Positions 1-64,000 of a stretch of 64,000 nt of DNA are shown one piece after another. The position numbers and the translations under genes were made by a program. Position 1 is the first letter of the stretch; the number at the start of each line of letters is the position of its first letter. The DNA is from an uncultured Granulosicoccaceae bacterium. GTDB taxonomy: Bacteria > Pseudomonadota > Gammaproteobacteria > Granulosicoccales > Granulosicoccaceae. Below the pieces are notes generated by a model that saw nothing but the letters and a program-made list of their open reading frames with translations, searched no databases and was not told the DNA's origin. The stretch spans positions 1 to 64,000 of the forward strand of contig CALLLW010000007.1 of assembly GCA_938007995.1 (NCBI GenBank), read 5' to 3'.

Positions 1-46
1 GGGATTTTGGCCGGCTGTGCCGGCCATTCTGGAAATCACCAAAAAG

Positions 47-135
47 TGATCATTTATTTCCAGAATGGGTGATCAAATTATTCCAGAATCACTGATCATT
101 TAATTCCAGAATCGGTGATCACTTTGCGCCAGAAT
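47..135. repeat. 23-bp iterons (about 3.5 copies)
   Basis: TGATCA occurs at 47, 70, 93 and 116, exactly 23 bp apart. TTCCAGAAT occurs at 58, 81 and 104, with a partial copy ending at 135, in the same register. Regular direct repeats of about two helical turns are typical of replication-initiator or regulator binding arrays. The array runs into the start of the next open frame, so it may be an autoregulated promoter or origin-like site. The function is inference; the periodicity is seen directly. Confidence 0.8.
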
Positions 136-771
136 ACGCAAGAACATCGCGAATGGTTGGAACTTGTAGCAATTGAGCTATCTGAGAATCCAAACCCTGA
201 CTTGTCAGAGTGGCCTGACGAAATGCAGAACGCCCTTGTAGAACATTTCAAAGGTTTATTGGCGTTTCTCCGCGAAGTGCAACACAGCATCCGAAATGGT
301 ACAGACACAAATGAACTGAGGGCGAAATCGCTGATAGCCCACCTGCAACTGCGCAAAGGTCCGGGCAAGCCATCTGCGCAGGGACTAAACACCTCATTAT
401 TGCTGCAAGAGACTGGACCCTACCGCACCTTAAGAGTATTGATGGCTGTCCAGAAAATACCGTACACATCTAAAACGATTGATACGATTGCAGGCATTGA
501 GGTGACAGTCGAGGATGTTTTAGTTGCCCATCGATACAAAAATACCGAGATCCAATACAAGAACGGCGAGCCTTTCTGCGGCTGGACACTCGGGGCCGGA
601 AAGCTACCAAAGATCGAGGACAAATTTTTCAAGCTAGTTGCTGATGAGCTGGAACTGGATGATTCTGCAGGAACAGCTGCAGCGAACCTATCCAAGACAG
701 TCTACAAGCATCGCATGACAATACATTCACTCCCACAATATCAAGCGTTCCTGCGCACTTCCAAAGGTTAA
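115..771 (+). CDS. Hypothetical protein downstream of iterons
   Basis: A 218-residue frame with a GTG start inside the last iteron; a TTG at 157 is an alternative, and an in-frame stop at 70-72 rules out a start upstream of it. I do not recognise a family. The N-terminal third is acidic and helical in character (residues about 8-60), and the C-terminal half is a mixed, soluble-looking sequence without signal peptide or membrane segments. Its position directly after an iteron array and before an AlpA-like regulator and a polymerase-like gene suggests a replication or regulatory protein of a mobile element. That role is inferred from context only. Confidence 0.55.
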   Translation: MITLRQNTQEHREWLELVAIELSENPNPDLSEWPDEMQNALVEHFKGLLAFLREVQHSIRNGTDTNELRAKSLIAHLQLRKGPGKPSAQGLNTSLLLQETGPYRTLRVLMAVQKIPYTSKTIDTIAGIEVTVEDVLVAHRYKNTEIQYKNGEPFCGWTLGAGKLPKIEDKFFKLVADELELDDSAGTAAANLSKTVYKHRMTIHSLPQYQAFLRTSKG

Positions 772-873
772 GTTCCCTTCCCGCTGTAATTACCCCCGCT
801 ATTATCGCGGTACTCCTACTGAAAACGACATAGTACTGTAGCCAACATCATTCATTGGCAAGGTGTATTAAAT

Positions 874-1089
874 ATGTCCGAACGATTAATCCGGCTCCCT
901 GAGCTCATGGAGCAAACCGGTCTAACGAAATTCCTCGTTTACAAGTACCTCGACCCTATCAATGGCGACGCTACTTTCCCTCAACGTCGATACATCAACG
1001 GAAACAAAAAAATAGTTGTTTTCCTTGAATCAGAGGTTCAGGCATGGATTGCCAATCAAGTTAAAAAAACAGCCCCGGTAGTAGTGTAG
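874..1089 (+). CDS. AlpA-family DNA-binding regulator
   Basis: A 71-residue protein with the AlpA/excisionase layout: an N-terminal LIRLPELMEQTGL segment forming a winged helix-turn-helix, then a basic strand region (FPQRRYINGNKKIVVF) and an ESEVQAWI helix at the C-terminus. AlpA-like proteins are small MerR-fold regulators that switch on integrase genes or act as excisionases in prophages and islands. A purine-rich AAGGTG lies about 8 bp before the ATG. It precedes a polymerase-like gene, which fits a mobile-element module. No tyrosine integrase is visible nearby. Confidence 0.8.
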   Translation: MSERLIRLPELMEQTGLTKFLVYKYLDPINGDATFPQRRYINGNKKIVVFLESEVQAWIANQVKKTAPVVV

Positions 1090-1338
1090 TAGAACGCACA
1101 TATAACCCCAGCCTCCAAAGAGATAGTCGGCTACACAAGTGGCGGTGTTGTTGATGGTTGCGGTGGAACTCACAGAAGAAAAAACAGAGACAACATACGA
1201 GAGTCTCCGCTAACTAGAAATCTGTGACTACACCGTCTGGAGCCCAAACAATGATCACCGATTGCCGCCCTAACTTTCAGAGATCATACGAAAAAAGCCA
1301 GCCAGCAATCTGCCTTACCTGACAAACGAAAAAAGTAC

Positions 1339-2961
1339 ATGCCTAAGCTAGCAAAGTCAGGTGTCGATACACTTGTAAAGCAGACTCTCAACTCGAAAAT
1401 CAGTGTTGAGTGCATTCCCTCAGGTCTTCGCGATTCTCTGCTAGAGGCGTTGGACCATGCCTATCCTATTTACTACGATGACTTCATACATGAGTATGGC
1501 AAGTTCTATGAATACCGGACTGCATTCATGATATTGATAGTTTTACTGTATCTCGAACTAAATCCTCACCGTAAATGGGAGGGCTGGCAAGCGTTAACAT
1601 GGAAGCAACTTCGACGACTGTTTCGGGGTAACCGCGAGGTGATTCAATATATAAGGGACGGTGTATTCTTCGATTGTGACCACAAATATCGCAAAGGTGG
1701 ATACAGCAAAGCCGCTAAGTTAGACGACGACACAAAGGCGATAATCGATGAAGTACTGCGGAACTACTGCGAAAACCCTACTGATCCGACCCTACTCGAC
1801 AGGTCTGGAAAGCTATTAATTCCGCAGCACGTCGCAAAGAAGCCGCACGCAAAGACTAAGCCCCTACTGATAGCAAACCTACCTCTGTACACCAAAACTA
1901 ATTTAGAGGCTGTTACAGCGGCTCTCAGGCACATTGAGCTATGGCTAGAGACCGGAGTCGATGAGCCGCACCCAACAGATGATCACCCCAAGCTGACAGC
2001 TCACTTAGAAAAGCGACGCAAGAAGTTCGAACAAGAGGGATATAAACCGAAGAAGGGCACCGCAACTGAGCGCTTTCGGACGTATCTAAAGAAAGCGAGA
2101 AAGCAGCTAATGCTGGTCCTGGCATTCGGGGGATGTGTCCCGAACAATATCCAAATGTCCGCGGCTGGCCGACTGTATGGCCCATTCCTTCAGAACTGTT
2201 TGAAAGTCGTTCGGATGGTAGCTCTCCACGGTCATTGGAACTATGACTTCCAATGTTGCCATCATCGAATATTTCAGCACCACGCAAAGCTCTATGGTAT
2301 TCCGTGCCCAGTCCTCGATCAGTATAACCTCGACAAGGATCAGTTCAGGATTGACCTTGCTGATGAACTCGAAGTCTCAGTAGAGCAAGTGAAGTCCACA
2401 CTACTTGCGCTCGGGTATGGTGCCGGAATTACCTCATGGAGATTCGTTTCAACTGATGATCCCAACAAGCCTCTTGAGATGATGCGAGCGGCCATACATC
2501 AAATACTCGGACCAGAGGCTTTCGAAAAGGCAAAGATGAGCGAGAAGATAACTGGCCTCCGGTCGGAGCTGACCGCCATATCTGATCGGATGCTTGCCGA
2601 GGCTAAAACTGTGAAGGGTAAAGGCCTGCTGATCAATGCCCGTGGTCTGCCCTTGCCACTCAAAGATGAGAACGGCAAAGATATCCACAAGGCCAAGCAG
2701 AAGGCTCACATTGTGCAGGGCATCGAGTCTCAGCTATTGATATCGCTTATCTCCTCGCTAACTGAAAACCGAAAGTCAGGACGAGAGTATTTCGTCGTGT
2801 TAGGGCTTCATGACGGTTGTGTTTCCCGTGTAAAAAGGAATCTGAAACAGTTAGAGGAGGCTGTAGCTGCAGGTCGAGCGAAGATCAATTTGAAAATTGA
2901 ATGCGAAAAGTATGATCTGATGGATTTAACGACAAATTCTAGTCGGCAAAATGAAGGTTAA
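1339..2961 (+). CDS. Divergent family-A DNA polymerase-like protein
   Basis: A 540-residue protein whose C-terminal half carries the family-A polymerase palm and fingers motifs in order. GRLYGPFLQN (residues 277-286) resembles the GRL...LQN segment of Pol I. DFQCCHHRIFQHH (303-315) aligns with motif A DYSQIELRILAH and keeps the metal-binding Asp303 and Arg310. K352...Y360-G361 matches motif B, the O helix. HIVQGIESQLL (457-467) resembles the IQGTAAD segment, and LHD (490-492) is motif C. The motif A glutamate is His308 and the motif B arginine is Val348, both unusual. No 3'-5' exonuclease is visible, and the first 260 residues are unrecognised, including a short hydrophobic helix near 62-73. 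A T7-type RNA polymerase is less likely because motif A lacks the DGSC pattern. With iterons and AlpA upstream, replication of a mobile element is a reasonable inference. Confidence 0.6.
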   Translation: MPKLAKSGVDTLVKQTLNSKISVECIPSGLRDSLLEALDHAYPIYYDDFIHEYGKFYEYRTAFMILIVLLYLELNPHRKWEGWQALTWKQLRRLFRGNREVIQYIRDGVFFDCDHKYRKGGYSKAAKLDDDTKAIIDEVLRNYCENPTDPTLLDRSGKLLIPQHVAKKPHAKTKPLLIANLPLYTKTNLEAVTAALRHIELWLETGVDEPHPTDDHPKLTAHLEKRRKKFEQEGYKPKKGTATERFRTYLKKARKQLMLVLAFGGCVPNNIQMSAAGRLYGPFLQNCLKVVRMVALHGHWNYDFQCCHHRIFQHHAKLYGIPCPVLDQYNLDKDQFRIDLADELEVSVEQVKSTLLALGYGAGITSWRFVSTDDPNKPLEMMRAAIHQILGPEAFEKAKMSEKITGLRSELTAISDRMLAEAKTVKGKGLLINARGLPLPLKDENGKDIHKAKQKAHIVQGIESQLLISLISSLTENRKSGREYFVVLGLHDGCVSRVKRNLKQLEEAVAAGRAKINLKIECEKYDLMDLTTNSSRQNEG

Positions 2962-3480
2962 AGTATTGATATGTATAGAGTTGATGTTCTGCTGGGTTTG
3001 GTCTCTGAAGGCTTGTAGTTATACACCACCTCCATTAGACCAATAGGTAGAGGAAGTGTTATTTGATTGGTGGGTTCTGTTGTACTTTAGGTTGGTTACA
3101 ATTCTATAGTCTGGTAACACATCGTTATCCCTTCTGCTCTGTGGCAGCAATGAATTGAAGGGCTGAGCCTGTGTACCCTCTGATATCTGATAACGCCGCG
3201 TGCTTTAGTGCACTACATTCGAAACTGATGTTTTCATGGCAATAGAGACAATTGTCAATGTTCTGGATAGTTGGTCAACTAACAGTATTGCCTGATTGGA
3301 TAGGGCCGGATTGTCTCTATCCGTCTCATGTCTGAAGTGCAGTCCCAAGGTAATCGCACACTGACTGCTAACTGTAGCTGTATTCGTCCTTGTGACGGTG
3401 GACTTGGGTGCACTGCTAACTCACTATCTGGTCCCGTTATAGTCGCATCCCTTACGGATCTGACCACGAGCAATTCGAAG
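2962..3480. other. Intergenic spacer without supported gene
   Basis: About 520 bp between the polymerase-like gene and the 3' end of a convergent gene. A plus-strand frame from 3328 continues antisense into the next gene but lacks a ribosome-binding site and family features. No hairpin with a T-run or clear repeat is seen. Confidence 0.5.
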
Positions 3481-4122
3481 TTACGCCGCTTGGTTTTTCT
3501 GGGTTGCAGTACTCATAAATTCATGCATTGTGGAGATAATCCGCGGGCGATGAAGAAGCAGCTCCTCATGTCGTTGAGAGTGCTTTGTAATCTGACTGGA
3601 AAGGGAGGTTATGTGGCACCAGCTAATTTTGTTGTCACTCAGCCTTTCCTCCATGTGAGTGATGGCGTCGGGGCAAAATCCACATCCTTGTATGCCGCTG
3701 AGTATGACGAGTTTTGTGCGACTGAAGATCTTGTCGTGCGTAAGGACCAGATCCACATGATCAGTGATTTCTCGTGTGGGGATTGTTTTTCTGATTTTCA
3801 CTTTTTCTGCGGGTGAGTAACTCCCATCGAGAGATCTAGGCGAAAAGTCGGTGATAACGATTGGGCTGCTGACTCGATCCATACAAGCAGCTTTGAGCTG
3901 AGACGGTGAGAGGTTTAGATAGTGCCCGAGCAGGCCATAGGAGCGATCCCAGAACGCAACAGAAGGCCATTGTCTGGCGGGTGTAGCGCCGCTGGATGCG
4001 TACCCACCGATTCTATGTTCCTTCTCCATGGAGTTGTTAGGCTCTCTGCCAACAACCACAATCAACGGGAAGTCCATGTCCGTTGTATTTCCAAATACGC
4101 TCAGATCCGCTTCTGTAGCCAT
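3481..4122 (-). CDS. Unknown protein, possibly UDG-fold
   Basis: A 213-residue protein whose ATG is preceded by AAGGAG at ideal spacing, which supports it over the overlapping plus-strand frame. I do not recognise it with certainty. An early strand PLIVVVGREPNN (about residues 18-29), a middle strand-helix TKLVILSGIQGCGFCPDAI and a late CHITSLS segment have the layout of the uracil-DNA-glycosylase superfamily: a GxxPG-like first loop, a central Rossmann-like strand and a late HxS motif. The match is weak and could be coincidental. No signal peptide or membrane helix is seen. It diverges from the HNH gene across a tandem-repeat region. Confidence 0.6.
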   Translation of the reverse strand: MATEADLSVFGNTTDMDFPLIVVVGREPNNSMEKEHRIGGYASSGATPARQWPSVAFWDRSYGLLGHYLNLSPSQLKAACMDRVSSPIVITDFSPRSLDGSYSPAEKVKIRKTIPTREITDHVDLVLTHDKIFSRTKLVILSGIQGCGFCPDAITHMEERLSDNKISWCHITSLSSQITKHSQRHEELLLHRPRIISTMHEFMSTATQKNQAA

Positions 4123-4464
4123 ATATAACTCCTTAATCCGTTGGCGACTATGTGATTGGAGTCAGGTGTAACGACAATTTTTCACAATTCTTTAGCACCG
4201 TACCAGTTGGACTGTTTGCAGCGCCACACACTCTGTGGCTTGTTGGTTGCTGGTTGCTGGTTGCTGGTTGCTGGTTGCTGGTTGCTGGTTGCTGGTTGCT
4301 GGTGGTTAGAGCATCAGGTAATCAATCTGTAGATCATGGGTTTAACAGTTTCGTGTGCACTTAAGTGCACGTTACTTAATGCTCTGTGGCGGATTAACAG
4401 AATACACTTCAGCTATTCATGAGTTCGCCGATGCCCAGTCGTCAATCAGACTAGGGAAAGAGGA
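4123..4464. other. Divergent promoter region with microsatellite
   Basis: The 342-bp gap between two divergent genes, 3481-4122 (-) and 4465-4905 (+). It must hold both promoters and contains the heptanucleotide array listed separately. An open frame across the array is a by-product of the repeat. Confidence 0.5.
4245..4302. repeat. GGTTGCT heptanucleotide tandem repeat
   Basis: About 8.3 perfect copies of GGTTGCT. Because 7 is not a multiple of 3 and the array lies in a divergent promoter region, copy-number slippage would change promoter spacing rather than a protein. Confidence 0.95.
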
Positions 4465-4905
4465 ATGTTTGATCACCAAGAAGATCATGAGCATTTTGAC
4501 GGTGTGTTGCGAGACATTGGAGGAGTTGAATCGAACACCCACTTGTTCGACTTCCGTGACCCTCACATGAAGCGAAAAGAGTTTGACCGTGTCCGTGACT
4601 CTATTTTTGCTGAGCTCAAGCACCAGTACGGTTCAGGGTGTCAGCTGGGTTGCCACGAGGATTGCAGCGAGGTTGGAACCGTTGTAGATCACCTGATCCC
4701 GTTATCCTCTAATGTGCTGAACAAGTCCATCCGCGGAATGAGGGCAACCTTCGAGAAGAAGGCTCCGACTCAAAGTTTCGGATCCAATCATCCCGATAAT
4801 TTTGTCCTGTCATGTCGCCGGTGCAATGCGTTCAAGTCGAACAAGATTCCAACACCCGAGCTGATAAATCACATTCTCCGCCAGCGACACCAGAAAGCCG
4901 CGTGA
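4465..4905 (+). CDS. HNH endonuclease
   Basis: A 146-residue protein with a C-terminal HNH module: VDHLIPLS gives the Asp-His pair, followed by NHPDNFVLSCRRCNAFKSNK with the Asn and the CxxCN..K zinc/metal pattern. HNH proteins cut DNA using a beta-beta-alpha-metal fold. AGAGGA sits very close to the ATG. Upstream cysteines (GCQLGCHEDC) may form an extra metal knuckle. As a stand-alone HNH in an island it could be a restriction, homing or defence nuclease; nothing in the sequence decides between these. Confidence 0.85.
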   Translation: MFDHQEDHEHFDGVLRDIGGVESNTHLFDFRDPHMKRKEFDRVRDSIFAELKHQYGSGCQLGCHEDCSEVGTVVDHLIPLSSNVLNKSIRGMRATFEKKAPTQSFGSNHPDNFVLSCRRCNAFKSNKIPTPELINHILRQRHQKAA

Positions 4906-5218
4906 TTCCACCATGCCGGAGATCGTGCCAAGCGCTGGTTTGGTCTAAGGGGCTTGACCGGCTCGGTTCGGCCATTAGCGGCGGTTTACCACCAATCGTG
5001 AGAACGCCAGCTTTCAACCGAAATTAGCGAACTGTGAGCGATTTACCTCAGGTCTGTCGCCATTCAAATAGAATAATACAGTCCCTGCGAGTCTAATAAG
5101 ATAGAGATTCGGTATGATACTGGGAATGTTGGGCGACCAAGGTGATCGTCCTCGTCTAAAAAGAAATATTTAGTTGCTTCGCTTGTTTTGGAGGCTGTAG
5201 ATACGGATATGCTGTTAA
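4906..5218. other. Intergenic spacer
   Basis: 313 bp with no supported gene. I looked for integron attC core sites here and did not find the GTTRRRY/RYYYAAC pair. The promoter of the following acyltransferase must lie in it. Confidence 0.45.
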
Positions 5219-5860
5219 ATGAAAGTGGACAACGTAAGCTGCTGTGTTGCAAATAGTAGTGAGAAAAGGAACGAAATATTCAAGTTTCGCTACAAGATTT
5301 ATCTCTCAGAAGGAGCAATATCCGAAAATCCTCAACAGACTCTAGTCGATGACTACGATGTTTCCGGAAAACAACTACTATGCGGCCTATATCAAAATCA
5401 TTCTTTGATTGGTTCTGTGAGACTTCATCTAATAGAGTGCTCTAACTCTATCTCCCCAGCAAAGTCAGTTTTTCCTGATGAAATCTCAAAATACTCCAAG
5501 AGTGGCATTAGAATTCTCGATCCAAATAGGCTCTGCTTGCATCGAACCGACGAGAAAGGCTCCAACCTAAGATTGATGTCTTTACTCAGAATTCCTTTTA
5601 TGGCTGCACAGTATTTGGGTGTGGACTATGTCACTGCTACATCAAGACCGGAACATATGAAACTGTATGGACGAATATTTGGTGGAAAAATGATAGCAGA
5701 GCCAAAAACCTATCCGACAATGCTATTACCACATGGATTAATGATATCCGATTTCAAAAAGAACCAGTCCGATATCATGGAGCGTATACCGTCATTTAGG
5801 TCTGATCATGCAGAAAGAAAAGAGTTGTTCGATGACTTTAAAGATTGGAGTATCGCGTGA
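5219..5860 (+). CDS. N-acyl amino acid / LuxI-like GNAT acyltransferase
   Basis: A 213-residue protein with the N-terminal pattern of FeeM/LuxI-type acyltransferases: IFKFRYKIYLSEG (the conserved FxxRxxxY), then LVDDYDVSGKQLLCGLY and SLIGSVRLH (the acidic pair followed by G..R). A later central beta-alpha segment, QYLGVDYVTATSRPEHMKLYGRIFGG, fits the GNAT core. Such enzymes join an acyl chain from acyl-ACP to an amino acid or homocysteine-derived amine. No LuxR is present. It overlaps the next gene by 4 bp (GTGA), so the two are likely made together. The exact substrate cannot be read. Confidence 0.75.
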   Translation: MKVDNVSCCVANSSEKRNEIFKFRYKIYLSEGAISENPQQTLVDDYDVSGKQLLCGLYQNHSLIGSVRLHLIECSNSISPAKSVFPDEISKYSKSGIRILDPNRLCLHRTDEKGSNLRLMSLLRIPFMAAQYLGVDYVTATSRPEHMKLYGRIFGGKMIAEPKTYPTMLLPHGLMISDFKKNQSDIMERIPSFRSDHAERKELFDDFKDWSIA

Positions 5861-6399
5861 TTAAACATTTTCTTATAGCGCTTAATCTAGCGCTGATATT
5901 TTGGATCTCACGAGCGTCCTTTACTCATTTTAATACAAGTAAAAAAGAACCTCTTGCAATGCTGTTTGTTAGGGTGTTGACCCCACTGGGCGTGGTTTGG
6001 AATTTATATGTAGCCTACAAATCTGATGACACTACCTTTGCCCTTGCAATATATGCATTTTTTACTGCTATTTCATGTTTTGTATTTGCGCTGGCTATCA
6101 GGGAAACTAAAGGTGTGAATCTGCCCGTTGCTTTCACTTATGATGAAACAACTGAATACGTGAAAACGGGAATTTACAAGCACATACGACACCCATTTTA
6201 CGCATCATATATTGCTTATTGGATATCATGGGCGGTGCTAAACCATAAGTCAGTACTGTCACTGCTAATCAGCGTTGTTTTAATTGTCACTTACGTAGTC
6301 GCGGTTGTATCTGAAGAAAAATATTTGAATGATACATATAATGAAAAATATCGGGAGCAAAAAAGAAGTACTGCGAGGTTTTTACCATATATTTATTAG
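5857..6399 (+). CDS. Isoprenylcysteine-methyltransferase-like membrane protein
   Basis: About 180 residues from GTG 5857, which overlaps the upstream stop; a TTG at 5845 is less likely. Four to five hydrophobic helices are followed by YVKTGIYKHIRHPFYASYI, matching the RHPxY signature of ICMT/PEMT-family methyltransferases, and by EEKYLNDTYNEKYREQ with the conserved EE...F/YGxxYxxY-like tail. These use S-adenosylmethionine to methylate lipid-like substrates at the membrane. Coupling with an N-acyltransferase suggests that the acyl product may be methyl-esterified. That pathway is inference. Confidence 0.8.
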   Translation: MIKHFLIALNLALIFWISRASFTHFNTSKKEPLAMLFVRVLTPLGVVWNLYVAYKSDDTTFALAIYAFFTAISCFVFALAIRETKGVNLPVAFTYDETTEYVKTGIYKHIRHPFYASYIAYWISWAVLNHKSVLSLLISVVLIVTYVVAVVSEEKYLNDTYNEKYREQKRSTARFLPYIY

Positions 6400-6639
6400 T
6401 TATCAACTTATCAGGGTCTTGCTCGCTAAGCGGCCGTTTGGATATGCTGACCGAACATCCGCAATGGGCACGAAGCGGCAATTTGTTCTATCCCTGATTT
6501 TGTGAGTGAAGGGCTAGCGCGTGATCGTCACAGCTACTTCGATGAGCCCGTCGTCGTCTACTTTGGTGCACACGCCGAGAAATTATAGATGTGCATCGAT
6601 AGGGGGTGCGACTGTTAGAAGCTAGCGTGCAGAGTATGA

Positions 6640-7191
6640 CTAATTAACTCCAGTCAGACGATACACAGAGGCTCGGCTGAGATTGAACTCATCCTGTAGC
6701 TCGCGGACAGAAGTCCCTTTGGCCCGTTGTGCCCTTAAGCTTTTTAAATCTTCGTCAGAGAGGCCATTTGGTCGGCCAAGCTTCTTACCTGCTGCTTTCG
6801 CCGCTTCTAGTCCTTCCCGCTGTCGTTCTCGGATCATAGACCGTTCAAACTCCGCTACTGCCCCGAGCATTTGCAGTAACAGCGTTTGCATCGGGTCCGC
6901 ACCACCCGAGAAGATTAGCGACTCTTTGCGGAATTCGATCCGAGCCCCTTTCTCTGTAATAGTTTGGATTAGTGATTCTAGATTCGCTAAGTTCCGCGCA
7001 AGCCTGTCTATCGAGTGAACAACCACAACGTCACCCTCTCGGATGAATTCAAGTAGATCAGTGAGCGCTGGCCGGTCAGTGTTCTTGCCGGAAGTTTTGT
7101 CTGTGAACACCCTGTCGAAGGTTTCGTCTGGCAGTTGTCGGTCAGTGTTCTGCGTAACGCTTGAAACTCGGATGTATGCAACAATCGCCAT
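6640..7191 (-). CDS. Serine recombinase (resolvase/invertase family)
   Basis: A 183-residue small serine recombinase. The N-terminal catalytic domain has YIRVSS with nucleophile Ser10, then VVHSIDRLARN (the conserved DRLAR arginine region) and a long E helix, AVAEFERSMIRERQREGLEAAK. The C-terminal helix-turn-helix ends SRASVYRLTG. Length is normal for a Pin/Tn3-type enzyme. No invertible segment or Tn3 transposase is seen in the window. It could resolve element multimers or be a relic of a transposon. Its upstream region carries palindromes likely to be its res/operator. Confidence 0.95.
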   Translation of the reverse strand: MAIVAYIRVSSVTQNTDRQLPDETFDRVFTDKTSGKNTDRPALTDLLEFIREGDVVVVHSIDRLARNLANLESLIQTITEKGARIEFRKESLIFSGGADPMQTLLLQMLGAVAEFERSMIRERQREGLEAAKAAGKKLGRPNGLSDEDLKSLRAQRAKGTSVRELQDEFNLSRASVYRLTGVN

Positions 7192-7208
7192 TTACCAGAC
7201 CTCTTCAG

Positions 7209-7260
7209 TGAGACATTATTATCGCTCGAAATCCCTTAGAGTTTATGAGACAGTGTCTCA
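7209..7260. promoter_or_regulatory. Candidate res/operator of serine recombinase
   Basis: TGAGACAGTGTCTCA (7246-7260) is a perfect 15-bp palindrome with a central G. The same half-site TGAGACA recurs at 7209-7215, next to the recombinase start at 7191. Half-sites spaced in the resolvase promoter are typical of res subsites. Binding has not been shown. Confidence 0.5.
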
Positions 7261-7349
7261 GATCTAGTGTTTTGGGTTTTTAAGACACCTGCAACCCGCA
7301 TGCTCCCGTGGAGTTCGGGAGTCTCGGAAAGTATACTTTTAAGATTTAA

Positions 7350-9134
7350 ATGGAGTTCGGTTCAACTGTGTTCAAGCAGATATCAGTGTCTATACCCGGC
7401 GGTGACGGATGCCCCTCATTTAACACTGACCTCGGTCGAGTAAATGTCGTTCTCGGCGTCAACGGGAGCGGTAAATCCAAACTTCTACATGATATTGCCT
7501 TCCATGTACGGGAAAGTGAACCTGAAAGCACAGTTGTACAAACCGTAGGTGGTAGGCAGATATTTCTGCAGTCAAGTGTCTCTGGTCGCGCTACTGCACC
7601 GGTAAAAACAGAATTTAAAGAATACCTTGAATCACAGACTAGGAATAGACTCCAAGAAATCAGTCGCGACACGGTGCAGGAATATTCTGATATGGGTGGA
7701 AGGAATACACTACTTACTCCTGAATCCCGATTACAAAGCGTACTTACCTTGCTGGCTTCTCAAATAGCTGGCTTTGAAGTTGATTATCGGAAAAAATTAT
7801 TTTCTTGGGGAGAATCAAATCGGTCGGAAGAAGCCCCAACCAGACAAGAATCCGATTTGTTAACTGCACTTCTTGGTTTGTTTACGGAAATATTCCCGGA
7901 GATCACAATTTCAGCGGTACACAATCCAAATGTCGGCGGGAACAACAGTCATAGTTTTACGCTCGAATGCTGTAAACGAGGGAAAACATACCCTATATAC
8001 AAGATGTCTGACGGCGAGAAACAAGTTTTCGCATCGCTCGCAGATCGCTTTGTTTTCGCGGATACGCAATGCGTATTTATTGTTGACGAGCCAGAACTCA
8101 ATCTGGACCCTGCGTTGGCGTGCAACTTTTGGAATGTAATGGAAAGAGAGATGCCAGAGAGCACTTTTCTGTTTGCTACCCATTCTATGGATTTCGCACT
8201 TCGACAAGGTGTCGAAAATATTTGGGTTCTGGGTCAAAAAGTCCCAACTAAAATCGACAAAGTACGATTAAAATCACTATCCATAGATGAGCAACGGGTG
8301 TTCCTCGGGAGCATTCGCGGTATCGTTATCGCTGATATCGGTGTCGTCGTAGAAGGAGAAGGAGCGGATACGTCGATAGACGCGATTATTTACCCTTGGC
8401 TGCTTGGCACTAACACAAGCGAAGTTTGCGTTCGCAGTTATGGAGGGTGCGATGATGTTATCGACGCCACGAAAAAAATTGATATCTGGGAAGAGATTGC
8501 ACCAAGCGCTAAGGTTGTAGGAATAGTAGATCGCGACTATCGTTCAGATGAAAAAATCTCAGCTATGGAAAATTCAAATTGCGTAGTTCTAAATCTACAC
8601 GATATTGAGTCATATCTATGCATGCCTTGTATACTCGTTGCTCTAGCAAAAAAACTTCAAATCAAAGATTTTCCGGCAGAGCAGGATATCAAGGAAAAAA
8701 TTGAACTTTTTTTCTCTAACCAGACAATAGTCACTGCTGCCCGGAGGATGTCGCTTCGCTGTAGCGTTAAGAGGCAAATCTCAATAAAAAAAGAAGTGCT
8801 TGCAAGCATCGATTCTGACGCAAAACTAATAAAGTCTGCTAAGGAATATGCAACTATTGATCAAAATAATCCGCCAGCTGAGACGTCAGTTGATAAGGTT
8901 GCAGCAGTGACGCGTGAAGAAATTAAAAGGTGTAACGACGCTCTTAAAAATGGAGATTTAATTGAACAGCTTACCCTGTTCAGGGGCAAGGAATTGTTAG
9001 ATGAAATCGCCAAACTGTTCCTTTTAGCGGACGGTAAGGCTCTTGCTGAGTATGTTGTCAATCATCTAGCACCAGATGATTTTTCTCATTTTAGGGAGCT
9101 TAAAACTCAAATTCTTGAACGCGCGAAAACCTGA
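7350..9134 (+). CDS. OLD-type AAA ATPase with TOPRIM domain
   Basis: A 594-residue protein. The ABC-type ATPase has Walker A GVNGSGKSK (36-44), signature-like SDGEKQ (220-225), Walker B FIVDEPEL with Asp246/Glu247, and an H-loop THS (277-279). A TOPRIM-like nuclease half follows: VVVEGEGAD with Glu335, VDRD (393-396) and HDIESY (417-422), the last typical of OLD/DUF4435-type proteins. OLD-family proteins are DNA nucleases, often acting in phage defence alone or with a helicase partner. No GajB-like helicase is adjacent. The next gene is UDG-like. The start has no strong ribosome-binding site but the frame and motifs are intact. Confidence 0.85.
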   Translation: MEFGSTVFKQISVSIPGGDGCPSFNTDLGRVNVVLGVNGSGKSKLLHDIAFHVRESEPESTVVQTVGGRQIFLQSSVSGRATAPVKTEFKEYLESQTRNRLQEISRDTVQEYSDMGGRNTLLTPESRLQSVLTLLASQIAGFEVDYRKKLFSWGESNRSEEAPTRQESDLLTALLGLFTEIFPEITISAVHNPNVGGNNSHSFTLECCKRGKTYPIYKMSDGEKQVFASLADRFVFADTQCVFIVDEPELNLDPALACNFWNVMEREMPESTFLFATHSMDFALRQGVENIWVLGQKVPTKIDKVRLKSLSIDEQRVFLGSIRGIVIADIGVVVEGEGADTSIDAIIYPWLLGTNTSEVCVRSYGGCDDVIDATKKIDIWEEIAPSAKVVGIVDRDYRSDEKISAMENSNCVVLNLHDIESYLCMPCILVALAKKLQIKDFPAEQDIKEKIELFFSNQTIVTAARRMSLRCSVKRQISIKKEVLASIDSDAKLIKSAKEYATIDQNNPPAETSVDKVAAVTREEIKRCNDALKNGDLIEQLTLFRGKELLDEIAKLFLLADGKALAEYVVNHLAPDDFSHFRELKTQILERAKT

Positions 9135-9393
9135 CATTAGCCGCGTGCTTAGAGCTTGGTCCAGTCAACAATTGCGTGAGCGGCTGTTTCTCCCAATACC
9201 AGTGCACGGAGAAAATTCTTTACACTCCATTTCGCACTCCATAAAGAATCCGACTAGGAATATATTATTAATATTCAAACACTTAAAGACTTGATTTAAG
9301 TCCGGCCCCGGGCACCGATCAAACCGCGCCAACAACGCTAAAGTAACTTCACAAACTTCCGCCACCGGTTACAGATCAACGGAGGATTATAAA

Positions 9394-10086
9394 GTGTCCG
9401 CAGAACAACTACTGCAGTTCTACGAGGAAGCCACCAGCTGTACAGCAAGCTGTTCCGAAATACGAAATGAACCGAGTACCGGAGCATTTCCCAGAAGTTT
9501 CTACTGCCCATTTGATCCTGCTGATGTAACACTGCTGATTGTCAGCAAAAACCCGGGTATAAGCAGTTCGGAAGCGAAGGCAAAGTTCGCCTCAATTCCA
9601 CCGGATGAGCTTCTTCAAACGCACGATGAGTTTATTCGAGCCAGATTTGACGGTGAGAACAACATGATCAAATCCCAGTTCCACGCAAATATCATCGATT
9701 GGGTATCGGTGATTCTAAACGTCGAACCGAAACATGATTCGGTATTTCGGCATGCTGCAAAGACGGCTCTTGTAAAATGCGAATCGTTGGACGACAAGCA
9801 GGCGATTCTGCCGAGCTCTACCGTGAACGAATGTGCTACTCGATGGCTATGGGAAGAAATCCAGATCATTCAGCCAAAGTACTTACTCTCACTTGGTAAC
9901 GAAGTACACCGCTTCCTCACACATCCCAGCACCCAAATAAAACATAATCTTCCTGTTGGTAAGTTGCAGCACCCCAGTTGGCCTAATATGCGGGGAGGCG
10001 TGAAGCGGTACAAAGCCGAGGTGCTGCCAGCACTACGCCAACAGTATCTCAAGGCCTGTGGCTCAGAGATAACAAAAGTAAGTTGA
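9394..10086 (+). CDS. Uracil-DNA glycosylase-superfamily-like protein
   Basis: A 230-residue protein starting at GTG behind GGAGGA (9381-9386). VTLLIVSKNPG (about 46-56) corresponds to the first UDG motif. ALVKCES, NECATRWLWEEIQIIQPKYLLSLGNEV and a late LQHPSWPN (HPS) match the layout of family 4/5-like enzymes, including the KC...C..WL..EI..I.P pattern. There is no clear four-cysteine iron-sulphur set, so it may be a divergent or non-catalytic member. It follows the OLD-type gene after a 260-bp gap and need not be co-transcribed. Repair or defence use of uracil recognition is inference. Confidence 0.65.
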   Translation: MSAEQLLQFYEEATSCTASCSEIRNEPSTGAFPRSFYCPFDPADVTLLIVSKNPGISSSEAKAKFASIPPDELLQTHDEFIRARFDGENNMIKSQFHANIIDWVSVILNVEPKHDSVFRHAAKTALVKCESLDDKQAILPSSTVNECATRWLWEEIQIIQPKYLLSLGNEVHRFLTHPSTQIKHNLPVGKLQHPSWPNMRGGVKRYKAEVLPALRQQYLKACGSEITKVS

Positions 10087-10241
10087 ACCTGAAGGACGCC
10101 ATATGTCTTTTCGTTGTAAGGTAGCAGCATCAGGAAAGTGTTGGTGATTGCCTAAAGGGAATTACGGTGTGATTTACGGTGAAGAAAAGAGCGTTTTTTT
10201 CTAATTCTTTTAGATTCAATTGCTTAGCCAATAAGCTCCGT

Positions 10242-10258
10242 GGACGCCGTCTCCACCA
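10242..10258 (+). other. tmRNA-like 3' end, possible island attachment core
   Basis: GGACGCCGTCTCCACCA resembles the 3' terminus of tmRNA genes (acceptor CGTCTCC plus ACCA). The sequence just upstream does not form a T-arm and no tmRNA body is present, so this would be only a remnant. It sits 25 bp before a strong terminator and at the change from island-like to chromosomal-looking genes, as expected when an element integrates at ssrA and leaves a repeat of its 3' end. The intact ssrA would be left of this window. Confidence 0.4.
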
Positions 10259-10283
10259 AGCAAACGTACTGCAGTGTACCAAG

Positions 10284-10307
10284 AGGCCCCGCAAGGGGCC
10301 TTTTTTG
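10284..10307 (+). terminator. Rho-independent terminator
   Basis: AGGCCCC (10284-10290), loop GCAA, GGGGCCT (10295-10301), running into a T-tract. This is a GC-rich stem with a classic tail. It could terminate the UDG-like gene or be the original terminator of an RNA gene whose 3' end lies just upstream. Confidence 0.9.
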
Positions 10308-10449
10308 TTGCTGAGCGTAATATCTAATACCAAATTTTACCAAGTGGTGACTATTGGGCGATGCTGAATCGGAATTCCGCAATTTATTAGACGCGAAAAT
10401 AATACTCATGCCCTGAGCGTTACACTGGACACGCTTGGTCAAGTGTTTG

Positions 10450-10474
10450 GGTACTGACGGTACTGACGGTACTG
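10450..10474. repeat. GGTACTGAC short tandem repeat
   Basis: About 2.8 copies of a 9-bp unit in non-coding DNA. No function is apparent. Confidence 0.85.
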
Positions 10475-10946
10475 CTTCGTATGTCACGCAACAACTGCTG
10501 CTTGAATTGCTTGCTTACATTCCGGCCTGTGAGATTCTTCAGATCTAATCTGTAACTCCTTGCCAAATCGAACCTGGACTATGTACGTCGCGTTACGTAT
10601 TAAATGAGTCCATTAGCATTTCTGTGTCTTCAGCTTTCACAACGATCTGCTGCCGCCTTAGTGGGATGTAGCGTTAGTGTGCCCGGCACTTCATCAGAAA
10701 CGATTGTGTTGATATTCTTTGCAGCGCCACTAATGTTGAAATTTGTAGGCATTGATCCAGTCGGATTTGCACCAGTACCAGTTGAAATTACGCACAAACG
10801 AACTTCCGTATTGATAGAATACATTTGTACTAATTCAAGACTTGCCCTCAATAGTTTTTTACGCCAATGGGTTTTTTGATGATGTCGAGTTTGTCTGCAA
10901 AAAAAATCAGAGGTGGAGGTGCTAACTGATCGAGTGGTTTGCTGCT

Positions 10947-11108
10947 TTAGATGTATCCTCCTATTCTCATCAATACCGACGTAGGAAGCAGTGAGACAAC
11001 AAGTAAGGCCAAGAAAAAACACACAATAATTCCAATGGCAGTGATAGCTATTACGTTAATGATCTTGTCGAGGACATCTTTAGGCTGACTCCTTGAATTC
11101 AGCACCAT
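10947..11108 (-). CDS. Possible small single-pass membrane protein
   Basis: A 53-codon frame from ATG 11108. It has a polar N-terminus (MVLNSRSQPKDVLDK), one strongly hydrophobic helix at about residues 18-41, and a short tail. The hydrophobic pattern is too coherent to dismiss, but the ribosome-binding site is weak and a second short frame starting at an upstream ATG overlaps it. It is otherwise unrecognised and is the only coding signal I support in the 10.1-11.7 kb gap. Confidence 0.35.
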   Translation of the reverse strand: MVLNSRSQPKDVLDKIINVIAITAIGIIVCFFLALLVVSLLPTSVLMRIGGYI

Positions 11109-11697
11109 CGTCGCCCGAAAATTCACTGTCTTGTAAATGCTTCATTTTAACAACTCATGTAAAAAAGTTATGTTGGGTGAGCGGGGTTACCGCCATTGAT
11201 CTCATGTTCAACATTCAACATAACAACGCATTAGACACACTGTCCGGTGTACCTTGTTCATGCTGAGGTCGACAATTTTTGAGATGCGGTTGTAAAACCC
11301 GAGATCAAGTAGCGTGTGCCTCTATTCTGAGTTTGACAAAGCTAGATAGAAAAGCAAGACGCTGATCTGTAAAGTTTGATGCGCTCGTATATTTCCACAA
11401 CAGTCCTGCTTAATTTAAGTATCTTAAAGTCATGACATATTCTGTCGGATAGTCTATGTGTACTTGAGATCTTTGGAAGCAACGCAGCTAGGTAGTGCAC
11501 ACCTACCGACTCAATTACCGGGTGCTGAATTTCCCGGTGCACCGCAACTGCCGCATGAGTAAAGTGGCGAGTAACAGCGTGGCTGCTGAACAAGATTGTA
11601 TATAACAACAAACAGGCAACGCAATTGAAAGTTTCCAGTATGATAATGTGCGGGCAGCAGATCCACTTCCGGGTAGATTGTATTTTTCAATACTTTG
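11109..11697. other. Intergenic region without supported gene
   Basis: About 590 bp downstream of the CobT-like gene. Short antisense-type frames lack ribosome-binding sites and family features. No convincing terminator is seen on the minus strand. Confidence 0.45.
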
Positions 11698-13476
11698 TCA
11701 GGATCGCTTCTTATCTTTAGTAAACAATGTACGAAACTGAGAGAGTAAAGTCTTGCCAAGATCCTTTGGATCTCTGATTGTAATCGCACGGTTATAATAC
11801 GCGCTTACATCGTGACCGATACCAATAGCGGCGAGCTCAATACGTTTTGTTTTTTCGATCGACGAAATCACTTCCCTCAAATGATCGGTTAGATAGTCTT
11901 GTCTGTTGGCGGTCATGGTGCTGGTGTCTATCGGTGCACCATCTGAAATCACCAGCAGGATTTTCCTTTCTTCGGGGCGGGTGAGTAAACGCTGGCTTGC
12001 CCAGAGCAACGCTTCACCGTCGATGTTTTGTTTGAGCAAGTCTTTGTGTAGCATCAGGCCAAGGCCGGATTTGGCACGTCGGTACGGGGCGTCTGCTGGT
12101 TTGTAGATAATGTGTCGCAGACCGTTCAGGCGTCCCGGGTTAATAGTCTTTCCTTCTTTCTTCCACCGGTTAAACAATGCGCCACCATGCAATTCTGTGG
12201 TGGTAAAGCCTAATATTTCGACTGTGATGCCGCAGCGCTCAAGTGTTTGTGAGGCGATGTCTGCACAGGCGGCGGCGATGGCAATCGGTTTGCCGAGCAT
12301 GGATTTTGAGTTATCGACCAGCAAGGTCACCACGGTATCTTTGAATTCCAGATCACTTTCCTGCTTAAAGGACAAGCCGGAGTAGGGTTGAGTGATGATT
12401 CTGGTCAGGCGGGATGAATCGAGCAGACCTTCCTCCAGATCAAACTTCCAGTGTCGGTTCTGGTTTGCCATTAACAGCCTTTGAAGTCGTCCTGCGAGCT
12501 TGCCAACTATTCTTGAATGTCTTTCAATGTGTTCGTCCAGCGTGTCGCGTAGCGCTTCCCGCTCTTTTTCGGTGTATAGCGTTTGTGCGAATACAATCTC
12601 GTCAAGAGCAGTGCTGTAGCTCGTGTAGGGTGTGGTCGCCAGATTGTGCGCCCTACCGTTCGACTCTGACTCTACATCAACGGCTTCATCACGATTATGG
12701 GTGTTGTCTTCTTCGAAGGTTAAATCGTTATCTTCCGTGAAAACTCTCTCTGCAGCATCGTTGTCGTCTTCGCGGTTTTGTGACTCGTCGGTGGCTTGCT
12801 CGTCATTGGTGTTTTCTTGCTCTTCTTCCGCATCTTCCTCGTGTTCCTGATCGCTTTGCCTCAAGCTTTGTGGTGGCGTGGCTGCGTTATTTGCTGAAGC
12901 GTCTTCATTGATTGTGGCGATAATATCGAGTGCGGCAGCTGCGAATGCGGATTGTGTGTGCTTTAAATCAGCCAGCTTCGACCACGCACTTCCACTGGCA
13001 GTGAGCAGGGAGTCCCGCCAGCGTTCAATAATGTGGCTGGTGTTTTCAGGCAGGTCGCAAGGTAGCGCCAGAGCGTGCCGGGTAAGGTACGAAAACACCA
13101 ATACCAGTTGGTCAGTGTGGTTACCGTTTCTGTATTTGGCTTGCAGCGTGTTGTGATGCCATAGCGCATTTAAATTATAAGAAACTCCCAGCATCTTTTT
13201 GATGCCTGCGGCCTGGCACCGCACACGTTCCATTTCATCAAATAGGAGGGCAGCCACCGGTGATTGTGGCTTGTAGCGCTGGTGAAGTTCTGCGTTGTGA
13301 AACTGGGCGGTCAGCGCGATTGCGTCGTTGATACCACGTTCAAGTGTGGTGTCTGTGGACACGCTAGTGAGATCTATCTGCTCCAGCGCAAACTGCCGGG
13401 TGGGCGAGGTTTCTTCCAGTGTCAGTGTGGCGTCTGCGGCTAAGGTGCGGGTGCAAGCTGTTTGCGATGTGTTCAA
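11698..13476 (-). CDS. cobT: CobT-like protein with C-terminal VWA domain
   Basis: A 592-residue protein. The N-terminal helical region (1-200) precedes a long acidic stretch rich in Glu, Asp and Asn (about 205-270), then a VWA domain from about 383. The MIDAS motif is VDNSKSM (Asp388, Ser390, Ser392). GFTTTELHGG, PGRLNGLRHIIYK, NIDGEALLWA and VISDGAPIDTST are all typical of the CobT subunit of aerobic cobaltochelatase, which with the AAA+ CobS powers CobN to insert cobalt. Neither CobS nor CobN is in the window, so it may serve another AAA+ partner or be encoded apart from them. Confidence 0.88.
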   Translation of the reverse strand: MNTSQTACTRTLAADATLTLEETSPTRQFALEQIDLTSVSTDTTLERGINDAIALTAQFHNAELHQRYKPQSPVAALLFDEMERVRCQAAGIKKMLGVSYNLNALWHHNTLQAKYRNGNHTDQLVLVFSYLTRHALALPCDLPENTSHIIERWRDSLLTASGSAWSKLADLKHTQSAFAAAALDIIATINEDASANNAATPPQSLRQSDQEHEEDAEEEQENTNDEQATDESQNREDDNDAAERVFTEDNDLTFEEDNTHNRDEAVDVESESNGRAHNLATTPYTSYSTALDEIVFAQTLYTEKEREALRDTLDEHIERHSRIVGKLAGRLQRLLMANQNRHWKFDLEEGLLDSSRLTRIITQPYSGLSFKQESDLEFKDTVVTLLVDNSKSMLGKPIAIAAACADIASQTLERCGITVEILGFTTTELHGGALFNRWKKEGKTINPGRLNGLRHIIYKPADAPYRRAKSGLGLMLHKDLLKQNIDGEALLWASQRLLTRPEERKILLVISDGAPIDTSTMTANRQDYLTDHLREVISSIEKTKRIELAAIGIGHDVSAYYNRAITIRDPKDLGKTLLSQFRTLFTKDKKRS

Positions 13477-14358
13477 TGTGGTTTCGGGTTCCCGTGTTAC
13501 TGGCCACTGGCCGGGTGTGATTGCGGATATTTCAGCAGATTATGGTTGGCCGTACCAGTTTCAACAACCTGTTCAAGTTGCACACCGACTACGACAGTTG
13601 TTGATGACCTGTGTCGTGCATTAAGTTGATGTTACAACTTTTAATTGCGAAGTGCATTGCTGTCTTGTGGCTGAGGTCACGATTCTTTATTGAATGCTGC
13701 TAGCAGTTGAACGAGCTTTGACTGACTGAAGTAACAAGGCGGCACCAATATCCTCTTTTGTCAGATAGAGCGTACGGATTGCGGGAACATTTTCGCAGCG
13801 CAGTTAAGGACGCTGCCATAGGTATCACTGAGTATTTGTACTGCGGATTTGAAGTTGAAGTCCGGCTCTGCTCTAGCGGCGATAATCGCTTGATTTGGTT
13901 ATTAACACTTACTCTCTTGCACCACTAATCCTGCTATTCACTTTCATTGGTAATAACCCAAAACCAGCCGTTGCTGTTACGCAGAAGCAAGGCATGTCTT
14001 TGAGACAGTAATTCACAATGTGCTTGTTATTGATGCCGATAGAAATTCACAAGAGATAGGGATTTCCCTTTAGAGATGTATTGTCAAGTCTCGAAATTCA
14101 TCTGTAGAGCGGTGAGTATATACAGGTTTTTATGTGGCCCTATGCTTGCTGGTCACGATCGTTGTAAAAAAAAACGGTACCTGAAAAACTCAAGTCAGGT
14201 GCTGCACTAATTACACATTTGGAAAGTGTTTGATCGAAATTTAACGGGTTTGTTATTACAGGGTGAGAAAGACATTCTGTGTTGACCTTTAAGCAACTTC
14301 GCGCTGTCTCAATCTTCGCCAAAGTGAAAGGATAAAAAATTTTCGGTAGAACTGATTA
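13477..14358. other. Long divergent intergenic region
   Basis: 882 bp between the minus-strand CobT-like gene and the giant plus-strand gene, AT-rich towards the right end. It must contain the promoters of both. Nothing else is supported: no repeats and no small frame with a ribosome-binding site. The giant gene's own start has only a distant AAAGGA. Confidence 0.45.
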
Positions 14359-17300
14359 ATGAAAAAAGTACTTTTTAAGCGTTGTGCGACATCCCATCCG
14401 TTGTACGTTTGTACACTGACAGCGGGGCTACTCGGTAGCGTCACAGTCTATGCGTCTACAGAGTTTATAACTGCACCATCTCAGAGTGTGATTACACCTG
14501 AAGATACCGCAGTGCCTCTGGAGCTGCATCTTGATCCTGCTGCTTTTGATGGCGGTACGTTTCCCGAGTTTATCTTCACCAATGTGCCGGCAACGGTCAC
14601 ACTGGCATCGCCGGCAGGTACAGTAACAGACGACGGTGGTGGTAGCTGGACAGTCGATTCTGCAGCCATACCGGGTGTAACAGCATCGGGTACTGATCCG
14701 TTAATGCAACTCATCACAATAGATATGGATAACGTTGACACCGCAGATCTGGATGGTGATGAAGCAATTGAAGACGCTAACAACGGCGCAGGTGCAGACA
14801 AAGTAGATGTGCTGCAAGGTACCACAGACTTTACTCGGACAATTCTGCTTGATAGCGATGGAGATGGCCTGGCGGACATCAACGATCTGGATAATGACAA
14901 CGACGGAATACCGGATTCAGTAGAAGGAACCGGAGATACTGACGGTGATGGAATCCCTGATTATCTGGATACCGATTCAGATAATGACGGCATCCCTGAT
15001 GCAGAAGAACTTGCCTTTTTAACCGAATCTGATTCTCTTTGCTGGGATCACAATGACAATGGCGGTACTTCGTACGCCGGCGTTATTGGCACTGATCTGA
15101 TGGCCAGTGTAACGAATGTCAGTGACATCGGGTTCGGCGCTGGTTTTATTCAGCCAACCTCTAACTTCGAGCATGTACTCAGAGGAGCTGATTCGGTTGA
15201 CTATGTTGATGCCACTTTTAAGGCTGACTATGTAGAAGTCAGCTTTACTCTGACTGATCCTGCAACTCTTGATGAAGTGAAGCACGGTATGGTGCCTGTT
15301 GCCTGGGGTGGTTCAGCCGCAGGTGGTTACGATGTAGCAGTTGAAGTGTCTTCTGATAATTTTTCAACATCAACGTTGCTATACGATGATGGCCATCAGC
15401 CGCTTCCAAATGGTGGCTACGCGTTTACCTCTGAAACTGTCAGCCATAGCTTTGCGCCCGGCACACATACCGTGCGTTTCTATCTGTCGAACGAACAGAA
15501 CAATTATTCACCAGACAACACCGTTGCGTTCGATGACATGTGTCTGGATCTGACTGTCACCCAGCCAGTCCTGAGTGATGCAGACGGTGACAGTATCTTT
15601 GATCACCTTGATCAGGACAGTGATAACGACGGGATTCCGGACTTTATCGAAGGCAATGCAGATGCCGATGGTGATGGTATCCCTGATAATCTGGATCTCG
15701 ACTCCGATAATGACGGTATAACCGATTCCATAGAAGGGCAGACCACTGGTGTAGATACAGACGGTGACGGTATCGACGATGCCTTTGATGTCGACCAAAC
15801 CGGTGGTGTTGACGCAGATGGCAATGGCATTGATGACGCAGCAGTGCTTGATACCGACGGTGACGGCACGCCGGACTATCTGGATCTTGATTCTGACGGT
15901 GACGGCATCAACGATGCGATCGAAGGCAATGATACCAATGGTGATGGTTTTGCCGATGTAGCACCATCAGGTAACGATACTGATGGTGATGGTCTTGATA
16001 ATGCGTTTGATCCGGATAACGGCGGCAATTCAGCGGCAGTGCTCGATACAGATGGTGATGGACTGCCAGATTATATTGATCTCGATTCAGACGGTGACGG
16101 CATTCTCGATGATGATGAGAATGTAGGCGATACCGATGGTGATGGTGTACCGGATTACCTGGATCTTGATTCAGATGGTGACGGCATCGCGGATGCACTT
16201 GAGGGTAACGATGCCGACGGTGATGGTGTTGCAGATGTAGCACCTACCGGAGTCGATACAGACGGTGATGGCATTGACGATGTGTTTGATACCGACAATG
16301 GCGGTACACCGGTTGTAGTACAGGATACTGATGGCGATGGCACGCCTGATCATCTTGACCTTGACTCAGACAATGACGGTATCCTTGATACTGATGAGAA
16401 TGTTGGCGACACTGATGGTGACGGCATTCCGGATTATCTGGATCTTGATTCAGATGGTGACGGCATCAACGACGCGATCGAAGGCAACGATTCCAATGGC
16501 GATGGCTTTGCCGATGTCGCACCGACTGGAACCGATACAGACGGTGATGGTATCGATGACGCGTTTGATCCTGACAATGGTGGTACGCCTGCAACCATTC
16601 AGGATACAGACGGTGACGGTATTGCGGATCACATTGATCTGGATTCAGACGGCGATGGCATCCTTGATAGTGATGAGAACATCGGTGATACCGATGGTGA
16701 CGGTGTACCGGACTATCTTGATCTGGATTCAGATGGTGATGGAATCCCTGATGCCACAGAAGGCCATGATGTCGATGGTGACGGTGTCGCAGACGTCATC
16801 GCAAGTGGTACCGATACAGATGGTGATGGTATCGATGATGCGTTTGATGCAGATAACGGGGGAACTCCGGCAAGCACTCAGGATACCGATGGTGACGGAG
16901 TACCGGATCACATAGATCTTGACTCGGATGGTGACGGTATTCTTGATGCTGATGAGAGCAACGGTGATACAGATAGTGATGGTGTTCCGGACTATCTTGA
17001 CCTTGACTCTGATGGTGACGGCATTCCCGATGCACTCGAAGGTAACGATGCCAACGGCGATGGTCTAGCTGATGTAGCACCGACCGGCCTTGATACAGAT
17101 AGTGATGGTCTTGACGATGCGTTTGATCCTGATAATGGTGGAACGCCCGCCGCCACTCAGGATACGGATAGCGATGGCACACCGGACTTTCTGGATACCG
17201 ATTCAGATAACGACGGTATAGATGACAGCGTAGAAGCGGGTGCGTCTGCAACATCACCGGTAGATACCGATGGTGATGGCACGCCTGATTATCTTGATAT

Positions 17301-20300
17301 CGATTCAGACGGTGATGGTATCCCCGACACTCTGGAACCGGGTGACACAGATGGTGATGGTATCCCGAACTATCTTGATATCGATTCAGATAACGACGGA
17401 ATCAATGATGGCGTTGAAGCCCGGGTGGCCAATGTTGATAGCGATGGTGACGGCATACGTGACTTGTATGATGTTGATGTTACCGGCGGAACTGATGCCG
17501 ACGGTGACGGTGTAGACGATGTGTTTGGTGCATCAAACACACTCGATACAGACGGTGACGGTACACCGGATGCACTCGACACAGACAGTGATAACGACGG
17601 TGTTCCTGATGCGATCGAAGGTAATGTCGATACTGACGGTGATGGCATCCCTGATCATCTCGATTCCGACTCGGATAACGATGGTATTGCAGATGGTGTT
17701 GAAGCACAGATCACCGGTGTGGACACAGATGGTGATGGTATTGACGATGCGTTTGATGTTGACGTCACCGGTGGTGCCGACCTTAATGGTGATGGTGTAG
17801 ATGATGCAATCGAAGCAACCGGCACGGTAGACACAGACGGTGATGGTACACCGGATATGCTCGACGTTGATTCAGACAACGACGGAATTCCGGATACTCT
17901 GGAGCCAGGTGATACAGATGGAGATGGTATCCCTGATTACCTGGATACTGACTCCGATAATGATGGTATCGACGATGGTGTAGAAGCGCAGGTTGCCAAT
18001 GTTGACACTGACGGTGATGGTATCCGTGATGAGTATGATGTTGATGCAACAGGCGGTACCGATGCTGATGGCGACGGTGTGGATGATGCGCTTGGTGCTG
18101 CCAACACACTGGATACAGATGGTGACGGCACGCCGGATAAAAGAGATCTGGATAGTGATAACGACGGCATTCCTGATGCGCTGGAAGGTATCGCTGACAC
18201 CGATGGTGATGGTGTTCCTGATTATCTTGATACCGATTTAGACAACGATGGTATTGCTGATGGTGTTGAAGCACAGATCACCGGTGTAGACAGTGACGGT
18301 GACGGCATTGACGATCTTTATGATGTCGATGTAACCGGTGGTACCGATGCAGACGGTGATGGCGTAGACGACGCACTGGAATCAAGTGACACGCTTGATA
18401 CTGACGGCGATGGCATTCCCGATGCGGAAGATCTGGATTCAGATGGTGATGGTGTGCCGGATGCTATCGAAGGTGCAGGTGATACCGATGGTGATGGCGT
18501 CCCCGACTTCCTCGATACAGACTCCGATAACGATGGAATCCCTGATGATGTTGAAGCACAGATTACCGGTACGGATACCGATGGTGACGGCATTGATGAC
18601 CTCTATGATGTAGACGCTACCGGAGGTGTTGATGCAGACGGTGACGGCGTAGACGATGCACTCGAAGGCTCAGACACACTGGACACCGATGGTGATGGAA
18701 TCCCTGATGCAGAAGAATCAGACTCCGATGGCGATGGAATCCCTGATGCAATCGAAGGTGATGTAGACACAGACGGTGACGGTATCCCTGATTATCTGGA
18801 TCTTGATTCAGACAATGACGGTATTCCCGATGCTGATGAAGCCCAGCTCAGTGGTATAGACACAGACGGTGACGGCATCCTTGATGAGTTTGATGTGGAT
18901 CCCTCACCAACTAAACCAGGTGGTGGAGTTGATGCTGACGGTGACGGCGTTGATGATGCAGCAGAGGCAGCAGGCACTATCGACACAGACGGTGACGGTA
19001 TTCCGGATAATCTTGATGATGATTCAGATGGTGACGGCGTACCAGATGCGGTTGAAGGTAATGTTGATACTGATGGTGACGGCACGCCGGACTATCTGGA
19101 TCTTGATTCAGACAATGACGGCATAACGGATAACGCAGAGGCCGGTCCTGCATCTGCAACCCCGGTTGATACCGATGGTGACGGTACACCGGATATGCTG
19201 GATGCAGATTCAGATGGCGACGGTATTCCGGATACTCTGGAGCCGGGTGACACCGATGGCAATGGTATCCCGAACTATCTTGATATCGATTCAGATAATG
19301 ATGGCATCAACGATGGCGTTGAAGCTCAGGTGGCCAATGTTGATACCGATGGCGACGGCATACGTGACTTGTATGATGTTGATGTTACTGGCGGGACCGA
19401 TGCCGATGGTGACGGTGTAGACGATGTGTTTGGTGCTTCAAACACTCTTGATACAGACGGTGACGGCACACCGGATGCACTCGACACAGACAGTGATAAC
19501 GACGGTGTAGCTGATGCAATCGAGGGCAACGTAGATACTGACGGTGACGGTACCTCTGATTACCTTGATACTGATTCAGATAACGATGGTATCTCTGATA
19601 GCATGGAAGCACAGATTAGCGGTGTAGATTCAGATGGAGACGGTATCGACGATGCGTTTGATATCGATTCCACCGGTGGTGCTGACCTCGATGGTGATGG
19701 TGTTGATGATGCGATAGAAGCCACTGGCACAATCGAGACAGACGGTGATGGCACGCCTGACATGCTTGATCTTGACAGTGACGGTGACGGTATCCCTGAT
19801 ACGTTAGAGCCGGGCGACACCGATGGTGACGGCATCCCGAACTATCTTGATATTGATTCTGATAACGATGGTATTAACGATGGTGTGGAAGCACAGGTTG
19901 CTAACGTTGATACAGACGGTGATGGCATCCGTGATCTTTATGATGTTGATGTCACAGGAGGCACCGATGCTGATGGTGACGGTGTAGACGACTCGTTTGG
20001 TGCATCTAATACACTTGACTCAGACGGTGATGGTACGCCAGACGCACTGGATGTAGATTCCGATGACGACGGCATTCCTGATGCGATAGAAGGCATCACT
20101 GATACCGACGGCGACGGCATCCCAGATTATCTGGATACCGATTCAGATAACGACGGTATTCCGGATAACGTGGAAGCCCGGGTCAGTGGCGTTGATACAG
20201 ACGGCGATAGCATTGATGACATCTACGATGTCGATGCGACTGGCGGCAGCGACCTCGATGGTGACGGTGTAGACGATGCGATAGAAGCCATCAGCACACT

Positions 20301-23300
20301 CGACAGCGATGGCGACGGTACTCCGGATGCACTGGACCTTGATTCAGATAACGACGGTATCCCCGATGCTGTTGAAGGCACGGCAGACACAGACGGTGAT
20401 GGTATCCCGGATTATCTTGATGGTGATTCTGATAACGACGGCATCCTTGATTCTCAGGAGGGCACCGTAGACACAGACGGTGACGGTATCCCTGACAATC
20501 TGGATGTCGATTCAGATGACGACGGAGTTCCTGATGCCATCGAAGGCAATATCGACAGCGATGGTGACGGCACACCGGACTATCTGGATGTGGATTCAGA
20601 TAACGATGGTATTCCTGATACAAATGAAGCCATGGTCACAGGTACAGACACAGACGGTGACGGTATCGATGATCTGTACGATGTTGATGTGACAGGTGGA
20701 ACCGATGCAGATGGCGACGGCGTAGACGATGCGCTTGAATCCGACGAAACCTTCGACTTTGATGGTGACGGTATCCCTGACGCACTGGAAACAGACAGCG
20801 ATAACGACGGCGTACCGGATGCAATCGAAGGTACTGTGGATACAGATGGTGATGGCATCCCTGATTACCTGGATCTTGATTCAGACAACGACGGAATCGC
20901 CGATGGCGTAGAAGCGCAGGTCAGTGGTGTAGATACTGACGGCGACGGCATCATGGATGAGTTTGATGTTGATCCCTCACCACTTAAACCAGGGGGTGGA
21001 GTTGACGCAGACGGTGATGGTGTCGACGATGCAATCGAAGCCGCAGGCACGATCGATACAGACGGTGACGGCACACCGGATAGGTACGATGCAGACTCTG
21101 ATAACGACGGCATCCCTGATGCAGTAGAAGGCACAGTGGATACTGATGGCGACGGTGCACCGGACTATCTGGATGAAGATTCAGATGGTGATGGTATTCC
21201 TGATTCGGTTGAAGGTGTTGTAGATACAGACGGTGAAGGTACCCCGGACTATCTGGATGAAGACAGCGACAACGACGGCATTCCTGATGCAGTCGAAGGC
21301 GATGTTGAGTCAGATGGAGACGGCACCCTGGATTATCTGGATGTAGATTCAGACGGTGATGGTATCCCTGATGCAATCGAGGGCGATGTAGACACCGACG
21401 GCGATGGTACACTGGATTATCTGGACACAGATTCAGATAACGACGGTATCCTTGACAGCGATGAAGCCCAGGTCACAGGTGATGATTCAGACGGTGACGG
21501 CATTGATGATCTGTTTGACACAGACCAAACCGCAGGCACAGATGCAGACGGCGACGGTGTAGACGATGCGTTAGAAGCATCAGGTACCCTCGACACCGAT
21601 GGTGACGGTATACCTGACGCGCTGGATGCAGATTCAGACGGTGATGCTATCCCGGATGCCATCGAAGGCAACGTCGATACAGACGGTGACGGCATCCCGG
21701 ACTATCTGGATGTAGACAGCGACAACGATGGCATTCTCGATAGTGAAGAGGCCATGGTAAGCGGTGTAGATTCGGATGGTGATGGTATCGATGATCTGTA
21801 CGATGTTGATACTACCGTTGGTACTGATGCAGATGGTGATGGCGTAGATGACGCAATCGAAGCCGCCGGCACAGCAGACACAGACGGTGACGGCATCCCG
21901 GATGCACTGGATGTGGACTCAGATGGCGACGGTATTGCGGATGCAATCGAAGGCAATGTTGATACAGATGGTGATGGCACGCCGGACTATCTTGATACTG
22001 ACAGCGACAACGATGGAATCCCTGATGCTATAGAAGCACCGATCTCGGGTGTAGATACAGACGATGATGGCATTGATGACCTATACGATGTTGATGCAAC
22101 CGGCGGAGTCGATGCCAACAACGACGGTATTGATGATTCAGCTGCTGTACTCGATACTGATGGTGATGGCGCGCCGGATTATCTTGAGCCAGACTCGGAT
22201 AACGACGGCATATCAGACTCGTTAGAAGGCACAGCTGATACAGACGGTGACGGCATCCCTGACTATCTGGATCCTGATTCAGATGGTGATGGTATTCCTG
22301 ATTCTGTAGAAGCGGGCAGTGATGCAGCGAACCCTGCCGACACAGACGGTGATGGTACACCTGACTTCCTGGAGCTTGACTCTGATAATGACGGTATACC
22401 GGATGATATCGAGGCAGGTGCTAACCCTTCATCACCGGTAGACACAGACGGTGACGGCACGGCTGACTTTCTGGAAGAAGATTCAGACAATGACGGCATA
22501 CCAGACTCGCTAGAAGGTACAGCTGATACAGACGGTGATGGCATCCCTGATTATCTTGATGAAGATTCAGATGGTGATGGTATCCCTGATTCAATAGAAG
22601 CAGGCGCTGATCCGGCAAACCCGGCAGATACAGATGGTGACGGTACGCCTGACTTCCTGGAGCTTGACTCTGATAACGACGGCATCCCTGATTCAGAAGA
22701 AGCCGGTAGTGATTCAGCTAACCCGGTAGACACAGACGGTGATGGTACACCTGACTTTCTCGAAGAAGATTCAGACAATGACGGTATACCAGACTCTGTA
22801 GAAGGTACAGCTGATAAAGACGGTGACGGTATCCCTGACTACCTGGATCCGGATTCAGATGGTGATGGAATCCCTGACGCTCTGGAAGCAGGTGTAGATC
22901 CAGCCAATCCTGCAGACACCGATGGTGATGGTACACCTGACTACCTTGAACAGGATTCAGACAACGATGGTATTCCTGACACAGTAGAAGCGGGCAGCGA
23001 TCCAACAGCACCGGCAGACACTGATGGTGATGGTATACCAGACCTCCTGGAGCAGGATTCAGACAACGATGGTATCCCTGACACTGCAGAAGCGGGCGTT
23101 GATGCAACGATGCCAGTGGATACAGATGGTGATGGTACGCCTGATTTTCTTGAAGATGATTCAGATGGTGATGGTATCCCTGATTCACTTGAAAGCACTG
23201 CAGACAGTGACGGTGACGGTATACCGGATTTTCTTGATGAGGATTCCGAAAACGATGGTATACCAGACTCGCTAGAAGCTGGCAGCGATCCAGCCGCGCC

Positions 23301-26300
23301 AGCCGATACAGACGGTGACGGTACGCCTGATTATCTTGATCTCGATTCAGATGGTGACGGTATACCTGATACTGCAGAAGCGGGTTTAGATCCAACGACG
23401 CCGGTAGATACCGATGGTGATGGTACACCTGACTTCCTTCAAGAAGATTCAGATAACGATGGTATCCCTGATTCGCTTGAGGGAACTGCTGACACTGATG
23501 GTGATGGCATTCCTGACTATCTTGATGAAGATTCAGATGGCGACGGTATCCCTGACTCTGTAGAAGTGGGTAGTGATGCAGCCAACCCTGTGGACACAGA
23601 TGGTGACGGCATACCAGACTTCCTGGAGCTGGATGCAGATAACGATGGTATTCCGGATAACACCGAAGCCGGTGCCGATGCCACTAACCCGGTAGACACT
23701 GATGCAGACGGCATCCCGGATTATCTCGATCTTGATTCAGATAATGACGGTATTGCCGATGCATTGGAAGCAGGAGCAGATCCATCCAATCCGGCCGACG
23801 CCGATGGCGATGGCACGCCTGACTTTCAGGAACCTGGTTCAGACTCTGACGGAGACGGTATTCCGGATTCAATAGAAGGTACCAGTGATACCGATGGTGA
23901 TGAAATCCCTGACTTTCTTGATGAAGACTCGGATAACGACGGGATACCTGATTCAGTAGAAACCGCAGTCGACTCAGACGGTGATAGTCTTGAGGACTAT
24001 CTAGACATCGACGCCGATAACGACGGCATCAGTGATGCGTTTGAAATGGCTGATGACACTGATGGTGATGGTGTTGAAGACTTCCGTGACCTCGATGTTG
24101 ATAACGACGGCATCTTTGATCTGATCGAAGCACGTATTGGTCAGGTTGAAGTGGTCCAGATCGATACAGACAACGACGGTATCATCGACTTCAGCAACGC
24201 CTATGGCAGCAATGGTATGGCAGACATCGTAGAGACTGCACCTGACTCAGGCGAAGAGAACTACGAACTGCCGGATATCGATGGTGATGGCGTACTCGAC
24301 TGGCGCGATCTGGATTCAGATAACGATGGTCTGTTAGACACCGAAGAGTCTGATCATGAAGATGAAAACCTGAACGGCATTATCGATACGGTAGGTGCAG
24401 TAAGACGAACCATACTGGAAGTTGATAGTGCAGGTCTGGCAGATGATGCCGGTGGCTTACCGCGTAACTCCGATGGAGATGGCCTTGCCGACTTCCGTGA
24501 TGCAGACAGTGATAACGACGGTATCATGGATATCGTCGAGTCATTCGGTGCTGGTGTTGATCTTGATAACGACGGTATGTTCGATGACTTCGTTGATACG
24601 GACGGTGATGGTATTGATGACGTCTTCCAGGTGGCTCCGGTAGCACCGGCTGATACAGATGGTGATGGTATTGCTGACGCGAACGAAATCGATTCCGACG
24701 GCGATGGTATCTCTGACCTGATTGAATCAGGTGGTATGGACGCAGATGGCAACGGCACACTGGATGACTTCACAGACAGTGATGGCGATGGTATAGACGA
24801 TACCGTTGCTGCAGTACCAACGATAGCAACAGACTCTGATGGTGACGGCATTCCTGACTTCCAGGAGCTTGATTCAGACAACGATGGCTTGAGTGACATT
24901 GCAGAGACTGGCGGTATCGATGCCAATGGTGATGGTATTGCTGATGAGCCGGTGCCGGGGGCAGCCCTGCCGGATGTTAATGGCAATGGTATTCCTGATT
25001 ACCAGGACCCGAATGGCCTTGATCCATTGCCAATCGGAGAAGCGAACGGGCGGATAAAAACCGGTCTTCAAGGTAGCGGTTGCTCGATTGTGACACCGCT
25101 GAATTCTAACGGTACAACAAAGGTCGATCCAATGTTACCTATGTTAAGTATGCTGGCGCTGATGGGTCTTGTGATCCGCAGACGATCAGGTGCAGTAAAA
25201 AAGTGTGCAGGTAAGGCAGTGAGTGTGGTGGCAGTGACGATAGGGTCGCTGTTCCTCAGTGGCTGCGCTTCCTTCAACGGTTTTTCTGATGGCGTGTCTG
25301 GTTTGTGGGGCAAAAGCGAATCACGCTTTAGCTCGGATGAAGTCACACGTGATTATGAAGATCGACTGTCACTGGGATTGTATGCGGTAGCAGGCATAGG
25401 CCCGAGTCGTCTGGAGCCTGACACTACTGAGGTGCCGGGCTGGGATCCGAACGATCGTGTAGAGCCCGCAGGTCAGATCACCATCGGTGCCGATCTAACC
25501 AGGCACTTGTCAGTAGAGGCGCACTCGGCAGACCTGGGCAGCGCAGGGTTATCTGCACCAGCGGTCGGTGAAGAAGGTCGTATCAACTACCACATCAACG
25601 GCGTAAGCGCGTTGTTGTATGCCGGTGGCAACCGACATCGCTTCAGACGGCAGGGATTGACTGCTTATGGTCGTGTTGGCTTTGGTTCACTTGAAAATAC
25701 TCCGGTAGGTGATGTGCCTTTCGAAAAAATCAATGCTACACACTTTCTGTTGGGTGCGGGCGTAGAGTACATGACGCCAATTGGTGTGGGTTTACGACTC
25801 GAAGGTGTGTCTTTTGATGAAGACGTGCAGTATGCACAACTGGGATTGATGTATCGCACAGGTCGTAAGCAAGAGATAGTCAGACCGAAGCTGTCACAAG
25901 CGCCAGTGCTAAAGCCAGAACCAGAGCCGGTAGTTGCAGCAGCAGCGCCACCACCACCTCCGCCACCGGCGTATGTACAAGCGCCGGTACCGGTAGTAAA
26001 TCAATGTGCCGGCCTTGATGGAGTACTGGAAGGTGTAAACTTCCATACCGATTCAGCAGAGCTGACCGCCACGTCTATGGATGTACTCGATGATATCTCG
26101 CTCAGACTGGGCACATGTGAGGAAACGCAGATAGAGATATCGGCACATACAGACAGCGTGGGTGCGGAGAGTTACAACCAGAGCCTATCCGAGAGGCGTG
26201 CAAGATCAGTGGCAGAGTATCTGAGTGCCACCGGTGTATCGCGCGGCAGACTGAAGGCAACTGCGTTCGGTGAGACCAGCCCGATAGATACTAACGACAC

Positions 26301-26349
26301 CAAAGAAGGCAGAGCACGTAATCGCCGGGTGGAGTTATACGCCAGATAG
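14359..26349 (+). CDS. Giant TSP3-repeat surface protein fused to OmpA lipoprotein
   Basis: A 3,996-residue secreted protein. Residues 1-33 look like a signal peptide; 34-163 are a beta-rich domain; TSP3 calcium-binding repeats (DTDGDGIPDYLD type) cover about 164-222 and 405-3553. A 180-residue beta-sandwich-like insert (about 225-403) may be a binding domain. Residues 3573-3609 (GSGCSI..., DPMLPMLSMLALMGL, RRR) resemble a Cys-containing C-terminal sorting signal. This is followed at once by a basic, hydrophobic lipoprotein signal with lipobox LSGC (Cys3636), an outer-membrane beta-barrel (about 3655-3845), a Pro-rich linker and an OmpA peptidoglycan-binding domain (3883-3996, HTDSVGAESYNQSLSERRA). 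TSP3 repeats bind calcium and stiffen on binding, so a long surface fibre or adhesin is likely. The frame is continuous, so a fusion of two genes is the simplest reading; an internal start near residue 3602 could also make the OmpA part alone. Confidence 0.9.
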   Translation: MKKVLFKRCATSHPLYVCTLTAGLLGSVTVYASTEFITAPSQSVITPEDTAVPLELHLDPAAFDGGTFPEFIFTNVPATVTLASPAGTVTDDGGGSWTVDSAAIPGVTASGTDPLMQLITIDMDNVDTADLDGDEAIEDANNGAGADKVDVLQGTTDFTRTILLDSDGDGLADINDLDNDNDGIPDSVEGTGDTDGDGIPDYLDTDSDNDGIPDAEELAFLTESDSLCWDHNDNGGTSYAGVIGTDLMASVTNVSDIGFGAGFIQPTSNFEHVLRGADSVDYVDATFKADYVEVSFTLTDPATLDEVKHGMVPVAWGGSAAGGYDVAVEVSSDNFSTSTLLYDDGHQPLPNGGYAFTSETVSHSFAPGTHTVRFYLSNEQNNYSPDNTVAFDDMCLDLTVTQPVLSDADGDSIFDHLDQDSDNDGIPDFIEGNADADGDGIPDNLDLDSDNDGITDSIEGQTTGVDTDGDGIDDAFDVDQTGGVDADGNGIDDAAVLDTDGDGTPDYLDLDSDGDGINDAIEGNDTNGDGFADVAPSGNDTDGDGLDNAFDPDNGGNSAAVLDTDGDGLPDYIDLDSDGDGILDDDENVGDTDGDGVPDYLDLDSDGDGIADALEGNDADGDGVADVAPTGVDTDGDGIDDVFDTDNGGTPVVVQDTDGDGTPDHLDLDSDNDGILDTDENVGDTDGDGIPDYLDLDSDGDGINDAIEGNDSNGDGFADVAPTGTDTDGDGIDDAFDPDNGGTPATIQDTDGDGIADHIDLDSDGDGILDSDENIGDTDGDGVPDYLDLDSDGDGIPDATEGHDVDGDGVADVIASGTDTDGDGIDDAFDADNGGTPASTQDTDGDGVPDHIDLDSDGDGILDADESNGDTDSDGVPDYLDLDSDGDGIPDALEGNDANGDGLADVAPTGLDTDSDGLDDAFDPDNGGTPAATQDTDSDGTPDFLDTDSDNDGIDDSVEAGASATSPVDTDGDGTPDYLDIDSDGDGIPDTLEPGDTDGDGIPNYLDIDSDNDGINDGVEARVANVDSDGDGIRDLYDVDVTGGTDADGDGVDDVFGASNTLDTDGDGTPDALDTDSDNDGVPDAIEGNVDTDGDGIPDHLDSDSDNDGIADGVEAQITGVDTDGDGIDDAFDVDVTGGADLNGDGVDDAIEATGTVDTDGDGTPDMLDVDSDNDGIPDTLEPGDTDGDGIPDYLDTDSDNDGIDDGVEAQVANVDTDGDGIRDEYDVDATGGTDADGDGVDDALGAANTLDTDGDGTPDKRDLDSDNDGIPDALEGIADTDGDGVPDYLDTDLDNDGIADGVEAQITGVDSDGDGIDDLYDVDVTGGTDADGDGVDDALESSDTLDTDGDGIPDAEDLDSDGDGVPDAIEGAGDTDGDGVPDFLDTDSDNDGIPDDVEAQITGTDTDGDGIDDLYDVDATGGVDADGDGVDDALEGSDTLDTDGDGIPDAEESDSDGDGIPDAIEGDVDTDGDGIPDYLDLDSDNDGIPDADEAQLSGIDTDGDGILDEFDVDPSPTKPGGGVDADGDGVDDAAEAAGTIDTDGDGIPDNLDDDSDGDGVPDAVEGNVDTDGDGTPDYLDLDSDNDGITDNAEAGPASATPVDTDGDGTPDMLDADSDGDGIPDTLEPGDTDGNGIPNYLDIDSDNDGINDGVEAQVANVDTDGDGIRDLYDVDVTGGTDADGDGVDDVFGASNTLDTDGDGTPDALDTDSDNDGVADAIEGNVDTDGDGTSDYLDTDSDNDGISDSMEAQISGVDSDGDGIDDAFDIDSTGGADLDGDGVDDAIEATGTIETDGDGTPDMLDLDSDGDGIPDTLEPGDTDGDGIPNYLDIDSDNDGINDGVEAQVANVDTDGDGIRDLYDVDVTGGTDADGDGVDDSFGASNTLDSDGDGTPDALDVDSDDDGIPDAIEGITDTDGDGIPDYLDTDSDNDGIPDNVEARVSGVDTDGDSIDDIYDVDATGGSDLDGDGVDDAIEAISTLDSDGDGTPDALDLDSDNDGIPDAVEGTADTDGDGIPDYLDGDSDNDGILDSQEGTVDTDGDGIPDNLDVDSDDDGVPDAIEGNIDSDGDGTPDYLDVDSDNDGIPDTNEAMVTGTDTDGDGIDDLYDVDVTGGTDADGDGVDDALESDETFDFDGDGIPDALETDSDNDGVPDAIEGTVDTDGDGIPDYLDLDSDNDGIADGVEAQVSGVDTDGDGIMDEFDVDPSPLKPGGGVDADGDGVDDAIEAAGTIDTDGDGTPDRYDADSDNDGIPDAVEGTVDTDGDGAPDYLDEDSDGDGIPDSVEGVVDTDGEGTPDYLDEDSDNDGIPDAVEGDVESDGDGTLDYLDVDSDGDGIPDAIEGDVDTDGDGTLDYLDTDSDNDGILDSDEAQVTGDDSDGDGIDDLFDTDQTAGTDADGDGVDDALEASGTLDTDGDGIPDALDADSDGDAIPDAIEGNVDTDGDGIPDYLDVDSDNDGILDSEEAMVSGVDSDGDGIDDLYDVDTTVGTDADGDGVDDAIEAAGTADTDGDGIPDALDVDSDGDGIADAIEGNVDTDGDGTPDYLDTDSDNDGIPDAIEAPISGVDTDDDGIDDLYDVDATGGVDANNDGIDDSAAVLDTDGDGAPDYLEPDSDNDGISDSLEGTADTDGDGIPDYLDPDSDGDGIPDSVEAGSDAANPADTDGDGTPDFLELDSDNDGIPDDIEAGANPSSPVDTDGDGTADFLEEDSDNDGIPDSLEGTADTDGDGIPDYLDEDSDGDGIPDSIEAGADPANPADTDGDGTPDFLELDSDNDGIPDSEEAGSDSANPVDTDGDGTPDFLEEDSDNDGIPDSVEGTADKDGDGIPDYLDPDSDGDGIPDALEAGVDPANPADTDGDGTPDYLEQDSDNDGIPDTVEAGSDPTAPADTDGDGIPDLLEQDSDNDGIPDTAEAGVDATMPVDTDGDGTPDFLEDDSDGDGIPDSLESTADSDGDGIPDFLDEDSENDGIPDSLEAGSDPAAPADTDGDGTPDYLDLDSDGDGIPDTAEAGLDPTTPVDTDGDGTPDFLQEDSDNDGIPDSLEGTADTDGDGIPDYLDEDSDGDGIPDSVEVGSDAANPVDTDGDGIPDFLELDADNDGIPDNTEAGADATNPVDTDADGIPDYLDLDSDNDGIADALEAGADPSNPADADGDGTPDFQEPGSDSDGDGIPDSIEGTSDTDGDEIPDFLDEDSDNDGIPDSVETAVDSDGDSLEDYLDIDADNDGISDAFEMADDTDGDGVEDFRDLDVDNDGIFDLIEARIGQVEVVQIDTDNDGIIDFSNAYGSNGMADIVETAPDSGEENYELPDIDGDGVLDWRDLDSDNDGLLDTEESDHEDENLNGIIDTVGAVRRTILEVDSAGLADDAGGLPRNSDGDGLADFRDADSDNDGIMDIVESFGAGVDLDNDGMFDDFVDTDGDGIDDVFQVAPVAPADTDGDGIADANEIDSDGDGISDLIESGGMDADGNGTLDDFTDSDGDGIDDTVAAVPTIATDSDGDGIPDFQELDSDNDGLSDIAETGGIDANGDGIADEPVPGAALPDVNGNGIPDYQDPNGLDPLPIGEANGRIKTGLQGSGCSIVTPLNSNGTTKVDPMLPMLSMLALMGLVIRRRSGAVKKCAGKAVSVVAVTIGSLFLSGCASFNGFSDGVSGLWGKSESRFSSDEVTRDYEDRLSLGLYAVAGIGPSRLEPDTTEVPGWDPNDRVEPAGQITIGADLTRHLSVEAHSADLGSAGLSAPAVGEEGRINYHINGVSALLYAGGNRHRFRRQGLTAYGRVGFGSLENTPVGDVPFEKINATHFLLGAGVEYMTPIGVGLRLEGVSFDEDVQYAQLGLMYRTGRKQEIVRPKLSQAPVLKPEPEPVVAAAAPPPPPPPAYVQAPVPVVNQCAGLDGVLEGVNFHTDSAELTATSMDVLDDISLRLGTCEETQIEISAHTDSVGAESYNQSLSERRARSVAEYLSATGVSRGRLKATAFGETSPIDTNDTKEGRARNRRVELYAR
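14848..25010 (+). repeat. TSP3 calcium-binding repeat array (coding)
   Basis: Tandem DNA repeats encoding Asp-rich units of the type DxDGDGIPDxLDxDSDNDGI, interrupted once at about 15,030-15,570. Several higher-order units recur, for example the block with VANVDTDGDGIRDLYDV (around 17.4, 18.0, 19.3 and 19.9 kb) and EAGxDxxxPxDTDGDGTPDFL units in the last third (22.3-23.8 kb). The different block types suggest successive rounds of expansion. Long open frames in the other five frames here are shadows of the repeat. Confidence 0.95.
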
Positions 26350-26382
26350 TATTAACGCGTAATCACCAAAGTTGTAAACATC

Positions 26383-26408
26383 AAAGCCCGCAAAAGCGGG
26401 CTTTTTTG
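26383..26408 (+). terminator. Rho-independent terminator of giant gene
   Basis: AAAGCCCGC, loop AAAA, GCGGGCTTT with a T-run, 34 bp after the stop codon. A second GGCGGGC plus T8 partial copy follows at about 26,447-26,461. Confidence 0.92.
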
Positions 26409-26481
26409 TTACGGTATTTTATTTTTTTTATTTATTTTTTTAGGGAGGCGGGCTTTTTTTTATGGGTTTACATGGTGCTCT

Positions 26482-27666
26482 TTATTGCTGACTGCTATTG
26501 CTAAGACAGTTATTCATACTGTGCTCTATGAATCGATTATAAAAATACCCCTGCTGGTAGTCTTCGTATACTTCAAAAACGTACGGGGTTCTGGGGTTGT
26601 AGTTGAACTGTCTGGCAACATGGTGAGCAAAGTTCTGTACCCCGAGCGGGTGTACATAAACGTCGATTTCTCTAAAAAAAGGATCGGCTTGTTCCAGTTC
26701 CACTTGCATTTGATCCCGCAGGATCTCCATTGAGTGGCCTTCTTTTTGTTTTCGGCGGTACTCCTTCCATATGTCAATAGACATGGCAGCGTATTCTTTC
26801 AGCGGTTTTTTTCTGCTTTTGATAGAGGCAACAGCTGCATCGCTGATATCTACAATTAAATAGTTCTGGCCAAGGTTGTCCAGTGAGTCGATAAACTTCT
26901 CGCCTTTGTGTGGCCTCATATAGCCCACCTGTCCATAGAACGCGGCATGGCCGTACTTTGCCAGCGCGGCCAGCCCGTCTTTGCGTCTGGCTTTGCGGTC
27001 TACAAACAGCGATTGCCTTGCAGCAATTGAAGGAATCTTTGCGTAGTGTCGCCAGGTGCCAATGCCAACCTCATCTACACTGAGCATTTGATCAGTAGTG
27101 GCGCCGTAGTGTTTTGTCAACGCCCCCAGCTGTGCGATTTGCATAGCGGCAGAGCACTCGGCAACGAAGGGTTTTTCGTATAGTGACTGCATCGACTCAC
27201 TGATACTGGCCAACGGAATATCATAACCACTGGCGTCTGTTGTATTCCATGTTCCCTCCGGTGGCAGAAAAGGATCTCTCGGGTCCTTGCCGACCGGTAG
27301 AAATTTAAAATCGGTGTTGTCAGTAAGCTCCTTCACCGATGCTTTCACTGATTCATGATAGTTTCGACTGAATAGGCATTTGCTGGTCACTGACTGCGTA
27401 GCGTCCTGACTGCGAAACAGAAGTTTGTCGTGGTTTTCAGTGGCGTAGTTGTACTTAAAAACTGGTACGCTATCCGCCTCGCAAGTACCGGTGTTTTCAA
27501 ACCCGGTGTCATTGCTGTTGGCAACTGTTCTCCAACCCAGCTTGTCGAGTACGTCAATAGAGCAGGACAGGGCGGGTGAAGCAGGCGCTTCTGCAGCCAT
27601 GGCTCTTGTAAAAATTACACTGGCTGTGGGCAACAGGCAAAAAAGTATGACTGCACATTTATTCAT
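26482..27666 (-). CDS. Secreted protein of unknown function
   Basis: A 394-residue protein with a typical signal peptide ending near AMA-AEA (residue about 24). I do not recognise the family with certainty. KPFVAECSAAMQIAQLGAL (about 168-186) places a Cys before a hydrophobic helix, similar to the catalytic-Cys helix of bacterial Tgl-type transglutaminases (FECATAI...). Later segments, including HAAFYGQVGYM and VHPLGVQNFAHH, offer possible histidines. That resemblance is weak and the function remains open. The C-terminus is Tyr/Phe-rich. It is convergent with the giant gene and lies 41 bp downstream of nothing on its own strand except the PerM-like gene's stop side. Confidence 0.7.
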   Translation of the reverse strand: MNKCAVILFCLLPTASVIFTRAMAAEAPASPALSCSIDVLDKLGWRTVANSNDTGFENTGTCEADSVPVFKYNYATENHDKLLFRSQDATQSVTSKCLFSRNYHESVKASVKELTDNTDFKFLPVGKDPRDPFLPPEGTWNTTDASGYDIPLASISESMQSLYEKPFVAECSAAMQIAQLGALTKHYGATTDQMLSVDEVGIGTWRHYAKIPSIAARQSLFVDRKARRKDGLAALAKYGHAAFYGQVGYMRPHKGEKFIDSLDNLGQNYLIVDISDAAVASIKSRKKPLKEYAAMSIDIWKEYRRKQKEGHSMEILRDQMQVELEQADPFFREIDVYVHPLGVQNFAHHVARQFNYNPRTPYVFEVYEDYQQGYFYNRFIEHSMNNCLSNSSQQ

Positions 27667-27707
27667 CTGGCGTCTCGCGGTATTCGGCCCTTAAATATCT
27701 TGCCTGG

Positions 27708-28907
27708 TCAGCTGTTGTGGTTTTGATCGTCCGTTTTCTGCGCGTGATGATTTTGCTCACTCTCCAGCTCGTCTGCCAGCTCTTCGATGTCTGTGATCGG
27801 TGAATCTTTGGTATCACCGGTGTGCAATTCCTTTTCACTGTACGGCATGAAGTTTGTCACCGGTAGCCAGTCTTTGAACTCCACGGCGTAGATCTCCCAG
27901 ATTGTCACAAACAATGCGGCGATGATCGGCCCGATGATGAAGCCGGGAAGGCCAAAGGTAATCAAGCCGCCCAGGGTCGAGAAAAAAATCATCAGCTCGT
28001 GTAGCTGGGTATCTGATCCTACCAATTTCGGGCGCAGGATATTGTCAACACTTCCAACCAGTAAACCACAGTACAGAAATAAACCGATTGCGTATGGCCA
28101 CTGTCCGTTGACCGCCAGATAAATACAGGCCGGTATCCAGACCAGCGCAGATCCAATGCCCGGCACCACTGACAACAACATCATCGTCACGCTCAAAAAC
28201 AAAGCGTTCGGGACTTTGCAGAGCCACAGTCCTATGCCTGCCATGGATCCCTGTAAAAAACCGATGACTGCGGTGCCTTTTAGCGTGGCGATTGTGACGC
28301 TTCTGAATCGATTGAGCAGCAAAACCTCATTTTTGTCATCGAGTGGCAGATAGTACAAAATCCGTTTGATCAGCCGGTCGCCATCCATTAAAAAGAAGAA
28401 GAAGCTGTACAGCACCAGAAGACCGGTGATGACGGCGCTCAGTGTGCCGCGTGTCGCGCTTTGCAGCAAATCAACCACTGTGCTGGTGGTGGCGACAAAA
28501 ACACCACCGAGCTTTTCTGTCAAAAGTTCTCTGTAGGGTTCGAGGGCACTGTAAAACGGCAGCTTCTCAAGTTGTACCGAGACAGATCCGGGCTCGTTGA
28601 CAAGATTTTGAAACCACGGCACCGCCCCGGAGACGAGTTGTGCACCTTGACCAACGAACACTGTGCCAATCATGACAATAGGTATAAAAACAAAACACAA
28701 CACAATCAGCAGCGTAAAAATTGAGGATATGCCTTGTCTGCCACCGAGCACTTTGAGCAAGCGTCGATACAACGGATGAAAGACAGCGGCGAAGAGTCCG
28801 GCCAGAAAAATCGCCTCAAGAAATCGCCAGATAATGCCCAGGAAAAGTGCACTGATAGTAGCGACCACAATTGCCAATACACTTTTGTTTACGGTCGTTG
28901 TGTTCAT
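27708..28907 (-). CDS. AI-2E/PerM-family membrane permease
   Basis: A 399-residue inner-membrane protein with the family layout: paired N-terminal helices (residues about 8-40), a third helix near 63-83, a large extracytoplasmic loop, then helices from about 150 to 345. Typical segments are FLMDGDRLIKRILYYLPL, GFLQGSMAGIGLWL and VPGIGSALVWIPACIYL. The family includes AI-2 exporter TqsA and many permeases of unknown substrate. The acidic, His/Asn-rich C-terminal tail is not conserved. It may share a promoter region with nothing else; the divergent DMT gene starts 277 bp away. Confidence 0.92.
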   Translation of the reverse strand: MNTTTVNKSVLAIVVATISALFLGIIWRFLEAIFLAGLFAAVFHPLYRRLLKVLGGRQGISSIFTLLIVLCFVFIPIVMIGTVFVGQGAQLVSGAVPWFQNLVNEPGSVSVQLEKLPFYSALEPYRELLTEKLGGVFVATTSTVVDLLQSATRGTLSAVITGLLVLYSFFFFLMDGDRLIKRILYYLPLDDKNEVLLLNRFRSVTIATLKGTAVIGFLQGSMAGIGLWLCKVPNALFLSVTMMLLSVVPGIGSALVWIPACIYLAVNGQWPYAIGLFLYCGLLVGSVDNILRPKLVGSDTQLHELMIFFSTLGGLITFGLPGFIIGPIIAALFVTIWEIYAVEFKDWLPVTNFMPYSEKELHTGDTKDSPITDIEELADELESEQNHHAQKTDDQNHNS

Positions 28908-29184
28908 AGATAAATTTTACTGATTGACAAAGGTGGCTAGCTGGCAGGCTAGCAGTATAACCTGAATACTGTCAGGGCAAGTTCTGGGCTTTTGGTGTTC
29001 TGGCCTTTTGGTGTACTGGGCTGAGTTTAGCCTTTGAACCGAAACAGATTGAAGCGCGGATGTTACAACACCCGTGAGTTACAATATAAAGTGGTCCGGT
29101 ATCACGCCCTCACAACACCTGTTTGCCGGCACTCAGTGAAGTCTTTGTGTCAGTGATCGCCTGGCGACTGCTTCTCTGCGAAGT

Positions 29185-30141
29185 ATGATTCGGGTATTCT
29201 CCACCGGGCCCGCCGCCAGAGTTACACTTTTGTCAAAGTTATCCGCAAATCAACGCAAACAGCTTGCGTTTATTCTGGTGATCATAACGCCCGCCGTGTG
29301 GTCGGCTAATTATATTGTAGCCCGGGCGGCACCGGGTCATATCGGCCCGCATCTTCTGGCATTTTCAAGATGGTTCATGGCGCTTTGTCTGATGTTGCCT
29401 TTTGCACTGCCTGAATTGTTGAACAAATGGCCCGAGTGGCGTGCGGAATGGCGTCAATGTCTGGTGCTGGGTGCGCTGGGTATGTGGGTTTGTGGTGCAT
29501 TTGTTTATATCGGTGGTCACACTACTGAAGCGTTGAATATTGGCTTACTCTACGCCATGGCACCGGTGCTGATTGCAGTGGCATCGGCAAAGCTGTTTAA
29601 CGATAGACTGCGTGGTCTGCAGCTTCTGGGTCTGGTTATGTCACTGAGCGGGATGCTGGTGATTGTACTGAAAGGCCATTGGCGCAATCTGATCGAAGTG
29701 AATTTCAGCGAGGGTGATCTGTGGATACTCACTGCGGTTATCTGTTGGACAACCTACTCAATCCTGTTAAAAAAATGGCCCAGTGCGCTTGGTACATTTT
29801 CAAGACTTGCTATCGTCACTATGGGCGGGCTTCTTGTACTGCTGCCATTCACCATAGCCGAGGTAATGATTTCAGGTGCTCCTGTCGATATCAGTTCCGC
29901 GTTGTTGCTGGCTGTTGTTGCTGCGGTACTTCCAGGCTTTGGCGCCTATCAGGCTTACTCTTTCTTACAGCAGGAAGTAGGTGCTGCACGTGCAGGTATG
30001 GTGCTTTACGTCAGCCCGCTGTACACCGCACTGATTGGCTGGTGGATTTTGGACGAACCCCCGTTTTGGTACCATGCAATGGGTGCGTGTTTGATTCTGC
30101 CAGGTATGTATCTGGCCTTGAGACAGCCTGAGACCTCATAG
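29185..30141 (+). CDS. EamA/DMT-family transporter
   Basis: A 318-residue protein with ten hydrophobic helices in two EamA halves. The first half has ITPAVWSANYIVARAAPG and LALSRW-like FSRWFMALCL; the second has LWILTAVICWTTYSILLKKWP. The end has LYVSPLYTALIGWWILDEPP, the conserved second-half pattern. DMT exporters move small metabolites or amino acids across the inner membrane. An N-terminal extension of about 20 residues before the first helix suggests the start could be slightly downstream. No neighbour hints at its substrate. Confidence 0.92.
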   Translation: MIRVFSTGPAARVTLLSKLSANQRKQLAFILVIITPAVWSANYIVARAAPGHIGPHLLAFSRWFMALCLMLPFALPELLNKWPEWRAEWRQCLVLGALGMWVCGAFVYIGGHTTEALNIGLLYAMAPVLIAVASAKLFNDRLRGLQLLGLVMSLSGMLVIVLKGHWRNLIEVNFSEGDLWILTAVICWTTYSILLKKWPSALGTFSRLAIVTMGGLLVLLPFTIAEVMISGAPVDISSALLLAVVAAVLPGFGAYQAYSFLQQEVGAARAGMVLYVSPLYTALIGWWILDEPPFWYHAMGACLILPGMYLALRQPETS

Positions 30142-30303
30142 CAACCGGCTTGTTGCTTGTCGTTCAGTGCGCAACCTTTCTGGTTGTATTTCTGGCTGTA
30201 TTTCTGGCTGTAGCGTCATTTTTAGTGGCAATTTATATCGGGCCCTTGCGCGACAGGTAAAATTAGTGGCCACAGTTGCAGTGCAAGGAGTGGTTGCGTT
30301 AAA

Positions 30304-30870
30304 TTGAATCAACCCAAGCCGTCCGGGCCCGATATGTTACAGATATTGAAATCATCAAAGAAAAACAGGATTTTTTTCGTCAATCTATGGTTGGTGTTTG
30401 TTTTTCTTACGGGATGGTGTACTTCAGGTCTGGCACTTGATGCGCCGCAAGGTGAGGTGGTGCTCAAAGTTTCCGGTGATATCGAATTAACCAACAACGG
30501 TGATGAGGCCTGGTTTGATCTTAAAATGCTGCAGTCACTGGGTGCGACTGAATTTGAAACTGCAACACCCTGGGCCGACGAGCCCGAAGTCTTTACAGGA
30601 GTGCGCATCACAACCCTGATGGATTCGCTTGGTGCCAGCGGTAAAAGTTTCCATGCCGTCGCACTTGATAAATACAAAGTTGACTTCGCCGGTATTGATT
30701 ACACTAAATACCCGGCGATAATTGCGTGGCAGGTGAATGGTGAATCGCTGACAGTCAGAACGCTTGGTCCATTACGGGTGATTTTTCCCTACAGCGACTA
30801 TCCGGAAATTGACATAGCCAGGTATCACAACGTGGCTATCTGGCAGCTGTTGCAACTTGAAGTGCATTGA
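30304..30870 (+). CDS. Periplasmic molybdopterin-fold oxidoreductase-like protein
   Basis: A 188-residue protein, probably from TTG 30304, which has AAGGAG 13 bp upstream; ATG 30334 lacks a site. The signal peptide covers about 22-45. The rest matches the small domain related to the SUOX-type oxidoreductase molybdopterin-binding fold: VLKVSGDIELTN, EFETATPWADEPEVFTGVRITTLMDSLGA and LRVIFPYSDY. The cofactor-ligating cysteine of true sulfite oxidases is not evident, so it is likely a ligand-sensing or accessory protein. It overlaps the next histidine kinase by 4 bp (TTGA), so the two probably work as one signalling unit. Confidence 0.8.
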   Translation: MNQPKPSGPDMLQILKSSKKNRIFFVNLWLVFVFLTGWCTSGLALDAPQGEVVLKVSGDIELTNNGDEAWFDLKMLQSLGATEFETATPWADEPEVFTGVRITTLMDSLGASGKSFHAVALDKYKVDFAGIDYTKYPAIIAWQVNGESLTVRTLGPLRVIFPYSDYPEIDIARYHNVAIWQLLQLEVH

Positions 30871-32765
30871 AATACACATCACTTATTGTCTGCTCAATTG
30901 TCGCAGCCTTACTGTGCGTTGCCAGTATTTTATTCCTTGCCAAAGAAATATCGATAGCCAGCCAAAGAGTGCAGACAGTAGGCAGTATTCGTCTGGTAAA
31001 TTTTTCATTTAAAACCGGGCGAAATTACGATGAGCTTGCGCATGCACTAATTGATTATCGTGATTGTCGTATTACTCCTGAGTCTTTGTCTCCATCAACA
31101 TCAAATAAAAAATATATAGAAAAGTTTGATGTGATCTGGAGCTCTTTCAAGGTAGCTTACAGGAACATCTACAGACACTGGTCGGGAACCGGTTACTGGC
31201 TGGACGAGTCCAGAGCCACAGCCGCGCAGGAGTTGCGTGATCGCGGACTTGCATTCGTGGATAAATACGAAGCCGATATGAATCCGGAAGGCTCAGTCAG
31301 CTGCGGCAGAATCAATGAAATGCTGACAGATATCTATGCACAAAAAGATCAATTAAATGAGTTTGCACAGAGTTTTTTCGAATTGGATAACCGGGCTGCT
31401 CAGGAACAACAAAGCGGTATAAACAAACTCTTTACCACGATAATTGTGCTTGGTCTGTCATTTTTGATGATGGCGGCGATTGCTATCTCTTTAGTGTACA
31501 AGGCCCTGAAACTTGCCAGTGCCCTGCTTGAGAAATCTCAACAAGCGGAACAACAGGCAAATAATGCATTGGTAGATTTGCGGCAAAGCAAAGATGAAAA
31601 TACAGCCCAGAAAAGATTCTTTGCTGCGGTCAGTCACGATTTAAGACAACCATTGCATGCACTGGGCCTGTACATCGGTTCACTGCAACGGCATGTGCAA
31701 ACGGATGAAGCGGCGCATATACTCAATTGCGCTAATCTTTCTGCAGAAGCAGTCACTGAACTTATCGATAGTCTACTGGATTTGTCCAGACTCGATACAG
31801 GCCTGACTGACACAGATCAATTCAGATTTTCGCTCGGCAACCTGTTAAGAAAACTACATGCGAGATTTCTTCCAGTGGCTGCAGAAAAGGGTCTTGAATT
31901 TATCGTTGAGGCGGATGATTCACAGGTATTTACTGATGAACAACTGTTAGACCGTATGCTGCAGAATCTGGTTGCTAACGCAATAGAATATACCGGGTCA
32001 GGCAGTGTTACGCTAACCGGAAAGAGGTCTGGCGATGAAGTGTTAGTTACCGTCACTGACACAGGTCTTGGTATTCCTGCAGAGCTACATGAAGCAGTAT
32101 TTGATGAATTCTATCGTGTTGATGGTCATTCACATAATCGAGACAGCGGGCTCGGGCTTGGCTTGTCAATAGTCAAGCGATTGGGTGATTTGCTCAAACT
32201 ATCCCTGACACTTGAATCACGTGAAAGAGAAGGCACCACTATCACGATTAGCTTGCCTGCTGTTGAGAATCAACCGTTAAGTGAAGATTCAATACAAACC
32301 GCGCCAATGCAGGATACGCTTGAGAATCTAAATGTACTGGTCATAGATGATGAACTTGAAGTTCGGGAGAGCACAACGCTTATATTGCAGAGTCGTGGAT
32401 GCATAGTGCAGGCGGTAGAAAGTATTTCCGCCGCAAAGAAGCTCTGTGAATCAGCCGGCATTGCCGACGCATCAGGTGACGCGAAGTTTGAGCCGGATGT
32501 CATCGTTTCAGACTACCGGCTAGCTCGGGGAGAAAATGGCTTAAACGCAATTAATGTTGTGCGTACTCTCTTTGAAAAAAATATTCCTGCATTGTTGATT
32601 ACTGGTGATACCACTATCAATTTTAAAACCGACACTGAATTTAAAACCGACACTGAATTTAAAACCCCTGAGGGGCTGGCGGGTTTTGAAGTGTTGTACA
32701 AACCAGTTGATGCAAGTCAGTTGCTACAGCAAATTATCCAGATGGCCGGTCGGTCAGCAGTATAA
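30867..32765 (+). CDS. Hybrid sensor histidine kinase/response regulator
   Basis: A 632-residue protein starting at TTG within the upstream stop. Helix about 6-25, a periplasmic sensor to about 188, helix 189-212, coiled coil, then HisKA with SHDLRQPLH (His257), HATPase with NLVANAIEYT, DTGLGIP and GLGLGLSIV, and a C-terminal receiver with VIDDE (493-497), phosphoacceptor Asp549 (SDYRLA) and Lys612. A perfect 18-bp duplication (32,622-32,657) inserts FKTDTE twice in the receiver near its beta4-alpha4 loop, which may alter output. No DNA-binding partner is adjacent. The cue is probably read with the periplasmic protein encoded just upstream. Confidence 0.93.
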   Translation: MKYTSLIVCSIVAALLCVASILFLAKEISIASQRVQTVGSIRLVNFSFKTGRNYDELAHALIDYRDCRITPESLSPSTSNKKYIEKFDVIWSSFKVAYRNIYRHWSGTGYWLDESRATAAQELRDRGLAFVDKYEADMNPEGSVSCGRINEMLTDIYAQKDQLNEFAQSFFELDNRAAQEQQSGINKLFTTIIVLGLSFLMMAAIAISLVYKALKLASALLEKSQQAEQQANNALVDLRQSKDENTAQKRFFAAVSHDLRQPLHALGLYIGSLQRHVQTDEAAHILNCANLSAEAVTELIDSLLDLSRLDTGLTDTDQFRFSLGNLLRKLHARFLPVAAEKGLEFIVEADDSQVFTDEQLLDRMLQNLVANAIEYTGSGSVTLTGKRSGDEVLVTVTDTGLGIPAELHEAVFDEFYRVDGHSHNRDSGLGLGLSIVKRLGDLLKLSLTLESREREGTTITISLPAVENQPLSEDSIQTAPMQDTLENLNVLVIDDELEVRESTTLILQSRGCIVQAVESISAAKKLCESAGIADASGDAKFEPDVIVSDYRLARGENGLNAINVVRTLFEKNIPALLITGDTTINFKTDTEFKTDTEFKTPEGLAGFEVLYKPVDASQLLQQIIQMAGRSAV

Positions 32766-32786
32766 GCCATACGGTTAGCCAAACTG

Positions 32787-34004
32787 TTACTTAGGCCAGA
32801 CGCTGGATTTTCGTGACATCTGATCATGCAGGTCTCTCATCAGATCCGCCATTGAGGCATCGCTGTCGAGTGCTTCCTGAACATATAATCTCTGCGATTT
32901 GGGGGCCAGGCCATCACTTGGTAAGTCTGTATCAAGGCACGTAGGAAACGGATAGCCATCGGTGCAGGCGCATATCGCATTGTGCAGTTGTTCAGCGGTG
33001 AGCGATACTTGTTGCTTCATCTCCAATAGCTCAGGATATACCGCTTTTATCAGACTCAAAAAATCTATCGATTCAATTGACCGGCCAAACGGCGAGGAAA
33101 CCTGTAGCAGATTGGCCAGCCTGTATCGATCAGTAGTTTTATTTTCACCGGCAGCATGCATCAGTGCCGGGTTAAAAAAGACCATGTCACCTGTTTTCAA
33201 TGCAAGTTGTGAGTGATGCTCGCTAAAGTAATCCTGAAATTCACTGCGACCAAAGGCAAGATATCCTTCAGCGTAATGTTGTGAGTAGGGCAGGTAGAGT
33301 GTCGGGCCGGTTTCAAGCGGCATATCGCAATGAGCCACAGCACCCTGCAGCGTCAACACAGGTGACAGCTGGTGCACATGCATCGGGTAGTCCTTGATTT
33401 GTGCTTCAGACATAAACCCGAGATGATAATCACGATGCGCTGATTGCGCTGCACCACCCGGATTAACCCGGTTAACTTGTGCGCTGACCCAGTAGCCTGG
33501 CCCGAGCCATGCCTCTGAGGCCAGTGCAATTGATTCATTTGCATAGTAGTTTGCAAAACTGGCAGGATCACTCAGGCCATGCTTTTGTAGTGCGTTCCAT
33601 ATACGATCATTAGCGCCTGCTTTCGCGAAGTGATCGCCACCACCACCGCCACTTTCACGCTGCCGGCGGATGATTTTGTCGAATAGCTGATTAACTTCTT
33701 CGATAAGATCAGCTGCCATCGCACCGGAGATCATCAAGACGCCCGGACCATCCAGCCATACCTTGATCCATTCGGCCATCAATGCCTGTTTGGATGTGGC
33801 ATTTGCACTGGCCGATTTTACTGTATCTGCGGTGTACACCAGTGCACCCTGTTCGGTTGCACTGGCAAGCGGGTAGTCATCAAGTGAAGTTTCACGCTTG
33901 ACGATCTCTTTGAAAGCAGAAAAATCGCCAGAGGAAGGTTTGAGATAGTGTTTCTTTGCAAGCGAGTTTTGTGCTGGCGGGTTTGTCACTGACATGTAAG
34001 CCAC
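32787..34004 (-). CDS. Phytanoyl-CoA dioxygenase (PhyH) family protein
   Basis: A 405-residue soluble protein with the Fe(II)/2-oxoglutarate facial triad visible: SAHRDYHLGF gives the HxD, and NPALMHAAGENKT gives the distal His, with a following TTDRYRLANLLQ strand that usually holds the 2-oxoglutarate-binding Arg. PhyH-type enzymes hydroxylate small molecules or lipids. It is divergent from a sulfotransferase across a region with paired palindromes, so hydroxylation followed by sulfation of one substrate is an attractive but unproven idea. Confidence 0.9.
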   Translation of the reverse strand: MAYMSVTNPPAQNSLAKKHYLKPSSGDFSAFKEIVKRETSLDDYPLASATEQGALVYTADTVKSASANATSKQALMAEWIKVWLDGPGVLMISGAMAADLIEEVNQLFDKIIRRQRESGGGGGDHFAKAGANDRIWNALQKHGLSDPASFANYYANESIALASEAWLGPGYWVSAQVNRVNPGGAAQSAHRDYHLGFMSEAQIKDYPMHVHQLSPVLTLQGAVAHCDMPLETGPTLYLPYSQHYAEGYLAFGRSEFQDYFSEHHSQLALKTGDMVFFNPALMHAAGENKTTDRYRLANLLQVSSPFGRSIESIDFLSLIKAVYPELLEMKQQVSLTAEQLHNAICACTDGYPFPTCLDTDLPSDGLAPKSQRLYVQEALDSDASMADLMRDLHDQMSRKSSVWPK

Positions 34005-34097
34005 TCTTTATTATTAAGCTGGCAGCAGTGTAGCGTTAACCATTGCAGCGCTTCAACGCATATATTTACACCATCGGCTGCTATCCGCATACCGCAT

Positions 34098-34126
34098 GTT
34101 GCAACCAAAAGTCGTCCTGTTGCAAC
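34098..34126. promoter_or_regulatory. Paired GTTGCAAC palindromes in divergent promoter
   Basis: The 8-bp palindrome GTTGCAAC occurs at 34,098-34,105 and 34,119-34,126, each preceded by T. The copies are 21 bp apart, two helical turns, between the divergent phyH-like and sulfotransferase genes. This spacing suits cooperative binding by one regulator. Confidence 0.5.
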
Positions 34127-34245
34127 AACCGGGTGTGTTGTATGCTCTGTGTGCAAACCGCCGAGGCAACACGAATGGTACCAACGGTGTGCCCTGAACC
34201 GACCAAACAATTAAATTCTGTTGCTAATACCACAAGGATCGCAGT

Positions 34246-35166
34246 ATGACTGAGCAAGCCGGAGCGTCACGCCCGGTCACTATTGATGACGTCTGTGCAC
34301 GTCTGGCTAATTTCCGCTCTGCGGAGGCAGTTGCGGCGCAGGAATCGCATCAGGCACGTGCCGATGATGTTTATATTTCTACCTATTCAAAAAGTGGTAC
34401 CACCTGGGTGCAGCAGATTGTTCATCAACTGCGCAGTGGTGGTGATACTGATTTTGAAGAAATCAGCTGTGTTGTTCCGTGGCTGGAGTCTGCTGTTGAT
34501 ATTGGCATTGATCCAGATGCTGATCAGCCTTATTCATTCAGAGCGTATAAGTGCCACATGTTGTATCGTGACTTACCAGAAGGTGCTCGCTATATCACGG
34601 TACTACGCGATCCGGTGAGCGTGCTTTCTTCTTTCTATCGATTCTTTGAAGGCTGGTGGTTTGAACCTGGCAGTATCAGTATCGACGACTTTGCTGCACG
34701 GCTCTATATTCCAGGTTCCGCCTCAGGGCGACACTGGGATCACTTGATCGACTGGTGGGGCAGGATTGATTCTGGCGACACACTGGTACTCTGCTATGAG
34801 GATATGGTGTTAGCAGCAGACAAAACAGTTGAGTTGGTAGCTGACTTTCTGCAACTGAAACTCAGCGATGCCGCGCTTGCAACAGCAAAGCTTCATTCAT
34901 CACGTGAGTTTATGACCCGCCATGCAGATCAGTTTGATGAACATGTATTGCGCCGACACAGAGATCCGGTATGGGGTCTACCAGCGGGTGGTAGCAGCGG
35001 CAAGGTGTTAAATGAAGGTGCTGCATGCCAGATTTCAGAGGCAACGTTGCAAGCACTCGACACTGCCTGGGGCCAAACTGTTGAAAGCGCTCTGGGATTC
35101 AAAAGTTATCAGGATTTAAGATCCGCACTGCCAAATCTGCTTGCTGTGGATCGTAGCAAGAGCTAG
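34246..35166 (+). CDS. PAPS-dependent sulfotransferase
   Basis: A 306-residue cytosolic-type sulfotransferase. TYSKSGTTWVQQ (about residues 45-56) is the 5'-phosphosulfate loop, and RYITVLRDPVSVLSSFYRF is the 3'-phosphate-binding segment. The C-terminal part contains a typical RKG-region replacement, PAGGSSGKVLNEG. Such enzymes transfer sulfate from PAPS to hydroxyl or amine groups. It is divergent from a PhyH-family hydroxylase, which may supply the hydroxyl group. Confidence 0.93.
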   Translation: MTEQAGASRPVTIDDVCARLANFRSAEAVAAQESHQARADDVYISTYSKSGTTWVQQIVHQLRSGGDTDFEEISCVVPWLESAVDIGIDPDADQPYSFRAYKCHMLYRDLPEGARYITVLRDPVSVLSSFYRFFEGWWFEPGSISIDDFAARLYIPGSASGRHWDHLIDWWGRIDSGDTLVLCYEDMVLAADKTVELVADFLQLKLSDAALATAKLHSSREFMTRHADQFDEHVLRRHRDPVWGLPAGGSSGKVLNEGAACQISEATLQALDTAWGQTVESALGFKSYQDLRSALPNLLAVDRSKS

Positions 35167-35350
35167 CCCGGTTTATTCGGTGCGCCGTAATGGCGAGCAT
35201 AGCGCGCAGAGCATTGGTTTCACAGGGTATTTTCTTCTCGCGTCCCATGTTTTAACTTACTTGGCTTACTGATATTTGCAAGAGAAAAAATTCGCTGTGG
35301 AATCAAGGATCAAGCGGGATGCAGTCATTTTCATGAATAAACCGGGCTAG
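35163..35350. repeat. 16-bp perfect inverted repeat enclosing 156 bp
   Basis: CTAGCCCGGTTTATTC at 35,163-35,178 and its exact reverse complement at 35,335-35,350. The left arm includes the sulfotransferase stop codon. The enclosed 156 bp has no coding signal. It may be a MITE-like element or two facing 3'-end signals. No target-site duplication is evident at the outer ends. Confidence 0.85.
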
Positions 35351-35404
35351 GCGCCGGGTTAATTACAACCAAAAATTATCCGCTCTGTGCGATCAGCTGA
35401 ATTA

Positions 35405-38400
35405 TCACTCACCTACTGCCTTTTTGTAGTCTATGTTTTCTTCCTGTTCAATCAGGTCGTTCACTGCTTCAGACAAAATAGGCTTTGAGAATAAATATCC
35501 CTGTACCTGATCACAGTCCCATCCTCTGAGCAGTTCAAGCTGATCGTTTTCTTCAACGCCTTCAGCCAGTACTGCCACGCCTAGCTTGCGTCCCAGCTCA
35601 ACGATTGATTTTGTGATATCTGCGGCTTTTGAATCAGCTGCCATGTAACGAACGAACGATCGATCAATTTTTATTTTCGAGATTGGCAGGTCGTTGAGGT
35701 AGCGCAGCGAGGTTTGACCGCTGCCGAAGTCGTCGACCGCAATAGAAACACCAAGATCCCGAATTTGCTGCAGTACATTTGATACTGACTCAAAATCGCT
35801 GACCAGCACATCTTCTGTGATCTCGAGTTCAAGCCGGGCAGGGGCCAGGCCGGTTTGCTTGAGTACTTGTTGCAACAGGTTGATGAAATCGCCACCGCGC
35901 AGCTGAGCGGGCGATACATTTACTGCGATTGACGGAGCGAGATCAGTTTTGCAAGTCCAGTTAACTGCAAACGAACAGGCTTCGCGAAGTACGAATTCAC
36001 CTATTTCATGCATCAGATCGAGTTGTTCGGCAAGATAGATAAAATCCGTTGGCGGTATGTTGCCATGAACCGGGTGATTCCAGCGGATTAGTGCTTCAAA
36101 GCCTTTCAGTTTCTCTGAATGCGTGTGTACAAGCGGCTGATACATCAAATAAAACTGATTTTCATCTAATGCTTTGCGCAGATCTACTTCCAGTGCATGT
36201 TTTCGCTGCGCTTCAGCGTCCATGGACGGGTCAAAGGTAACGACCCGCGATTTTCCTTCTGCTTTTGCAGCATATAGTGCGAGGTCAGCCAAGCGCGTTA
36301 GATTTTTTACGTCACTGCTGTGGGTTGGATGCAGTGCAATACCAATGCTTGCACTTATCTTAACTGTTTGTGTATCAACGTCATGTGGCTGACTGACTTC
36401 TTCAATGATTCTGTTGCAGATGGCTTCGGCTTGTTGTTGCGCTGTGGCTGGATCAAAGCTGGTCAGTACAATTACGAACTCATCGCCGCCGGTACGAAAG
36501 ATAACATCTCCAGGGCGGTTCACTCTCTCAAGTCGGCGGGCAACTGTTTTCAGCAGAGTATCACCGGCATTGTGACCATAGTTGTCATTCACTGCTTTAA
36601 AACCATCAAGATCCACACCGGCTACAACAGCAGTGAGTCCGGCTTGCTCTGCGGCAGAAAGAATGCCCGGTAGCTGGTTATTTAAAGCTCTTCTGTTTAA
36701 TAGTCCGGTGAGGTCATCATGCATAGATAAAAACACCGCACGATTCTCTGCAGCTTTTCTGGGTGTAATATCCGTTATTGTGCCACGGTAACCTTCGAAA
36801 TCACCGTTGAGTGAGTAGTAGGGAACAGCGCGTGACTCAACCAGTATTTCAGTCTGCTCTGTGAGTTGCATTCTGGCTTCAAAAACGCCAGTCGGCTTAC
36901 GTGCTTCAAAGTTGCGACGGATTTGAATATCGTCGATCTCGGTAATTTTTAGAATGTCGAGAATATTACTGCCCATAACATGGATACTGGTATCTTCGTT
37001 AATTGTGCTGGCGCAGAAGTAAACCAGCTGCAGATTTTCATCAGTTTCCCAGAGCCAGTTCGAAGCCGTTTGGGCAAAGTGATGAAATCGCTTTTCTGAC
37101 AGCTTTATCTCCTGTTGGCGATGCTCATACTTCTGCAGCAGCTTGTTCATTGATGCTGCAAGGTCTGAGTGCTCATCATTGCTGGCAACATCCAGCGGAT
37201 AACCTGAGTTCAATGACCCCACGGTTTTTGAGTCGAGCGCTTGCTGTAGCCGCGCAGTACCGATCGACTCACCATGCTCGGAATAGTTAAGGCCGATTTT
37301 CTCGTCCTGAACACTAACTCTTATGTTTATAAATCTGCCAACCAATGTAAGCGTGAGCCACGTAGAGAGGGTAACGAATGCAAATATGGTCAACACGCCA
37401 CCCAGCTGAATACCAAACTGTATTAAACGCGAGCCAGCTGGCAGCGCAGATACAGGTCCGACAAATGCCACAGCCAATGTACCAAACGCGCCCGCTACAC
37501 CATGAGTGGCCACTACATCCACGGGGTCGTCCAGCTTAAATTTATGCAATAGAATATCGCCTGCCACAGTTGCAACCATGCCACCCAACGCGCCAACAAA
37601 CATAGCTTCAATAGTGCTCATTGTTTGAATGGCAGCGGTTGTAGCCACCAAACTGCCAAGCAGACCATTGCAAATTCGCGATGGGTTAAAAATTCCCTTG
37701 TCCAGCCAGGCGCCAACTGCCATGCCAAACAGTGAGCCGAATGCAGCGGCGGTCAGGGTGTTTAGCAGGACTCTTTGTAAAAACGGATCGGAAGGAGATA
37801 GATTGCCACCGTTGAAGCCGAGCCAGCAGAACAGCAGTAGCAGTACACCCACCAAAGATAAAACAGAATTATGCGACGGTAGCGCATTAGGTTTGCCGGA
37901 TTTATCGAAGCGACCGGTCCTTGCACCCAGCATGATGATAGCGGTCAAGCCTGCCCAGCCTCCCACGCCATGCACAACAGTAGACCCTGCGAAGTCACGA
38001 AAGCCGTGATCATAGAGCCACGAGGTCACCTGGGAATTAAACATATCACCCCAGATTAGTCTGCCGACAAACGGGTAGATAAAGCCTGATACCGCAACAG
38101 TCAACGCGAGGTAGGCACGGAATGACATGCGCTCGGCTACCGCACCTGAAATAATGCTTGCCGCAGCAGCACAAAATGCCAGCTGATAGATAAATTGCAT
38201 GGGCGACGGCGTCTGGTCGATAGCCTGGCGCGCATCGGTGAGGGGTGCAAAAGCCCCAAACATTATAAAGAAGCCGAACGCGGTGAAGCATGCCCACGAA
38301 ACAGCCAGATCACTGGCGTTTTTTTGCGCCACATTGATTGAGTTTTTCGAACGCACACGGCCGCCTTCCAGCAACAGGAAGCCTGCCTGCATCAGCAATA

Positions 38401-38449
38401 CCAGGAACGTCGCTAGCGTGAGCCAGAGCGTGTCGAGAGGGTGGATCAT
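35405..38449 (-). CDS. Amt ammonium transporter-PAS-GGDEF-EAL fusion
   Basis: A 1,014-residue fusion. Residues 1-380 form an Amt/Rh channel with eleven helices and both pore histidines (VVHGVGGWAG, His160; ATHGVAGAFG, His316). A linker and coiled coil (about 430-455) lead to a PAS domain (455-565, ending TITDITPRKAAE). The GGDEF domain has GGDEF at 654-658 and an RxxD inhibitory site at 645-648. The EAL domain has EAL 785-787, NVS, ITE, DDFG 906-909, KIDR and AEGVE, all apparently intact. It probably couples ammonium passage or binding to cyclic-di-GMP synthesis and breakdown. No GlnK lies beside it. Whether the Amt part transports or only senses cannot be read. Confidence 0.96.
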   Translation of the reverse strand: MIHPLDTLWLTLATFLVLLMQAGFLLLEGGRVRSKNSINVAQKNASDLAVSWACFTAFGFFIMFGAFAPLTDARQAIDQTPSPMQFIYQLAFCAAAASIISGAVAERMSFRAYLALTVAVSGFIYPFVGRLIWGDMFNSQVTSWLYDHGFRDFAGSTVVHGVGGWAGLTAIIMLGARTGRFDKSGKPNALPSHNSVLSLVGVLLLLFCWLGFNGGNLSPSDPFLQRVLLNTLTAAAFGSLFGMAVGAWLDKGIFNPSRICNGLLGSLVATTAAIQTMSTIEAMFVGALGGMVATVAGDILLHKFKLDDPVDVVATHGVAGAFGTLAVAFVGPVSALPAGSRLIQFGIQLGGVLTIFAFVTLSTWLTLTLVGRFINIRVSVQDEKIGLNYSEHGESIGTARLQQALDSKTVGSLNSGYPLDVASNDEHSDLAASMNKLLQKYEHRQQEIKLSEKRFHHFAQTASNWLWETDENLQLVYFCASTINEDTSIHVMGSNILDILKITEIDDIQIRRNFEARKPTGVFEARMQLTEQTEILVESRAVPYYSLNGDFEGYRGTITDITPRKAAENRAVFLSMHDDLTGLLNRRALNNQLPGILSAAEQAGLTAVVAGVDLDGFKAVNDNYGHNAGDTLLKTVARRLERVNRPGDVIFRTGGDEFVIVLTSFDPATAQQQAEAICNRIIEEVSQPHDVDTQTVKISASIGIALHPTHSSDVKNLTRLADLALYAAKAEGKSRVVTFDPSMDAEAQRKHALEVDLRKALDENQFYLMYQPLVHTHSEKLKGFEALIRWNHPVHGNIPPTDFIYLAEQLDLMHEIGEFVLREACSFAVNWTCKTDLAPSIAVNVSPAQLRGGDFINLLQQVLKQTGLAPARLELEITEDVLVSDFESVSNVLQQIRDLGVSIAVDDFGSGQTSLRYLNDLPISKIKIDRSFVRYMAADSKAADITKSIVELGRKLGVAVLAEGVEENDQLELLRGWDCDQVQGYLFSKPILSEAVNDLIEQEENIDYKKAVGE

Positions 38450-38717
38450 GTTCTTTTAGCTTTTACTCCCTTGAAACAACTAACGGCTTATATCTCGCGA
38501 GACTTAACGTGATTAGACCTTGAACAAGGCTAATTGGTTGGAATCTTCAGGATTGAGAACCGATACTCAGCGTCCGCCGGGCCTGCTCGCCGTTGCAGGT
38601 TGATGCTCTGACAGGCTAAAGTGGGCGCTGCGCGAAAATCGCTCAAAGTGTGCACTGATTTATACAAGCGCAGTGCATTTCCCGTAACGCAGTATTTTGA
38701 AAGGGCTGAGTCCGGCA

Positions 38718-40184
38718 ATGTATATCGGTATTGATCTGGGTACTTCAGGTATCAAAACAGTGTTGATGAACCATGCTCAGGAAGTAATCGCCAGTGCAAG
38801 TGCGCCGCTGGACGTGCAGCGTCCGCGGGATGGCTGGTCAGAGCAAAACCCGGCAAGCTGGATTACAGCTGTTGAAAACACCTTCTCTGAGCTTGCCAGT
38901 AGTCATGCGAAAGAGATCGCTGCAGTGCGTGGTATTGGCTTGTCCGGCCATATGCACGGTGCCACTTTAATTGACAGGGCGGATCAGGTTATTCGACCAT
39001 GCATTCTCTGGAATGACACTCGCAGTCACAAAGAGGCGACAGCACTTGATACGGAAACCTCTCGTCTCCTCTGTGGCAATATATTGTTTCCGGGCTTTAC
39101 TGCGCCAAAGCTCGCATGGCTTGAGCAATACGAACCCGATAATTTTAATCAAGTAGCAAAAGTGCTGTTGCCGAAGGACTATCTGCGGCTTTGGCTCACT
39201 GGCGAGCACGTATCAGAGATGTCTGATGCGGCGGGCACAGGCTGGCTTGATGTTGCGGGTCGACAATGGTCAGGTGAGTTGCTACAGAGTTGCAACCTTG
39301 ATTTGTCTCACATGCCTGCGCTGGTTGAAGGTACCGATGTTTCCGGAACCTTAAGAGCAGAGCTGGCTGAACGCTATGGCATGAGCAAGCAGGTGGTTGT
39401 TGCTGGTGGCGCGGGTGATAACGCCGCCTCCGCCTGTGGTATGGGTGTGGTGCAGCCGGGCAGTGCGTTTGTATCACTCGGTACTTCAGGCGTGTTATTC
39501 ACCGCCAATGAGAGCTACAGGCCAAAAGCTGAAAGTGCTGTGCATACATTCTGCCACGCCGTCCCGCAAACATGGCATCAAATGGCAGTGATGTTAGCGG
39601 CAACCGATTCTTTGAACTGGTTGTGTACAATTTCCGGCAAGACAGCCGAAGAGCTAACCGGTGCGTTGGAAGGCAGCACATACACACCAACTGATGTGTT
39701 GTTTCTGCCTTATCTTGGTGGCGAGCGAACTCCACACAATGATGCTGATGCACGGGGTGTTTTTGTTGGACTCTCGCACAGCTCGGATATCGAAACGCTC
39801 ACCAGGGCTGTTCTACAAGGTGTCTGTTTTGCCTTCCGTGACGGATTGGCGGCGATTGAGTCGACCGGTGCAACATTGGAGTCCGCATTTGTAATTGGCG
39901 GCGGTTCGCGCTCAGATTACTGGAACAGCATGATGGCAACCGTGTTGAACAAACCACTGCACAAGACGGTAGACGGTGACTTTGGCGCAAGCCTCGGAGC
40001 GGCACGGCTGGGTATGATTGCAGCAGAGCAGGGTGATCCTCTATCAGTGTGCACAGCACCACCGATTGAATCGACCATTGAGCCTGTGGGTACTCATACT
40101 GCAGAAATAGAACATCAGTACCGGAACTACCAGACTGCCTATGCCGCGTTAAAGCCGGTATATGCGAATCGTGTGATGGGATAG
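38718..40184 (+). CDS. xylB: Xylulokinase (FGGY family)
   Basis: A 488-residue carbohydrate kinase from ATG 38,718, which is better placed after AAGGG than TTG 38,697. The N-terminal phosphate loop is YIGIDLGTSGIKTVLM. GLSGHMHGATLID is the FGGY substrate segment, and GGGSRSDYWNSMMATVLN lies in the adenosine-binding second half. The family phosphorylates pentuloses or related sugars. The xylulokinase pattern (GxxGHMHG...) fits best. No xylose isomerase or transporter is adjacent. It is divergent from the Amt fusion. Confidence 0.9.
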   Translation: MYIGIDLGTSGIKTVLMNHAQEVIASASAPLDVQRPRDGWSEQNPASWITAVENTFSELASSHAKEIAAVRGIGLSGHMHGATLIDRADQVIRPCILWNDTRSHKEATALDTETSRLLCGNILFPGFTAPKLAWLEQYEPDNFNQVAKVLLPKDYLRLWLTGEHVSEMSDAAGTGWLDVAGRQWSGELLQSCNLDLSHMPALVEGTDVSGTLRAELAERYGMSKQVVVAGGAGDNAASACGMGVVQPGSAFVSLGTSGVLFTANESYRPKAESAVHTFCHAVPQTWHQMAVMLAATDSLNWLCTISGKTAEELTGALEGSTYTPTDVLFLPYLGGERTPHNDADARGVFVGLSHSSDIETLTRAVLQGVCFAFRDGLAAIESTGATLESAFVIGGGSRSDYWNSMMATVLNKPLHKTVDGDFGASLGAARLGMIAAEQGDPLSVCTAPPIESTIEPVGTHTAEIEHQYRNYQTAYAALKPVYANRVMG

Positions 40185-40203
40185 TTTGCTGTTTGATAGT
40201 GGC

Positions 40204-40256
40204 CGTAGGGTGCAGAAGCAAAACTGCCCATGCTGCGTGGGATATTCTGCCCTACG
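40204..40256. terminator. Imperfect stem between convergent genes
   Basis: CGTAGGGTGCAGAA (40,204-40,217) pairs with TTCTGCCCTACG (40,245-40,256) with one bulge. It lies between two convergent stops and lacks a long T-run, so it may be a bidirectional terminator or a dispersed intergenic element. Confidence 0.45.
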
Positions 40257-40294
40257 TCTACTCTACGACCAAACTACGTTTTGCAAGGTCCGTA

Positions 40295-41161
40295 TCAAGG
40301 TAGCAAACGAACGCCGACAGTCACCGGGTAGTGGTCAGTAGGCCATACGTTGTTATACTTTTTCTTCAAACGCTCAACCTTACTGCTGATTGAAATATTT
40401 TCACTAACAAAAATATGATCTATCGCAGGCAGCAGATTAATCCCGCGATTAAAGTGGAAGGTCGCGCCGTCGGGCTTGACCAGTGAAAGCGGGATGCTTT
40501 TTAGCTTTCTCGCGGTGGGTGAGAATGACGGTGCGTTGATATCACCTACCAGGATCACCGGGTGGTTTTGACTGACCACCGGGCTCAGCCTTTCTTTGAC
40601 CAGTGCGGCAGATTTGCCGCGATTACTCATGCTCTTGTATTCAAAGTGCACGTTATAAATGTAGAAGTCCTGATTGGTGGTTCGATCGGTGAGCTTTGTC
40701 CAGGAACAAAAGGCGGGCCAGCTGCCATTGAAAGTGCGTGAATAAATAATATCCGGTGTGTCAGAGAAGAAAAAGAAGCCTTTGTCCGTCTCTTCAAACC
40801 GATTACTTCTGTAGAGGATCGGTTGTGTATTCGGGTAAACAGCAGCATCGCCGTATGCACCTGCCTCGTACTCTGGAAAATGTTTCAGCACCCAGTCAAG
40901 TTGCTTGTTTTCCTGATTGAAACTGCCTCCGGCAAAGGTTTCCATTTCCTGAAAGGCTATTATGTCAGCGTCCAGTTCACGAATCGCCTCAACGACCGCC
41001 TGTTTGCGCTTGTTCCAATCCAGCTTTTTCTGTCCGGCTGACACGTAGTGGATGTTAAATGTACTAATCCGAATATCATCAGATTGCGATGCGACTATAC
41101 CGGATGGATAATTCATCAACGCCATAGTGATCAGGATGGCTATCTGCACAACTTTGTTCAC
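40295..41161 (-). CDS. Secreted endonuclease/exonuclease/phosphatase-family hydrolase
   Basis: A 288-residue protein with a hydrophobic N-terminal signal (1-24, ending IVAS). The EEP fold motifs are ISTFNIHYVS, DIIAFQEMETF (metal Glu), NVHFEYKS, VILVGDINAPSFSP (the catalytic Asp-x-Asn) and WPTDHYPVTVGV (the terminal DH pair). Members hydrolyse phosphodiesters of DNA, lipids or inositol phosphates. Export suggests an extracellular or periplasmic substrate such as environmental DNA or phospholipid head groups. The substrate class is not evident. Confidence 0.9.
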   Translation of the reverse strand: MNKVVQIAILITMALMNYPSGIVASQSDDIRISTFNIHYVSAGQKKLDWNKRKQAVVEAIRELDADIIAFQEMETFAGGSFNQENKQLDWVLKHFPEYEAGAYGDAAVYPNTQPILYRSNRFEETDKGFFFFSDTPDIIYSRTFNGSWPAFCSWTKLTDRTTNQDFYIYNVHFEYKSMSNRGKSAALVKERLSPVVSQNHPVILVGDINAPSFSPTARKLKSIPLSLVKPDGATFHFNRGINLLPAIDHIFVSENISISSKVERLKKKYNNVWPTDHYPVTVGVRLLP

Positions 41162-41399
41162 AGTGTCTTTCCGTTTAATGACTGGCTGCTCAATAACCAG
41201 CTGTTCAATGACAGGCCGCTTTAAGACTGACTGATCAACGACTGACTATTAACAACTGGCCGATCAACGACTGGTCGAGTTTCTCTGCATCGGACAGACG
41301 AATCAGGAAGATAGTTCACAACAGCCAGTTAGCGACAATTGACGCCGAAATCACAGTAGAGTTGGTAAACTTAACCCTCTTCTCAACGCAGCAGTTCAG

Positions 41400-42698
41400 A
41401 TGCTTGGATCAACCAACAACCGAGTCCAGTCACGACTACTCAGGGTCTTCCTGCTCCAGCTGGTACTTATCAGTATCGCCACCGTGATCGGTGTGATCAG
41501 CGCGAGCTTGATTGTAGAGCGTTTACTGGTGAACAAAGCCCTGCGCGGCGAAGCTGAGTTCTTCTGGAACAAGCGGGCGCAAGATCCAGACTTCCCGCTA
41601 CCGGAAACGCTAAACCTGGCGTCATTCTTATCCTCCGATGAAACCAAATCTGTTCCGGAGTCATTTGTAAAGCTCGACCTTGGGCAACACCGGGTGGCAG
41701 GTCATCAGAGCAGTCAGATAGTGCATGTGAGTGAGAAAAATGGAGAGCGGCTATATCTTTTGTTTGCTGATGGTACGGTTGGCAACCTGGCTTTCTATTT
41801 TGGTGTGCTACCGTTAATAGTGGTTCTGCTAACCATGTACGGTTTTGCCTTCCTGGCGTACCTGCTGTCAAAAGAGGCGGTATCGCCGATTACACGACTT
41901 GCCAGTGTGATTGAAAATTTTGATTTCAACAAACGCGACGCTAATGAATTGAATCTGACCAGCCTCGACAGAACAACGAACTCCGAGACAGAGATTCTCG
42001 CCACAGCGCTAGATCATTTTGTCCAAAGATCCAGCGCCTCAATAGAGCGTGAACGAAACTTCACCCGTTTTGCCTCACACGAACTAAGAACACCACTGGC
42101 GGTGATCCAGGGGTCGGTTTCAACGCTGGAGTTACTTGACCTGCAAGGTGCGCCTTCACGCGCTGTGCAACGAATCAAACGTACCTCAAGGCAGATGGGT
42201 GATCTGCTCAATACGCTGTTGTTACTCGCCAGAGAAGAAACCGAGGCCGACTCCGAGAGCTGCACACCACTAAGCATCAATGATATGACGGATACCTTGC
42301 TAGGGCAGCTCAGCAAAGTGTACTCTGATAAAAACAATCAGTTCACCATTGACCATCAGCAACAGCTGTTTGTTAAAGCGCCGGAGTCAGTGCTGTCTAT
42401 TGTGCTTGGTAACGTGCTTGGCAACGCATTCAGCTACACGCGGGATGGTGAAATCAACGTGTTGATAGATGCCAATAAAATCAAAATATCAGACACCGGT
42501 GTAGGCATGGATAAGAATGCGCTCGGTAAAGCGTTCGAGCCCTTCTTTCGTGCAAACACTGATAGCGCACCGAATCAACATCAAGGGCTTGGCCTTGCGA
42601 TTGTCAAGCAAAGCTGCCGCAACTATGGCTGGGAGATTTCTCTGCACAGCAAGCAGGGATCTGGTACGCAGGTAACAATAACCTTTTTACCCAATTAA
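41400..42698 (+). CDS. Orphan sensor histidine kinase
   Basis: A 432-residue membrane kinase. Helix about 14-40, a short periplasmic sensor, helix about 131-156, a HAMP-like linker starting KEAVSPITRLASVIENFDF, HisKA with FASHELRTPL (His227), N-box GNVLGNAFSYT, DTGVGM and HQGLGLAIV. No response regulator is adjacent, so its partner is encoded elsewhere. Upstream, about 41,175-41,280 is a degenerate repeat of CTGGCTG/GATCAACGACTG-like words with no evident role. Confidence 0.92.
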   Translation: MLGSTNNRVQSRLLRVFLLQLVLISIATVIGVISASLIVERLLVNKALRGEAEFFWNKRAQDPDFPLPETLNLASFLSSDETKSVPESFVKLDLGQHRVAGHQSSQIVHVSEKNGERLYLLFADGTVGNLAFYFGVLPLIVVLLTMYGFAFLAYLLSKEAVSPITRLASVIENFDFNKRDANELNLTSLDRTTNSETEILATALDHFVQRSSASIERERNFTRFASHELRTPLAVIQGSVSTLELLDLQGAPSRAVQRIKRTSRQMGDLLNTLLLLAREETEADSESCTPLSINDMTDTLLGQLSKVYSDKNNQFTIDHQQQLFVKAPESVLSIVLGNVLGNAFSYTRDGEINVLIDANKIKISDTGVGMDKNALGKAFEPFFRANTDSAPNQHQGLGLAIVKQSCRNYGWEISLHSKQGSGTQVTITFLPN

Positions 42699-42728
42699 GT
42701 TATTGCCAATCAAATTAGTGTTCAAATG

Positions 42729-43763
42729 CTACGGTTGAAACAGTATTTGCGCTTTCATGGCTTTTTCTCTCTGACCCGCAATATCAAAAGCCTCTACCGC
42801 ATTTGCCATCGGTATCGAATGTGTGATCAGCGGCTTGACGTCTACAAGACCGGCGCTCATCAGTTCAACGGCAGTTCTAAACTCTGTATGAAATCGAAAC
42901 GAGCCGCGCAGGCTTATTTCCTTGGCAGTCAGTTGCATCATGGGCAGTGTCATATCACCGCCCAGTCCGAGTTGTATTGCGATACCTTTCGGGCGCAGGG
43001 CTGAGATCCCCGTGCTAAGCGCCTGCACATTGCCGGAGCATTCATACATCGCATCGAAGTAACCTTTACCCCGTGTGTAAGGTTCGATTAAGTCCGGGTT
43101 ACTGGCGATATTTATTGTTTTATCAGCGCCGCAGGTTTCGGCAAAGCGCAATGCATTGTCGGTGATATCAGTCGCCACAATGAAACCGGCACCGGCTCTG
43201 CGCGCCGCAATGATTGATAAAATTCCGATAGGACCACAACCGGTAACCAGTACGCTCTTGCCAAGCAGATCACCGGCAAGCTTTGTCGCATGTAGTGCTA
43301 CAGAGAATGGTTCTGCCATCGCTGCCTCACCGGCACTTATTTCATTGGCTTTAACGCATTGCCAGGTTTTAGCGGTAAGTTGTTGTCTGAATGCTCCCTG
43401 GATATGCGGCCACGGCATCGCAGATCCATAGAACTGCATATTCTCGCAATGGTTATGCAATCCCTCAGTACAGTACTTACACTTAAAGCAGGGGCGTGAC
43501 GGAGACACAGCAACCAGATCACCCACTGCAAGGTCAGATGATTCGCTGCCAATCCTGCTGACGCGACCGGACACCTCATGTCCCAGAATCATTGGCTGGC
43601 GGAGTTTGACTGTGCCAAAGCCGCCGTGGTTGTAGTAGTGCAAATCTGATCCACAGACCCCCCCGACTTCTATATCAACAACAACTTCATCCGCATTAGG
43701 GGTAGTGACTTCAGTGTCTTCAATTCTTAGATCTTTCGGGGCGTGTATAACAAGTGCTTTCAT
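42729..43763 (-). CDS. idnD: L-idonate 5-dehydrogenase
   Basis: A 344-residue zinc alcohol dehydrogenase. GGVCGSDLHYY holds the catalytic zinc Cys, and GHEVSGRV the His-Glu. PCFKCKYCTEGLHNHC is the structural zinc lobe, and VTGCGPIGI the NAD(P) loop. FYGSAMPWPH and AKEISLRGSFRFHTEF are close to the E. coli IdnD pattern. It oxidises L-idonate to 5-ketogluconate. It is divergent from idnO, with a GntR/LacI-type operator between them, which supports the assignment over a general sorbitol dehydrogenase. Confidence 0.88.
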   Translation of the reverse strand: MKALVIHAPKDLRIEDTEVTTPNADEVVVDIEVGGVCGSDLHYYNHGGFGTVKLRQPMILGHEVSGRVSRIGSESSDLAVGDLVAVSPSRPCFKCKYCTEGLHNHCENMQFYGSAMPWPHIQGAFRQQLTAKTWQCVKANEISAGEAAMAEPFSVALHATKLAGDLLGKSVLVTGCGPIGILSIIAARRAGAGFIVATDITDNALRFAETCGADKTINIASNPDLIEPYTRGKGYFDAMYECSGNVQALSTGISALRPKGIAIQLGLGGDMTLPMMQLTAKEISLRGSFRFHTEFRTAVELMSAGLVDVKPLITHSIPMANAVEAFDIAGQREKAMKAQILFQP

Positions 43764-43833
43764 GTAGAATCAGAGTCCGTGGTGACTGGTATCACAGGGT
43801 ACCTGTTGAGAAACTTCAACAGCAGGGTTATTA

Positions 43834-43849
43834 TTGTTACCGATAACAT
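43834..43849. promoter_or_regulatory. GntR/LacI-type operator 1
   Basis: TTGTTACCGATAACAT, a near-perfect palindrome, lies 71 bp upstream of idnD and 52 bp upstream of idnO. It matches the core of operator 2 at 45,262 and resembles GntR/IdnR sites. The likely binder is the LacI-family product of 52,452-53,489. Confidence 0.75.
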
Positions 43850-43900
43850 TATTGCAGACTTTGTCTGTTTTCTGAATACTTTTCCAAGAGATCCTACCTG

Positions 43901-44674
43901 ATGTCTGCAAACAACGCGCTATTTGACTTAACCGGCAAACGGGCACTGATAACGGGATCCAGTCAGGGTATTGGCTTTACCCTCGCAGGTGGACTGGCCG
44001 ATGCCGGAGCCACTGTTGTCATCAACGGCCGTAACGAAGAAAAGGTAAAAGAAGCTCAGGAAGCGCTTGAAAAACAGGGATATACAGCAGAATTTTCCAT
44101 TTTTGACGTGACCGATCATGCAGCAGTCAGCAAAGCGGTAGCCGGCATAGAAGCCAGTCACGGACAGATAGACATACTGATCAACAATGCAGGTATGCAA
44201 CACAGAACTCCGCTCGAAGACTTCGATCCCGAGATTTTCAACCAGATGCTGCAAACCAACGTAGCGTCGGTTTTTAATGTCGGCCAGCAAGTGGCGCGCA
44301 ATATGATTAGCCGTGGTCAGGGCAAGATAATCAACATCGCATCAGTGCAAACCGCGCTGGCCAGACCCGGTATTGCACCGTATACCTGCACCAAAGGCGC
44401 GGTCGCCAACCTGACCAAAGGGATGGCCACTGACTGGGCACCGCATGGTTTGCAGGTCAATGCGATTGCCCCCGGCTACTTTGATACCCCACTGAATGCA
44501 GCATTGGTTGCTGATAAAGACTTCAGCCAGTGGCTGGAAAAGCGAACACCGTGTGGAAGGTGGGGCCAGTTGCCAGAACTGGTGGGTGCGGCAGTTTTCC
44601 TGAGCTCTAACGCTTCAAGCTTTGTCAACGGACACACTTTATATGTCGACGGTGGAATCACAGCCTGTCTCTAA
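43901..44674 (+). CDS. idnO: Gluconate 5-dehydrogenase
   Basis: A 257-residue SDR with NAD(P) motif TGSSQGIG, NNAG, active Ser in NIASVQT, and YTCTKGA (YxxxK). The ending NGHTLYVDGGITACL is typical of the family. In the idn pathway it interconverts 5-ketogluconate and D-gluconate. Divergent idnD and the overlapping gluconokinase make this role likely. A general 3-oxoacyl-type reductase is the alternative. Confidence 0.88.
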   Translation: MSANNALFDLTGKRALITGSSQGIGFTLAGGLADAGATVVINGRNEEKVKEAQEALEKQGYTAEFSIFDVTDHAAVSKAVAGIEASHGQIDILINNAGMQHRTPLEDFDPEIFNQMLQTNVASVFNVGQQVARNMISRGQGKIINIASVQTALARPGIAPYTCTKGAVANLTKGMATDWAPHGLQVNAIAPGYFDTPLNAALVADKDFSQWLEKRTPCGRWGQLPELVGAAVFLSSNASSFVNGHTLYVDGGITACL

Positions 44675-45179
44675 CGGCGTGCGCTTACTGGTGGTGATGG
44701 GCTCGTCCGGTTGTGGCAAGTCTACAATTGGTACAGCGTTATCAGAACGTCTTAATGCTGAATTTATAGAGGGTGATGACCACCATACCCCTGAAAACAA
44801 GCTAAAAATGGCCAACAGCATTGCTTTAACCGATGATGATCGCTGGCCATGGTTAAAGCGATTATCACTTCTGATGCGCAGTACAGACGGCACTGTGGTA
44901 GCGAGTTGTTCTGCATTAAAAAAATCCTACCGGCAATACATCACCGACTGTGCAGATGAGTCGGTTTTATTTATATACCTGCATGGCAGCAGTGCAGTAC
45001 TGACTGCAAGACTTGCACAAAGAAAAGAACACTTCATGAGTAGAGCGTTGCTTGAAAGTCAGCTTGCAGCGCTTGAAGTGCCGGCTGCTGATGAATTAAG
45101 TATTACGGTAGATATTGATCAGCCAATTGATGCAGTAGTCGATAAAATTACGCAGTTACTTGACGCGAAGCCGCAGTAA
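44643..45179 (+). CDS. idnK: Gluconokinase
   Basis: About 178 residues from ATG 44,643, overlapping the end of idnO by 32 bp. The P-loop is GSSGCGKST (20-28). FIEGDDHHTPENKLKMANSIALTDDDRWPWL matches the substrate-binding part of GntK/IdnK, and VASCSALKKSYRQ the second conserved block. It phosphorylates D-gluconate to 6-phosphogluconate. The overlap suggests translational coupling with idnO. Confidence 0.93.
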   Translation: MSTVESQPVSNGVRLLVVMGSSGCGKSTIGTALSERLNAEFIEGDDHHTPENKLKMANSIALTDDDRWPWLKRLSLLMRSTDGTVVASCSALKKSYRQYITDCADESVLFIYLHGSSAVLTARLAQRKEHFMSRALLESQLAALEVPAADELSITVDIDQPIDAVVDKITQLLDAKPQ

Positions 45180-45261
45180 CAGTTCGGCTTTTTAAAAAAT
45201 ACCTGAATAAACCAATATTAAGACTTGCACATAATCTTCAGGCATGGTTTCATATTCTCAG

Positions 45262-45283
45262 AAAATGTTACCGATAACATTTT
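45262..45283. promoter_or_regulatory. GntR/LacI-type operator 2
   Basis: A palindrome with core ATGTTACCGATAACAT flanked by A and T runs, 63 bp upstream of the ABC operon. The core is nearly identical to operator 1, so the two transcription units are probably co-regulated. Confidence 0.78.
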
Positions 45284-45346
45284 GTTGGTAGCCCGATCAA
45301 TTCGCCTGTTTTTGTTGGCCGCAATCCGGATCTTTTTTACGTCACG

Positions 45347-46438
45347 ATGCCAGAAATATTTCTAGATAATCTGAAGAAGTCCTATGGCAGTGTCGAGGTA
45401 TTGCACGGCATTGATCTCGAAATGGAACATGCAGAATTTACTGTGCTGGTCGGCCCGTCCGGCTGTGGTAAATCAACGACATTGCGAATGATCGCCGGGC
45501 TGGAAACAGTCTCTTCTGGCGAGATCTATATCGATAACAAGCCTGTCAGCAAGCTTGAACCGAAAGAACGTGATCTGGCCATGGTGTTTCAGGATTACGC
45601 TTTATATCCGCACATGAATGTTGAAAAAAACATGTCATTTGCATTGCGGCTTGAGAAACGCCCTAAAAAAGAAATTAAACGCAAAGTGCAGGAAGTCGCA
45701 GAGATTGTCGGGCTGAGCGAGTATCTGCATAGAAAGCCTGCGGAGTTATCGGGTGGTCAGCGACAACGGGTTGCGATGGGTCGCGCATTAACACGTGACA
45801 GTTCTACTTTTTTATTTGATGAGCCATTGTCAAACCTTGACGCCAAGCTGCGTACGCAAATGCGTGCCGAGCTTGCCATGATGCGTCAGCGGGTACGTAA
45901 AAATATGATCTACGTAACGCATGATCAAATAGAGGCAATGACGCTTGCAGATCGCATCGTTGTTATGCACGGCGGCTACATACAGCAGCAGGGCACACCG
46001 GAGCAATTGTTTAAAAAACCCGCCAACAAATTTGTTGCAGGTTTTCTGGGTACACCACCAATGAATTTTATGCCTGCATCACTGCAGCGCAGTGGTGATG
46101 ATGTTTATCTGTCCGGTAAAGGTTTTGATTTGCTGTGTGACGGATTCACACTGGATCGCTTATCACAAGCCCGCTCAGATCACATACTGTTGGGTGTCAG
46201 GCCATGCGATCTTGACTACCAGCCGGATGCCGCTACGAACGCCGCGCTTGATATAGACGTAGTACTTTCAGAATACATTGGTGCGCAATCAGTGCTGATT
46301 GGAGATTGTGGCGGGCAAAAAATAATGGTCGAACTGAAATCAGATACGCCAATTGCATTAGGTGAAAGATTGCGTTTTTCAGTGGATCTTAAAGATTTGC
46401 ACTTTTTTAACCCCGAAGACGACCGTGCTATCGGGTAG
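45347..46438 (+). CDS. Sugar ABC transporter ATP-binding protein
   Basis: A 363-residue MalK/UgpC-type ATPase: Walker A GPSGCGKST, signature LSGGQRQRVAMGRAL, Walker B FLFDEPLSNLD and H-loop VTHDQIEAMT. A C-terminal TOBE-like regulatory domain (about 235-360) includes LGVRPCDL. It energises uptake through the two permeases downstream. First gene of the operon; the start has only a weak ribosome-binding site. Confidence 0.95.
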   Translation: MPEIFLDNLKKSYGSVEVLHGIDLEMEHAEFTVLVGPSGCGKSTTLRMIAGLETVSSGEIYIDNKPVSKLEPKERDLAMVFQDYALYPHMNVEKNMSFALRLEKRPKKEIKRKVQEVAEIVGLSEYLHRKPAELSGGQRQRVAMGRALTRDSSTFLFDEPLSNLDAKLRTQMRAELAMMRQRVRKNMIYVTHDQIEAMTLADRIVVMHGGYIQQQGTPEQLFKKPANKFVAGFLGTPPMNFMPASLQRSGDDVYLSGKGFDLLCDGFTLDRLSQARSDHILLGVRPCDLDYQPDAATNAALDIDVVLSEYIGAQSVLIGDCGGQKIMVELKSDTPIALGERLRFSVDLKDLHFFNPEDDRAIG

Positions 46439-46476
46439 GTTGTTTTTTTATTGAGAGAGGTCCAACAGGAGGAACT

Positions 46477-47808
46477 ATGTTTAACATATCCAAAACAATC
46501 TGCGGTGTCACCGCAGCAACAGCGTTACTGGTAGGGCAGGCACTGGCCGGTCCGTATGATGAGTATCAGGGCACAACTCTGGTGGTGAATTTCCCTGCTC
46601 ACCCGCATTACGATGCTGTGCGTAAGATACTGCCTGAGTTCACCAAAGAAACAGGCATAGAGGTTGAGGTTGACCAGCTGCCATACCTTAAGATGCGTGA
46701 GCGACAAACACTGGAGCTTGGTCAGGACGAAGGTGACTATGACCTGATTGCCTACGTGGTTTTCTCAAAAGCGGATTATGTTTTTGCAGATCAGCTGGAG
46801 AACCTTGCCCGATATTTCATGAACCCCAAATTATCTGATCCATCTTATGATGCAGATGATCTGATTGATGGGTATGTCTATAACATTGGTTTTGCTGGTG
46901 GTAGTAAAGGCTATCTTGAAGGTAAAACCGGTTCATTGTTTGGTATTCCCTACGGATCAGAAACTTCAATACTCGGTTATCGTAAAGACATCTTTGAAAA
47001 GCATGGTCTGGAAGTACCGCAAACCTACGATGAGATGCTTGATATTGCCTGCAAGATTCCCGAGCTTGAGCCGGGTATGGGGGGCTTAAGTTCACGTGCA
47101 GCATCAGGTCACCATGCAAGTCATGCATTCCTGTTACACCTGGCACCACTGGGTGGACGTGTGTTTGATGACAGTTGGAATCCGATTGTCAATAACGAAC
47201 AGGGTGTTCAGGCGGCCAACGCACTTAAGACCATTGTAGATTGTGGTCCTGAAGGTGCGGCAAGCTTCGGCTTTGGTGAAGCGCTGGGTTCATTCCTTGC
47301 CGGTGATACTGCAATGTTTCTCGATACTACCGTCGTGGCAGGCCAGATTGATGACCCCTCAAAGTCAAAGGTTGTCGGTAAAGTTGGCTGGGCGCTGCAC
47401 CCTGAAGGCACTCGTCGTGGTAGCCAGACGGGTGGTTTCGGTATCGGTATTCCAAAGAATGCAGAGCACAAGGAAGCAGCATTTTTATTGATGCAATGGC
47501 TGACCTCCAAAAAAGGTGACAAGCTGGTTGCACTGGCCGGTGGTAATCCGTCGCGCTTCTCTACCCATGAAGATGCTGATGTGAATGCCAAATTCCCGCA
47601 CATGGCAACCTTTGGTGAGGCACTGAAGTATGCTGATCCTGACTGGCGTCCGATCATTCCGGTATGGGGCAAGATCAATGCAGACCTTGGTACCACGCTT
47701 TCCAAAGTACTGACCGAAGATCTTGATGTGCAGGAAGCACTGGATGGCGTTGCAGAGCGCACTAAAGCAGTCATGGAAGAAGCGGGCTACTACACCTGGA
47801 GCGAGTAG
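46477..47808 (+). CDS. Sugar ABC transporter solute-binding protein
   Basis: A 443-residue family-1 periplasmic binding protein with signal peptide 1-24 (ending ALA-GP) and AGGAGG before the ATG. Segments such as VEVDQLPYLKMRERQTLEL, FGIPYGSETSILGYRKDIFEKHGLEVPQTYDEML and GGFGIGIPKNAEHKEAAFLLMQWL are typical of carbohydrate-binding proteins. A strong hairpin follows the stop, which would favour its expression over the permeases. The ligand is likely a sugar, polyol or sugar acid. Confidence 0.95.
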   Translation: MFNISKTICGVTAATALLVGQALAGPYDEYQGTTLVVNFPAHPHYDAVRKILPEFTKETGIEVEVDQLPYLKMRERQTLELGQDEGDYDLIAYVVFSKADYVFADQLENLARYFMNPKLSDPSYDADDLIDGYVYNIGFAGGSKGYLEGKTGSLFGIPYGSETSILGYRKDIFEKHGLEVPQTYDEMLDIACKIPELEPGMGGLSSRAASGHHASHAFLLHLAPLGGRVFDDSWNPIVNNEQGVQAANALKTIVDCGPEGAASFGFGEALGSFLAGDTAMFLDTTVVAGQIDDPSKSKVVGKVGWALHPEGTRRGSQTGGFGIGIPKNAEHKEAAFLLMQWLTSKKGDKLVALAGGNPSRFSTHEDADVNAKFPHMATFGEALKYADPDWRPIIPVWGKINADLGTTLSKVLTEDLDVQEALDGVAERTKAVMEEAGYYTWSE

Positions 47809-47820
47809 TTAGCTGATTCG

Positions 47821-47853
47821 TGTATGCACCCTGTATTGAACAGGGTGCATACA
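47821..47853 (+). promoter_or_regulatory. 14-bp perfect hairpin after binding-protein gene
   Basis: TGTATGCACCCTGT, loop ATTGA, ACAGGGTGCATACA. There is no T-run, and it lies between the binding-protein and permease genes of one operon. Such hairpins commonly protect the upstream message from 3' decay or partly terminate transcription. Confidence 0.8.
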
Positions 47854-47891
47854 TCGCAACTGCATAGCCTGACTCTTCACGATAAGAATCT

Positions 47892-48806
47892 ATGAGCACT
47901 TCCACTTCATTTAATCGATTGACACCGTATGTGTTTCTTGCACCTGCAGTCATCATCATGGCGCTGGCGTTGTTGTATCCGCTCGGCTACATGATGTACG
48001 GCAGTTTTCGTGAGTGGGACCCCAGTCAGGCGATGGGTGAGTCGACCTTTGTTGGCTTGAAAAACTACATCACTCTATGGAACGACCCAAACTTCAGAGA
48101 AAGTACGCTGGTGACGCTGAAGTTCGCTGTATCTGTGGTGACGGTAGAAATGTTCATCGGCGTCGGTCTGGCACTGATGCTTGATCGAAATTTGCGTGGC
48201 ATGTCATTGCTGCGCACATTGTTTATTTTGCCAATGATGATCGCACCGGTAGTGGTGGGCTTGATATGGCGTTACATGTACCACCCGACACTGGGAATTT
48301 TTAATCGCGGGTTAAAAGGTGTCGGGCTGGAGTCGGTTGACTGGTTAGGTCAGCATGCGCTGCTGTCTGTGATCATTGCTGATATATGGCAGTGGACACC
48401 GTTTATTTTTATTCTTGCACTGGCGGCTTTGCAATCCCTACCGCGTTCCGCACTGGAAGCATCGCGTATTGACGGCGCTACCGGTTGGCAACAGATCATC
48501 CATATCAAACTGCCATTGATGATGCCAGTGCTGATTGTTACCTGTTTACTACGCCTGATTGATGCTTTCAAAGTGCTGGAAGTGATCCTGGTCATGACCG
48601 AAGGCGGGCCGGGTTTGTCAACCGAGATTCTGGCTTTGCGTATCTCCCGCACTGCAACAGAATTCAGGGAGCTCGGCGTAGCTGCTGCAATGTCTAATTA
48701 TCTGTTAATGCTGTTGCTTTTCATTACCGTACTGATGCTGATTTATAACCGCATCATGGAACATCGTGCTGCCAAAGCAAATCGAATGATTGAGGAGGCT
48801 CACTGA
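47892..48806 (+). CDS. Sugar ABC transporter permease (MalF-like)
   Basis: A 304-residue inner-membrane protein with about six helices. The EAA loop appears as SALEASRIDGATGWQQIIHIKLPLMMPV, where the ATPase docks. It ends one base into the next permease gene. Works with 45,347-46,438 and 46,477-47,808. Confidence 0.95.
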   Translation: MSTSTSFNRLTPYVFLAPAVIIMALALLYPLGYMMYGSFREWDPSQAMGESTFVGLKNYITLWNDPNFRESTLVTLKFAVSVVTVEMFIGVGLALMLDRNLRGMSLLRTLFILPMMIAPVVVGLIWRYMYHPTLGIFNRGLKGVGLESVDWLGQHALLSVIIADIWQWTPFIFILALAALQSLPRSALEASRIDGATGWQQIIHIKLPLMMPVLIVTCLLRLIDAFKVLEVILVMTEGGPGLSTEILALRISRTATEFRELGVAAAMSNYLLMLLLFITVLMLIYNRIMEHRAAKANRMIEEAH

Positions 48807-49741
48807 TGGCTGTTGAAGAGAAACGTCAGCATCCGGGCTTCTATGCAATCCTTGTGATGTTAATCATCATGGCGGTCGGTCCGATCCTGATGATGTTCAT
48901 CAACTCTTTTAAACTTGACGTCGATATTATATCCGGCACAACCGGCTTGCTGTTTATGCCGACAATCCAGAACTACGAAACTGCACTTTGCGACATTCTT
49001 CCGTATGAGCTGGATCATCTTGATTTCTGTGCACTGAAGTTCGGCGGTGCATTTATCAACTCGCTAATCATTGCACTGGTCTCAACCCTGTTGACACTGG
49101 TAATCGGTTGCATGGCCGCATACGCTCTGGTGCGATTTCGTTTTATGGGGCGTGATACCGCATCAGCCACCACTTTGATGGTAAGGATGGTGCCACCTGC
49201 AGTCTTACTGGTTCCGGTATTCGGTTTGTGGAATAACGAGTTTTGTATTGATAAAGCATCGTGGTTAGGTAGTTTAATCAGGGATAACTTCGGTGGCCGT
49301 GGTGATGTCTGCCTTGCAGGCACTCATTCTGGAATCATTTTAATTTATGTGGCAATGAATCTGCCGTTTGTCATCTGGATTCTGCAAAGCTTTATTGTGC
49401 AGGTGCCAAGGCAACTTGAAGAGGCTGCCAGAATGGATGGCGCCGGACCTTTTCAGGTGTTCTTTAAAGTGGTCCTGCCATTGATCAAGCCGGGTCTTGC
49501 TGCGGCTGCCATCTTTACTTTCAGAATTGCGTGGAATGAATATCTACTGGCATCAGCGTTATCTGATCGGGATACCAAAACGGTACCGATTCTAATCGTG
49601 AACAATATGTCAGAGTTTAATGTTGAATGGGGTGTGATTATGGCAACGGGCATGTTGCTCGCAATTCCACCCATTATTTTTACACTTTTTGCCTCACGGC
49701 AGATCATCACCGGCATGACAGCCGGCGCTGTGAAAGGCTAA
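48806..49741 (+). CDS. Sugar ABC transporter permease (MalG-like)
   Basis: A 311-residue permease with six helices and EAA loop QLEEAARMDGAGPFQVFFKVVLPLIKPG. Its ATG shares one base with the upstream stop. An extended periplasmic loop with cysteines (about 55-70 and 165-175) is longer than in many MalG proteins. Confidence 0.95.
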   Translation: MAVEEKRQHPGFYAILVMLIIMAVGPILMMFINSFKLDVDIISGTTGLLFMPTIQNYETALCDILPYELDHLDFCALKFGGAFINSLIIALVSTLLTLVIGCMAAYALVRFRFMGRDTASATTLMVRMVPPAVLLVPVFGLWNNEFCIDKASWLGSLIRDNFGGRGDVCLAGTHSGIILIYVAMNLPFVIWILQSFIVQVPRQLEEAARMDGAGPFQVFFKVVLPLIKPGLAAAAIFTFRIAWNEYLLASALSDRDTKTVPILIVNNMSEFNVEWGVIMATGMLLAIPPIIFTLFASRQIITGMTAGAVKG

Positions 49742-49763
49742 CAATTTACAGGGTTCGAGTACT

Positions 49764-50498
49764 ATGACAGGTGTAGCAATCATCACTGGTGGTGGTGGCG
49801 GTATTGGCCGTGCTGCTGCAATAGCATTTAGCAAAGCTGGCTGGACTGTCGCTGTTGCCGGTAGAACAGAAAAGTCGCTTCATGAAACCGTAGCAGGTCT
49901 TGCCGGTGATGGCATGGCAGTGGTTTGTGATGTCAGTGATGAAACACAGGTAGATAATCTGTTTGATTCGGTTGTGGAAAAATACGGTCGCGTAGATCTG
50001 TTGTTTAACAACGCAGGCATTTCATCTACTGCGGTGCCGGTAGACGAGCTGGATGTCTCCGAGTGGACCAACCTGATCGCGATTAACCTCACCGGTTCTT
50101 TTTTGTGTGCACGAGCGGCATTCAAACACATGCGCAAGCAGGGCAGTGGCCGCATTATTAATAATGGATCTATTTCTGCGACCACACCAAGATTGTTTTC
50201 GGCACCTTATACCAGCAGTAAACACGCTATCACCGGCCTAACCAAGTCACTGGCATTGGATGGACGTCGCTATGGTATTTGTTGCGGCCAGATTGATCTT
50301 GGCAATATCTCTTCCAGTATGGGTGATGCCATGGCCGAGGGTGTTCTGCAACCCGATGGTGAGAAAATGGCAGAGCCAGTAGTCGGGGTTGAACCAGTCT
50401 GTGATGCACTGCTGTATATGGCAAACCTGCCTGCAGATGTGAATGTTTTAAGAATTAACGTGATGGCGAATGGGATGCCATTTGTTGGCAGAGGATAA
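49764..50498 (+). CDS. SDR-family oxidoreductase of sugar operon
   Basis: A 244-residue SDR: TGGGGGIG nucleotide loop, NNAG, NGSISA serine and YTSSKHA (YxxxK). The later region, CCGQIDLGNISSSMG, is less typical. In an operon with a lactonase it may oxidise the imported sugar or polyol to a ketose or lactone. The substrate is unknown. Confidence 0.9.
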   Translation: MTGVAIITGGGGGIGRAAAIAFSKAGWTVAVAGRTEKSLHETVAGLAGDGMAVVCDVSDETQVDNLFDSVVEKYGRVDLLFNNAGISSTAVPVDELDVSEWTNLIAINLTGSFLCARAAFKHMRKQGSGRIINNGSISATTPRLFSAPYTSSKHAITGLTKSLALDGRRYGICCGQIDLGNISSSMGDAMAEGVLQPDGEKMAEPVVGVEPVCDALLYMANLPADVNVLRINVMANGMPFVGRG

Positions 50499-50502
50499 TA
50501 TA

Positions 50503-51642
50503 ATGACAACCCCCATCAGCCTGGATCAAGAATTTAATTTTCTGGTTGGAACCTACAGCAACCTTGATGTACTGGCACATCAGCCCTATGCGCCAACGTC
50601 TGGCGAGGGCATCTATTCAATGTCCATTTCAAAAGATGGGCAGCTCGCGCAAAAGTCAGTAACAGAATGCCTCAATCCCGCTGTACTGATACCACACTCC
50701 AACGGCAGCATGGTGTATGCAATTGTAGAGACCATAAAAACCACTGGTGAAGTACTGCAGTATGGCGTAGATAGTAGCGCCGGGCTCGATCTGCAAGGCA
50801 GTTTTACCGCTTCTGGTAAATCAACCTGCTATATCTCGGTGTCGCCACAAAAAGATACCGCCATCGTAATCAACTATTGGGATGCGATCATTGATCTGGT
50901 GGAAGTTGATAGTGATGGCAAGCTTGGCAATATCATTCAAAGCTTTAAACAGCTGTACCGCAAAGAAGGTGAGTGGCGGCAGGTAGAGTACCGCGAAGAC
51001 CACTGGGAGAATCGCCAGGTAGGGCCGCACGCCCACTGTGCGCATTTTTGGCACGACTGGGTCTTTATTCCGGATCTGGGTGAAAATGCAATATTTCAGT
51101 ATCGCTATGATCCTGCAGCAAAGAAGCTGGAGCCAGATACACACATCAAGTTTGAGGCAGGCTCCGGACCACGTCACATGGCCATGCATCCGACTCTGGA
51201 TATTTGCTATGTCTCTAATGAACTGTTCAATACGGTATGTGTCGCAAAGCTCGACGCATCTGATTCCTCTACAAGTAAAGAGCGGCTGATCCCGATTCAA
51301 TACGAATCAACGCTCGATAACCGTGATCAGGTGTCTTATGTTTCAGAAATCAAGCTGTCTCCTGATGCACGCTTTTTGTATGTATCAAACCGTGGTGATA
51401 ATTCCCTGGCAATTTTTAAAGTACTCGATGACGGTCAGCTAGAGCGTATTGATGTTGTGCCAACCGGTGGTAAATTCCCGCGTCACTTCGCACTGACCCC
51501 ATGCGGTAATGCTGTTTTAGTTGCGAATCAGGATTCCTCAACAATCACTTTGTTTAGCAGAGATATTGAAAGCGGCCTGATAAAAGCCACCGGTGATGAA
51601 TATACGATTCCCGCCCCGAACTACATCAGATTCCTTGGCTGA
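50503..51642 (+). CDS. Lactonase family protein (beta-propeller)
   Basis: About 379 residues from ATG 50,503, which has GAGG upstream; an in-frame ATG at 50,470 overlaps the SDR gene. Repeated blades such as GPHAHCAHFWHDWVFIPDLGENAIFQYRYD, GSGPRHMAMHPTLDICYVSNE and GGKFPRHFALTPCGNAVLVANQDSSTITLF (each cited in part) fit the seven-bladed 6-phosphogluconolactonase-like family (PF10282). It would open a sugar lactone, possibly made by the SDR upstream. Confidence 0.88.
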   Translation: MTTPISLDQEFNFLVGTYSNLDVLAHQPYAPTSGEGIYSMSISKDGQLAQKSVTECLNPAVLIPHSNGSMVYAIVETIKTTGEVLQYGVDSSAGLDLQGSFTASGKSTCYISVSPQKDTAIVINYWDAIIDLVEVDSDGKLGNIIQSFKQLYRKEGEWRQVEYREDHWENRQVGPHAHCAHFWHDWVFIPDLGENAIFQYRYDPAAKKLEPDTHIKFEAGSGPRHMAMHPTLDICYVSNELFNTVCVAKLDASDSSTSKERLIPIQYESTLDNRDQVSYVSEIKLSPDARFLYVSNRGDNSLAIFKVLDDGQLERIDVVPTGGKFPRHFALTPCGNAVLVANQDSSTITLFSRDIESGLIKATGDEYTIPAPNYIRFLG

Positions 51643-51658
51643 TGGCAGGGTCTGAATC

Positions 51659-52435
51659 ATGCGTATATCGGCCAATATCGGTTTTTTGTGGGATCACTTA
51701 CCACTACCAGAAAGGATAAATGCAGCCGCGCTGGCGGGATTCGACGCGGTTGAGTGTCATTTTCCTTATGAATATCCCGCTGCAGAAATAAAGCGTAGTT
51801 TGCAGGAAAATGGCTTGTCTATGCTGGGTGTTAATACCAGCCTCGGGCCTGAAGGATGCTTCGGGTTGGCAGCGGTTCCCGGTGAGGAAGTGCAGGCTCG
51901 CAAACTGATTGATCAGGCTGTTGATTACGCTGCGGCTATAGATGCCAGCAATATCAACGTAGTCGCCGGGCTAACAGGTGGCAGTGCCGAAGCGGAGCAA
52001 GTGTATCGCCGCAATCTTCAATATGCCTGTGAGTCGGCTGCCAAGCACAACAAGACCATCGTGATCGAGCCTTTGAATCCTCGTGCGGTGGCAAACTACC
52101 ACATGTACACGGTTGAGCAATCGATTGAAACTATTGTGGCGGTCAGAGAGGCTACCGGTACAGACAACATAAAGTTAATGTTTGATTTCTTTCATGCACA
52201 GATTGTTCAGGGTGATCTTGAAACCTTGTTGAAAGAAAACATTGACTATATCGGTCATGTGCAGATTTCTGCCGTTCATGATCGCGGTGAACCCGATGTG
52301 GGAGAAATCAATTATCCGTATGTGCTCAGCGTACTGGAGTCTCTCGGCTATAATGGCTACATCGGTGCAGAGTACAAACCCAGAGGCAAATCTGTTGAAG
52401 CAGGTCTGTCCTGGTTAGAACAGTATCGTCACTAG
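51659..52435 (+). CDS. Hydroxypyruvate isomerase-like TIM-barrel protein
   Basis: A 258-residue xylose-isomerase-like TIM barrel. Metal-site motifs IEPLN, FDFFHAQ, HVQISAV and GAEYKP appear in order, with HDRGEPDVGEINYPYVLS typical of the Hyi/OtnI group. It probably isomerises a short ketoacid or keto-sugar. In this operon it suggests that part of the substrate is cleaved or rearranged, not only phosphorylated via gluconokinase. Confidence 0.87.
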   Translation: MRISANIGFLWDHLPLPERINAAALAGFDAVECHFPYEYPAAEIKRSLQENGLSMLGVNTSLGPEGCFGLAAVPGEEVQARKLIDQAVDYAAAIDASNINVVAGLTGGSAEAEQVYRRNLQYACESAAKHNKTIVIEPLNPRAVANYHMYTVEQSIETIVAVREATGTDNIKLMFDFFHAQIVQGDLETLLKENIDYIGHVQISAVHDRGEPDVGEINYPYVLSVLESLGYNGYIGAEYKPRGKSVEAGLSWLEQYRH

Positions 52436-52451
52436 GTTATTTATCCAAGCG

Positions 52452-53489
52452 ATGGAAAATGTAAAAAAGAACCCGATCACCATGGAGGACGTTGCTCAGG
52501 CAGCGGGGGTCTCCCGTATGACGGTATCAAGGGCTCTGCGCAAAGACGGGCTGGTATCTGAAAGAACCCGCGACAGAATTCTAAAGCTGGTCGAGCAGAT
52601 GAACTACGTGCCTGATCAGGCAGCGGGTAGCTTATCTTCTCAACGATCAGGATTTATCGCGACATTAGTCCCTTCAATAAACAACGTTCACTACGCCGGA
52701 ATGATTCAGGCATTAACTGAATCACTGGAAAGCACTGGTCTGCAAGTGCTGTTGGGCTATACCGAATACTCCACTCAACGCGAAGAAGCATTGGTTGAAA
52801 GCCTGCTTAAGCGACGACCTGAGGCGATTGTATTGCCGTATGACGGCCATACCGAACGCACAATCAAGTTGCTAAAAAAATCGCAGGTACCGGTATTTCA
52901 ATTGTGGGAGATGCCGGATAAACCCATTGGTTATACGGTTGGATTTTCCAATCATGATGTGTCGTACAACATGACGCAGGAGCTCATTACGCTCGGTTAC
53001 AGAAATATTGCGTTTCTTTGTGAAACCAATGATGAATGGACTCGAGGTGCTGCCAGACGTGCAGGTTTTAGAGCGGCAATGGAAAACGCCGGTCTCTCAG
53101 CTCATCGAATGATTCGATTTGGCACACCACCAATGTCTATTAAAGACGGCCACTTTGTCGGCAGTAACTTAAAACAATACTACGATGACATCGACTGTGT
53201 CTTTTGTGTATCTGACGCGCCGGCTTTTGGTGTAATTACGGCGCTAAAAGAGCAGGGCATCTCGGTGCCTGAAGACATTGGCATTGCAGGCTTTGGTGAC
53301 TTTGAAGTGTCAAGATACAGCGTGCCCGATATCACCACGGTTAAGTTCAACGCACAGGAACTGGGGCGGGTGACGGCGAATTCAATTCTCCGCCTGATAG
53401 AACCCGGCAGTACCGGTAAAAAACCGTCAAGGCGCTATGCGATTGAAGTTGAGAACTGTATGCGTGGCAGCACGTCAAAACGCCAGTAG
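52452..53489 (+). CDS. LacI-family repressor (GntR/IdnR-like)
   Basis: A 345-residue regulator. The N-terminal helix-turn-helix is MEDVAQAAGVSRMTVSRAL (about 11-29), and the hinge and periplasmic-binding-like core follow, including VGFSNHDVSYNMTQELITLGYRNIAFL and VPEDIGIAGFGDFEVSR. It resembles E. coli GntR in layout. It is the last gene of the ABC operon and most likely binds the two operators at 43,834 and 45,262, releasing them on a sugar-acid inducer. Confidence 0.93.
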   Translation: MENVKKNPITMEDVAQAAGVSRMTVSRALRKDGLVSERTRDRILKLVEQMNYVPDQAAGSLSSQRSGFIATLVPSINNVHYAGMIQALTESLESTGLQVLLGYTEYSTQREEALVESLLKRRPEAIVLPYDGHTERTIKLLKKSQVPVFQLWEMPDKPIGYTVGFSNHDVSYNMTQELITLGYRNIAFLCETNDEWTRGAARRAGFRAAMENAGLSAHRMIRFGTPPMSIKDGHFVGSNLKQYYDDIDCVFCVSDAPAFGVITALKEQGISVPEDIGIAGFGDFEVSRYSVPDITTVKFNAQELGRVTANSILRLIEPGSTGKKPSRRYAIEVENCMRGSTSKRQ

Positions 53490-53511
53490 TTTTTAAATTT
53501 GTATGTTTTTA

Positions 53512-53528
53512 CTGATAACGCTTATCAG
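53512..53528. promoter_or_regulatory. CTGATAA-CGC-TTATCAG palindrome
   Basis: Perfect 7-bp arms with a 3-base centre between convergent lacI-type and serB genes, overlapping the serB stop. There is no T-run on either side strong enough to be sure of a terminator; it is weakly similar to the LacI operators. It may be a short bidirectional terminator. Confidence 0.4.
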
Positions 53529-54754
53529 CCCCTGATTTCATTCTCACGCATACCAATCAAATACAAAATACCGTCAAGTCCTACCGTACCAAAAGCATTA
53601 CCGGCTTCGTCGGCAACTTTGGGTTTGGCATGAAAAGCAATACCAAGTCCGGCAGCTGACAACATCGGTATATCGTTAGCACCGTCGCCAACTGCAATGA
53701 CTTGCTGTAGCTGAAGACCCTCTGCCTCTGCGATTGATCTGAGTAATTCCGCCTTGCGCTGATCGTCAACAACCTTGCCGGTGACCTTCCCGGTCAGTTT
53801 GCCGTCAACCACATCCAGTTGATTAGCGTGCACATAATCTATGCCCAGTCTGCGTGCCAGGCGGGAGGCAAAAAACTCAAAACCGCCCGATAGAATGGCA
53901 GTTTTATAGCCCAGCAGTCGCAGGTTACTGATCAGTTTTTCGGCACCATCAGTCATCTTCAGGCTGCTGTCGATACGGTCGAGCCGGTCAACCGGTAAGC
54001 CTTTGAGCAACGCCATGCGCTGCTCAAAGCTTTCTGAAAAATTCATTTCACCGCGCATAGCACGCTCGGTTATTTCACTGACCTGATCACCAACGCCTGC
54101 GGCATCTGCCATCATGTTGATGACTTCACTCTGGATTAGAGTTGAGTCCATATCAAAGCACACCAGGCGTCGGTTTCTGCGCCAGATGCTGTCTTGCTGG
54201 ATGGCGATATCCATCTCGCTGCGGCCTGCCAGCGCCAGACAGTCGCGCCGCAGTCCGTCAATATCTCCATTGCGATGGTGGATTCGAATTTCTACTGCAA
54301 TCAGCGGCGTTTGATTTTCAGTACCGCCCTGATGGCGCTCGGAAATACGCTGTATGGTGGCGATATTCCAGTTGTAGCTGCTGATGATTTCAGTCATCTC
54401 GGCTATCAGCGTGGCATTCATGCTGCGGCCAAGCAGCGTGACAAGATAGCGATCAATCGCACCATCCTGCATCCACTGCTGCAGTTCTTCCGCATCAATT
54501 GGCGTGAAGCTGATGGATAAATCGAGCTCATGTGCTTTAAAAAGCAGATCCTTAAACAGCGCATCTGGCTTGCCGTTGTCACCACAGGCACTGGCGTCGA
54601 CTTCAACCAGCATGCCCCACGACAGCAGATTGTGTATCACTGACTGGTCTATATCGAGCACGGTCACCGGGTAGGCGGCCAGTATGTTCACCAGCGCTGA
54701 GGTAATACCCGGCCGGTCCGTACCGTTGACGCTGATCAGTACCGTGTGATTCAA
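53525..54754 (-). CDS. serB: Phosphoserine phosphatase
   Basis: A 409-residue protein. An N-terminal regulatory region of about 185 residues with ACT-like folds (HTVLISVNGTDRPGIT, RYLVTLLGRSMNATLIAEM) precedes a HAD phosphatase with nucleophile in CFDMDSTLIQ (Asp201, Asp203), LSGGFEFFA and VGDGANDIPML. It makes L-serine from phosphoserine. The length matches the longer ACT-bearing SerB form. No partner serA or serC is adjacent. Confidence 0.96.
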   Translation of the reverse strand: MNHTVLISVNGTDRPGITSALVNILAAYPVTVLDIDQSVIHNLLSWGMLVEVDASACGDNGKPDALFKDLLFKAHELDLSISFTPIDAEELQQWMQDGAIDRYLVTLLGRSMNATLIAEMTEIISSYNWNIATIQRISERHQGGTENQTPLIAVEIRIHHRNGDIDGLRRDCLALAGRSEMDIAIQQDSIWRRNRRLVCFDMDSTLIQSEVINMMADAAGVGDQVSEITERAMRGEMNFSESFEQRMALLKGLPVDRLDRIDSSLKMTDGAEKLISNLRLLGYKTAILSGGFEFFASRLARRLGIDYVHANQLDVVDGKLTGKVTGKVVDDQRKAELLRSIAEAEGLQLQQVIAVGDGANDIPMLSAAGLGIAFHAKPKVADEAGNAFGTVGLDGILYLIGMRENEIRG

Positions 54755-54926
54755 GTTGGTTTCCTTCGCTAAAATACAAATCTCACAAGTCTACTTCTTT
54801 TAACGTGGCTTGTGCGGAGCACGCGATGCAGAAATAATCTTGTGCCAGCGCTTCACAAAAAACTTGCAAGTGTCCGGCTGGCGCATAATGATACAGCGCT
54901 GAAGCAAACTCATACTGGGGAATAGA

Positions 54927-55634
54927 ATGGAAGTAGCAGGTAAAAAAGCGCTGGTTTTCGGTGGTACATCCGGCATTGGCCTGGCCACCACGCATCAGTT
55001 GGCCAATCTTGGCGCTAACGTGATCGCGATCAGCCGTGATCCATCAAAAGCCGGTGACTTACCGGCGGGTGTCACCTGTGAAGCGTGTGACGTGCGTGAT
55101 CGTGAAGCCATGCAGACGCTTTTCCAGAAGCATGCACCGTTTGATATTCTGATCAGTGCTGCAACTGGTGGCAGTCGTGCGCTCGGGCCATTCCTCGAGA
55201 TGGATATGGATGGTTTTACCGGCTCGTTCGATAAAATGTGGGGCTACGCGAATGTAGTGCGTTACGGCACAAACCATCTGACCGAACACGGCACGATAGT
55301 GCTGGTGAGCGGTTCCCCGGCCAGAAAGCCCAAGCCAGGTCAGATTGCACTTTCTGCCGTGGGCGGCGCAGTCGAGGCATTTGTTCGCGGCATTGCACCA
55401 GAGATTGCCCCGAAGCGCATCAACACAGTTTCACCGGGCACCATTGATACACCGATGTCTGCACTGACCGGTGATGAACGTGAGCAGCATTTCAAAAAGC
55501 TCACTGCACCGCACCTGTTACCAAGAGCAGGGCATGCGGATGAAGTCGCCAAAGGCATTGTATTTATGGTCGAGAATGATTTTGTTACCGGCACAACCAT
55601 TGATGTAGACGGTGGCTGGTTGCTGGGTAAATAA
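54927..55634 (+). CDS. SDR-family protein lacking YxxxK
   Basis: A 235-residue SDR fold: FGGTSGIG loop, CDVRD, ISAATGG, VSPGTIDTPM and a normal IDVDGGWLLGK end. Where the active Tyr-x-x-x-Lys should be, the sequence reads GQIALSAVGGAVEAF, so both catalytic residues appear to be missing. It may be a non-catalytic or re-purposed member. GGGG lies before the ATG. hemJ starts 4 bp after its stop, so they are probably co-transcribed. Confidence 0.88.
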   Translation: MEVAGKKALVFGGTSGIGLATTHQLANLGANVIAISRDPSKAGDLPAGVTCEACDVRDREAMQTLFQKHAPFDILISAATGGSRALGPFLEMDMDGFTGSFDKMWGYANVVRYGTNHLTEHGTIVLVSGSPARKPKPGQIALSAVGGAVEAFVRGIAPEIAPKRINTVSPGTIDTPMSALTGDEREQHFKKLTAPHLLPRAGHADEVAKGIVFMVENDFVTGTTIDVDGGWLLGK

Positions 55635-55637
55635 CTG

Positions 55638-56063
55638 ATGTATCTCTGGGCAAAAGCGTTTCATATAATCGCAATGGTCGCATGGATGGCCTCATTGCTC
55701 ATTTATCCGCGCTACAAAATGCATCAGGCTAAAAGCCAGATCGGTGAACCCTTATTTGAAGCCATGAAAGACGCCGCTGTTCTGCTGCGCAAGATCATCA
55801 TGATTCCGTCAATGATCACAACGTGGATACTAGGGATTGCCTTAATCGGCTTGAACCCGGCTGTGTTTCAATTAAAGTTTATGTGGCTCAAGCTGTTATT
55901 GGTGATCGCAATTACAGTGATGCACATCTACTTCACTAAAGCAGGCCGCAGGCTTGATGAAGAAGGCAATGCAGCAATAGTGTCTAAATTTAAAGTGCTA
56001 AACGAACTGCCGTTTGTGGCTTTAATTTTTGTTGTGATACTGGTGGTGGTGAAGCCCTTCTAG
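55638..56063 (+). CDS. hemJ: HemJ-type protoporphyrinogen IX oxidase
   Basis: A 141-residue protein with four membrane helices. The N-terminus YLWAKAFHIIAMVAWMASLLIYPR carries the conserved His9 and the family pattern, followed by LLRKIIMIPSMITTW and LKFMWLKLLLV. HemJ oxidises protoporphyrinogen to protoporphyrin in haem synthesis, and length is normal. The adjoining SDR is an unusual partner. Confidence 0.9.
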   Translation: MYLWAKAFHIIAMVAWMASLLIYPRYKMHQAKSQIGEPLFEAMKDAAVLLRKIIMIPSMITTWILGIALIGLNPAVFQLKFMWLKLLLVIAITVMHIYFTKAGRRLDEEGNAAIVSKFKVLNELPFVALIFVVILVVVKPF

Positions 56064-56076
56064 AAAGTTCAAAAAT

Positions 56077-56100
56077 GAGAGTGGCGGTAGCGCCACTCTC
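56077..56100. terminator. Bidirectional stem between hemJ and gcdH
   Basis: GAGAGTGGCG, loop GTAG, CGCCACTCTC: a perfect 10-bp stem between convergent genes. Moderate A/T runs flank both sides, so it may serve both. Confidence 0.8.
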
Positions 56101-56127
56101 AATATTTGTTTTTAACCATCAATACAA

Positions 56128-57366
56128 CTATTGAAATGCCTGCAGGCCGGTTTGAGCACGGCCCAGAATCAATGCATGAATATCATGCGTACCTTCATAG
56201 GTATTGACTGCCTCAAGATTCATCATGTGGCGGATAACGCCGTATTCATCTGATACACCGTTGCCACCATGCATATCACGCGAGGTTCTGGCAATGTCGA
56301 GTGCCTTGCCGCAGTTGTTGCGCTTCATTAGTGATATCAGCTCTGCCGGTGCCTGATGTGCATCAAACAGTCTGCCCAGTTGCAGACAACCTTGCAATCC
56401 GATTGAAATCTCGGTCTGCATATCGGCAAGCTTCTTTTGTATTAACTGGTTTGCCGCCAGTGGCTTGCCAAACTGTTTACGATCCAGTGTGTATTGCCTG
56501 GCCGCGTGCCAGCAATACTCGGCAGCGCCCATCGCCCCCCAGGCAATGCCGTAGCGGGCGCGGTTAAGGCAACCAAAAGGGCCGGCTAATCCGGCAACTT
56601 CGGGTAGTAGATTCTCTTCCGGCACTTCTACTTCATCCATCATGATCATGCCGGTGATCGATGCACGCAGTGAAAACTTGCCGTCTATCTTTGGTGCCGT
56701 TAATCCTTTCATGCCTTTTTCAAGCACAAAGCCTTTAATTTTATTGTCGTGTGCTTCTGACTTGGCCCAGACCACAAACACATCAGCTGCCGGTGAGTTG
56801 GTGATCCAGTTTTTAGCACCTGATAATAGATAGCCACTCTCGGTTTTTTTAGCACGAGTGATCATCGAAGAAGGGTCTGATCCGTGATCAGGCTCGGTCA
56901 ATCCAAAGCAACCAATCCACTCACCGCTGGCAAGTTTGGGCAGATACTTTTCGCGCTGCGCGTCGGTGCCGAACGCAAAAATCGGATGCATCACCAACGA
57001 TGACTGCACGCTCATCATTGACCGGTAACCGGAGTCCACACGCTCTACCTCGCGCGCTATCAATCCGTAGCTGGTGTAGTTGGCACCAATGCCACCCAGA
57101 GATTCCGGAATGGTCGCACCCAACAGCCCGAGCTCACCCATTTCATTAAAAATTTCGCGATCAAAAGTCTCGTTGCGATTCGCCTCAATAACACGCGTCA
57201 CCAGTTTCTCCTGACAATAGGCGTGCGCGGTTTCGCGAATCATGCGCTCCTCTTCGCTGAGCTGTTGCTCAAGCAGAAACGGGTCTTCCCAGTTAAATCT
57301 TGGCATTTTCGCGCGAGCGGATTCCGGGGTGTTCACGTGATCTTTGTGTGAATGCGCTAGAGTCAT
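56128..57366 (-). CDS. gcdH: Glutaryl-CoA dehydrogenase
   Basis: About 412 residues from ATG 57,366; a TTG at 57,381 is possible. It is an acyl-CoA dehydrogenase with [20 protein letters not shown] (the Arg and substrate region), [17 protein letters not shown] (FAD/substrate), and the catalytic Glu in [16 protein letters not shown], all typical of GcdH. It converts glutaryl-CoA to crotonyl-CoA with CO2 release in lysine and aromatic breakdown. No CoA-transferase is adjacent. Confidence 0.94.
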
Positions 57367-57667
57367 CGGGTTCTTCCACAAGTAGGATGTTTCAAGTGTA
57401 GTGTTAAATGCAGGGTGGATTCCAGTTTGTCTGCAATAACGATGATTTACGTTGATATTGTGCGTCGTGTTGCACGTTCACCAATTGGATTTATCAGGGG
57501 CAGGAGGCTGAGTTTTTTCCAGAGCGGTCATCAGGCAGCTGTGGCGGGTGGGTGTGATATTGATCGTCACAGATCTGATTAATTATTACGGGTAATAACC
57601 GTGGGTAATGCGCCTGGGTTAATCACCACGCATAATGAGTCTGAGCAATAACGTTCAGGCCTTAAAA

Positions 57668-58288
57668 CTACACCCGCATCTGCAACAGTGCCGGAATACA
57701 GATCTCTTCCTCGTCGGCTGTGTGTCGGCAAAACAGCGCATCGACTCTTTTGGCAGTGGCGTACAGGGCATTGGCCGTGGCCGCCAGCGCACTTTGCTTG
57801 CTCTGGTCTGTTTCGCCCCTGGCTGCAGACAGTGATTGAACTGCAGACTCAAGCTGATCCAACCCCTCGGTCAATATCCGGTGATCACCGTTCAGTAAAT
57901 CAAGATGGTGTTGCAGCTCGGGAAAATCCCGCCGGATGATGGGTAGAAACTGGTGCTCTACCACATGCTGGTGCGTGTGCGCATGGTGAATAAACTGACT
58001 CGCCAGTTGAGTAAACTGGGTAATGTGTTTTTTCCGCGCTTCGGGTTCATCCAGCACCAGCAGCAATTCGGTACACCTCAATGGCAGCTGTGATACTGCG
58101 CGAAGCAACGCCTCATGAACCTGCACCCAAAACTGCGCCTCACCGGCAAATCGATGATGATCAATCCATTGCGCACGAGTACCACTCTGTGCCTGCAGCT
58201 GATCAACCGACGCCCGCAGCTCCTCACTTAGCGCGGAACGTTTTTCAATATGATGAATGGCTGAATCGTAGTTAAAAGCGTTCGACAT
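57668..58288 (-). CDS. Hemerythrin-like HHE-domain protein
   Basis: A 206-residue helical protein with spaced metal-type ligands: IDHHRF, VHEALL, HHAHTHQHVVEHQFLP, NGDHRIL and a late FCRHTADEEEICIPAL, as in HHE/hemerythrin domains that bind a di-iron centre. A stretch of extra histidines (about 116-128) is notable. Oxygen, nitric oxide or iron handling is plausible but unresolved. Confidence 0.85.
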   Translation of the reverse strand: MSNAFNYDSAIHHIEKRSALSEELRASVDQLQAQSGTRAQWIDHHRFAGEAQFWVQVHEALLRAVSQLPLRCTELLLVLDEPEARKKHITQFTQLASQFIHHAHTHQHVVEHQFLPIIRRDFPELQHHLDLLNGDHRILTEGLDQLESAVQSLSAARGETDQSKQSALAATANALYATAKRVDALFCRHTADEEEICIPALLQMRV

Positions 58289-58413
58289 CGTCGGTGGGGA
58301 ATCAGAGCTTGTCAGTAAGTCTGCCAGCTCAATATCGATAGGGCAATGTGCTAACCCACAGCACAGGCGATAGGGTAGACTTTGAAGCAGTTAATTAACT
58401 GAGCACCCACACA

Positions 58414-58953
58414 ATGGCCAGACTGGAAACCCGCGCTGAATCGAGCCTGTCAGCAGAGTGTATTGCAGCATTGGAACCCACCCGGCTGAACGGCAAGCTC
58501 GCTGATGTTTATCTGCAGTTTGCCAACAGCGAACCTGCAATAATGGCCTACCTTCAAATGGAGGCAAGCCTGCGCCAATCGAGTCTTAGCGAGTATGAGA
58601 TCGAGGCTATAAAATTATTGGTCAGTGAAATAAATCAGTGTGACTATTGCCTTGCGGTGCACAGCATGAAATCAAGTAAAGCCGGTATTGATAAAGCAAC
58701 GCAAATCGCCATTCGCACTGGCGGCAAAACAATGAATGCCAGAGTCGATGCGCTGCTTGAGATTGTCAGATCGTTTTTTAAAAAGCCCGGGCCAATATCT
58801 GATCAGCAACTGCAGCAGGCCAGAAGCTGTGGCCTGACTGATCGCGACCTGGTGGATACAACCATGGCGGTCAGCACCATTTTTTTCACAAACATCACCA
58901 ATCACATCAATAACTCTGAAAGCACTTTACCAGCTGCGCCGCCAGTAGAGTGA
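58414..58953 (+). CDS. AhpD/carboxymuconolactone decarboxylase-like protein
   Basis: A 179-residue all-helical protein with the redox CxxC and following His of AhpD: NQCDYCLAVHSMKSSKAG (about 74-91). The N-terminal part, YLQMEASLRQSSLSEYEIEAIKLLVSEI, fits the family. It probably acts in peroxide detoxification or as a thiol-disulfide relay. It is divergent from the hemerythrin-like gene, which fits an oxidative-stress theme. Confidence 0.93.
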   Translation: MARLETRAESSLSAECIAALEPTRLNGKLADVYLQFANSEPAIMAYLQMEASLRQSSLSEYEIEAIKLLVSEINQCDYCLAVHSMKSSKAGIDKATQIAIRTGGKTMNARVDALLEIVRSFFKKPGPISDQQLQQARSCGLTDRDLVDTTMAVSTIFFTNITNHINNSESTLPAAPPVE

Positions 58954-59026
58954 AGCAGCATGTGCACGCTTTAATTCAAGGGTTGAATACAGTAGTCTCT
59001 GTTGAACGCACAGCAGGGGAAACGGC

Positions 59027-60166
59027 ATGAGTACAACCACACTCAACAGAAAAGACGGTGATCAACCGTTCAATAAAGACCCCGCAAAATCATTCACGCT
59101 ACCTGCACGATTTTACACAGACCTTCAAGTCTATGATCTCGAAAAGCATGCCATCTTTTATAACAGCTGGTGGTATGCCGGGCATGTCAGTCAGGTGCAA
59201 AATACCGGCGACTACCTGACCACAGAAATACACGAACAAAACGTGTTTGTGGTTCGTGACAGAGAAGGCGAGCTGCGTGCGTTTTATAACGTTTGTCAGC
59301 ATCGCGGTCATGAACTGGTCAGTGGCAATGGTCACGCCAATCTGATTGTTTGCCCGTATCATGCCTGGTCGTATGATCTTGACGGCCAACTCAAAGGCGC
59401 GCGTAACACAGAGAACATGGAAGGCTTCAAAAAGTGCGACTTCGCATTAAAGCCGGTACAGGTCAATGTGTTCTGCGGCTTGGTCATGGTCAATCTTGAT
59501 CCATCGGCAAAACCACTAACCGAGCAAGCACCGGGTCTTGAAGCAGAGATAAGACAATACTGCCCGTCAGTCGATGATCTGGTATTCGCACAGCGTGATA
59601 CCTACGAAGTGCCGTGCAACTGGAAAGTCATGATTGATAACTTTCTCGAATGCTATCACTGCCATACCGCGCATCGTGATTTTGTTGACCTGGTTGATAT
59701 GGAAAGCTACCGCTCCAAAATCAATGGTATCTATTCAAGTCACGTATCGGATGCCGTCAAATCTACAGACAACAAAGCCTATAAGTTTGAAAAAGGTGAT
59801 GTTGACTTCGGCTATGCCGGCTGGTTTCTATGGCCCAACCTGACCATCTGGGCCTACCCCGGTGAAGCAAACTTATCAGTACTGCAAATGAACCCCGCAG
59901 GCGTCGAACAAACCATCGAGTTTCAAGATTGGTTTGCTAAAACAGAGACCCCAAGCCCGCAACTCAAAGATGCAATGGACTATCAGAAAGATGTGTTGCA
60001 ACCGGAAGATATCGGCCTCTGTGTCAGTGTGCAGAAGGGCCTTAAATCACAAGGGTACAACCAGGGCAGGTTTGTGGTTGATGGTGAGCGTAGTGAGCTT
60101 TCCGAACATGCAGTGCATCATTTTCAGCGGTTGGTGGCTGATGCGTTGGGGGCTGAGTTGGGGTGA
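59027..60166 (+). CDS. Rieske oxygenase alpha subunit (quaternary-ammonium type)
   Basis: A 379-residue oxygenase. The Rieske cluster ligands are Cys90-x-His92 and Cys109-x-x-His112. The mononuclear iron site is DNFLECYHCHTAH with His211 and His216. Glu208, rather than Asp, is in the bridging position, as in carnitine and glycine-betaine monooxygenases. It likely cleaves a methylated amine such as betaine or choline-derived compounds. The cognate reductase is not next to it. A decayed copy of its 3' end lies beyond the Fic gene. Confidence 0.9.
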   Translation: MSTTTLNRKDGDQPFNKDPAKSFTLPARFYTDLQVYDLEKHAIFYNSWWYAGHVSQVQNTGDYLTTEIHEQNVFVVRDREGELRAFYNVCQHRGHELVSGNGHANLIVCPYHAWSYDLDGQLKGARNTENMEGFKKCDFALKPVQVNVFCGLVMVNLDPSAKPLTEQAPGLEAEIRQYCPSVDDLVFAQRDTYEVPCNWKVMIDNFLECYHCHTAHRDFVDLVDMESYRSKINGIYSSHVSDAVKSTDNKAYKFEKGDVDFGYAGWFLWPNLTIWAYPGEANLSVLQMNPAGVEQTIEFQDWFAKTETPSPQLKDAMDYQKDVLQPEDIGLCVSVQKGLKSQGYNQGRFVVDGERSELSEHAVHHFQRLVADALGAELG

Positions 60167-60271
60167 GGGCGGTTGTGGTGCGAGCACAGCAGGGTGTGAC
60201 GCGACTTCCAGGCTAATCCTCCATGGCCGAATTGAGCCGATCATTCATCAACTTATAAGGAAGGATGAATC

Positions 60272-60340
60272 TCACTAAGAAAGAATGTAGACTAATTCTT
60301 TCTTAACGATGTGCGCTAAAAAAGCCTCCTTTCTTAGTGA
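60272..60340. promoter_or_regulatory. Inverted-repeat cluster upstream of fic
   Basis: TAAGAAAGAAT (60,276-60,286) pairs with ATTCTTTCTTA (60,295-60,305). TCACTAAGAAAG (60,272-60,283) also pairs with CTTTCTTAGTGA (60,329-60,340), which covers the fic GTG start. Three related half-sites in one promoter region suggest an operator or competing RNA hairpins that could hide the start. Confidence 0.6.
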
Positions 60341-61515
60341 ATAAAAATGTAGATAAAACAACGTCTTCGGGTACCTGGAAAACCCGGGATTTCGGTAGCG
60401 AAAGGGTGAGATTCTTCATTCCCGGCGCGGTTCCGCCAGCACCGCCGCTTGATTTAATGCCTTTTCAACGACTGTTGGCTTCCGCCAATCAGGCGCTTGG
60501 CAGACTTGATGGATTGGCATCTGTTCTGCCCGACACACCGCTGTTCCTTTATATGTATGTGAGAAAAGAAGCTCTCCTGTCATCACAGATAGAGGGAACA
60601 CAATCTTCATTGTCAGATCTGTTTGCGCTCGAAGACGGTGCTGAGCTCAACGTTTCAATTGATGATGTCCGCGAAGTATCGAACTATGTGGCTGCAATGG
60701 ATCTTGGGCTCGCCAGAATCAAGGACGATAACTTTCCAATCTCTTTACGGCTTATAAGAGACATCCATAAAGTACTCATGACTTCTGGGCGTGGCTCCAC
60801 CAAGCAGCCGGGTGAATTTAGAACATCGCAAAACTGGATAGGTGGTACACGTCCGGGCAACGCGACCTATGTTCCGCCACCGCCCGATGTAATGCTTGAA
60901 TGCCTGTATCAACTGGAGTCTTTTCTGCATCAGGAAGAATCTGAACTTCCAGTACTCATTAAAGCGGCATTGGTTCATCTACAATTCGAATCTATTCACC
61001 CGTTTCTGGATGGAAACGGCCGGCTTGGCCGCTTACTCATAACCTTTATGTTGTGTGAAAACCGAATACTAAGAGAGCCATTGTTATATTTGAGTTTGTA
61101 TTTAAAATCTCATCGACAGAAATACTACGAACTACTCCAAAGTGTGCGAGAGACAGGCAATTGGGCACCATGGATAGAGTTCTTTCTTCAGGGCGTGCTG
61201 GAAACTTCTGATCAGGCAACAGAAACGGCTCGCGAAATCCTGACCATATTCGACGAAGACAAAAGAGACATTGAAAAACTTGGTCAGGCTGCCAACACTG
61301 CTTTGCGCCTGCACGAATTTATTCAGCGCAGGCCAGTGGTGAATGTACAAGTTGCGGTCACCCAGTTACGGCTTTCACCTCCGACTATTAGAAAAGCGAT
61401 AGAACATCTTGAAGAGCTGAGTATTTTGCAAGAGACCTCGGGGAAAAAGCGAGACAAGCGGTATGTGTATCAGCGTTATATGGATCAGCTTATTAGTGGA
61501 ACAGAGCCGCTTTGA
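60337..61515 (+). CDS. Fic-family AMP/UMP-transferase
   Basis: A 392-residue Fic protein. An N-terminal region typical of the Fic_N group (FFIPGAVPPAPP) is followed by the autoinhibitory motif SSQIEG (82-87) and the catalytic HPFLDGNGRLGR (221-232). A C-terminal winged-helix-like part follows (about 320-375, NVQVAVTQLRLSPPTIRKAIEHL). Such class II enzymes AMPylate target proteins and are held off by the inhibitory Glu86. GTG 60,337 has no clear ribosome-binding site and lies inside an inverted repeat. It sits between two copies of the Rieske gene end, so it is likely acquired DNA. Confidence 0.93.
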   Translation: MNKNVDKTTSSGTWKTRDFGSERVRFFIPGAVPPAPPLDLMPFQRLLASANQALGRLDGLASVLPDTPLFLYMYVRKEALLSSQIEGTQSSLSDLFALEDGAELNVSIDDVREVSNYVAAMDLGLARIKDDNFPISLRLIRDIHKVLMTSGRGSTKQPGEFRTSQNWIGGTRPGNATYVPPPPDVMLECLYQLESFLHQEESELPVLIKAALVHLQFESIHPFLDGNGRLGRLLITFMLCENRILREPLLYLSLYLKSHRQKYYELLQSVRETGNWAPWIEFFLQGVLETSDQATETAREILTIFDEDKRDIEKLGQAANTALRLHEFIQRRPVVNVQVAVTQLRLSPPTIRKAIEHLEELSILQETSGKKRDKRYVYQRYMDQLISGTEPL

Positions 61516-61559
61516 GTCAACTTTACTCTGAAAAAATGTCGAGGCAGCCATCATAAACA

Positions 61560-61878
61560 GCCCAACCTGACCATCTGGGCATATCCCGGTGAAGCGAATT
61601 TATCAGTGCTGCAAATGAACCCCACAGGCGTCGAACAAACCATCGAGTTTTAAGACTGGTTTGCTAAAACAGAAACCCCAAGCCCGCAACTGAAAGATGC
61701 AATGGACTATCAGAAAGATGTGCTGCAACCGGAAGATATCGGCCTTTGTGTCAGCGTGCAGAAGGGCCTCAGGTCACAAGGGTATAACCAGGGCCGGTTT
61801 GTGGTTGATGGTGAGCGTAGTGAGCTTTCCGAGCATGCGGTGCATCATTTTCAGAAGTTGGTGGATGAGTTGGGGTGA
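61560..61878 (+). pseudogene. Truncated second copy of Rieske oxygenase 3' end
   Basis: Aligns with 59,833-60,166 of the intact gene with about 22 differences over roughly 300 bases plus a 15-bp in-frame deletion. Most changes are at third codon positions. One turns CAA into an in-frame TAA (around 61,652). Only the last third is present. The synonymous pattern suggests that both copies were once under selection, so this is a remnant of a diverged homologue rather than a recent duplicate. Confidence 0.92.
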
Positions 61879-62181
61879 GGGTTTACCTTGTCATCCGATA
61901 TACTCTCGGAGATAGTAGTAGTTTTTTTGTACGCTAGGGGGCTTTGCAATATTTCTACAAACATAACCTTACTGAATTATTTTCACTAGTGTTCTTTGTG
62001 TGAGTATAAAGAATGAAAGATGTAGTATGAGCTCTCGTAGATGGACGGGGCTCTATATAAAGGATGCGGTTGACTTTTACTCTTCGTTTCTGCCGAGATT
62101 TTTCCCGCTAAGGCAATTGTCGTGTCACTGGTACGACAATTGAGACAATTACCAGGACAGTCATTGTAATAAGATCTTTTT
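61879..62181. other. Intergenic spacer with 10-bp inverted repeat
   Basis: About 300 bp without a gene. CAATTGTCGT (62,114-62,123) and ACGACAATTG (62,133-62,142) form a perfect stem with a 9-base loop, without a T-run, near the 3' end of the TcmP-like fragment. Confidence 0.6.
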
Positions 62182-62724
62182 CTATTCAGATTTAATTTTT
62201 TCGCCTTGTTTTGGCGTCATCCTCAGAATCACCGAAATTGGAAACAACAACCATAAGTCAATTTTCCCGGACCGTGCAATCGGGATGAGCGTGTTCCAAT
62301 CGAGCTGAGTGCTGAATGGGTCTAACAATACAACAGCTCTGTCTGAACCTTTTAGCCGGCGGCAAAATTCCGGTATGAAGGTATTGGCATCTTGTGAGTA
62401 GACAGCAATTTTCTTATCGCTGTGCTCTGCTTTCAGTTGCTCAAGTTCAGCCACAAACTCTGAATTGATGTCGTTAAAGTGATACTGATCAAATGGCCGG
62501 TCAATCGAAAGGGCAACTTCAACTGAAGCCCTCAGATTCTCTATGGGGATCAGAGGCTGTTGATTTGCCTGCTCGGATGGTTGATGAGACCCGGACCCAG
62601 CAAACGCATCTATGTAGTGAAGCATGAAAGTTTGATTCTGCAATGCTTTGGTGTAGAAGTTCAGGTAGTCCTCAAGCAAAGCAAGCTTTTTACTCGTCCA
62701 GATACCGCCGAATTGCTGAAGCAT
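62182..62724 (-). CDS. Truncated three-Cys-motif partner (TcmP)-like protein
   Basis: A 180-residue protein whose start FGGIWTSKKLALLEDYLNFY and YIDAFAGSG, then VVLLDPFSTQLDW and LWLLFPISVILRM, match the N-terminal Rossmann-like half of TcmP proteins, whose usual length is nearer 280-380. The frame stops soon after LRMTPKQGEKIKSE, so the C-terminal half is lost. TcmP-type genes often pair with a GP88-like three-Cys protein in defence-type loci. None is seen here. Probably non-functional or a minimal form. Confidence 0.7.
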   Translation of the reverse strand: MLQQFGGIWTSKKLALLEDYLNFYTKALQNQTFMLHYIDAFAGSGSHQPSEQANQQPLIPIENLRASVEVALSIDRPFDQYHFNDINSEFVAELEQLKAEHSDKKIAVYSQDANTFIPEFCRRLKGSDRAVVLLDPFSTQLDWNTLIPIARSGKIDLWLLFPISVILRMTPKQGEKIKSE

Positions 62725-63104
62725 CGCATACCGCCATAAAACTGTATATAAAAACAGTATAGCGTATTGCCAGCTGCCTGCAAATGGCTAATAGACTGAA
62801 CCTTTTGTACTGTCCGGGCCGCTGATATTCTGCCCGGAATCGCGTACAATTTAGCTACAAAGATCCCATAGGTAGCAAGGGTGCAGAGCCGTGATAACTG
62901 GCGAAAATATATCGAAAATAAACCGCACCTTAAATACAACGTGGGTCAGTGGTCTCTCTGATGTGCTGGCTGTGATAACGCAGTTATTTATCCTGGTGAA
63001 GTTCAAGAGCTGCCGCAAGTCACCGCGATGCGGTTGGAGTGCTTGTTGATGAGGGTAGGGTACGAGCAGCACACAGTGTCATCAACAAAGTTTGCTGAGG
63101 CTCT
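62725..63104. other. Divergent promoter region
   Basis: 380 bp between the TcmP-like fragment and hsdR. TCCGGGC (62,813-62,819) pairs with GCCCGGA (62,832-62,838), and ACTGT/ACAGT flank an AT-rich centre at 62,741-62,758. No small gene is supported. Confidence 0.45.
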
Positions 63105-64000
63105 ATGAATAAAAAAGACAAAAAAGAGCTAAGCGAATCCGATATCGCAGCCAAATTCATCACTCCAGCCATTATTAATGCAGGCTGGGATGAAATGACG
63201 CAGATTCGCCGAGAATTTCCGCTCACTCCCGGCCCCGTCATCGTGCGTGGCAACATGTCGTCCCGCAACAAGAAAAAAAGCAAACGTGCAGACTACATGC
63301 TGCAGATGAAAAAGGGCCTGCCAGTGGCGGTAGTGGAGGCTAAGTCCAACAACTTTCCTCCCGGTCATGGCATGCAACAGGCGCTTGGCTATGCAGAGAT
63401 TCTGGGTATCCCCAGCGCATTCAGCTCCAACGGTGACGCCTTTGCCTCACACAACAAAGTAGCCGGTGAAAACGAAGACATAGAGACCGAATTTCCGCTC
63501 GATAACTTTCCATCACCGGATGAACTCTGGCAGCGCTACCGACAGTTCGATCCATCCATAGCAGAACAAGACAACATTGCCGCACTACCCAAAGCAGCCG
63601 AACCTCTCGCACCGGTCTACGATGACACCAGTGAAGCTCTGGTGCTGCAACCTTATTTCGATGACGGTAGCGGCAAGGAACCGCGCTACTACCAGATACA
63701 GGCAATCAATCGGGTGGTAGAACGTGTTGCCGCAGGTCAGAAGCGCTTGTTGTTGGTAATGGCTACCGGCACTGGAAAAACCTACACAACCTTCCAGATC
63801 ATCTGGCGTTTATGGAAAGCCAGACGCGCCAGACGCATATTGTTTCTGGTAGACCGTAACATCCTTGCCGACCAAACCCTCACCAATGACTTCGCCCCGT
63901 TTGGCGACGTGATGACAAAAATAAAGAACCGCAAGATCGACCCTTCCTACCAGATTCATCTTGGCCTTTATCAGGCACTAACCGGCCCCGATGAGGAAGA
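63105..64000 (+). CDS. hsdR: Type I restriction endonuclease subunit R, 5' part
   Basis: The first 298 codons from ATG 63,105; the gene runs off the window. An N-terminal nuclease domain shows the PD-(D/E)xK pattern (Asp63 in RADY, Glu78-x-Lys80 in VVEAK). A helicase motor follows with Q motif YYQIQA (195-200) and Walker A ATGTGKT (220-226), then FLVDRNILADQT. It is the ATP-driven translocating and cutting subunit of a type I system. hsdM and hsdS would be expected beyond the right edge or elsewhere; none is visible here. Confidence 0.93.
   Translation, partial: MNKKDKKELSESDIAAKFITPAIINAGWDEMTQIRREFPLTPGPVIVRGNMSSRNKKKSKRADYMLQMKKGLPVAVVEAKSNNFPPGHGMQQALGYAEILGIPSAFSSNGDAFASHNKVAGENEDIETEFPLDNFPSPDELWQRYRQFDPSIAEQDNIAALPKAAEPLAPVYDDTSEALVLQPYFDDGSGKEPRYYQIQAINRVVERVAAGQKRLLLVMATGTGKTYTTFQIIWRLWKARRARRILFLVDRNILADQTLTNDFAPFGDVMTKIKNRKIDPSYQIHLGLYQALTGPDEE

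Follow-up and report, generated by a model that had tools for sequence, protein, structure and literature searches.

The window, the whole stretch of 64,000 nucleotides that was analyzed, belongs to a genome of 4.69 Mb in 94 contigs. Within it, a giant repeat protein, two internal signals, a barrel, and an OmpA domain are encoded by one open reading frame. The following features were identified:

14359..26349, forward strand: fused open reading frame of 3,996 amino acids, consisting of a repeat fibre, a JDVT-CTERM tag, a lipoprotein signal, a barrel, and an OmpA domain
14359..14454, forward strand: probable N-terminal signal peptide (MKKVLFKRC...TVYA/S), as read from the translation
14851..24891, forward strand: thrombospondin-type-3-like D-x-D-x-D-G repeats, 182 motifs, 29% Asp, residues 165-3511
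25072..25185, forward strand: JDVT-CTERM sorting tag (GSGC...DPMLPML...RRR), NF033191 at 32.4 bits, cut-off 27
25081..25083, forward strand: Cys3575, the tag cysteine and expected lipidation target, by analogy with the system described in PMC11980579
25132..25197, forward strand: predicted helix 1 of a hairpin, comprising the tag helix and the start of the basic loop (AlphaFold2 helix 49-70 at modest confidence; hydropathy)
25177..25218, forward strand: basic loop RRRSGAVKKCAGKA, net charge +6, expected to be cytoplasmic
25216..25260, forward strand: predicted helix 2, the hydrophobic core of the lipoprotein signal (AlphaFold2 helix 77-91 at low confidence; hydropathy)
25255..25266, forward strand: lipobox LSGC by sequence pattern, with Cys3636 at nt 25264
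25375..25857, forward strand: predicted eight-stranded OmpA-like beta-barrel (AlphaFold2, pLDDT mostly ~90 or above; Foldseek match to the OmpA barrel)
26041..26325, forward strand: OmpA peptidoglycan-binding domain (PF00691, 80.7 bits; Foldseek matches to OprF and OmpA domains)
26383..26411, forward strand: intrinsic-terminator-like hairpin 3' of the fused ORF (consensus scan)

An earlier note on this DNA had placed a Cys-type sorting signal in the middle of the protein, which was confirmed and could be assigned specifically to JDVT-CTERM, with the NF033191 match above its curated cut-off. The GSGC motif occupies residues 3572-3575 (nt 25072-25083), DPMLPML starts at residue 3590, and RRR lies at residue 3607. 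However, the tag is internal and is followed by 387 residues after RRR in the same frame, so that the protein is a JDVT-CTERM variant with an internal tag and not a standard member. The claim that the frame runs on into a lipoprotein signal and an OmpA protein held to the residue (LSGC at 3633-3636), in one open frame. The ORF at 14359-26349 is itself stop-free, and stops across the junction are present in both remaining forward frames. The second signal includes an RRR...KKCAGK n-region, the core VSVVAVTIGSLFL, and LSGC, as is expected of bacterial lipoproteins, but it is found at an internal rather than an N-terminal position. In an AlphaFold2 model of the last 453 residues, two junction helices of modest to low confidence preceded a confident eight-stranded barrel and the OmpA domain. 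The top Foldseek match of the model was E. coli OmpA, and a TM-score of 0.75 on the target was obtained for OmpA-short.

A consensus scan revealed no promoter-like or terminator-like site at the junction. The profiles of CglD and MtsC matched the repeat region, both below cut-off. Membership in TraB was rejected, as the score was 74.4 bits against a cut-off of 700 and only the OmpA domain was shared. Additionally, positions 7350-9134 of the window encode a protein with AAA_21 and DUF4435, possibly a defence-type ATPase.

The nearest relative, another Granulosicoccaceae species of the same genus (G005), was also found to be fused, with an open frame of 3,649 codons, 78% identity, and an ungapped alignment to the window at the junction. 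Over 48 junction codons, the two sequences differed by a pS of 0.79 and a pN of 0.21 per site, and by 0.68 and 0.26, respectively, in the loop alone. As pS was far above pN at the junction, the loop included, the loop is translated and under selection as protein. The window's genome also contains a fused paralogue (C24, locus L010) and a paralogue composed of two genes (C50), where the first gene ends in the tag and the second starts inside its stop codon (ATGA).

Fused ORFs were searched in 57 relatives and then in 369 genomes of the class Gammaproteobacteria, most of them draft or metagenome assemblies. A total of 48 were found in 10 families, including 29 from the family of the window and 19 from nine others. 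All 48 shared a common order: an extracellular region of repeats or other sequence, a tag-like motif, a hydrophobic helix, a loop, a second helix that is likewise hydrophobic, and the barrel. The loop, ranging from 3 to 43 residues in length, was net-positive in every one, and the stretch after the second helix was neutral or acidic in 44. With signal sites assigned by pattern and by eye, a lipobox was found at the end of the second helix in 17 of the 48 and at the end of the first helix in none (Fisher p ~3e-6); the pattern had initially given 20, of which L057, L058, and L071 were dropped by eye, where an A-type site follows. Another 30 fused ORFs contained an A-ending site of the signal-peptidase-I type, mostly shortly before the barrel. 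A second cleavage site was hence present in 47 of the 48, the exception being paralogue C24, which had no clear site. Judged from these patterns, the arrangement of tag helix, basic loop, and second signal is far beyond chance. Some relatives have a type II signal where others have type I, and therefore the trait that has been kept appears to be cleavability.

The tags themselves varied. When ten tags outside the window's family were compared to NCBIfam, two were above the cut-off for JDVT-CTERM and three for GlyGly-CTERM, one was just above the cut-off for a MYXO-CTERM-type model, and the rest were below; several tags within the window's family were also below the JDVT cut-off. The tag cysteine was lost in three fused ORFs of the family (L036, L050, and L063, reading GGGS or HGSMG), whose genomes encode MrtJ. 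These three may have switched to rhombosortase, and in some copies, namely the same three and C24, one of the two cuts or both may be missing. Among individual fused proteins, L056 (G015:C70) has an open frame of 12,049 codons and a tandem repeat (TQGKLTQGK...) inside the tag region. The two-helix junctions of L018 and L051 had a weak match to NF058595, the 'lipo-invert putative C-terminal anchoring domain' (16 bits, cut-off 37), which could point to other hairpin tails.

The distribution of candidate processing enzymes was compared with the tags. The window's genome encodes MrtJ at G000:C8 (105.5 bits, cut-off 75), as well as a rhombosortase and the type II secretion protein GspD, both above cut-off; GspD was present in all eight genomes tested. 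MrtJ was above cut-off in 20 of the 33 genomes with fused ORFs, in contrast to 21 of 151 in a sample of the class. When genomes were separated by tag, 18 of the 19 carrying a Cys-type fused tag were found to have MrtJ, but only two of the 14 whose fused tags were all Cys-less (p ~3e-6, a value that overstates independence, since most Cys-type genomes represent one family and the traits were inherited together). Outside the window's family, Cys-type fused tags occurred in two genomes only, both with MrtJ, while MrtJ was absent in 12 of 13 others. Exceptions included G030, which has Cys-type tags and no MrtJ match in an assembly that is 88% complete, and G027 and G087, which have MrtJ but Cys-less fused tags. 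Rhombosortase exceeded its cut-off in each of the 33 genomes that have fused ORFs and in 49 of the 151 in the class sample, and the non-Cys tags resemble GlyGly-CTERM. In the MYXO-CTERM model, as published in PMC11980579, the tag cysteine is lipidated, a protease cuts after it, and the protein is exported by type II secretion; the same text describes MrtJ as a close relative of the MYXO-CTERM protease.

Besides the fused form, two separate genes are kept in some relatives and in paralogue C50, with the smallest overlaps being 4 bp. Several split pairs share one reading frame, interrupted by nothing more than a stop codon. A tree of 99 barrel/OmpA regions, which was built quickly and includes many weak forks, indicated at least 11 changes between the fused and adjacent-gene states. 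Sister rows were found to differ, for example in G027, where copy L063 is fused and L034 is split, and in L110 and L095. Such free interchange would be expected if both forms give the same two mature proteins. The earlier note had considered a stop between the halves in relatives as a sign against the fusion; such relatives were indeed found, but as recurring sister states they are not evidence of error.

A row of three genes was observed in G078, G099, G112, and G340 (L121, L122, L123, and L083), which belong to families other than the window's. It consists of a giant with a JDVT-like tag, a barrel/OmpA gene, and an MrtJ-type gene (assigned by eye in G340), with the first two genes overlapping or nearly touching. 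Similarly, an OmpA gene adjoins MrtJ in L124. The three-gene row corresponds to the window's gene in unfused form, together with its probable processing enzyme. A further giant repeat ORF, located on contig C51 of the window's own genome (L013:127-16608; 5,493 codons from stop to stop), ends in a JDVT-like tag, and no OmpA partner was found downstream of it.

With the frame, signals, conservation, gene context, and enzyme co-occurrence as observed, the sequence makes it likely that the ORF encodes a polyprotein precursor, from which cleavage at the two internal signals would release a surface-anchored giant and an OmpA partner. We infer the membrane topology, both cleavages, the lipidation, the secretion route, and the interaction of fibre and partner as follows. 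The N-terminal signal would direct export of the giant repeat fibre to the periplasm, and the JDVT-CTERM helix would halt in the inner membrane, leaving the RRR...KK loop in the cytoplasm. The second hydrophobic segment would re-insert as a lipoprotein signal, such that the OmpA half is exported too. By the positive-inside rule, a basic loop between the tag helix and the second signal suggests a hairpin with its loop in the cytoplasm. MrtJ, an intramembrane protease, would take part in lipidation and cleavage at Cys3575 and free the fibre, for which type II secretion is the probable route to the cell surface. Lgt and LspA, which like signal peptidase I belong to established signal-processing pathways, would act on the lipobox at Cys3636 and free the barrel/OmpA lipoprotein, leaving a two-helix hairpin as the residue of processing. 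Equal numbers would result of a surface fibre and of a partner that sits in the outer membrane and binds the wall, matching the products of the overlapping two-gene form. Both what the fibre does and how it would interact with the OmpA partner are guessed by analogy with TraA and TraB. Where the earlier note had offered a choice between a fusion and two products of a single message, the two are thus favored together: the fusion is real, as seen in G005 and 46 more ORFs, and the two products would arise from two cut signals in one chain.

Alternatively, the lipoprotein could be translated directly from an internal start codon of the ORF, with the fused frame being incidental. The window does contain an in-frame ATG (25162) and two GTGs (25171 and 25219) near the junction, the last with a weak AGGT spaced 6 from it, and partners in the two-gene relatives are made from their own start, with overlaps down to 4 bp. 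Such initiation is nevertheless quite improbable: 21 of the 48 fused ORFs have no ATG, GTG, or TTG in the loop, and only five contain one that has a 4-base Shine-Dalgarno match and is followed by a basic residue. As a rough yardstick, a Shine-Dalgarno start was present in 36 of 49 two-gene homologues, for which the stretch searched was longer than the loops. In G005, the two GTGs of the window read GTA and GCG, leaving only the ATG of the tag helix as a shared start, without a Shine-Dalgarno match. Moreover, a signal starting at GTG 25219 would lack positive charges, and a second gene would by chance be in frame only ~1/3 of the time. It is also unlikely that the fusion stays uncut, as a single chain whose hairpin retains it in the inner membrane or whose barrel draws it to the outer membrane. 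This would agree with the open frame, the junction predicted as two helices, and paralogue C24, in which the fusion is kept and the second cleavage site is unclear. A mere anchor, however, would need neither the signal-peptidase II/I-type site kept after the second helix in 47 of the 48 nor a tag cysteine that tracks MrtJ.

The remaining explanations concern the reading of the frame itself. Programmed -1 frameshifting, for which dnaX is a precedent, could produce a short form that terminates at TAA 25212, given that a correctly phased heptamer A_AAA_AAG (25197-25203) is present and that a stop follows in the -1 frame only a few codons later. The corresponding site in G005 reads G_AAA_AAG, and this very improbable mechanism was rejected, as the heptamer is not kept. 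A sequencing or assembly error, where a base was lost or gained between overlapping genes, had been raised by the earlier note and could be suspected from the run of six A at the junction and from the ATGA overlap of the close paralogue C50. It is contradicted by G005, an independent MAG with a matching junction that is also open and codon-constrained, by the fused paralogue C24 in the same genome, and by 46 further fused ORFs, some from genomes of ~10 contigs. Error was rejected on these grounds and retains hardly any probability; the fused design is probably a bacterial polyprotein instead.

To our knowledge, processed polyproteins are rare in bacteria, and none of this kind was found in the open-access papers that were searched. 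C-terminal sorting tags are annotated as if they always end a protein. If the polyprotein reading is true, an internal tag followed by a signal peptide would be a regular design in Gammaproteobacteria, where annotation gives a single name to what are two surface proteins, and the simultaneously made barrel/OmpA protein would be the partner of the JDVT-CTERM and GlyGly-CTERM giants. Because one gene reports both cuts, a direct test of the roles of MrtJ and rhombosortase would be possible. A broader proposal appears somewhat more plausible than its opposite, namely a widespread class of polyproteins in which the tag and signal peptide form a membrane hairpin with two unrelated membrane proteases acting on it, MrtJ or rhombosortase on one side and signal peptidase II or I on the other, fixing a 1:1 ratio of giant fibre and wall anchor, with lineages switching between this form and overlapping genes.

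Among known systems, the cytochrome b/c1 (fbcH) precursor of Bradyrhizobium is encoded by one ORF and yields two envelope proteins through a cut at an internal signal sequence. Unlike the window's ORF, it belongs to a respiratory complex and includes neither a sorting tag nor a tag protease. The JDVT-CTERM/MrtJ system shares with the window the NF033191 tag and an MrtJ in the genome, and elsewhere MrtJ adjoins the JDVT protein; it differs in that the window's tag is internal and followed by a second export signal, and the gene rows add the barrel/OmpA gene as a third member. In the outer-membrane exchange pair TraA and TraB of Myxococcus xanthus, the ORFs overlap by four bases (PMC3325183), as in paralogue C50, and a sorted surface protein is likewise combined with an OmpA-domain partner, but the two are separate genes rather than a fused ORF. 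Together with this pair, the nearest precedent is M. xanthus MXAN_5598, one ORF with a large adhesin region, an internal Cys-type tag (MYXO-CTERM), an outer-membrane barrel, and an OmpA domain, which PMC11980579 compares with TraA and TraB and for which it proposes processing of the N-terminal part. The idea of an internal tag has therefore already been published. MXAN_5598 is a single atypical protein of Myxococcota, and a second internal signal is not mentioned in the accessible part of that paper, whereas the ORFs described here have JDVT-CTERM or GlyGly-like tags and Gammaproteobacteria hosts, number 48, and have the second signal documented. As far as searchable papers show, the second internal signal, the breadth across Gammaproteobacteria, the match between tag and enzyme, and the repeated switching appear to be new.
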